From contig JAISCS010000053.1 in NCBI GenBank assembly GCA_031265365.1, positions 1-37,355 of the forward strand: DNA of 37,355 nucleotides. The letters run 5' to 3'. Below are positions 1-37,355 of this stretch, in pieces. Position 1 is the stretch's first letter. Each line of letters starts with the position of its first letter. Source of the DNA: Verrucomicrobiales bacterium. GTDB taxonomy: Bacteria; Verrucomicrobiota; Verrucomicrobiia; Methylacidiphilales; JAAUTS01. Made by a program: the position numbers and the translations under genes. The notes under the pieces were generated by a model, which was not told the DNA's origin, searched no databases, and was given only the letters and a program-made list of their open reading frames with translations.

Positions 1-118
1 TCAGCCATCAGCCATCAGCCATCAGCCATCAGCCATCAGCCATCAGCCATCAGCCATCAGCCATCAGCCATCAGCCATCAGCCATCAGCCATCAGCCATC
101 AGCCATCAGCCATCAGCC
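1..118. repeat. Tandem 7-bp repeat (TCAGCCA)n, about 16-17 units, truncated by the window start
   Basis: Uninterrupted tcagccatcagccatcagcc... read directly. Confidence 0.97.
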
Positions 119-138
119 GGCGGGAGGCGTGGCGTGGC

Positions 139-1548
139 GTGAAAGTTGTCATCATCGGCGCCGGGCCGGCGGGGTTGACGGCGGCGGCGGCTTGCGCCGC
201 TGACGGTGACCAGGTGACGGTGCTGGAACAAGACCCCGCGTATGTCGGCGGCATCTCGCGCACGGTCAAATATCAAGGCTTTCGTTTCGACCTCGGTGGG
301 CACCGCTTTTTCAGCAAGAGCCGGGAAATCACCGACTGGTGGGCGCGCCGTTTGCCGGACGACTTCATCAAAGTGCGCCGCCTCTCGCGCATTTATTATC
401 GCGGCAAATTCTTCGACTACCCGCTGAAGGCGTTCAACGCGTTGTTCAATCTCGGCGTGTGGACGAGTTATTTGTGCGTGTTGAGTTATCTGAATATCAG
501 GTTGCGCCCGCTGCCGGTGGAAAAATCCTTCCAGGACTGGGTGACCAACCGTTTCGGCCGCAAATTATTCGCCATCTTTTTCAAAACCTACACCGAAAAA
601 GTCTGGGGCCGCCCGTGCGACACCATCAGCGCCGACTGGGCCGCGCAACGCATCAAGGGCTTGTCGCTGGTCAGCGCGGTGCGGCACGCCTTGTTCCCGC
701 CCAAGCCGAAAAACGGCGACGTGGTGAAAACGCTTATCGAGGAATTCCAATACCCGCGCCTCGGCCCTGGCATGATGTGGGAACGGACGCGCGACGATTT
801 GCTCGCTGACGGTCAGCGAGTGGAAATGGGTGTCACCGTCAGCGGTATCGAGCACGACGGCGCGCGCGTGACGGCGCTGGTCTCCGCCGACGGTCGCCGC
901 TGGGTGGGCGACGCCTTCATCGTCTCCATGCCGTTGCGCGACACCGTGCGCGCGCTCACCCCGCCACCGCCGGCGGACGTGCTGGCGGCGGCGGCGCGGC
1001 TCGAATACCGCGACTTCCTCACCGTGGCGCTGATGGTGCGGCATGAAAATTTGTTCCCCGACAACTGGATTTACATCCACGACCCCGGCGTGAAGTTGGG
1101 CCGCGTTCAGAATTTCAACAACTGGAGCCGCGCCCTGTCACCGTCAGCGGGCGTGACCTGCCTCGGGCTGGAATACTTTTGTTTCGAGGGCGACGAGTTG
1201 TGGAACGCCGCTGACAGTGACCTCATTGAACTTGGCAAACGCGAACTGCGCCAGCTCGGCCTGGTCACCGCTGACGATGACATTTTCGACGGCTGCGTGG
1301 TGCGGATGCCGAAGGCGTATCCCGTTTATGGCGAACACTACGCCGCTGACGTTGACCTCATTCGGCGCGAGTTGGAACAATTGACCAACCTGCAAGTGGT
1401 CGGCCGCAACGGCATGCACCGTTACAACAACATGGACCACTCGATGATGACCGCGCTGCTGGCGGCGAAAAACCTGCATGGCGGCAAGTTCGACCTCTGG
1501 CGCGTCAACACCGATGCGGAGTATCATGAGGAGGGCGGAGAACAATGA
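139..1548 (+). CDS. NAD(P)/FAD-dependent oxidoreductase (amine oxidase / UDP-galactopyranose mutase-like), GTG start
   Basis: N-terminal Rossmann motif MKVVIIGAGPAGLTAAAACAADG, then LGGHRFFSKS and a C-terminal GRNGMHRYNNMDHSMMTALLAAKNL FAD-binding segment. Confidence 0.85.
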   Translation: MKVVIIGAGPAGLTAAAACAADGDQVTVLEQDPAYVGGISRTVKYQGFRFDLGGHRFFSKSREITDWWARRLPDDFIKVRRLSRIYYRGKFFDYPLKAFNALFNLGVWTSYLCVLSYLNIRLRPLPVEKSFQDWVTNRFGRKLFAIFFKTYTEKVWGRPCDTISADWAAQRIKGLSLVSAVRHALFPPKPKNGDVVKTLIEEFQYPRLGPGMMWERTRDDLLADGQRVEMGVTVSGIEHDGARVTALVSADGRRWVGDAFIVSMPLRDTVRALTPPPPADVLAAAARLEYRDFLTVALMVRHENLFPDNWIYIHDPGVKLGRVQNFNNWSRALSPSAGVTCLGLEYFCFEGDELWNAADSDLIELGKRELRQLGLVTADDDIFDGCVVRMPKAYPVYGEHYAADVDLIRRELEQLTNLQVVGRNGMHRYNNMDHSMMTALLAAKNLHGGKFDLWRVNTDAEYHEEGGEQ

Positions 1549-2585
1549 TTATGGACACCGTGTTGCTCACCGGCGGCGCCGGATTCTTCGGCGGCATCCT
1601 GAAACGCCAACTGCTCGCACGCGGTTTCCGCGTCGTCTCCATTGACTTGGAGGCTGACGATGACACGCACCCGAACCTGCGCGCCGTGCGCGGTGACATC
1701 CGCGACGAAAAGCTCATGGGCGCGCTCTTCGCCGGCGAACAATTCCGCGCCGTGTTTCACTGCGCCGCGATTTTGGCGCACGCGGTGAAGGACAAAAAAT
1801 TTCTCTGGTCGTCCAATGTGGACGGCACGCTGACGGTGGCGCGACTGGCCGCCAGGCACGGGGTCGGCAAAATCATTTTCACCTCGTCGAACTGTCTGTG
1901 GGCACAAAATTTTCACCGCCCCGTGCGCGAAACCGACGCGCCGGCACCGGTGGAAATTTACGGACGCTCGAAGTTGGAGGGCGAAAAAATCCTGCTCGCG
2001 GAACAGCGCGTTGCCAGCGTCATCTTCCGCTGCCCGACCATCATTGACAGCGGGCGGCTCGGATTGCTCGGCATCCTATTTGAGTTCATTGACGAGGGTC
2101 GCAAAGTGTGGGTGGTCGGCGGCGGGCGCAACCGCTACCAGTTCATCTACGCGCAAGACCTCGCCGACGCCTGTCTGCGCGCGCTAGATTATCCGCGGAC
2201 GGAAATTTTCAACATCGGCTCCGACCACGTGAAAAGTTTCCGCGAGGTTTATCAATATGTAATCAACCGGGCCGGCACCGGCGCGCGCGTGGCGACGCTG
2301 CCGAGAGGGCCGGCGATTCTGGCGATGAAAATCGCCTACGCGCTGGGATTGTCCCCGCTGGGGCCGTATCAATACAAGATGATTGCCGAGGATTTCGAGT
2401 TCGACACCGAAAAAATCAAGCGTGAACTCGGCTGGACACCGACGCTGACCAACGAGGAAATATTATATAAGTCCTACCAATACTATCACGAACACCGCGA
2501 TGAAATCCGCCGCCGCGTCAACGTCAGCGCCCACCGGCAATCCGCCGGGATGGGCGTTATCCGGCTGCTCAAATGGCTGTCATGA
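1545..2585 (+). CDS. NAD-dependent epimerase/dehydratase (extended SDR)
   Basis: VLLTGGAGFFGGILKRQLLARGFRVVSIDLE; SSN...YGRSKLEGEKILL YxxxK motif; overlaps upstream CDS by 4 nt. Confidence 0.88.
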   Translation: MIMDTVLLTGGAGFFGGILKRQLLARGFRVVSIDLEADDDTHPNLRAVRGDIRDEKLMGALFAGEQFRAVFHCAAILAHAVKDKKFLWSSNVDGTLTVARLAARHGVGKIIFTSSNCLWAQNFHRPVRETDAPAPVEIYGRSKLEGEKILLAEQRVASVIFRCPTIIDSGRLGLLGILFEFIDEGRKVWVVGGGRNRYQFIYAQDLADACLRALDYPRTEIFNIGSDHVKSFREVYQYVINRAGTGARVATLPRGPAILAMKIAYALGLSPLGPYQYKMIAEDFEFDTEKIKRELGWTPTLTNEEILYKSYQYYHEHRDEIRRRVNVSAHRQSAGMGVIRLLKWLS

Positions 2586-2618
2586 GGTACCGCTGACCGT
2601 GGCATCGTTTATTGAATT

Positions 2619-5081
2619 ATGAACATTGACAAGCGGGAAATCTGGGCGCTGACGGTGATTGCATTGTTGGCGCTGTTGTTTTTAGGTGATTTATTTGTTA
2701 GCGGAAGAACCTTCATGTTTCGCGACCCGGAGTTCGGGTTGTACAGCGCAATTTGCCTACCCGCGCACGGCATTATGCAGGGCGAAGTGCCGATGTGGAA
2801 TTTGTTTGAGGCCGGCGGCAAGCCGTTTATCGGCGACCCGGAGTGCCGGTTGTTTTACCTGCCATATGTGTTGTTTTGGGTTCTGCCGGTTTATCTGGCG
2901 TTGAAATTGTTTTTGCTGCTGCATTTGTGGGTGGCGGGCGCCGGTGTGTATTTGTTGGCGAAGGAATTGCTGCCGTCGTCGGCTCAGCGTGAACAATTCA
3001 CCAGTCGCACGGCGCCCGCGTTGGTGGCGGCTTTGGGATTCATGCTCGGCACCTGGCTGGTGAGTCGGTTTGAACTGCCGCACGACTTTGCCACGTCGGC
3101 TTGGTGGCCGTGGCTGTTTTGGGTGATTGTGAAATTCACGCGACAACTGCCCGCTGATGGTGGTTTTGGCGTATTTGACGAATTGTGGCGGCAACGACGC
3201 TGGGCGGCTCTATTTGCCTTGTTGTGCGCCGCGCAATATTTGGCCTGTTACGCGCAAATGCTGCTTTATCCGTTCGTTGCCTACGGGGTGTTTGTCATCG
3301 TTAGCGGCCTGTGGCGGCGCAGTTGCAAAGTGGCGCTGACGGTCGCGTTGTTCATTGGCTTATCCGGGGTGCTGGCGATGTTACTGGTGATGCCGCACAT
3401 TGGGCCAGTGACCGAGTTCATCCCGTTGTCGGAGCGTGGCGTGCAGGATTTTGACGCGCGTTTCAATATGGCTTCGCTGCAGTGGACCCACTTGCTGACC
3501 GCCGTGTTCCCGTACCTGGCGGGCGGGGTGGGTTATCCCGACGCCTACTGGGGCAGGGGGGTGTATGAGTTTTGGCTCGGCGCGTTTTATCCGGGCGCGC
3601 TGGCGCTGCTGGTGATGCCGTTCGCGTTGTGGTTCCTGGTCAACCGGCAGACCCGGCGCGGGTTCGCGGCGCTGATGGTGACCGTGGCGCTGACGGTGAC
3701 GCTGGTCGGCTGGCTGCTGAGCATGGGCGAAAACACGCCGCTGTATCCGTGGGTGCATCACCATGTGCCGTTGATGAACCGTTTCCGTTTTCCGTCTAAA
3801 TTTCTGGTGCTGGTGACCATCGGCGGCACGCTGCTGACGGCGCTGGGTCTGCGCGCCGTGACGGAATTGCGCGGACGGTGGAGCCGGTTCACGGTCGCCG
3901 TGCTGACGGCGGAAGGAATGCTCGTGCTGCTGGCGGGCATGGTGGCGCTGTTGGTGTGGCTGAACCCGCTGACGGTGACCGAATGGTTTGGCTGGAAGTC
4001 CGCGGTCAGTGAAGCGCGGCTGGCCAAACTGGGCACGGGTGCGTTGGCGGCCTTCGGCTTTCTCGCGGCGGCCTATGCGTTGGTGTGGATTTTGTTGCGG
4101 GCGAAAAAACATTCAGTGCGCTGGTCGGCGCTGGCGGTGGTGTTCGCGTTTGTCAATTTGTGGGTGTTCGCGCGGTTGATGTACACCACCGGCAGAGTTG
4201 CCGCGCTGAACAAAACGCCGGACATTACCCGCGTCGCCACCGACCGCCAATATCGGGCGTGGCCGGTTTATTATAATGCGATGCAGTGGTTTTACGGGGC
4301 TTCCGAGGCGGATATTTTGTGGGGACGCGAGGCCGGCGCGGGACACTGGTCGCGCTGGGGTGTCAACGAGTGGGCGCAGGGCCACAAGCTGATGAAATTC
4401 CGCGAGTTGGACGCGTTGCTTTGGCAGAGCGATGGCAATACGCGCGAGCGGTTGCTGGACGTGCTGGGCATTCGCTGGGCGCTGGTTGGCCAGCCGTGGC
4501 AACAGGTATTGTGGGGCGGCGCCGACCGCGACTTGCGGTTGTTGACACGCCCCACCGCCAGGCCGCGCGCGTGGCTAGCCGCCCAGTGGCATGCCGCTGA
4601 CCGTGACCGTGCGGTGCTGGAGGCGCTGGCGCGCGGCACGCTTGACCCGCGGGTGCCGTGGGTGGAACGCGCCGTGTTGTGGCACCGCCGCGTCGCCGAC
4701 CACGCGGTGCCCGCGCCCGTCGCGCGCGCCGCTGACGGTGAGGTGACGGTGGTCAGGGACGCCAACAATACGCTGACGGTGAGAGTCCGCGCCGCGCAAC
4801 CGTCGTTGTTACTGAACAGCGACACTTGGTATCCCGGCTGGCGGGCGACGGTGGACGGGGTCGAGACGCCGATTTATCGCGCCAACTATGCCTTTCGCGG
4901 TGTATTTGTGCCGGCGGGCGAGCACACCGTCAGCTTCGACTACTGGCCGACGCGGTTCGGTTGGTATCTCGCCGCCGCCGCGCTGGGTTGGCTCATCGTC
5001 AGCGGCTTGTTATGGCGCGAGCGGCGCAGTCATGCGGCCGCGCAAATTCCCGTTGGTAAACCTTCCCGCCGCGCGAGATAA
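2619..5081 (+). CDS. YfhO-like multi-spanning membrane protein
   Basis: Many hydrophobic TM segments; FRDPEFGLYSAICLPAHGIMQGEVPMWNLFEAGGKPFIGDPECRLFYLPY; C-terminal LLLNSDTWYPGWRATVDGVETPIYRANYAFRGVFVPAGEHTVSFDYWP typical of YfhO family. Confidence 0.8.
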   Translation: MNIDKREIWALTVIALLALLFLGDLFVSGRTFMFRDPEFGLYSAICLPAHGIMQGEVPMWNLFEAGGKPFIGDPECRLFYLPYVLFWVLPVYLALKLFLLLHLWVAGAGVYLLAKELLPSSAQREQFTSRTAPALVAALGFMLGTWLVSRFELPHDFATSAWWPWLFWVIVKFTRQLPADGGFGVFDELWRQRRWAALFALLCAAQYLACYAQMLLYPFVAYGVFVIVSGLWRRSCKVALTVALFIGLSGVLAMLLVMPHIGPVTEFIPLSERGVQDFDARFNMASLQWTHLLTAVFPYLAGGVGYPDAYWGRGVYEFWLGAFYPGALALLVMPFALWFLVNRQTRRGFAALMVTVALTVTLVGWLLSMGENTPLYPWVHHHVPLMNRFRFPSKFLVLVTIGGTLLTALGLRAVTELRGRWSRFTVAVLTAEGMLVLLAGMVALLVWLNPLTVTEWFGWKSAVSEARLAKLGTGALAAFGFLAAAYALVWILLRAKKHSVRWSALAVVFAFVNLWVFARLMYTTGRVAALNKTPDITRVATDRQYRAWPVYYNAMQWFYGASEADILWGREAGAGHWSRWGVNEWAQGHKLMKFRELDALLWQSDGNTRERLLDVLGIRWALVGQPWQQVLWGGADRDLRLLTRPTARPRAWLAAQWHAADRDRAVLEALARGTLDPRVPWVERAVLWHRRVADHAVPAPVARAADGEVTVVRDANNTLTVRVRAAQPSLLLNSDTWYPGWRATVDGVETPIYRANYAFRGVFVPAGEHTVSFDYWPTRFGWYLAAAALGWLIVSGLLWRERRSHAAAQIPVGKPSRRAR

Positions 5082-5104
5082 TTCCCCTCTATGAGAGGGG
5101 AATT
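5080..5104. terminator. Hairpin AATTCCCCTCT-ATG-AGAGGGGAATT immediately after the YfhO-like stop codon
   Basis: Perfect 11-bp inverted repeat with 3-nt loop. Confidence 0.65.
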
Positions 5105-5224
5105 GGTGGCTAGGGCTTGGTCGGTATGGGTTGTGCCGGCGTTTGCGCGTTCATTGATAATGGCGGGAAACCCAAACAAACGTCGTATTTGACGGGAAAC
5201 AGTCATATTGCTAGGGTGGCTTGC

Positions 5225-5992
5225 ATGATTGTTCCCGCTGAACGTGCCGTTGGGAAGCAAGTGCAGTTGATGGCGACTTGCTTGTACGATGCTTTTTTCG
5301 ATGATGTGGCTAGGGCGACGGTGCAGGTGTTGGAATATCTCGGTTGCGAGGTGGTGTTTCCCGAAGGACAAACTTGTTGCGGGCAGCCGGCGTTTAACGC
5401 GGGGGATTGGGTGGTGGCGCGAAAGGTGGTGCGTCACGCGGCGGCGACGTTCAGCGGCAGCGGGCCGATTGTTGTGCCGTCGGGGTCTTGCGCGGCGATG
5501 TTGTTTCACGGGGCGGCGCTGGCATTCGAGCACGAGCCGGACTGGCCCGCGGTGCGTGAGCTTGGGGCGCGGACTTGGGAGGTGTTGGACTTCATCGTCA
5601 GCGGGCTGGGTGTGAGAAAATGGGAAGGGGAGTGCCGCAAAAAAATCGCGTTTCACAGCTCGTGCCATTTGCGCGGCACGGGCACACCGGCGGCGGCGCG
5701 ATTGTTGCTGGGCAGTTTGCGCGGGTTGGAGATTGTCGAGCACGCGGAGCCGGAGCAATGTTGCGGGTTTGGCGGGACGTTTTCGGTGAGTTTTCCGCAT
5801 ATCTCGGCGAACATGGGGCGGTTGAAGTTGGAGAATATTCGCGCAGCGGAACCGGATTTGTTGGTGGCGGCGGACATGAGTTGCCTGATGCACTTGCGCG
5901 GGCTGGCGGAGAAGCTGGGGAACCCGCTGCCGGTGAAACATGCGATTCAGGTGTTGCGCGACGCATTGTCGGCGGAGGGGAAAATCAAGTGA
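5225..5992 (+). CDS. lutA: Lactate utilization protein A-like (CCG-domain Fe-S oxidoreductase subunit); ORF extends upstream to 5117
   Basis: MATCLYDAFFDDVARATVQVLEYLGCEVVFPEGQTCCGQPAFNAGD and SSCHLRGTGTP...EQCCGFGGTFSVSFPHIS CCG motifs; followed by LutB and LutC homologs. Confidence 0.9.
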   Translation: MIVPAERAVGKQVQLMATCLYDAFFDDVARATVQVLEYLGCEVVFPEGQTCCGQPAFNAGDWVVARKVVRHAAATFSGSGPIVVPSGSCAAMLFHGAALAFEHEPDWPAVRELGARTWEVLDFIVSGLGVRKWEGECRKKIAFHSSCHLRGTGTPAAARLLLGSLRGLEIVEHAEPEQCCGFGGTFSVSFPHISANMGRLKLENIRAAEPDLLVAADMSCLMHLRGLAEKLGNPLPVKHAIQVLRDALSAEGKIK

Positions 5993-6000
5993 TTGAAAAT

Positions 6001-6068
6001 CTCGCGCAAAGACGCCAAGCCGCAAAGTTTTTGGTTAAAATTCTTCGCGGCTTGGCGGCTTTGCGCGA
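6001..6068. repeat. Intergenic inverted repeat (gcgcaaag.cgccaagccgc...gcggcttggcggctttgcgcg) in the lutA-lutB gap
   Basis: Complementary arms visible either side of the tttttggttaaaattctt loop; related sequences near 8970-9080, 17515-17540, 17668-17700 and 23882-23910. Confidence 0.75.
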
Positions 6069-6086
6069 ACAAAAGTTGGTAAAATT

Positions 6087-7499
6087 ATGAACAAAGTGCC
6101 ATGTTTCGGTCAGCCGGTGGACAAGTTCGTCGCCACGGTCAGCGACGAGGTTTATCACTCGGTGCACTCGGCGTCGGCGATTAAATCGGACAAGCGGCGG
6201 GAGTTGCTGGCGCGGGATTTTCCCGACCCTCGGCGGTTGCGGGAAATCGCGGGGCAAATCAAGCGGCACACGCTGGATTCGTTGGACAAATATTTGCCGC
6301 TGGCGGTGGCGAGCTTGGAGCGCAACGGGGCGAAGGTGCATTTCGCCGCCGACGGTGACGAGGCGCGGCGCGTTATTCATCAGATTTTGCAAGAACGCGG
6401 GGCGAGGAAAATCGTCAAGTCGAAGAGCATGGTGACGGAGGAGATTCACTTGAACGATTATCTCGCCGAGCGCGGCATCGAGGCCATCGAGACGGATTTG
6501 GGGGAATTTATCGTGCAAATTGACGGCGACCAGCCGAGCCACATCGTGACGCCCATCGTGCATAAGAACCGGCGGCAAATCGCGGAGAGTTTTGAGCGGC
6601 ACGGGCTGGGCGCTTACAATGACGACCCGGAGACCATCACGCGGCGCGCCAGAAAGTTCATGCGCGACAAATATCTGGCCGCTGACGCCGGCATCACGGG
6701 CGCAAATTTTGTCGTGGCGGAGACGGGCCGGCTGGTGTTGGTGACGAACGAGGGGAACTCGCGGTTTTCACTGGCGGCGCCGCGGTTGCACATCGCGCTG
6801 GTGGGGATTGAAAAAATCGTGCCCGCTGACCGTGACCTCGCGGTGTTTTTGAATTTGCTGGTGCGGTCGGCGACGGGGCAGCAGTTCACGGCGTACACGG
6901 AATTTATCACGGGGCCGCGCGCTGACGGTCAGCGGAGCGGGCCGAGTGAGACGCACGTCGTGTTTTTGGACAACGGGCGCTCGGAGATTTTGGCGACGGA
7001 GTACCGCGATATTTTGCGTTGTATTCGTTGCGGCGCGTGTTTGAACATTTGTCCCGTGTATCGCCAGGCGTCGGGGCACGCGTACCGCAGTGTGTATCCG
7101 GGGCCGATTGGCGCGGTGTTGTCGCCGCTGCTGGCGGGCGGGGATTTCGCGAGGCTGGCGGATTTGCCGAAGGCGTGCAGCGTGTGCGGCGCGTGCGGCG
7201 GCGACGCTTGCCCGGTGTGTATTCCGCTGTCCGACTTATTGCTGCGGCTGCGCGACAAGGCGAAGCGGGAACATGCGTCATTGTCAGCGCGCGGGGTGCC
7301 GCCGATGGGCGGGTTCGCGGAACTGGCGGCGCGGCCTGTGTTGTGGCGGGGCGCGTTGTCAGCGGGTCGCGCGCTGAATTATTTTCCGCTGGACTTGGCG
7401 CCGGTGCCGCCGTTGAGCCGTTGGACGGCGGCGCGGACGCTGCCGGAGTTTCGCGGTGGGGAGTTTCGGCGGTGGTGGAAGAAACGTCACCACGAATGA
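6087..7499 (+). CDS. lutB: Lactate utilization iron-sulfur protein LutB
   Basis: KSKSMVTEEIHLNDYLAERGIEAIETDLGEFIVQ; two ferredoxin motifs CIRCGACLNICPVY and CSVCGACGGDACPVCIP. Confidence 0.93.
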   Translation: MNKVPCFGQPVDKFVATVSDEVYHSVHSASAIKSDKRRELLARDFPDPRRLREIAGQIKRHTLDSLDKYLPLAVASLERNGAKVHFAADGDEARRVIHQILQERGARKIVKSKSMVTEEIHLNDYLAERGIEAIETDLGEFIVQIDGDQPSHIVTPIVHKNRRQIAESFERHGLGAYNDDPETITRRARKFMRDKYLAADAGITGANFVVAETGRLVLVTNEGNSRFSLAAPRLHIALVGIEKIVPADRDLAVFLNLLVRSATGQQFTAYTEFITGPRADGQRSGPSETHVVFLDNGRSEILATEYRDILRCIRCGACLNICPVYRQASGHAYRSVYPGPIGAVLSPLLAGGDFARLADLPKACSVCGACGGDACPVCIPLSDLLLRLRDKAKREHASLSARGVPPMGGFAELAARPVLWRGALSAGRALNYFPLDLAPVPPLSRWTAARTLPEFRGGEFRRWWKKRHHE

Positions 7500-7606
7500 A
7501 TATGAATTTTTTAGGCAACCACGAATGAACACGAATAGACACGAATTTTTGACGCAATCACAAACCAACCATGAATTGTTTACGCAACCACGAACGGACG
7601 CGAATT
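7492..7606. repeat. Degenerate tandem copies of ACCACGAATGAACACGAAT-type repeat in the lutB-lutC gap
   Basis: caccacgaatgaatatgaat / caaccacgaatgaacacgaatagacacgaat / caaccatgaatt / caaccacgaacggacgcgaat. Confidence 0.8.
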
Positions 7607-7610
7607 TTTT

Positions 7611-8213
7611 ATGAGCACGCAAGAGGCGATTTTTGAGAAAGTAAAACGGGCGCTGGCGATGACGCGGGAGCGCACGGCGTATCCCGTGTATGACTCGGCG
7701 GATTTTGTCTCCAAGCCGCACACGACGGGGGGGACGGTGGAGGAAATTTTTAGGAAAAATTTCGCGGCGGTGAAGGGCGTCATCGTCAGCGACGCGGAGG
7801 AATTGCGCGCGGTGTTGGCCGGGCACGGGGTGAAAAAGGGTTGTTGCGACGCGGCGCTGACGGTCATGTTGCAAGGGTTGGGCGTGGAGTGGGAGACGAG
7901 TTTTGACCGCGCGCGGCTGGACGAATATGACCTCGGCGCGACCATCGCCAGCGGCGCGATCGCGGAGACCGGCTCGCTGATATTGAGGGACCGCGCGACT
8001 CCTGACCGGCTGGCCGCGCTGGCGCCGTGGGTGCACGTGGCGGTGTTGCGGCGCGCGGATATTGTGCTGACGCTGCCGGAGGCGCTGGCGCGGCTCGGCG
8101 ACGACCCGTACACGCTGTTCGTCACCGGCCCGTCGAAGACCGCTGACGTTGAGGGCATCCTCATCGAGGGCGTGCACGGGCCTGGGGTGCAAATCGCGTG
8201 GCTGGTGGATTGA
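7611..8213 (+). CDS. lutC: Lactate utilization protein C (LUD domain)
   Basis: ATIASGAIAETGSLILRDRATPDRLAALAPWVHVAVLRRADIVLTLPEAL...LFVTGPSKTADVEGILIEGVHGPG. Confidence 0.92.
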   Translation: MSTQEAIFEKVKRALAMTRERTAYPVYDSADFVSKPHTTGGTVEEIFRKNFAAVKGVIVSDAEELRAVLAGHGVKKGCCDAALTVMLQGLGVEWETSFDRARLDEYDLGATIASGAIAETGSLILRDRATPDRLAALAPWVHVAVLRRADIVLTLPEALARLGDDPYTLFVTGPSKTADVEGILIEGVHGPGVQIAWLVD

Positions 8214-8214
8214 T

Positions 8215-8958
8215 ATGCGTGTGCCGATTGAAATAGTGCGGGCGCGGCGGGAGCGGGTGGCGCGGTTGTTGCGGGAGAACCGGTATCTCGGCGTGCGGGA
8301 TTTGTGCGCGCGGCTGGATATTTCCGAAGCGACGGCGCGGCGGGATTTGGCGGCGCTGGCGGAGGCGAAGCGCATCACGCGCACGCACGGCGGGGCGCTG
8401 GCGGATTTTAATTTGCGCTTCCCGTCGTTCCAGCAGCGGCTGACGCTGGCCGCCGCCGGCAAGCGGTGGATTGCGGAGGAGGCGGTCGTTCAGGTCAGGG
8501 CGGGGATGACGGTTTATCTGGACGCGGGGACGACGATTTATATGCTGGCGCGGCTGTTGTTGGAACGGGACATCCGGCCGCTGACGGTGGTCACGGCCAG
8601 TCTGCCGGTGGCGGATTTGCTCGCTGACGGTGACGGCATCAAGGTGATTCTGGTGGGCGGCGAATTTTTGCGGCGGCAGTCGGTGCTGGTCGGCAAGACC
8701 ACGTGGCGGACGCTCGGCGGGTTCGCGTACGATTTGGCGGCGATGAGCGTGGAGGGGGTGAACGCGGCGGGTTTGTGGAACACGCAGGCGGAAATCACGC
8801 GGGCGCAGCGGACGGTGTTGCGGCGGGCGCGGCGGGTGCTGGTGTGCGTGGACGCCGCGAAGTTGGGCAGGAGCGCGCCGATATTTTTGGCGAAGTGGTC
8901 GGACCGGTTGACGTTGATAACTGACGCGGCGGACCGGAGTTTGGTTAAATCATCGTGA
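8215..8958 (+). CDS. DeoR-family transcriptional regulator
   Basis: RVARLLRENRYLGVRDLCARLDISEATARRDLAALAEAKRITRTHGGAL HTH and DeoR sensor domain; ATG at 8215 overlaps the end of lutC. Confidence 0.9.
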   Translation: MRVPIEIVRARRERVARLLRENRYLGVRDLCARLDISEATARRDLAALAEAKRITRTHGGALADFNLRFPSFQQRLTLAAAGKRWIAEEAVVQVRAGMTVYLDAGTTIYMLARLLLERDIRPLTVVTASLPVADLLADGDGIKVILVGGEFLRRQSVLVGKTTWRTLGGFAYDLAAMSVEGVNAAGLWNTQAEITRAQRTVLRRARRVLVCVDAAKLGRSAPIFLAKWSDRLTLITDAADRSLVKSS

Positions 8959-8967
8959 GAAATATTT

Positions 8968-9085
8968 AACGCAAGGACGCAAAGGGGCAAAGGCGCGGAG
9001 ATTTTTTTATTAAAGATGTTCGCGCGGAGACGCGGAGTTTTTTTGTTGGGAAACTCGCGCCAAGCCGCCAAGCCGCAAAGTTTTT
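8968..9085. repeat. Intergenic 'aacgcaaggacgcaaagg / cgcggagacgcggag / cgccaagccgccaagccgcaaag' repeat cluster
   Basis: Same word family as 6001-6068, 17515-17540, 17668-17700, 23882-23910. Confidence 0.7.
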
Positions 9086-9489
9086 TTGGTTCCTCATCGT
9101 GAGCAGTGGAAGCGCTCGGAATACTTCCCACCGCCCTCGGTTCTCGCGCACGCCAATTCCCATTCACGGAAGGGGAATTGTTCCGCGCCGACCACGCGCC
9201 ACGGCAATGCCACGGTTCATGGGATAGAACCACTTTACACTTGGCGATACTGGGTGATTAACGTTTGAACTGAAGGCCGAAAGGTTTAGGCCGGGGGCCG
9301 AAGGGTGAAGGAACGGTTAAGTACGGACTAACGGGTTGGCGGCAACTAATCCGCTGACCTTGGTCCAACTGCGGACATCCTGTCCGCCGGCGGATGGGAC
9401 GTCCGCGTTCCATGTTTTACTTGGCGGCTTGGCGCGAGGTTGGTTGGTTGGTTCTTGCCCGTTGACGGCGGGGTGGCTAGGCTTGGGAG

Positions 9490-10344
9490 ATGTCTTACCA
9501 CCAATGGTCGTCTTACTCAAGTTTCGCGGGGCCGATAGCTTTTTGGCGTGGGGTTCCGGTTTATTTGACGACGCTGTTGGTGACGGCGCATGTGTTGGTC
9601 ACGCTGGCGACCGCGGGGGTGGCCGGTTTTGGCACGCGGGTGGATGAGGCGACGTGGTTTCATGCGGTGGCGTGTGTGTCGAATTTTTTTGAGACGGGGC
9701 AGTGGTGGACAGCGCTGACGTATCCGTTTTATCATAACATCGTCAGCGACCATATTTTCCTCGTGCTGGAGTTGGTGTTTTTTTATTGGTTCGGGGTGGA
9801 GGTCGAGCGCGCCACCGGTCGCGGGCGGTTTTTGTTCATGTATGCGCTGATGGTGATATTGCCGCCGCTGGTGCTGACGCTCACTAACCGCTGGTTCGGC
9901 ATCGGCGTCCTGCATGGCTCGACGTTGCTGCATTTCGGCGTGTTCATCGCGTTCGTGGCGGCTTGTCCGTGGGCGCAAATTTTCTCGGTGCCGGTGAAAT
10001 GGCTGGCGTGGATTTTGTTGTTCGTCTGCGTGGTGTACATGGTGGCGGTGCATAATTGGGTGCAGTTGACGCAACTCGCCGTGGTGGTCGCGCTGGGCTG
10101 GCGGCTGGGGGTCGGGAGCGGGCTGGGTTGGTGGGCGCGGCTGGCGTGGCGGTGGCGGGTGGTCTCGGAGCGGCGGGCGCGCCTGCGCGCGGACGCCAAG
10201 CGTCAGCGGGAGCGGTGCGAGGCGGCGAACGTGGACGCGGTGTTGGAAAAAATTTCCCGCGACGGGCTGGACGCGCTGAGCGTCGGCGAGCGTGAGATTT
10301 TGCAACGGGAGCGGAAGAAATTGCTGGCCAGGGAGCGCCGCTGA
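9490..10344 (+). CDS. Rhomboid-family-like integral membrane protein, probably catalytically degenerate
   Basis: Six or so TM segments; WWTALTYPFYHNIVSDHIF and GVLHGSTLLHFGVFIAF; C-terminal DAVLEKISRDGLDALSVGEREILQRERKKL tail seen in rhomboid-like proteins. Confidence 0.6.
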   Translation: MSYHQWSSYSSFAGPIAFWRGVPVYLTTLLVTAHVLVTLATAGVAGFGTRVDEATWFHAVACVSNFFETGQWWTALTYPFYHNIVSDHIFLVLELVFFYWFGVEVERATGRGRFLFMYALMVILPPLVLTLTNRWFGIGVLHGSTLLHFGVFIAFVAACPWAQIFSVPVKWLAWILLFVCVVYMVAVHNWVQLTQLAVVVALGWRLGVGSGLGWWARLAWRWRVVSERRARLRADAKRQRERCEAANVDAVLEKISRDGLDALSVGEREILQRERKKLLARERR

Positions 10345-10346
10345 CC

Positions 10347-10826
10347 ATGACGCCCGATTGGTCAACCTGGGTGCCCAAGGAGCACGGCGCGCTGTGTTTC
10401 ATTGTCAGCGGCGGGCAAATTTTGTTGATTCACAAAAAGCGCGGGCTGGGCGCGGGCAAGGTGAACGGGCCGGGGGGCCGGCTGGAGCCGGGCGAGTCAC
10501 CGTCAGCGGCGGCGGTGCGAGAGACCCAGGAGGAGGTCGGGGTGACGCCGACGGGGGTGCGCGAGGCGGGGGTGTTGCGGTTTCATTTTTGCGACGGGTA
10601 CGCGCTGTTGTGCACGGTGTTTCGCGCGGACGGCATGACGGGCGGGCTGATTGAGACGGACGAGGCGCTGCCGTTCTGGTCGCCGCTGACGCTGATTCCC
10701 TACGACCAAATGTGGGAGGATGACGCGCTGTGGTTGCCGCTGTTGCTGGCCGGACAGTGGTTTGACGGGCGGTTTGTGTTCGACGGGGAGAAGCTGTTGC
10801 ATCACGAAATAACGCCGCGCCGCTGA
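10347..10826 (+). CDS. NUDIX hydrolase (8-oxo-dGTP diphosphatase-like)
   Basis: Nudix box GPGGRLEPGESPSAAAVRETQEEVGV. Confidence 0.92.
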   Translation: MTPDWSTWVPKEHGALCFIVSGGQILLIHKKRGLGAGKVNGPGGRLEPGESPSAAAVRETQEEVGVTPTGVREAGVLRFHFCDGYALLCTVFRADGMTGGLIETDEALPFWSPLTLIPYDQMWEDDALWLPLLLAGQWFDGRFVFDGEKLLHHEITPRR

Positions 10827-10829
10827 CTA

Positions 10830-10885
10830 ATTCCCCTTCCGTGAAGGGGTGGCCGCGCCAGCGGACGGGGTAGTCCAGCGTTCCG
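10830..10885. repeat. REP/BIME-like unit attccccttccgtgaaggggtggc...ggacggggtagtccagcgttc
   Basis: Same ~54-bp unit at 15725-15780, 15796-15847 (inverted), 28106-28158 (inverted) and 28203-28260. Confidence 0.85.
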
Positions 10886-10992
10886 GACGCAAAAACAAAC
10901 CGTAGACCATCGCGTTAGCTGCGTAGCGCCACGTCGCGGCGGTTGATTTTTTCGCGTTGTGTTTTGGTATTTTGGCGTTAGTTTGGATGTTC

Positions 10993-12882
10993 ATGTCCGA
11001 TGCTCATTCCAAACGCAACGCCCCCGCTTGGCTCGGCATCATCGGCGCGCTGGGGGTCGTGTACGGCGACATCGGCACCAGTCCGCTGTACGCTTTCCGC
11101 CAGTGCTTTTACGGCAATCAGTTGCCCGTGAACACGGAGAATGTCCTCGGCCTGTTGTCGCTGGTGTTTTGGGCGCTGTTCTTCATCGTCACGGTCAAGT
11201 ACTTGTGCTTCATCCTGCGCGCGGACAATCACGGCGAGGGCGGCACTTTCGCGTTGCTGGCGTTGTTGAAGGAACATCTGCCGGAGAAGGGCCGGCTGAC
11301 GGTGACGTTTATCTTCCTCGGCATCTGCGGGGCTTGCTTGCTGTACGCCGACGCGCTCATCACGCCGGCGATTTCCATCCTCAGCGCCGTGGAAGGCTTG
11401 CGGGTGGTGAGTCCCGGCTTGCAACATTGGGTGGTGCCGCTGGCGGTGGTGATTATCTTCGCGCTGTTTTATTTTCAACGGTTCGGCACCGGCAGACTCG
11501 GCGTGTGTTTCGGGCCGGTGATGCTGGTGTGGTTCGTCACGCTGGCGCTGCTCGGCTTGTACCATATCTGGCGCTGCCCGCAGGTGTTGCAGGCGCTTAA
11601 TCCATGGTTCGGCGTGAGATTTTTGCTCACCCACGGGGTCGGTGGGTTTGGCGTGCTGGGGTCGCTGTTCCTCGTGATGACCGGCGCGGAGACGTTGTAC
11701 GCGGACATGGGGCATTTCAACGCGCGGCTGATTCGCCGGGGCTGGATGTATCTCGTGCTGCCGGCGCTGGCGCTGAATTATTACGGGCAAGGGGCCATGT
11801 TGTTGCTCAAGGGCCGCGGCGCGCCCGGCGAGATGTTTTACGGACTCGCGCCGGCGTGGGGGGTCATTCCGCTGCTGGTGATTACCACCGCCGCCACCGT
11901 CATCGCCTCGCAAGCCGTCATTAGCGGCGCGTATTCCATCACCGCGCAGGCCATGCACCTCGGTTACTGCCCGCGCCTGACTGTGCGGCAAACCTCCGAC
12001 GCCATCGGCCAGATTTACCTGCCGCTGGTTAACGGACTGTTGATGGCGGGGTGCCTCGCGCTGGTGCTGTTGTTCGGCGAATCCGCGCGGCTGGCGAACG
12101 CCTACGGCCTCGCCGTCAGCGGCACGATGCTCATCACCGGCCTGATGTTTTTCACGCTGGCGCGCGTGATGTGGCGGTGGCCGCGCTGGGTGGTGTGGCC
12201 GGCGGGTCTGGTGTTTACGCTGGTGGATTTGACGTTCTTCGCCTCGAACACCCTGAAACTCGCGCATGGCGCGGCGCTGTCGCTGGGCCTCGGCGCCGCG
12301 CTGTTCCTCATCATCGTCACCTGGCGGCGCGGGCGGCATCTACTACGGCGGCTGCTGGGGTACAACATAATTGAGCAGGAGGTGTTCGTCGCGGACATGG
12401 CCCGCCACCGCCCGGCGCGCGTGGCGGGGACGGCGGTGTTTCTGACCGCCAGCACCGGCATCACGCCGCGCTCGCTGCTGCACAATTACAAGCATAACAA
12501 GGTGATTCACCAGACCAACGTGTTCCTCACCGTGCAGACCCGGCCCGTGCCGTATGTGCGCCACAATCGCGCCGAGGTGCGGCCGTTGGGCGGGAGCTTT
12601 TATCAAATCGTCCTGCACTACGGTTTCCGCGAGGAGCCGAATGTGCCGTGGGATTTGCAAAAGCTGGCCGAGCGGGAGCCGGCGCTGAACTTTGCGACGA
12701 TGACGACGAGTTATTTCCTGTCGCGGCAAACGCTGGTGGCGGCGACGGCGGGCAAGTCGCTGATGCCGCTGTGGCGGCGGACGTTGTTCACGTTCATGTT
12801 CCGCAACGCCCTCGACCCCGCGCGCTATTTCCAAATCCCCGCCAATCGCGTGGTGGAGTTGGGCGAGCAGTTGACGATTTGA
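10993..12882 (+). CDS. kup: KUP-family potassium uptake protein; ORF open from 10957
   Basis: APAWLGIIGALGVVYGDIGTSPLYAFRQCFYG; LCFILRADNHGEGGTFALLALL; YADALITPAISILSAVEGL. Confidence 0.95.
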   Translation: MSDAHSKRNAPAWLGIIGALGVVYGDIGTSPLYAFRQCFYGNQLPVNTENVLGLLSLVFWALFFIVTVKYLCFILRADNHGEGGTFALLALLKEHLPEKGRLTVTFIFLGICGACLLYADALITPAISILSAVEGLRVVSPGLQHWVVPLAVVIIFALFYFQRFGTGRLGVCFGPVMLVWFVTLALLGLYHIWRCPQVLQALNPWFGVRFLLTHGVGGFGVLGSLFLVMTGAETLYADMGHFNARLIRRGWMYLVLPALALNYYGQGAMLLLKGRGAPGEMFYGLAPAWGVIPLLVITTAATVIASQAVISGAYSITAQAMHLGYCPRLTVRQTSDAIGQIYLPLVNGLLMAGCLALVLLFGESARLANAYGLAVSGTMLITGLMFFTLARVMWRWPRWVVWPAGLVFTLVDLTFFASNTLKLAHGAALSLGLGAALFLIIVTWRRGRHLLRRLLGYNIIEQEVFVADMARHRPARVAGTAVFLTASTGITPRSLLHNYKHNKVIHQTNVFLTVQTRPVPYVRHNRAEVRPLGGSFYQIVLHYGFREEPNVPWDLQKLAEREPALNFATMTTSYFLSRQTLVAATAGKSLMPLWRRTLFTFMFRNALDPARYFQIPANRVVELGEQLTI

Positions 12883-12884
12883 AA

Positions 12885-12948
12885 CCACGAATGAACACGA
12901 ATAACTGCCGCTGACGGTGAGCATATTATTCGTGTCCATTCGTGGTTA
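12885..12948. terminator. Long hairpin aaccacgaatgaacacgaataa ... ttattcgtgtccattcgtggtt, loop contains GCTGACGGTGA
   Basis: About 20-bp inverted repeat between kup and hom, with the abundant motif in the loop. Confidence 0.65.
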
Positions 12949-12993
12949 AAAAGGATTGCAATTCCCCGCTGACGCTGGTTTCATACTCAACTT

Positions 12994-14280
12994 GTGAAAA
13001 CGGTTGGCATTGGACTTATCGGGTGCGGCGTCGTGGGTGGCGGCGTGGTCAAACATTTGTTGCGGAATCATGATTTGATTGCCGAGCGCACGGGGTTGGA
13101 TTTGCAAATCAAACGCGTCGCTGAGCCGCAGGTGTCGCGCGTGCCGGCGGCTTTGTCGGCGGTGGTGACGGATGATTGGCGGCAACTCGTCGCGGATGAT
13201 GAGGTGCGGGTGGTCATTGAGTTGATGGGCGGGAGGACGCTGGCGTTGGAGGTGGCGCGGGCGGCGCTGGCGGCGGGCAAGCCGTTGGTCACGGCGAACA
13301 AGGCGCTGCTGGCTCACGCGGGGGAGGAGTTGTTCGCGCTGGCTGACCGTCAGCGGACGGGCATTTATTTCGAGGCCAGCGTCGGCGGTGGCATTCCCAT
13401 TATCAAGGCGTTGCGCGAGGGGTTGGTCGCCAATCACATCGCCAGCATCCACGGCATCATCAACGGGACGTGCAATTACATTCTCACGCGCATGGCGGAT
13501 GAGGGCAAGGCTTACGCGGAAATTCTCGCCGAGGCGAAGCGGCTCGGTTACGCGGAGGCGGATGAGAGTCTGGATGTGGACGGTATTGACACGGCGCATA
13601 AGGCGGCGATTTTGGCGTCGCTGGCGTATGGCTTTTGGGTGAAGATGGATGACATTCACGTCGAGGGCATCCGCACCATCAGCGCGCTGGACATTTCCTA
13701 CGCGCGCAAGCTCGGCTACGCCATCAAGTTGCTCGCCATCATCAAGCCCGACGAAAATAACGCCGCGCAAGTCCGCGTGCATCCGGCGTTGATACCCGCC
13801 GGCAGTGTGCTGGCCAGCGTCAGCGGCGTGTATAACGCGGTCGCGGTGGACGGCGACGTGGTCGGCCAGACATTGTACTATGGTCGCGGCGCGGGCGCGG
13901 ACGCCACGGCCAGCGCGGTGTTGGGCGATGTGGTCGAGGCCGCCGCCGGGCTGGGCGTCAACCACAGCTCGCGCTTCACCGGCCACGACCTCTACGGCAA
14001 GGTCGCCAAGATTGACCAGGTCGTGACGCGTTACTACGTGCGCCTCAGCGTGCTGGACCAGCCGGGCGTGCTCGCGCAAGTGGCGGCGATTTTCGGCCGG
14101 CACGACATCGGCATCTCGTCGGTGTATCAACCGGAAGAGCACGCGGGGGAGACGGTGCCGCTGTTGATGGTACTGGACCAAGCGCGGGAGGCGAATTTCC
14201 AAGACGCTTACCGTGAGATACAGCGACTGGCGGTGGTGAGGGAGCCGTGCCAGGCGATTCGGGTTGAGGATATTTCTTAG
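12994..14280 (+). CDS. hom: Homoserine dehydrogenase (with C-terminal ACT domain)
   Basis: VGIGLIGCGVVGGGVVKHL; VTANKALLAHAGEELF; GIINGTCNYILTRM; EADESLDVDGIDTAHKAAILASLAYG. Confidence 0.95.
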   Translation: MKTVGIGLIGCGVVGGGVVKHLLRNHDLIAERTGLDLQIKRVAEPQVSRVPAALSAVVTDDWRQLVADDEVRVVIELMGGRTLALEVARAALAAGKPLVTANKALLAHAGEELFALADRQRTGIYFEASVGGGIPIIKALREGLVANHIASIHGIINGTCNYILTRMADEGKAYAEILAEAKRLGYAEADESLDVDGIDTAHKAAILASLAYGFWVKMDDIHVEGIRTISALDISYARKLGYAIKLLAIIKPDENNAAQVRVHPALIPAGSVLASVSGVYNAVAVDGDVVGQTLYYGRGAGADATASAVLGDVVEAAAGLGVNHSSRFTGHDLYGKVAKIDQVVTRYYVRLSVLDQPGVLAQVAAIFGRHDIGISSVYQPEEHAGETVPLLMVLDQAREANFQDAYREIQRLAVVREPCQAIRVEDIS

Positions 14281-14322
14281 AAATTGCAGATAAACAACAC
14301 ATACGCTGGTAGTCACCAGTAA

Positions 14323-14383
14323 CCGCTGACAGTGCGGTTTCACCGCCAGTGGAGTTGGTTAGAAATGAAGACTGACACCTTTT
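14323..14383 (+). repeat. Left terminal inverted repeat of AT-rich cassette
   Basis: ccgctgacagtgcggtttcaccgccagtggagttggttagaaatgaagactgacacct matches the reverse complement of 15025-15085 with few mismatches. Confidence 0.85.
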
Positions 14384-14391
14384 AACAAACA

Positions 14392-15017
14392 ATGATTATG
14401 GAACAACAACCAAATAAGGAAATCGTCAGGTTTTTACAAGACAATATTGAACCATTGGAAAATAGTGCGTATGGACTTGGCTACCGAGCCTCTGTTTTTT
14501 TAATTGACGGGACATTTTTACCTTGTGTGATTTTTCGTAATCCTAGAAATATTGTAAATTTAGCAATACGACGTTTCAAAGAAGAATTGTCAGAGAAAAG
14601 TATTTCCAGTCGTTCTTCAGGATTTGGTTATTATGACATTGTCAAAATTTTGTAACAAATGGAAATTGTATAAATGGCTATGACATAAAGAGTGTCGAGA
14701 AAAGTAAATTTGCGTTTCCTTTGTCAATACAAAAACAAATTCGAGGGGAAACGGCAATGGGTTGGACAGGTTTTGCCGCAAAAATGAAAGATGGAAAATA
14801 CTTTGGTTTCGGAACGACTTTTCGTTGGGAGTTTTTTCAAATACCAGACGGTTATTCAGTTGACGATATTGAAGAAATAATTAATCACAGTTACGTTTCC
14901 CCAAATGGAGAATTACGTTCTCACAGAGAAGGAAATCAAACAAAACTCGAAGAGTATAAAAATGCCGCAGTTTATAGAGAACGACCTTTTTTTGAATGTT
15001 TTTTGGACAATCTTTAG
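14392..15017 (+). pseudogene. AT-rich hypothetical gene, apparently one ~200-aa coding region split by a frameshift near 14640-14655 (ORFs 14392-14655 and 14721-15017)
   Basis: The frame of the second ORF is open upstream through ...NFVTNGNCINGYDIKSVEKSKFAFPLSIQKQIRGETAMGWTGFAAKM, overlapping the end of the first ORF; composition differs sharply from flanks. Confidence 0.55.
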
Positions 15018-15024
15018 TAAAATA

Positions 15025-15085
15025 AAATGTGTCAGTCTTCATTTCTGACCAACTCTGCTGACGGTGAAGCCGCACTGTCAGCGGA
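15025..15085 (-). repeat. Right terminal inverted repeat of AT-rich cassette; itself contains a stem-loop
   Basis: aatgtgtcagtcttcatttctgaccaactctgctgacggtgaagccgcactgtcagcgg; inverted relative to 14323-14383. Confidence 0.85.
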
Positions 15086-15125
15086 GTTTATTAAAAGATG
15101 AAGACGGATACCTTTTACACGCCCT

Positions 15126-15653
15126 ATGCACCTACTCAAACATTTTTTCAATTCGTTCCTGCTGACCATTGCGGTTATCTCGGCAGCTCAGGCACAAACA
15201 CCTAGTCAGATTCTGCGTGACGCTGGAGTTATGTTTACGCCTCCCGGAGCTTGGGCGGTCGAAGACTTGGCTAAACTGAATGGGGTTCTGATGTTGGCGC
15301 CCAGCGTGGAGGCTAATTGGCAGGCAAACATATTCCTTGAGTTACGCGAAGACAAAGAGAACCGAACGCTTGAACGTTCCCTGGCCGATGTTTCCGGCAA
15401 TCTCAAGAGTAGGAAGAATCAATACCGGGAATTAAGCCGTTCAGTTAAGAGAACAGCGCGTGGTGTTCCATATGCATTACTCGAATACTCGCAGCACCCA
15501 AACAGTGGTCCTGAGCTTCTTGAGTGGGAGGTCATCGTTCCCTTGCAAGGAACTACGCGGCTCTTTGTCTATGCGTCAACAGCTAAGTCTGTCTCACCAA
15601 AATACCTTCCAGTTTTTCAAGCATTTCTAGATTCGCTGGCAGTAGCAAAATGA
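15126..15653 (+). CDS. Hypothetical secreted protein
   Basis: Signal peptide MHLLKHFFNSFLLTIAVISAAQAQ; intact ORF, lower GC than neighbours. Confidence 0.65.
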   Translation: MHLLKHFFNSFLLTIAVISAAQAQTPSQILRDAGVMFTPPGAWAVEDLAKLNGVLMLAPSVEANWQANIFLELREDKENRTLERSLADVSGNLKSRKNQYRELSRSVKRTARGVPYALLEYSQHPNSGPELLEWEVIVPLQGTTRLFVYASTAKSVSPKYLPVFQAFLDSLAVAK

Positions 15654-15724
15654 GGTTCCCTGCCATTCCAGAGGAGTTACGGTCAAGACCAACCACCTAG
15701 GCCCCGCTATTCCCCCGCGTCAGC

Positions 15725-15847
15725 GATTCCCCTTCCGTGAAGGGGTGTCCGCGAATGCAGACGGGGTAGTTCAGTGTTCAGTGCTATTCCCCCAAAACGC
15801 TAAACTACCCCGGCGCTCCGCGCCACCCCTTCACGGAAGGGGAATTT
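15725..15847. repeat. Pair of inverted REP/BIME-like units
   Basis: attccccttccgtgaaggggtgtccgcgaatgcagacggggtagttcagtgttc ... aacgctaaactaccccggcgctccgcgccaccccttcacggaaggggaat. Confidence 0.9.
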
Positions 15848-15953
15848 TAATGCAGCCACGACACGCCGTTTCAATGGTCCTTCCACGCGGAAGAACCATT
15901 TGCTGACGTCCATTGATAATAGCGAAGAACCTATAAAATCATCTATAATATGG

Positions 15954-16202
15954 TCAAGCCGCGCATTGAACCATACAGGTGAGCGGGTCTTGGTCAGCCC
16001 AAGTGAAACTCTCAAAGCTGATGTCTTCGTCGAGTTGCGCCCAGTGCAAACCGAAGGGGGACGGTTGCCAAGCGGCGCGCTGTTCATCAGTGGCGCGTTG
16101 CAGGCGCGGGTAAAAGCGCAAAGGCTGGCTGCGCACAACGCCCGCGCCGGTTTCGATGAAGATGCGGGTATCGGAGAACCAGAGCTGTTTGATGGTGGTC
16201 AT
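15954..16202 (-). CDS. DUF2442-like protein
   Basis: MTTIKQLWFSDTRIFIETGAGVVRSQPLRFYPRLQRATDEQRAAWQPSPFGLHWAQLDEDISFESF, pattern typical of DUF2442. Confidence 0.75.
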   Translation of the reverse strand: MTTIKQLWFSDTRIFIETGAGVVRSQPLRFYPRLQRATDEQRAAWQPSPFGLHWAQLDEDISFESFTWADQDPLTCMVQCAA

Positions 16203-16433
16203 GATTGCGGTGGATGGTTGAAGAAGAGCCGCCAATGTTCAAACCAGCAACGCATACCGAATAAAGTCAAGACTGTGGGCATGAGAAAAGTTTTGCCGGA
16301 GCGTTGGATGGTGTCAAGGGAGAGTATGGGAAAATTTTCGCGCGGCACCGTGATTTATTCTTCAATCCTTGCTTCGCGCGGGGAATTGTCTTAGATTTTT
16401 TCGCGTGTTGGCGCGATTAACAGGAAAATTTTT

Positions 16434-17492
16434 ATGAATTGGCAAGGTGTTATTGAACAGTATCGGCGTTATCTGCCGGTGAACGAACAAACCAAAGTCG
16501 TCACGCTGCTGGAGGGGAACACGCCGCTGATTCCCGTGCCGCGTTTCGTGGACGCGATTGGCGGGCGGTTTGAACTTTACCTCAAACTGGAGGCGCTGAA
16601 CCCGACCGGCTCGTTCAAGGACCGCGGGATGACGCTGGCGCTGACCGCCGCCAAGACGCGCGGCGCGGAGGTCGTCGTCTGCGCGAGCACGGGGAACACC
16701 TCGGCGTCAGCGGCGGCGTACGCGGCGCGCGCGGGGCTGCGGGCGGCGGTGGTGCTGCCGCACGGGAAGATTGCGCTGGGCAAACTCGCGCAGGCGCTCA
16801 TCTACGGCGCGCGCATCGTGCCGATAGATGGCAACTTCGACGACGCGCTGAACTTGGTGCGCGCGCTCGGCGACGAACCGGGCGTCGAGATTGTCAACTC
16901 CATCAACCCGTTTCGCATCGAGGGGCAAAAGACGGCGGCGTTCGAGATTTGCGACGCACTGGGGCGCGCGCCGGATTTTCATTTCATCCCCGTCGGCAAC
17001 GCGGGCAACATCACCGCGTATTGGAAGGGTTACAAGGAATACCACGCCGCTGGGCGTGTCGGGACACTGCCGCGCATGTTTGGCTGGCAAGCGGCCGGCG
17101 CCGCGCCCATCGTGGAGAACCGCGTCATCGCGCAACCGGAGACCGTCGCCACCGCCATCCGCATCGGTAACCCCGCGAGCTGGCAAGCCGCCGTCGCCGC
17201 GCGCGACGAATCCGGCGGCGTCATCGGCAGCGTGACCGACGGGGAAATTCTCCACGCCTACCAACTCATCGCCGCGCGGGATGGCATCTTCGTCGAACCG
17301 GCGAGCGCCGCGTCATTGGCGGGCGTCATCAAGGCGCATGCCGCCGGTGACCTCCCCGCCGGCAGCGTGCTCACCGCGACGTTGACCGGTCACGGCCTGA
17401 AAGACCCCGACACGGCCATCAGCGTCAGCGACAAGTTGCGGCCACCGGTGAAGCCGACACTGTCAGCGGTGCTGGAGGTGATTCGGGGGTGA
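16434..17492 (+). CDS. thrC: Threonine synthase
   Basis: TLLEGNTPLIPVPRF; LEALNPTGSFKDRGMTLALTAA; CASTGNTSASAAAYAARAGLRAAVVLPHGKIALGKLAQAL. Confidence 0.95.
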   Translation: MNWQGVIEQYRRYLPVNEQTKVVTLLEGNTPLIPVPRFVDAIGGRFELYLKLEALNPTGSFKDRGMTLALTAAKTRGAEVVVCASTGNTSASAAAYAARAGLRAAVVLPHGKIALGKLAQALIYGARIVPIDGNFDDALNLVRALGDEPGVEIVNSINPFRIEGQKTAAFEICDALGRAPDFHFIPVGNAGNITAYWKGYKEYHAAGRVGTLPRMFGWQAAGAAPIVENRVIAQPETVATAIRIGNPASWQAAVAARDESGGVIGSVTDGEILHAYQLIAARDGIFVEPASAASLAGVIKAHAAGDLPAGSVLTATLTGHGLKDPDTAISVSDKLRPPVKPTLSAVLEVIRG

Positions 17493-17741
17493 GTTTATTT
17501 GATGCAGAATTAACGCAAAGGCGCAAAGAAACCAAGACGCAAAGAATCTTGGAAACAGGTTGGGTATGATAGTTTTTGGCTTTTTAGTTTTCTGGTTTTC
17601 TAGCCCGACATGTCACCGCGTAATCAGAAAACTAATAAACCGGTTAGTTATGAATGATTTAACCAATCTTTGCGCTCTTTGCGTTCTTGGTGCCTTTGCG
17701 TTAAAAAATCAAACTGACGCGCTACCCAACTTGGTAAACTG

Positions 17742-17812
17742 TGCGGCGCGAGGGAATCGAACCCTCGCTTCTAGCTTGGAAGGCTAGAGTCCTGCCATTA
17801 AACGAGCGCCGC
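17742..17812 (-). tRNA. tRNA-Gly(TCC)
   Basis: Reverse complement GCGGCGCTCGTTTAATGGCAGGACTCTAGCCTTCCAAGCTAGAAGCGAGGGTTCGATTCCCTCGCGCCGC(A): 7-bp acceptor stem, anticodon TCC, GGTTCGATTCC T-loop. Confidence 0.93.
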
Positions 17813-17871
17813 TGACGGTGAGCTTGCATATTAGCGTGGATTTTTCGCCGGAATCAATTAAAAAGGTTGCC

Positions 17872-18789
17872 ATGTCACGTCATGCTTTGGTGGTGGTCGG
17901 AAGTTCTAACACGGATTTGGTCATTGGCAGCGCGCGGTTGCCGCGGCCGGGGGAGACGGTGGCGGGCGGTGAATTTCAGCGCTCGCCGGGCGGGAAGGGG
18001 GCCAATCAGGCGGTGGCGGCGGCGCGGGCGGGGGCGCGGGTGGTGTTTGTCGGGGCGCGGGGGGATGATGAGTTCGGGACGACGGCGGCGCGGTTGTTGC
18101 GCGCGGAGGGAATTGACACGCGGTATTTTTTCCAGAAAAAACACAGGGTCAGCGGCGTGGCGTTGATTTTGCTCGGCGGGGCGGAGAAGCAGAACATGAT
18201 TGCCGTGGCGAAATCGGCCAATGACGCGCTGACGGTCAGCGATGTGCGGCGCGCGGAGGCGGCGGTGCGCGGGGCCGGCGCGGTGGTAACGCAACTGGAG
18301 ATTCCGCCCGCCACCGTTGACGAGGCGGCGCGGCTGGCGGGCCGGCACGGGGTGCCGCTGATTTTGAACCCGGCGCCGGCACGGGCGCTGACGGCGCGGT
18401 TGTTGCGGCAGACGACGTTGATTACGCCAAACGAGAGCGAGGCGGAATTGTTGACGGGCCGGCGGGAGCCACTGTCAGCGGCGCGGGAATTGCTCAAAAT
18501 GGGTTGCCAAAACGTGCTGGTCACGCTGGGCGTGAAGGGAGCGCTGTTGGTGACGGGCGGCGGACGGGATTTTATCAAGGCACCGCGCGCGCGGGCGGTG
18601 GACACAGTCGGCGCGGGGGATTGTCTGACGGGCTGGCTGGCGGCGCTGTTGGTGCGGGGCGTGTCGTTGCGCGAGGCAGCGGCGCTGGCGGTGCGCGCGG
18701 CGAGCATCAGCGTGACGCGGCGCGGGGCGCAGACATCCATGCCGTACTGGGGCGAGGTCAGCGGCAGTGGCAGGGAACCCGCATCTTAA
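17872..18789 (+). CDS. rbsK: Ribokinase (PfkB family)
   Basis: VVGSSNTDLVIGSARLPRPGETVAGGEFQRSPGGKGANQAVAAARAGA; DTVGAGDCLTGWLAALLV. Confidence 0.9.
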   Translation: MSRHALVVVGSSNTDLVIGSARLPRPGETVAGGEFQRSPGGKGANQAVAAARAGARVVFVGARGDDEFGTTAARLLRAEGIDTRYFFQKKHRVSGVALILLGGAEKQNMIAVAKSANDALTVSDVRRAEAAVRGAGAVVTQLEIPPATVDEAARLAGRHGVPLILNPAPARALTARLLRQTTLITPNESEAELLTGRREPLSAARELLKMGCQNVLVTLGVKGALLVTGGGRDFIKAPRARAVDTVGAGDCLTGWLAALLVRGVSLREAAALAVRAASISVTRRGAQTSMPYWGEVSGSGREPAS

Positions 18790-18965
18790 CCACTGCCGGT
18801 CGGCCCACGCTGGCGGTGAGGTTGGCGATCAGCGTCTTGGTCTTGCCGCCAATGGTCAGCACCAATTTGTCCACCGGCAGCATGTCTTCCAGCATGGTCA
18901 CGGTCAGCGCGTTTTTGGTCAGCGTTAGCGTGCCATAACCGTTCGCCGCGCAGAAGAACACTTTT
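18786..18965 (-). pseudogene. Duplicated 3'-terminal fragment of the GH116 gene
   Basis: Encodes KVFFCAANGYGTLTLTKNALTVTMLEDMLPVDKLVLTIGGKTKTLIANLTASVGRPAVVK versus KVFFSAANGYGTLTLTKNALTMTMLEGTLPVDKLVLTIGGKTKTLTVNLTASVEMPAVVK at the GH116 C-terminus. Confidence 0.88.
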
Positions 18966-19036
18966 TTTGAAAAAACAAAAAAAGCGAAAAGAAGCCGTGC
19001 CTTAAATATTGACAAAATCCTAAGAATGTTAAACCG

Positions 19037-19279
19037 TTGGAAGGTTACGACAAAATAATTATGAGGAGTCAATATTATTGGGCTAATTTTGGTGGAATCA
19101 ATGATGAGTATTATATTATGATAGGAAGAAAACTAACAACAATCAGTTTTGAGGATGAAACTTCTTTTTTTATGGATTTTGACAAATTAAAAATGATTGA
19201 TGAGGATGTTAAACTCAAACTTAGAAACGCCCAAATTGAAACTTCTCCAAAATTGATTATGCGACTACTATATGAATAG
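19037..19279 (+). CDS. Small AT-rich hypothetical protein
   Basis: ORF with codon usage and composition unlike flanks; sits between the two copies of the GH116 3' end. Confidence 0.45.
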   Translation: MEGYDKIIMRSQYYWANFGGINDEYYIMIGRKLTTISFEDETSFFMDFDKLKMIDEDVKLKLRNAQIETSPKLIMRLLYE

Positions 19280-19360
19280 TCATAGAGCGCCTGATAAACT
19301 CACCGCCGCGCCGCCCAACCGGGTTCCCAGTAGTCTTACCACAGAGACATGGAGTTAAAT

Positions 19361-21868
19361 TCAATATTTAACCACCGCCGGCATTTCGACGCTGGCGGTG
19401 AGGTTGACGGTCAGCGTCTTGGTCTTGCCGCCGATGGTCAGCACCAATTTGTCCACCGGCAGCGTGCCTTCCAGCATGGTCATGGTCAGCGCGTTCTTGG
19501 TCAGCGTTAGCGTGCCGTAACCGTTCGCCGCGCTGAAGAACACTTTGAACGGTAGCTTGCCTGTGCGCGGCCCGAACCACAGCGTCTTGCTTACCGCCGA
19601 GTAACGGTAGCCGCTCAGCGCCGCCAGCAGCGCGTAGGACGCCATCGCCCGCGCATAGTAACTGCCGCATTCGTACTCGTCATACGGGTTGCGCGCGCGC
19701 CCGTCGTAGCGACTCCGCGCGGCCTGGACGAGGTTCAGCCCCTCCTTGACCTTGCCTTCCAAAATCAGGTGCGCGGCCACTTGGTACTCGATGCCCGTCC
19801 ACACCTCGTCGCTATACACGAACGGCAGGGTCGGCTTCCCGCCGCGCGGCCATGAGCAGAGCAACAGCCCCGCCTCATGTCCGAGCGCGTAGCCGGGGCG
19901 TTGCAGGTTGACATGTTCACTGAGGTCGCGGCGGAAGTTGTGCCGGTAAATCGCGGCGAGTGCCCGGCGGACATTGGCGCGGTTGAGCGGTGTCTTGATG
20001 CCGTACAATGCGGCCATCCATGCGCCAATCACGCCGTCGGACAAACAGCCGGTGCCGTACTGGTATTTCGGCCCCTCCTTTTTCAGCAACGCCAGCGCCT
20101 CGTCATCGTCGGCGTCCTTGGCGATGAGTTGGGCGAAGGACCGGTCGCGCAACTCGCGGTACCGCACTTTTTGATAATAATACTCGCCGTTGAACAACTC
20201 CGTGTCGAGGAACCGCGCGCCCGCCGCTGACAGTCGCCGGTACTCCGCCGCGTCAGCGTCAGCGCTCAATGCCGCCGCCATCTCCGCCGCCGCTGACAGC
20301 GCGCCGAGGTAAATCGTGTTGCACATTCCGTCCGGCCCCCAGAACTCGATATCATACGTGTTATGGTGCGGCTCGACGAGGACGCCCTTGCGGTCAGGGT
20401 CCCACTGGCCGATGCAAAACTCCAAGCTCAACCGCGCCTGCGGCCACATCTTGCGGAGCCATGCTTCGTCGCCGGAAATTTGCCACTCGCGCCATACTTT
20501 CATGATGCCGCCGAGCTGACCGTCAGCGGCGGCGTGGAAATTATGCAAGCGCGGTCCGTCGGGTAGCGCGGCGCGGAAGTTGACGTGACCGTCAGCGGCC
20601 ATCGAGCGGAGCAGCTCCTGCTCGCGGATGCCGCGCTCCAGTCGCGGAAACAAATGCGGCATGGCTTGCGCGTAATTCCACACGTGCGTGCACGTGCCGG
20701 CGCACGAACCCCAGCCGACGCCGCAGCCTTCCCAAGCCCATAAGTTGCCGTTCTTTTGGCGGAGGACGGTGGGGGATTTCAAGATGCCGAGGTTGGCGCT
20801 GACGGCGTCCAGCACCGCCGGCGGCAGCGTCGAGCCGAACAGCGCGTCCTTGAACGCCAGCGTCCGCGCGCGGAGGGAGGCGTAATGCGCGCGCACGTAC
20901 TCCGCCACGTCGCCCGCGTCGCGCCACTGGCCGGCGTAGTACGGCTGCCAGAACGGCGCGGCCTCCGGTGGCGCGGTGAGTTCTTGGTCGGTGCGCTGCC
21001 AGTAAACATTCGGCACATACCACGTGAACACCAGCGGGTACGTCACCGCTTGGCCGGGCTTGAGTTTGCCCTTGAACAAAATCGAGCCGCCGGGCCGCCC
21101 CTCGGCGGAGCCGCCGCCGTCATTGGCGGCGAAACGTTCCTCGTCCACTTCGCGCCACAACGCGGAGAGCGCGTCAAACCACCCGCCGCGAAACCACGCG
21201 CTCTTGATGACCGGCGTCGGGCCGAGCGAGTACAGCGCGGCGCTGCCGAAGGTCTCACTGTCAGCGGTCTCGTCATTGGTGAATAACACGCCGCGCCCGG
21301 CCACCGCGCGTCCGCTGGCGCCGCGCCAGCCGCTCTTCTTGCCGACGGCGAGGTGCGAGAGGCTGTACACGAAATCGAACGTCACCGTCTGTCGGGAGCG
21401 ATTGGTGAACGTGTATTCGAGAATGGCGCACGGGATGCCGGAATTTTTGTCGTCGAGCGGGATGTAAGGGTTGAACGCCGTCAGCGTCACCGCCAGCGGC
21501 ACCTTCGGGTCGCTGAGATGGACATGGCCGAAGGGAAACTCTCCGACGAACTTTGATTTGGCGAAGCGCGGCATCCCCTCCTGCCCGCCGTGGCGGAACC
21601 CCTGCGCCTTCAGCCCGAAACAATAAATCTTCTCCGGCGGCAGCGGCCCTTCGAGCAGCCGCGTCACCGGCTTTTTCCCGCGCACGTGCAACAAGCCGAA
21701 CGCCGCTTCCCGTGCCTCGTGCCCGTCCGGCATGGCCGTTTTCAGCGGCTGATGATAAAGCGAAAAGTCCTCGATTGCGCCATTGCCAGCGAGACTGACA
21801 TTGCCCGTGCCGATGCCGCCGACCGGCATGGCGACTTGTAACGCCCGCTGACCGTCATAAACAAACAT
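19361..21868 (-). CDS. GH116-family glycosidase (GBA2-type beta-glucosidase/glucosylceramidase-like)
   Basis: MPVGGIGTGNVSLAGNGAIEDFSLYHQP; CTHVWNYAQAMPHLFPRLERGIREQELL; VEPHHNTYDIEFWGPDGMCNTIYLGAL; SDEVWTGIEYQVAAHLI. Confidence 0.9.
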   Translation of the reverse strand: MFVYDGQRALQVAMPVGGIGTGNVSLAGNGAIEDFSLYHQPLKTAMPDGHEAREAAFGLLHVRGKKPVTRLLEGPLPPEKIYCFGLKAQGFRHGGQEGMPRFAKSKFVGEFPFGHVHLSDPKVPLAVTLTAFNPYIPLDDKNSGIPCAILEYTFTNRSRQTVTFDFVYSLSHLAVGKKSGWRGASGRAVAGRGVLFTNDETADSETFGSAALYSLGPTPVIKSAWFRGGWFDALSALWREVDEERFAANDGGGSAEGRPGGSILFKGKLKPGQAVTYPLVFTWYVPNVYWQRTDQELTAPPEAAPFWQPYYAGQWRDAGDVAEYVRAHYASLRARTLAFKDALFGSTLPPAVLDAVSANLGILKSPTVLRQKNGNLWAWEGCGVGWGSCAGTCTHVWNYAQAMPHLFPRLERGIREQELLRSMAADGHVNFRAALPDGPRLHNFHAAADGQLGGIMKVWREWQISGDEAWLRKMWPQARLSLEFCIGQWDPDRKGVLVEPHHNTYDIEFWGPDGMCNTIYLGALSAAAEMAAALSADADAAEYRRLSAAGARFLDTELFNGEYYYQKVRYRELRDRSFAQLIAKDADDDEALALLKKEGPKYQYGTGCLSDGVIGAWMAALYGIKTPLNRANVRRALAAIYRHNFRRDLSEHVNLQRPGYALGHEAGLLLCSWPRGGKPTLPFVYSDEVWTGIEYQVAAHLILEGKVKEGLNLVQAARSRYDGRARNPYDEYECGSYYARAMASYALLAALSGYRYSAVSKTLWFGPRTGKLPFKVFFSAANGYGTLTLTKNALTMTMLEGTLPVDKLVLTIGGKTKTLTVNLTASVEMPAVVKY

Positions 21869-21921
21869 GATAATCCCCCGCTTTCAGCTTTCCAATTTCA
21901 GCTTTCAGCTTTGGCCCTGCG

Positions 21922-22740
21922 TTAGTCCACAAAACTCCGCTCTCGCAACCACGCCAGGCAGTCGCCCGCCCACCGGTGCTTGTCGCCCAACCCCATGCCG
22001 TGCCCGCCGCGCTCGTACACGTGCAACTCAAAGCGCACGCCCTTCTCCCGCAGCGCGGCGGCGAAGAACATCGCGTTTTCCACCGGCACCCCACCGTCCT
22101 CCCACGTGTGCCATACGAAACACGGCGGCGTCTCGACGGTGACGTGCTTCTCGGCGGAAAGTTGCTCCACCAGCGTCAGCGATGGATTTTGTCCCAGCAA
22201 ATTGTCCCGCGTCCCGTCGTGCCCCAGCGCGCCGAAGGTGATGACCGGATAACACAAAACGCCGAGGTCGGGCCGCGAGCTTTCGCGCTCCACCGGGTCG
22301 TCACTGTCAGCGGTGCCCGCGTCGAACTGCGTCAGCAACGTCGCCGCCAAATGTCCGCCCGCGCTCGACCCCATCACGCCAATTCGCTGACGGTCAAGCC
22401 CGTGCTCCGCCGCGTGATACCGCGCCAGCCGCACCGCCCGCGCCGCGTCCTGCAACATCGCCGGATGCCGGTGGCCCCTGGTGCCGAGCCGGTAGTTGAC
22501 CACGATGCCGGTGACGCCGTGCGCCGCGAGCCATTCCGCGTAGCCCGGCCCCTCGTGCCCCGCCAGTTCCCCGTAACCGCCGCCGGGGAAAATCACCATG
22601 ACCGCGCCGGTGGCGCGTTCCGCTGACGGTGAATACACCTGCCAAGTCGGGATATTCCCAATTTCCGCCGCGTAATCCACCGTTCCCTCGCGCGGCCACA
22701 AGGTCCTGATTTTTGATATTTGCATAATAAATCCTTTCAA
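21922..22740 (-). CDS. Alpha/beta hydrolase (esterase/acetylxylan-esterase-like)
   Basis: MVIFPGGGYGELAGHEGPGYAEWLAAHGVTGIVVNYRLG; GVMGSSAGGHLAATLL; LHVYERGGHGMGLG. Confidence 0.88.
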   Translation of the reverse strand: MKGFIMQISKIRTLWPREGTVDYAAEIGNIPTWQVYSPSAERATGAVMVIFPGGGYGELAGHEGPGYAEWLAAHGVTGIVVNYRLGTRGHRHPAMLQDAARAVRLARYHAAEHGLDRQRIGVMGSSAGGHLAATLLTQFDAGTADSDDPVERESSRPDLGVLCYPVITFGALGHDGTRDNLLGQNPSLTLVEQLSAEKHVTVETPPCFVWHTWEDGGVPVENAMFFAAALREKGVRFELHVYERGGHGMGLGDKHRWAGDCLAWLRERSFVD

Positions 22741-23819
22741 CCCCGCCGCTGACTGTCAGCGAACGCCTGCGCCTTGAGCGACAACTCCGCCGCCTTGAAT
22801 GCGTGCGCCTGCGTCATCGCCATCTCGGTGCGGTTGAGGCAGTCCAAAATCAATTGCCCGAAGAACGGAAAGCCGACTTTGCCTTTGCAATCAATAATTT
22901 GCTCACCGTCAGCGTTCGCCAGCAAAATCAAATCGCCCCCCGTGTCGCGCCCCAGGTCAATATACTTCCTGATTTCGATGAATCCCCGCGTGCCGACCAG
23001 CAGCGTGCGCCCGTCGCCCCACGTCCGCAAGCCGTCCGGCGTGAACCAATCCACACGGCTGTGACAGGACACGCCGTTGTCCAGCTTAAACACCGCCTCG
23101 CCGAAATCCTCCAACTCCGGCGTGCCGTCGTTGGCGAAATTCTCCACCCGCGCGTGCAACACCTCACCATCGGTGGCGCGCGCGTAGTGTAAAAATTGGT
23201 CGCACTGATGCGAGGCAATGTCAGCGAGGATGCCGCCGTACTTTTCCTTCTCAAAGAACCACGCAGGGCGCTGCGCCTTGCTGAGCCGGTGCGGGCCGCT
23301 GATGCTCGCGTGGATGAGTTGCCCGATGGCGCCCTCGCGCACCAGACTGTCAGCGTGCCACGCCGACTCGACATGCACGCGCTCGCTGTAGTACACCATG
23401 TACTTCCGCCCCGTCGCCGCTGACACTGACCGCGCCTCGGCCAGTTGCGCGAGCGTGGTGAACGGGCACTTGTCGGTAAAATAATCCTTCCCCGCCGCCA
23501 TCACGCGACAGCCCAGCGGCCCGCGCGCGCACGGCACCGCCGCCGAGGCCACCAGCCGAACGTCAGCGTCAGCGAGGAGGTGCTCCAGCGACGGCGCGAT
23601 TTTCACGCCGGAATTTTCGTATTGTTTCGCGAACGCGGCGGCGCGGTCGGCGTCAGGGTCATAAACATATTTGAGCGTGCCGCCGGCCTCAAGCAGCCCG
23701 TTGACTTGCCCGTAAATATGCCCGTGGTCGAGATGCGCGGCGGCAAACACAAATTCGCCGGCCCGCACCACCTTGGCGGGCCGGCTGCCGGTCGGGGCGT
23801 AATTAAATCCATCGTTCAT
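22737..23819 (-). CDS. Gfo/Idh/MocA-family oxidoreductase; ORF open from 23930
   Basis: FAAAHLDHGHIYGQVNGLLEAGGTLKYVYDPDADRAAAFAKQY; AAGKDYFTDKCPFTTLAQLAEARSVSAATGRKYMVYYSERVH. Confidence 0.85.
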   Translation of the reverse strand: MNDGFNYAPTGSRPAKVVRAGEFVFAAAHLDHGHIYGQVNGLLEAGGTLKYVYDPDADRAAAFAKQYENSGVKIAPSLEHLLADADVRLVASAAVPCARGPLGCRVMAAGKDYFTDKCPFTTLAQLAEARSVSAATGRKYMVYYSERVHVESAWHADSLVREGAIGQLIHASISGPHRLSKAQRPAWFFEKEKYGGILADIASHQCDQFLHYARATDGEVLHARVENFANDGTPELEDFGEAVFKLDNGVSCHSRVDWFTPDGLRTWGDGRTLLVGTRGFIEIRKYIDLGRDTGGDLILLANADGEQIIDCKGKVGFPFFGQLILDCLNRTEMAMTQAHAFKAAELSLKAQAFADSQRRG

Positions 23820-23983
23820 AGGTAAGCGGCAATGCTGTTGGCTTTTTGGCAAATGACAAGTTTTATAATTAAAAAAATATTGCGCCTTTGTTCCTTTGCG
23901 TCTTGGCGTTAAAAAATCAAACCGCGACACTGCCGTGAAATGCTATAGATTGACAGCGGGCGGCTGTTCCGTAATATCGGTTC

Positions 23984-25102
23984 ATGGCATCGAATAAATC
24001 GACCCCCTTACTCAAAACTCCGCTCGCCGCCGCGCATGAGGCGTTGGGCGCGAAAATGGTGGAATTCGGCGGCTGGTTGATGCCGGTACAATATGCCGGC
24101 ATTTTGCAGGAACATCAGGCCGTGCGCGCCGCCGCCGGTCTCTTTGACATTTCCCACATGGGCGAGTTCATTATCAGCGGCCCGAGCGCGGAGGCGTGGC
24201 TCAATTCTGTCATGACCAATGACATCCGCGCCATCTCGCCGGGACACGGCCAATACACGCTGATGCTCAACGAGGCCGGCGGCGTGGTGGATGACTTGTT
24301 TATTTACCGGCTCAAGGACCAAACCTATCTCGCGGTGGTCAACGCTTCGGAAATTGACCAGGATTTCGACTGGCTGCACAAGCGATTGATGGCGAACGTG
24401 ACGCTGGAGAATGTCAGCGAAGATTACGCCGCGCTGGCGTTGCAAGGGCCGAAGGCGGACGCGATTTTGTACAAAGTCTTCGTGAAAGAAATCCGCCACA
24501 TCCGCCGCAACCAGCTCATGACCTCGCGCTTCATGGGCGAAAGCGTGCTCATCACCCGCACGGGATACACCGGCGAGGACGGGTATGAATTTTTCTGCCC
24601 GCCAGCGGTGGCGGCGGGATTGTGGGAGCGTGTTTTGGCGGAGGGCGTGTCGCTCGGTTGCGTGCCGGTGGGGCTTGGCGCGCGCGACACGCTGCGGCTG
24701 GAGGCGTGTTATCCGTTGTACGGCCATGAGTTGTCGCCGACGATTTCGCCGTTGGAAGCGGGCGTCGGGTGCTTCGTCAGCTTTGACAAGCCGGAGCGTT
24801 TTGTCGGCAGGGAAAAATTGCGCGAGCAGAAGAAGGCCGGGCCGCCGCGCCGTTCCGTGGCGTTTGAAATGAGCGCGCCATCGGCGCCGCCGCGCGCCGG
24901 TTACGCGGTGCACGCCGATGGCCGGTCTGCCGGCGTGGTCACCAGCGGCGGCGTCTCGCCCACGCTGGGGAAGAACATCGGGCTGGCGCTCATTGACAGC
25001 GGCCATGCCAGCGTCGGCGTCCGGCTTGAAATCGAAATCCGCGAGAAACGTCATCCGGCGCTGACGGTGAAGAAACCTTTTTGCTGCAATATTCAGAAAT
25101 AA
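23984..25102 (+). CDS. gcvT: Glycine cleavage system T protein (aminomethyltransferase)
   Basis: [83 protein letters not shown]. Confidence 0.95.
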
Positions 25103-25106
25103 ACTT

Positions 25107-25490
25107 ATGAACGATAATATTCCGGATAACTTGAAATACACGGAGAGCCACGAATGGCTCGCCGAGCGTAACGGCCTCGCCACCGTCGGCATCACCGACC
25201 ACGCGCAGACGGAACTCAGCGACGTGGTTTACGTCGAACTCCCCGCCATCGGCAAAAAGCTGGCGGCGAAAGCGCCCGCCGCCGTTGTCGAGAGCGTCAA
25301 GGCCGCGTCGGACATTTACGCCCCCGTCAGCGGCGAGGTCGTCGAGGTCAACACCGCTCTCACGGACCAACCCGCGCTGGTCAACCAATCGCCCTACGAG
25401 CAAGGTTGGATTTTCAAACTAAAGGTCGCTGACCGTGACGAACCCGGCGCGTTGCTGGACGCCGCCGCTTATCGTGCCAAGCTGGGTTAA
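25107..25490 (+). CDS. gcvH: Glycine cleavage system H protein
   Basis: YTESHEWL...[56 protein letters not shown] (lipoyl-Lys site ESVKAASD). Confidence 0.96.
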
Positions 25491-25496
25491 AACCGG

Positions 25497-26321
25497 ATGA
25501 AGCCCAGCCTGATTATTGTCGCGCTGCTGCTGACGGTTTCCCTGTGGGCGCAAAACGCCCGCCTTACCCCAGCCACCGGCGTCAGCGACGCGCCGCGGCA
25601 AATCACCCGCCAAATCGGCCTGTTCTACACCAATCTCCAGAACGACAACATCCGCCATGCCTATAACGAATTGTTCAAAGGTACTCGCCAGGCCACCGAC
25701 GCCGCGCTTATCAACGACTTGTTCCGCATGACCGAGGAGACCATCGCCCGCCACGGCAACCTCGACACCTACGAACTCATTGAGGCCCGCGCCTACGGCA
25801 CCCGCATTCTCGACCTCGCCTGCCTGACGCGCCACAAGGACAAATTCTACCGCTGGCAATTCATCTACCAGTCCGCTGACGGTGACGACTGGCGGTTGAA
25901 CAACATGGCCGTGGACGACCTGCGCGCCTTCCTGCCCGCCTATCCCATCGCCCAGCCGCCGCCCGCTGACCTGCAAATCAAGATGGAAAAATTTTTCCTC
26001 GCCGTGCAAAACCGCGCCACCGCGGCGGCGTTTCAAAACATCACCAAGGGCAGCCCGCTGGAATTCTCCACCGAGCAAATCGCCGCCTTCGTCGCCAAGA
26101 CCAACCTCGCCCTCGGCAACTACGGCGGCCTGAAACACTACGAACTGTTCGACAACCGTCCGCTGGGGAAGGGGATGCGCCTGTTGACCTATCTCAGCGC
26201 CCTTGAACAACAATCCCTGCGCTGGCAATTCGTCTTCACCGTCAGCGAGGCCGGCCAATGGACACTACTCACCATCCGCGTTGACGACCAAATAGTCGCG
26301 GGAATTATCAACAGCAATTAA
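25497..26321 (+). CDS. Hypothetical secreted protein with two similar domains
   Basis: Signal peptide; YRWQFIYQSADGDDWRLNNMAVDD and LRWQFVFTVSEAGQWTLLTIRVDD suggest an internal duplication. Confidence 0.6.
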   Translation: MKPSLIIVALLLTVSLWAQNARLTPATGVSDAPRQITRQIGLFYTNLQNDNIRHAYNELFKGTRQATDAALINDLFRMTEETIARHGNLDTYELIEARAYGTRILDLACLTRHKDKFYRWQFIYQSADGDDWRLNNMAVDDLRAFLPAYPIAQPPPADLQIKMEKFFLAVQNRATAAAFQNITKGSPLEFSTEQIAAFVAKTNLALGNYGGLKHYELFDNRPLGKGMRLLTYLSALEQQSLRWQFVFTVSEAGQWTLLTIRVDDQIVAGIINSN

Positions 26322-26393
26322 CTGGCCGCCTGGCTAGGGCGAATCGACCTTCAAAAGTCTGTACAATGAGCTGATTTGCGATGAAGTAGTGGG

Positions 26394-26820
26394 ATGAAGA
26401 GACGCTACGAATTGACTGATGCACAATGGGAACGCATCAAAGACCTACTAAGTGTGGGAGCGGATGTTTGCCGAACTGACCAAAGACCGACGCAACGAAT
26501 ATCTGATAATCGACGCAACCATCGTCAAAGCCCACCAGCAGGCCTTGTGCGGAAAAGGGGGGGGCAGACCAAGCGTTGGGGTGTAGCCGCGGAGGATTAA
26601 CCACCAAGATGCACCTGCTGGCCGATCAATGGGGATGGCCCTTGCGGTTCATCCTGACTGGCGGGGAACGCAACGACTGCACGCAAGCCAGCGCCTTGCT
26701 CGCCGGGACGGAGGCCACAAGCGTGATTGCCGACCGTGATTACGACACCGATGATCTGCGCGCTGAATTGGCCGCACGCAACCTATAGGTAGTGATTCCC
26801 GCCGATCCAGTCTTCTGTCG
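26394..26820 (+). pseudogene. Degraded IS5-family transposase (internal deletion, frameshifts)
   Basis: Fragments in three frames: MKRRYELTDAQWERIKDLL; MFAELTKDRRNEYLIIDATIVKAHQQA; SRGGLTTKMHLLADQWGWPLRFILTGGERNDCTQASALLAG...VIADRDYDTDDLRAEL. Confidence 0.85.
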
Positions 26821-26960
26821 CAAAGAACGCTTACCTGCTGGCCGAGCAGCCGGCAGTCATTGATGATGACCCGGACAACGATGACGAGCCGCTGTATTTG
26901 GTCACCGAAGACAGTAATGATGAGTTTGGTGAAATGCTGGTACCAGAAAATTCCGATTAA
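26812..26960 (+). pseudogene. 3' remnant of an acidic-tailed gene truncated next to the IS remnant
   Basis: Open frame SSVAKNAYLLAEQPAVIDDDPDNDDEPLYLVTEDSNDEFGEMLVPENSD* with no start or 5' portion. Confidence 0.4.
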
Positions 26961-27014
26961 TACCCCTCTCGTCGGGAAGCATCGGTTCACCACAGGCGCC
27001 GGCGGCGGGGTCGG

Positions 27015-27425
27015 TTACCGACTCTTCGCCGCTGCCGCCGCCGCCGACCCGGCGCTGTTGCTGTTATTATTGCTGTTGTCAATGTTTTGAACATTGACGG
27101 AATCGGGGCTGCCGGTGCGGTAATAACTTTTCAACTCACCGCGCTCAGCCGTCGCTTTTCGCAACGCCAGTTCGGTGTCAACAAACTCGGCGGCGGCGCG
27201 GGTCTCCGCCTGGTTTTTATTGACCAGTTTTTGTTGTGAATAATAACGCATCTGCCGTTGTTGTTCCTGCGCCTCCAGCACCGCCGCGCGTTCCGCCGAA
27301 CCCGCCTGACTATTCCAGCTTGATTGGTCAAAACCGCTGTAATGCTGCTGCTGCGGCGGGGTGGCACACGCGACCACCAGCAAGAGGCCGGTCGTGCCAA
27401 TAAACGTGGTGATAATTCGTTTCAT
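27015..27425 (-). CDS. Putative lipoprotein
   Basis: MKRIITTFIGTTGLLLVVACATPPQQ lipobox. Confidence 0.6.
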   Translation of the reverse strand: MKRIITTFIGTTGLLLVVACATPPQQQHYSGFDQSSWNSQAGSAERAAVLEAQEQQRQMRYYSQQKLVNKNQAETRAAAEFVDTELALRKATAERGELKSYYRTGSPDSVNVQNIDNSNNNSNSAGSAAAAAAKSR

Positions 27426-27440
27426 GATACTCCTTGATTT

Positions 27441-27929
27441 TTAATAAACCGGCGTGCGCGCGTCCCGCTGCCAGTTGCTGTTGAGCGCGGCATTGTGCTG
27501 GGCGGCGACCCGCGTGATGCGGTCCATGAGCAACCGCTGGGTGTTTTTAAACCGCCCGTGAATGTTACTGGCATTGCCCAGCGATTCCGAACAGGCGTAA
27601 AAATCCAGTTGGAAGTTTTCAGGATTGTAGCGGATGGCAATTTCCAGCCACCAACCGCCGCCATCCTGCCGCGCGATGATCAACCCAGGCTCGACCACGC
27701 GGCCAATGATTTTGGCGCTGTCCCTGGTGTTGTACTCGCTAATGCCGAGCAGAATCAGCGACTTGGCCGTGTCCAGGGTGCCGACGGATTGCACAAAGGA
27801 ACCGCCCACCGTCTGCGCCGGATTGGTGGCGCATGACGTTAACCCCGCCGTCATCGCCAGCGCCGCGACGATTGACAACAGGCCGCCGACAGGAGCGGAC
27901 CACTTTTTGACCAATATGTTTTTGTTCAT
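27441..27929 (-). CDS. Putative lipoprotein
   Basis: N-terminal hydrophobic segment then AALAMTAGLTSCATNP lipobox-like; adjacent to the preceding lipoprotein. Confidence 0.6.
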   Translation of the reverse strand: MNKNILVKKWSAPVGGLLSIVAALAMTAGLTSCATNPAQTVGGSFVQSVGTLDTAKSLILLGISEYNTRDSAKIIGRVVEPGLIIARQDGGGWWLEIAIRYNPENFQLDFYACSESLGNASNIHGRFKNTQRLLMDRITRVAAQHNAALNSNWQRDARTPVY

Positions 27930-28105
27930 ACTTTTGTTTCCTGAAAAGAAATTAAATAGGCCACTTTGAACCCCGCGTCAACCTATTTATTTATATTTTT
28001 CGGTAGCGTATGCATACCCAGGCTGTTTTAAGGATTTCTGACGTTGGAACAGCCGAAAGCGGGAATTATTGCTGGTTTCAGCGTTCGGCTTTTCCATTTC
28101 CGGTA

Positions 28106-28260
28106 ACGCTGAACTACCCCGTCCGCATTCGCGGCCACCCCTTCACGGAAGGGGAATTTACTCACGCAAGGGTCAGGGGTAGTAGGGTTGGTTTCCGCGT
28201 CAGCGATTCCCCTTCCGTGAAGGGGTGGCGGCGCGAGCCGACGGGGTAGTTCAGCGTTCG
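28106..28260. repeat. Pair of inverted REP/BIME-like units
   Basis: aacgctgaactaccccgtccgcattcgcggccaccccttcacggaaggggaat ... gattccccttccgtgaaggggtggcggcgcgagccgacggggtagttcagcgttc. Confidence 0.9.
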
Positions 28261-28449
28261 CATAATTTCCGCCAACTGAGGTGCCATGATTTTTTTATTG
28301 CCCTCGTTGGCGAATCTGGTATTATTACGCAAGTCACGTCAAAAAACTTCGGCGACCTCGTGGCGCGCCGGCGGGCAGCATCCCGTTCACTGCGAGCCGT
28401 AAGGCGGCCCGGCTCCCGCGAAAGACCAGTTTTTTTGCCGGAGTTTTTT

Positions 28450-29184
28450 ATGCCTGTACCGATAACCATTACCGCTTCCACGTGGCCGGAGGGGGATTGT
28501 CCGTCGAGCTACCAGGAGATGCTCAACACCATCGCCAACAGCTTGATGGCGGAGTTTCCGCAAAATTTCACCAAACTCAACTTCGGCCCGGACACCCCGG
28601 GTGTCAATGACCAAGCCTACCCGTGGTTCCGGCAGGGCGGCGCCGACCCGGGCAAGCCGGACGGCCTCTATTATTATGTCGGCGGCAAGTGGGTCATGCA
28701 GCATCCCGTGCCCGCCGGTGCCGGCGAGCGCCGGTTTTGGTTCGGCGAGAGCGGGGCCTTGCAAACTTACGACGGCGGCGCCGCCGGCACCGTCACCGCC
28801 ACCACCGGCCCGATGTGGGAGATTGACGCCAACATGCAAGGCCGTTTTCCCATCGGTCGGGAGAGCGGCAAGGCGTGGGACCTCAACGGCGAGAAAGGCG
28901 GCGCGGAGACGGTCACGCTGACCGTGGCGCAGTTGCCGGCGCACACGCACACTTATCAGGATACAATTTGGCGCGAGTCCCAAAGCTGCCGTATTGGGGA
29001 TTATGTACTTGATACTGACCCGGCGGGCGATGGCAACCAAGGAATCGACGGCAACAACAGCACGTGGGTCAAGGACCGCGCCACCAAAAGCACCGGCAGC
29101 GGCAGCGCGGTCAGCATCATGCCGCCGTGGATTGCCGGCTACTGGATTAAACGCACCGCGCGGAAGTATTACGTGGCGTCGTGA
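28450..29184 (+). CDS. Phage tail-collar-like protein
   Basis: NMQGRFPIGRESGKAWDLNGEKGGAETVTLTVAQLPAHTHTYQD ... PPWIAGYWIKRTA resembles phage tail collar C-termini. Confidence 0.65.
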   Translation: MPVPITITASTWPEGDCPSSYQEMLNTIANSLMAEFPQNFTKLNFGPDTPGVNDQAYPWFRQGGADPGKPDGLYYYVGGKWVMQHPVPAGAGERRFWFGESGALQTYDGGAAGTVTATTGPMWEIDANMQGRFPIGRESGKAWDLNGEKGGAETVTLTVAQLPAHTHTYQDTIWRESQSCRIGDYVLDTDPAGDGNQGIDGNNSTWVKDRATKSTGSGSAVSIMPPWIAGYWIKRTARKYYVAS

Positions 29185-29228
29185 ATAAAAAATTTTGCCT
29201 TTATAATTTGAATTTTGGATTTTGAACC

Positions 29229-30215
29229 ATGAACTACCGCCACACGTGGGGACAACTAAAGGGAACCGTCGGCGTGCCAATCGGCCTGGACGCGGGGCAC
29301 GCCAACCTGTTGCCCCGCGTCAACGAGGCGTGCGAGGTACTGTGGAACGCGGGCGACTGGGTGGGCAAGTTCCAACGTTACAAACTCAAAATCAACGGCA
29401 CGCCGGGCCGCGCGTGCTTCATCACTTGGCCGCGCTTCGTTGAGACCATCGAGGCCGCGCGGTTGTGCGATGCCCCGCTGGGTGTCCGCAACGCGCAGTT
29501 TGAGTTTGTCGAGCACGCCACCGGCGACCTCGACCGCGCCTTCAGCGTGCTGCTCGGCGACCGGCAGGAGGTGTGCAGCTTTGATGATATGGACGAGGAC
29601 GGGCGGTTGCACCGGATTCAGGTGGAAACCCACCTGAGCGCCGACAATGACGGGCGCGTGTTGTTGCTTGGCCTCGACCCAAACGGCCACCGCGTCCGCA
29701 CCGTGCAAAACGGGGTGATGGCCGACGGCGAGGTGGTCGTCTTCAACGCCGCCGCCGCGCCGCTGACGGTGAGCAATTTCGCCAAACTGACCGGCGTCCA
29801 GTTCCTGACCAACCCGCGCGCGGGCCGTGTCACCCTTTACCAAGTCAACGAGAACGGCGGCGAAAAACCGCTCGCGGTTTACGACCCCGACGAGGAAGTG
29901 CCGGTGTACCGCCGCTCCGTGTTAAGCGGGGCGCGCGGCGGCGGCGCGCAGACGCTGTTGGTATTGGCACGAATGCGGTTCCAGCCGGTGAAACGCGACA
30001 CGGACTACGTGCAAATCAGCAGCGTCACCGCGATTAAAAACATGCTGGTGGCGTTGCAAAAGCGCGACAACGGCAAGCTGCAAGAGGCGGCGGCTTACCA
30101 GCAACTCGCCATCAACGCTTTGGACGACGAGTTGAAACAATATCGGGGCGCCGGCCCGGGCCGCGTGATGCGGTTCGCGGATGCCGGCGCGCCGAGCGGA
30201 GTGAACGTCATGTGA
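29229..30215 (+). CDS. Hypothetical protein, probable phage structural/tail component
   Basis: Intact ORF co-directional with the collar-like gene; no family recognised with certainty. Confidence 0.55.
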   Translation: MNYRHTWGQLKGTVGVPIGLDAGHANLLPRVNEACEVLWNAGDWVGKFQRYKLKINGTPGRACFITWPRFVETIEAARLCDAPLGVRNAQFEFVEHATGDLDRAFSVLLGDRQEVCSFDDMDEDGRLHRIQVETHLSADNDGRVLLLGLDPNGHRVRTVQNGVMADGEVVVFNAAAAPLTVSNFAKLTGVQFLTNPRAGRVTLYQVNENGGEKPLAVYDPDEEVPVYRRSVLSGARGGGAQTLLVLARMRFQPVKRDTDYVQISSVTAIKNMLVALQKRDNGKLQEAAAYQQLAINALDDELKQYRGAGPGRVMRFADAGAPSGVNVM

Positions 30216-30262
30216 GTTGACCCGACCGCCGGACCCTTGCGACGAAACAGGAGTTTGGGCAT

Positions 30263-30988
30263 ATGGGCATGTTTGACAGTTTGTTTGAGAAGAGCCAGGC
30301 GCCGGAGATGCCGACGCTGGACATTGACGCCTCGTTGCAAAAAACGGCGGACTGGAACAACAAGCAGACCACCGAGTGGATGAAGTCGTCGCCGGAGTTG
30401 AACACGTACATGCAGAACGAGTTCAACCGGTTAAGTCCGACCGTGCAGTCGTCGATGGACACCAACCGGCAAATGGGCACCCAGTTGGCGACGCAGGGCT
30501 ATACCGATGCGATGGGGGACTTCATGAAGTTCTTGCAAAGCGAGTCGCTGGCGGCGGGGGCGGCGTCCGGGATGCCGGTGGGCAGCGCGTTCACCGCCAA
30601 CCTCGGCGCCGGCATCGGGGCGCAGCAGTTGTTATCCAACCAGTTGCAGGGGTCGAATTTGTTGAACCAGGACGCGCAGCAGCAAAGCGCCCTCGCGCAG
30701 TATTTCATGCAGCCGTCGCTGGGTCTGTTGAGCCAGAACAGCATCGACCAGGGCACCATGCTGGAAGCCTACAAATACAACAACCAGATTGAGCAGCAGA
30801 ACACCATGATTCAGGCGCAGAACGCCAGCCAGCAGTCATGGTTTGATAATATGATTGCCCAAACCGTGGGCAGTTCCATTTCCGTCCCCTTCAGCTTGCA
30901 TCAAAACGCCAACGCGGTAACCAGCAACGCCCCGGCCATGGCCGCCGGGATGTTTGGCTCCATGTTCGGTAGCATGGGGGGCATTTGA
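30263..30988 (+). CDS. Hypothetical phage virion-like protein (Gln/Met/Asn-rich helical)
   Basis: MGMFDSLFEKSQAPEMPTLDIDASLQKTADWNNKQTTEWMKSSPEL...; composition like internal/tail virion proteins. Confidence 0.5.
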   Translation: MGMFDSLFEKSQAPEMPTLDIDASLQKTADWNNKQTTEWMKSSPELNTYMQNEFNRLSPTVQSSMDTNRQMGTQLATQGYTDAMGDFMKFLQSESLAAGAASGMPVGSAFTANLGAGIGAQQLLSNQLQGSNLLNQDAQQQSALAQYFMQPSLGLLSQNSIDQGTMLEAYKYNNQIEQQNTMIQAQNASQQSWFDNMIAQTVGSSISVPFSLHQNANAVTSNAPAMAAGMFGSMFGSMGGI

Positions 30989-31065
30989 TTTACCGCGGAG
31001 ACACGGAGAAAATTTTGAATTTTTAATTTTGCTTTTTGAACTTGAGTGACTGAAAGGAACGAACT

Positions 31066-31416
31066 ATGGACGCAGTAAACTTCGCCATGTGGCATAACCG
31101 GGATAAAATGGCCGATCATTTGAAAGAGGAGGACGACCGGATGTTCAAGGGCGTCGCCGCTGGCACCGCGATGGTAAAGGGCGGCGGCGGTGGCGGCCCA
31201 ATGAGCGACACCGAGGCGATGTCGCTGGCCAAGATGATGGATAGAAACCAGAACGCCGGCAGCGGCTACCCGACCTACAACTTTTCCAAAATGAGCGCGA
31301 CCCCGGCGCCAACCAAGATGAGTAGTGTGGACGCCGCCAACATGAACACCTCGCTGGGCGGCGGACTAGGCGGCTTGGGCGGCCTCGGCAACACCGGCTT
31401 CAGGATGACGGCTTGA
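31066..31416 (+). CDS. Small hypothetical protein of the phage-like module
   Basis: Intact ORF with Gly-rich C-terminus, tightly arranged with neighbours. Confidence 0.5.
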   Translation: MDAVNFAMWHNRDKMADHLKEEDDRMFKGVAAGTAMVKGGGGGGPMSDTEAMSLAKMMDRNQNAGSGYPTYNFSKMSATPAPTKMSSVDAANMNTSLGGGLGGLGGLGNTGFRMTA

Positions 31417-31429
31417 GAAAGGATTGACT

Positions 31430-32653
31430 ATGGCGGAAGCAAGCATCAGCGATTCGCTGGGGATTGACGAAATCCCGCGCAATGGCAGCGGGGCCGGCGA
31501 TAATTTTTCCACCGCGGCGCGGAGCGACGGCGCTGACCAACTGGCGGCGGGGCGAATGCTGCTGGCGGAGAACGAGGAAGACAAACACCAACAGCGGGTA
31601 AATTTTTACTATCAAGTCATCAAGCGCCAGGGCATGTCCGGGATGCGCAATCTTTTGCAATTGCAGCAAATCAACACGGCGGTAGCGCGGGAACAGATGG
31701 CGTACAAGGCGCAGGAGCTTCAGTTCGTGCGGGAGGAGCGGATGGCTAAATTTCAGGAAAGGCAAATGCAACGGCAGGAGCAAATTGACGGCGGGACGAT
31801 TGTCGCCAATGAAATCCTCGGCAACATGAACCCGGACGCCTCATATAAGGAAGTCATCCAAACTTTGAGCGCCGACCCGCGCACCAGGATTTTGCCAAAC
31901 TTAACCGCGCTAGCGTACCAGTTTAAAAATAATTCCATTGACCAGCAGTTGGTGGCGCAGCGTCAGCGGGATGAGCTTGAGACTAAAAGTGTGATTTTAT
32001 CCGCGATGCAAAACGGCATAAACGTCAATGATTTTATCAAAGCGCGAGAGAATTCTGACACGCCGGTAACATGGCAGGATTATAACGTGGAAAATTTACG
32101 CGAGGCAGTGGCGGCTAAAAATGAAGAAACGCGGATTGAGCAACTTAATCTTGATGCCGCCAAGGCCGGCGCGGCTGGCGCGGGCGATTTCAAAACTCCA
32201 CGGGAAGCTGCGGCAGGTATTTCCGCTGCCGTGCGTGGCAAGGCGCAAGCCAAGGCGGTTGACGAAGTGCGGTTGCGGCAGATGCAAAACGAGTTGAACA
32301 TTAACGGCGTAGTTACCGGCGGCGCGACGCCGGAGCAAATTGAAGTTGCTTATGTGAATTTACAGAACCAGTTGACGCCGGAAGAACGGAAGGCGATTGA
32401 CACCTACACCAAGGGGGAAAGCAAGGCGATTGCGGATGAAAACAATACCGCCGCCGAATCATTTCGCGCGAAAATTTCCGCGGTGTATGCCAATGCCGAC
32501 AAACGCCGCAAAGCGAACGCGGCGAAGACAAAAAGCAGCGCGACGGGTTCATCGTCAGCGCCGACAGTGAAAATCACCTCGCAAGCCGAATATGACAAGC
32601 TGCCGAGGGGCGCGAAATTCATGAGCGGTGGCAAAACCTACATCAAGCAATGA
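31430..32653 (+). CDS. Hypothetical coiled-coil-rich protein of the phage-like module
   Basis: MAEASISDSLGIDEIPRNG...; Gln/Arg/Glu-rich helices; stop overlaps the start of the giant ORF (ATGA). Confidence 0.6.
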   Translation: MAEASISDSLGIDEIPRNGSGAGDNFSTAARSDGADQLAAGRMLLAENEEDKHQQRVNFYYQVIKRQGMSGMRNLLQLQQINTAVAREQMAYKAQELQFVREERMAKFQERQMQRQEQIDGGTIVANEILGNMNPDASYKEVIQTLSADPRTRILPNLTALAYQFKNNSIDQQLVAQRQRDELETKSVILSAMQNGINVNDFIKARENSDTPVTWQDYNVENLREAVAAKNEETRIEQLNLDAAKAGAAGAGDFKTPREAAAGISAAVRGKAQAKAVDEVRLRQMQNELNINGVVTGGATPEQIEVAYVNLQNQLTPEERKAIDTYTKGESKAIADENNTAAESFRAKISAVYANADKRRKANAAKTKSSATGSSSAPTVKITSQAEYDKLPRGAKFMSGGKTYIKQ

Positions 32654-35600
32654 GCGATTTCGACCCCATCAAAGCGGGCGCCATCCTCGTGGAGGACGAG
32701 CCGTTCGACCCGATTAAGGTTGGTGCCGTGCTGATTGATGACGAGCCGTTTGACCCAATCAAAGTGGGAGCGATTGAGGTTGACGGCGCGCTGTCCGAGT
32801 TGGAAACCAAGGCGGGCATGGCATTGAAGTGGGCGCAAGAGCAATCAAACGGGCTGCTGGACAACCGCCTGACGCCCTATCATCACCTGCAAAAAAACCG
32901 GTCGCCCTACGGCGCTGACGCTGACGCGGTGGCCACGCGGCTGATGCGCGACAACCTGCGCGCGGAGGTGAGGAAGTTGAATCCTGAAATGACCGAGGCC
33001 GGGATTGACACCGAGCTTGCGCGCGGCACCGGTCTCATGGACTGGGTGGGTGGCGCGTTCAAAACGCTCGGCAAGACCGGCGCGCAATCCCTGGCTTATG
33101 GCGCGGAACTGGGCGGCTTCATGCTTGAGAGCGGCGCGGAATACATGCGGAAACTCATGCGGGGGCTGGCCGGCATCCCCGCCACGGACTATGCCGCGCG
33201 CGCCCAAAAACGCGAGACCTACCGGCGGGAGACACGTGATTACTACGTCAACAAACTTGGCCGGAGTGAGGAAGAGGCGGGCCGCCTAACCAATCAACTC
33301 GTGGATAAATTTTTCCCCGAACAACGCGCTAACGTCAAGGAAGCGTATGATTTGGCGTACCGCTACCGCCGGCAGACGGAGCAACAGCCGTGGGCGACCG
33401 ACGACCCGCACACGCCCAATGTGGTCAAAACCGTCTCCTCGGCCATCGCGCAGGGCATCCCGCAGTTGTTGTCGCTGGTCTCTTACAAAATTCCCGGACT
33501 CGGTCCAATGGTGGCGCTGAAGGATGTGCTTTCCGAAAGCTACAACCAACTGCGGACGGACAGCGAGCAAAGCGGGAAAAATTTGTCCGAGGATGAGTTG
33601 ATTGACGCGGCCATGTCCTCGGCGGCGTTCAAGGCATTGTTTGAGGTGGGGATGGACAAGTTCGCGTTAAAGGGCATCAGCGGCTTGTTCGGCAAAAAGG
33701 CGTCGGGCGCGGTGACGGCGGAACTGGCGAAGGAAACGGCGAAGAAAGAGGCCCAAAAAGGCTTTGTGCGCCGCGCCGCCGAGGCCTATTTGAAACAGCA
33801 AGCCGTCGAGCAACCGACGGAATTGATTCAGGATTATTCCGACAAATTTTTCGGCGCGCGGCTGGGTTTGGAGCAGGATTGGTATTCGTGGGCTGAACTG
33901 CGCGACCGCACCCTGTCGGTGGCCTTCATGCCGCAAGGCGCGGTGGCGGCGGTCGGCGAGGCCAGAGCCAGACAGAACAACCTGCCGCTGACCGCCGAGG
34001 CGCTTAAACAACAGCACCAGCAATTCCAGGAAAAAATCCGCGCGGCGACCAATGGTTTTTATCGCGGCGAGGACACGGTTGACCAAGCCGCCAAAAAAAT
34101 GCGGCAGGCCGGCTTTTCTGACACGGACATCCAAATTTGGCGCAACCGGTTGACGACGCCGGCGCTGGCGGTGAATTCTGACGGCGGCATGAGGCAACAA
34201 GACAGCCAGCCGCTGTACGGAGCGGACGGCAAGATTAACAGCGACGCGGCATTGACCATCGCCGGCATTGATTTCAGTAACGGCCTCATCACCCTGGACG
34301 AGGCGACGGCGGTCAATGAGCGTTTTCAAGGCAAGGAACTCGCCGAAGAGTTTCGCAAAATCATGTTGCCCTACGTCAACGAACAGGGCTATTACGACCA
34401 GAAGGGGCGGGAGCGCGCGGCGGCGGACGCGGTCGGCGCAGAGATTGAGGGGGAAAATAATCCCGGCGCCCCAACCGTCACCGCTGACGGTGAGCAGCCG
34501 TCAGCCCCCGACAACCCCGTGCCGGAGAGCGACGCGACGGTGGCGGTGCAGATGGACTGGCTGAACAAGGGCAAGCGCGACGCGGTGTTTTTCACGCCGG
34601 GCACGACCATCCCCGCGACGCCCGAAGGCTTGGCGCGGCTGGACACGGCGCGCGGGACGTTCATCTACAACCCGCTCGTGCACTCCGAGGAATCGCTGAA
34701 CAACGCGGTGAAGAACGACACGCTGGGCGACGTGCTCGGCTACGGCATCCCGCGCAAGCCGAGCGACGCGAACATCGCCGGCGTGATTGTTCTACGTGGA
34801 ACGGACGGCACGGAGAAGCTGAGCGTCGTCACCGATGACGCGCACCGCCAGCAAGTCGAGGACAACCTGAACGCGCTGGCCGAGGAAGGCGACACGGTGA
34901 CGTTGGAGCCGACGGAGGACAAGGTGCTGGCGGAGCGGCGCGAGCAACTTAGCCGACAGTTCCCCGGTGTGGACTGGCGGAACAAGCCCGTGCCGGCGAC
35001 ACCGCAAAAATCATCGCCAGCGTCCGGCAATTTCCAAACCGCCTGGGAGAAGACCGCGCGGCTGCTGACGCCCATCGGCGGGACGGTGCGGCGGGTGAAC
35101 GCCCCGGCGAAATCGTCCGGCTTTGAGGCGTGGTTCACGCTGGATGAGCACGGCCATCCGCAGGTTTATGTCGGCGTGGACGAGGCGATGGTGAACAGTC
35201 ATCGGCAGAAATTCCAAAACGAAGAAGAGTTCAACGAGTGGGTCAACCGCGCGTTCAACGAGGAGTATCTCCACGCCGCCGACCTTGAGAGCTTGCGGCG
35301 CAAATGGGAAGCGGGCGGCAGCGCAGGCGGCTTTCATGAATTTCTTAACCACGAACGCGCTAAACTATGGCGCGGCCTGAGCGAGGCCGACCGGCGTATG
35401 ATTGAGGCCATCTACGGCGACTTTGACCCAAAGGCCACCGACGCGCAAAAGGCGCAGGAACTATTGCGGATACTGCTGCAACTGCAACGCGACGGGAAGC
35501 TGACGGAGTTTGCGGGCAGACTGAGCGCGCCGGGCCGGAGCGCGTTGCGGGCGTGGTTGCAACAGCTTGCCGACTTCATTAAAAACACCTTGCGGGCGGC

Positions 35601-37355
35601 GAACAACACGGAACTACAGACGGCGCTGGATGAAATCAACGCGGTGCTGGCCGAGGTGGATGCGGCATTGAAAGAACAATCCCCAACGACAAATTCCGAA
35701 TCCAATATCACCGTCAGCGGTGAGGAAATTAACGCCGTCGGTGACGCGCCGTTCGCCGCCGCGCCGCATGGTGGTGAAAGCGTGGCGAAACTTGAGCGGG
35801 TGCGTAACGCGGTCAGGGCGGTTGCCGAGGGCGCGGAAGAAGGCGTGGCTAGGAATTTGCGCCCCGATCTCGTGATTTACGGCGGCTCCGCTGATGTGGT
35901 GTTCCCGTGGGGCAATGACCGATTTGGGTTGAAAAAAATAGCGACGCGGCGTGGTGCGGAGGTGTTGAATCAGGTGTTGCGAACAGTCGCGCTGGGTGAG
36001 GTCGAGCGGCATGGCGACACCAAGAAAACCGTCAATCTCGCGCTGGGTGATTACCGCGCCGTGCTGTCGCTGGACGAGCATGGGAAACAAAAGACTTGGT
36101 TGCTGACCGGCTGGGAAGAGGGAAGACCCGATGCCACCGGCGAGGTTAGTGCTCAAACCGAGGCTACGCAACCGACCCCTACATTTAGTCGTGACCGATT
36201 GGGAGCGGGTCTCAACGATATAATTGACACGGAAAGGCGTTCTGTCAATTCCAAATCCACCGCCGCCGGTGACGCGCCGTTCGCCGCCGCGCCGGAACGT
36301 CGCTTGCCAAGCCGCGCCGTTGATGGCAGTATCTCCCGCATGTCCGACCCCGCACGGGTCGCCCAAGACAACCGGACTTCATTCCCCGTGGGCGAGCAGA
36401 ATGAAGCCACGCGCAAAGCCGCCAACGGCCAGCCGTCCAATCTGACTGCGGCGGAATATGCCCGCGCCACCTCACCGGAGTTCAAGGCGCGATATGGGGA
36501 TTGGGAGGCGTTGGCAAAAATTAACGCGGTGCGGAATAGTGAGCCATTGAAAGTTAATGCGTTGGCGACAGCACCGAGTGAGCGTGAGGTCAAAAATCTG
36601 TTTTCCACTTTCGGTGAAATTAAAAACGATAAGGACGGGCGGCAGGTTATTTTCCCCAACCGCACCGTCGGAAAAATTCTGCGGCACAGGGGTTTTAACG
36701 TCGGGAGAATTGCTAAGGATTTGCCGGTTATCTTCCGTCGCACAATTCCAGCCTGGAGTGAAAACTACCAAGCGAAGCCCGGTCATAAAGACCATAGCAG
36801 TAACATCAAAGCCTATCACAATTACGTTGGAAAATTCGCTGACGGTGAAGCCACCTATTTCATCCGCTTCACGTTGCATGAGGAAAACAAGCATCGTGGC
36901 GACGGAAAAAACAACCTCCATTCGACGTTCATTTCTGATGTTGAGATTTACCGGCAAAAACAAGGCGCGGATTTTGCTCGTGTCCACGTTAGCAACATGG
37001 GCGTAGTAAAAGGCGCGCCTTACGATGAAAAACTATCACGGTGGCTGTCGTCTGTCAACCCTCAAAATATAAAAATCCCGCTAGACGAAAACGGCGAGCC
37101 GGTGATGAGCGCCATTGACCAATCCCACCCTAATGCTACGCGTCCCAATGGGGGGACGCCGTTATTTGCCGCCGCGCCGGAAAGACGCTTGCCAAGGCGG
37201 AACGAGAACGGCAGTATTTCCCGCATGTCCGACCCGCAGCGGGCCGCCAATCAACACAACCGGACTTCACCCGCTGGCGGATTAAGTGAAGCCGCGCCGC
37301 GTCTCGCCGCCAACGGCCAGACCTCCAACCTGACTGCGGCGGAATATGCCCGCGC
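32650..37355 (+). CDS. Giant phage 'polyvalent'-type protein, open to window end (partial, >1,560 codons); C-terminal BECR-nuclease-like and LPD-like modules
   Basis: Frame read codon by codon from ATG AGC GAT TTC GAC CCC ATC AAA without a stop to 37355; absent from the ORF track because it has no stop in the window. Confidence 0.85.
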   Translation, partial: MSDFDPIKAGAILVEDEPFDPIKVGAVLIDDEPFDPIKVGAIEVDGALSELETKAGMALKWAQEQSNGLLDNRLTPYHHLQKNRSPYGADADAVATRLMRDNLRAEVRKLNPEMTEAGIDTELARGTGLMDWVGGAFKTLGKTGAQSLAYGAELGGFMLESGAEYMRKLMRGLAGIPATDYAARAQKRETYRRETRDYYVNKLGRSEEEAGRLTNQLVDKFFPEQRANVKEAYDLAYRYRRQTEQQPWATDDPHTPNVVKTVSSAIAQGIPQLLSLVSYKIPGLGPMVALKDVLSESYNQLRTDSEQSGKNLSEDELIDAAMSSAAFKALFEVGMDKFALKGISGLFGKKASGAVTAELAKETAKKEAQKGFVRRAAEAYLKQQAVEQPTELIQDYSDKFFGARLGLEQDWYSWAELRDRTLSVAFMPQGAVAAVGEARARQNNLPLTAEALKQQHQQFQEKIRAATNGFYRGEDTVDQAAKKMRQAGFSDTDIQIWRNRLTTPALAVNSDGGMRQQDSQPLYGADGKINSDAALTIAGIDFSNGLITLDEATAVNERFQGKELAEEFRKIMLPYVNEQGYYDQKGRERAAADAVGAEIEGENNPGAPTVTADGEQPSAPDNPVPESDATVAVQMDWLNKGKRDAVFFTPGTTIPATPEGLARLDTARGTFIYNPLVHSEESLNNAVKNDTLGDVLGYGIPRKPSDANIAGVIVLRGTDGTEKLSVVTDDAHRQQVEDNLNALAEEGDTVTLEPTEDKVLAERREQLSRQFPGVDWRNKPVPATPQKSSPASGNFQTAWEKTARLLTPIGGTVRRVNAPAKSSGFEAWFTLDEHGHPQVYVGVDEAMVNSHRQKFQNEEEFNEWVNRAFNEEYLHAADLESLRRKWEAGGSAGGFHEFLNHERAKLWRGLSEADRRMIEAIYGDFDPKATDAQKAQELLRILLQLQRDGKLTEFAGRLSAPGRSALRAWLQQLADFIKNTLRAANNTELQTALDEINAVLAEVDAALKEQSPTTNSESNITVSGEEINAVGDAPFAAAPHGGESVAKLERVRNAVRAVAEGAEEGVARNLRPDLVIYGGSADVVFPWGNDRFGLKKIATRRGAEVLNQVLRTVALGEVERHGDTKKTVNLALGDYRAVLSLDEHGKQKTWLLTGWEEGRPDATGEVSAQTEATQPTPTFSRDRLGAGLNDIIDTERRSVNSKSTAAGDAPFAAAPERRLPSRAVDGSISRMSDPARVAQDNRTSFPVGEQNEATRKAANGQPSNLTAAEYARATSPEFKARYGDWEALAKINAVRNSEPLKVNALATAPSEREVKNLFSTFGEIKNDKDGRQVIFPNRTVGKILRHRGFNVGRIAKDLPVIFRRTIPAWSENYQAKPGHKDHSSNIKAYHNYVGKFADGEATYFIRFTLHEENKHRGDGKNNLHSTFISDVEIYRQKQGADFARVHVSNMGVVKGAPYDEKLSRWLSSVNPQNIKIPLDENGEPVMSAIDQSHPNATRPNGGTPLFAAAPERRLPRRNENGSISRMSDPQRAANQHNRTSPAGGLSEAAPRLAANGQTSNLTAAEYAR

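Follow-up and report, generated by a model that had tools for sequence, protein, structure and literature searches.

A linker of about 65 residues that recurs ahead of successive modules in one reading frame raises the question of whether such repeats are joints at which parts of a protein are exchanged between mobile elements. The assembly and renewal of injected multi-effector proteins have so far been inferred from mosaic domain architectures; an exchange point located to the base, together with natural pairs one module apart, makes in-frame exchange of cartridges directly testable. We address the question in a window of 37,355 nucleotides (the whole stretch of DNA analysed), which is a complete contig (G000:C28:1-37355) of a Verrucomicrobiales genome of 2.76 Mb in 213 contigs, and in which the third linker is truncated at the contig end.

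The repeat and the gene that carries it

As the sequence-only reading had described, two linker copies (36265-36475 and 37151-37355) and a short form (35739-35766) lie in a single open frame, within one codon of these limits, and the similarity between linkers extends to the DNA level, far above chance (blastn of linker against linker, E = 3e-38). Positions 36280-36363 and 37165-37248 share 80% DNA identity over 84 nt, 36418-36467 and 37306-37355 share 94% over 50 nt, and the short form (35733-35766) matches 36261-36294 at 33 of 34 nt. The repeat ahead of the modules thus stood, but not the unity of the 65-residue linker: comparison of the copies identifies it as a composite of half A (about 36 codons, from MSDP to GGLSEA) and half B (AANGxPSNLTxxEYARATSPEFKARYGDWE), of which only half A is the shared joint. 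The copy at 37151 has the typical linker form, and that at 36265-36475 has a poor half A, with SFPVGEQNEAT where others have S-PAGGLSEAAP. The features of the locus are the following.

28225..29184, plus strand: phage tail/baseplate-type protein (phrog_8763, E = 3e-10), upstream
32650..37355, plus strand: phage large polyvalent protein open frame (frame 32650-37353), 1568 aa to the contig end without a stop, very likely continuing in C138
32659..32768, plus strand: 45-bp repeat, 2.4 copies, encoding FDPIKVGAxLxxDEP at the polyvalent protein N-terminus
35733..35766, plus strand: short linker form GDAPFAAAP, marking the start of module 1
35767..36240, plus strand: module 1 core, PBECR1-like, predicted RNase-fold, 57% identity to a viral-contig module
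36301..36408, plus strand: linker 2 half A, RLPSRAVDGSISRMSDPARVAQDNRTSFPVGEQNEA, divergent copy
36415..36507, plus strand: linker 2 half B, KAANGQPSNLTAAEYARATSPEFKARYGDWE, leader of module 2
36508..37047, plus strand: module 2 core, LPD3 (PF18798, Pfam E = 1e-7), predicted helix-helix and four long strands
37051..37107, plus strand: module suffix, SVNPQNIKIPLDENGEPVM, corresponding to the latter half of the leader of ADP-ribosyltransferases (NPxxASKVVDENGEPLVVYHGT); transferase absent
37186..37293, plus strand: linker 3 half A, RLPRRNENGSISRMSDPQRAANQHNRTSPAGGLSEA, joint where the modules of relatives change
37303..37355, plus strand: linker 3 half B, truncated by the contig end; very likely completed in C138, then PBECR3

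A further FKxxxGDWE-type module had been predicted past 37355, and one is present: the first 100 bases of another contig (G000:C138:1-100) are identical to the last 100 of the window, and C138 completes half B in frame, followed by PBECR3 and then LPD37. The two contigs were analysed separately; from the exact 100-bp overlap their adjacency is very likely, different linker copies in this genome having at most 61 identical bases in common, less than the overlap.

Domain content identifies the repeat-bearing frame as encoding a phage "large polyvalent protein", with several predicted effector domains per chain. This class is defined by Iyer et al. 2017 (PMC5512222, main text) with LPD, PBECR, ART-PolyVal and MuF_C domains. 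Window and C138 together encode, in order, a PBECR1-like module, a linker, an LPD3 module, a linker and a PBECR3 module, and multiple domains of the polyvalent set occur in one polypeptide (LPD3 in the window, PBECR3 and LPD37 in C138, three LPD3 plus ART-PolyVal below cut-off in contig C45). Module 1 has no Pfam match. A polyvalent protein of 3089 aa, encoded on viral contig IMGVR_UViG_3300037471_001742, has a module with 57% identity to it; this relative gives a weak PBECR1 match (E = 0.024, below cut-off), and the viral protein is without these linkers.

The AlphaFold model of 552 aa including the linkers was unusable (pLDDT 40), save that the linkers lack predicted structure. Modelled alone (pTM 0.69), module 2 has two helices and four long strands in its well-predicted part, and the structures closest to it are those of viral polyvalent LPD3 proteins; it matched none of the solved structures, so that no enzyme activity can be read from the model, and a profile search against PDB sequences returned no matches. 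The module cores may act as effectors or enzymes; PBECR activity is a prediction of the literature. Embedded metallopeptidase domains are common, though not universal, in polyvalent proteins; by eye, HExxH-like motifs were seen in C45 (HEIVGHHG) and in the congener G004 and none in the window protein, and there were no Pfam peptidase matches.

Directly after the polyvalent gene of contig C182 lie genes for an SU10-type portal (PF23899) and a major capsid protein. Portal and capsid genes were not identified within the window, where the one tail-type gene, upstream of the polyvalent gene, probably belongs to the same element. This gene context and the main text of PMC5512222 suggest that virions package the polyvalent protein and inject it together with the DNA. 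Short repeated peptides mark the N-termini of both long polyvalent proteins, FDPIKVGAxLxxDEP in the window (32659-32768) and DIDxFIKxNQ in the C45 protein (L011), and are possibly packaging signals. The latter protein (P0004, 3760 aa) also contains, between its LPD3 modules, a kinase-like stretch (residues about 1470-1700) that has no Pfam match and by eye resembles the polyvalent kinases described in Verrucomicrobia.

Module changes at the end of half A

Linker copies occur on five contigs of this genome: C28 (two, the second continuing in C138), C45 (two, within a 3760-aa frame), C182 and C55, the last with half A only. Congeners carry half-copies, half A in G003:C267 and G003:C70 and half B in G004:C226, whose sequence is the same as that of MAG contig JAITHY010000143.1 from the same genus (Verrucomicrobiales bacterium Pc512_bin95); half A is known from two species only. 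Collection scans used a five-copy linker alignment, a seven-copy alignment being too diverse. Linker searches of viral contigs and of the L063 record itself found no matches, and neither did searches with P0001 and the gene at 30263 among annotated phages; the full linker therefore appears confined to this genus among the sequences searched. Searched by tblastn, genes at 27441-32653 had no match in the other loci with linkers that were compared, and the elements sharing the linker may therefore not be closely related as a whole.

Contigs differ in the modules they carry and in the order of these. As had been proposed for related loci, content varies between conserved linkers, and in two natural pairs the change falls at the same linker point. 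Between G000:C55 and G003:C70 the left flanks are 93.7% identical over 429 bp, ending at the 3' end of half A, and the right flanks 100% identical over 140 bp, from QRPGGGTQ onward, whereas the cores they enclose are unrelated, LPD3 (545 bp) in C55 and MuF_C (590 bp) in C70. Both frames are open, that of C55 being truncated past the right flank, and the longest unbroken match of the pair, 113 bp, lies on half A (P = 0.005 under random mismatch placement). In the second pair, half A of G003:C267, which looks like a remnant, continues straight into an LPD3 core; in G000:C182 the corresponding half A (88% identical) and core (89% identical over 558 bp) flank a half B-LPD3-LDENGEPVM cassette that is absent from G003:C267. 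A 24-bp direct repeat, CCGCTGGCGGATTAAGTGA(A/G)GCCG, stands at both ends of this cassette, its two copies differing by a single mismatch. The end of half A is therefore followed by half B in one case, by an LPD3 core in another and by MuF_C in a third. Linker-mediated swapping and addition of modules was thus upheld insofar as the differences fall exactly at the joint; recombination itself we infer from these natural pairs, only two in number, all from metagenome-type assemblies and some from fragmentary loci.

The halves also differ in how they are conserved. Among four full copies, half A had a pS of 0.07 and a pN of 0.04 and half B a pS of 0.39 and a pN of 0.04, with a bootstrap interval of 0.14 to 0.52 for the difference in pS. 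The divergent window copy (36301-36408) was excluded from this contrast by a choice made after the data were seen; with it, pS was 0.18 versus 0.36 and the difference was not significant (95% interval -0.03 to 0.37). Half A is conserved at the DNA level in most copies, and half B at the protein level. The two C45 linkers are 87% identical in DNA, yet their LPD3 cores are 28% identical in protein, and the first of these cores is closer to one from a different family of the class (48%) than to the other core of C45, a contrast that suggests old cores and young linkers. Most cores are remote LPD3 relatives, with roughly 23-39% identity between most of them.

The half B motif leads directly into NPxxASKVVDENGEPLVVYHGT and then an ADP-ribosyltransferase (ART) domain in phages that were isolated or assembled, namely Shewanella Y11, Pseudoalteromonas Y7, Bacteroides BF1-TP2, the crAss-like cr85_1 and cr271_1, and Pasteurella Pmp11; a Pfam scan of all but Pmp11 confirmed the ART domain in each. 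In four genomes of the class (L031, L032, L034, L035) GDWE and DENGEP are separated by an LPD3 core, and the transferase is still present downstream. In the window's genus the suffix NPxNIKxxLDENGEPVM is kept, no transferase follows and a new linker stands in its place; a PBECR3 core can also occupy the slot within the split leader. These alignments identify half B as the leader of one cartridge type, not a joint, with its second half (NPxNIKxxLDENGEP) across the core. Insertion into the leader would have come before loss of the transferase. Conserved from crAss-like to Shewanella to Verrucomicrobiota phages and placed before different cores, the half B leader offers a marker for phage effector modules.

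Probable recombination at half A and other explanations of the repeat

We regard it as quite likely that the repeat marks module joints and that half A is shared coding DNA for in-frame recombination between elements. Phages or prophages of this Verrucomicrobiota genus, each encoding a polyvalent chain of predicted effector domains that the virion would carry and deliver along with the DNA, would recombine in frame at half A, and the sequence downstream of its 3' end (GGLSEA) would be replaced, inserted or lost with the gene unbroken. The cause may be homologous or short-homology recombination when related phages or prophages meet.

The repeated frames, with several cores from one remote LPD3 superfamily, could also have arisen by simple tandem duplication, in which the cores diverged after in-place copying of one linker-plus-module unit, with no exchange between elements. 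However, neighbouring linkers are 79-87% DNA-identical while neighbouring cores are unrelated (LPD3 versus PBECR3) or about 28% identical in protein. The contrast between linkers and cores in C45, where a core is nearer to that of another family (48%) than to its neighbour, is not explained by simple in-place duplication, and flanks that are nearly identical enclose LPD3 in one species and MuF_C in another; the PBECR3 and MuF_C modules contradict duplication, which we consider very unlikely as an account of the whole. False module combinations would also result if metagenome reads had been joined into chimeras at the repeated linkers, and all the genomes are fragmented assemblies (213 contigs here), with the window itself ending inside a linker. 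Such an artefact seems the most improbable of all, given that linker copies share at most 61 identical bases against a contig overlap of 100 bp, that frames are open through every junction, that both flanks of the swap are conserved between two species and that the two direct-repeat copies around the insertion differ by a substitution.

Linkers might instead be kept alike by the needs of the protein, for instance as processing sites of a built-in metallopeptidase or as ejection signals, irrespective of exchange. The strong protein-level constraint on half B (pN 0.04, pS 0.39) and its recurrence in unrelated phages agree with this, as do the linkers' predicted lack of structure, at very low confidence, and the view, in the main text of PMC5512222, that zincin peptidases process polyvalent proteins. 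Half A, the site of the breakpoints, is nevertheless equally conserved at synonymous and other sites in the four copies (pS 0.07, pN 0.04), and the swap and the insertion at half A are left unexplained. We find this unlikely as an explanation of the repeat, and such constraint may hold for half B alongside exchange at half A. That half A is a DNA-level exchange site maintained for in-frame cartridge trading within the genus, perhaps aided by a dispersed 12-mer (CGCTGACGGTGA), is in our judgement quite unlikely, in distinction from the recombination at half A that we favour.

Known systems and dispersed repeats

The array had been likened to polymorphic toxins, with which it shares constant segments that border variable effector domains and cassettes that are replaced at the border. 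The protein nonetheless belongs with the phage polyvalent proteins and not with polymorphic toxins: its variable modules are internal, several per protein, and followed by further domains, whereas polymorphic toxins carry a single C-terminal toxin tip behind constant trafficking domains, and its context is one of virion genes, not of a secretion system. Like other phage large polyvalent proteins, it is mosaic, very long and multidomain (LPD3, LPD37, PBECR3), and the linker-bearing polyvalent gene of C182 adjoins virion genes.

Mosaicism of polyvalent proteins is already known and module or cassette exchange has been proposed, the main text of PMC5512222 suggesting cassette recombination for those of Verrucomicrobium spinosum and counting up to 50 domain combinations in Helicobacter jhp1044, where PBECR and LPD3 domains are, as here, repeatedly duplicated and rearranged in orthologous phage proteins. 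Unlike in the proteins described in that text, a defined coding repeat serves here as the exchange point, before/after pairs are available, and an LPD3 or PBECR3 core is set inside a split ART leader. The host group also differs from that of jhp1044, for which the main text describes no linker-bounded exchange point; linkers have 0 occurrences in it. The joint, the natural before/after pairs and LPD3 within the split transferase leader are new here, and term searches of the same main text found neither a defined joint nor the split-leader arrangement.

The 12-mer CGCTGACGGTGA has 761 copies in this 2.76-Mb genome (386 forward, 375 reverse), in the window for example at 198-209, 2647-2658, 29761-29772, 34482-34493 and 36837-36848. 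Three congeners have 742-1088 copies, a fourth has 19, and the order's other genera have 0-11; the reversed-sequence control gives at most 1. It looks like a genus-specific candidate DNA uptake sequence, and ComEC is present in all five genomes; a literature search found no relevant paper linking uptake sequences to Verrucomicrobia. The 12-mer lies exactly within two copies of half A and within two of the module suffixes. No enrichment in phage genes over the chromosome was found, the densities being roughly similar, which appears unlike the expectation for a classic uptake sequence, and we therefore do not claim uptake-driven exchange.

A hairpin-forming dispersed repeat, AATTCCCCTTCCGTGAAGGGGTGG...GGGGTAGTTCAGCGTT, lies at 9163, 10835, 15731, 15830, 28142 and 28211 of the window and also in L011, L012, L013 and L014, and is apparently mostly intergenic. 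The contig starts with a perfect TCAGCCA heptamer array of 16.9 copies (window 1-118).
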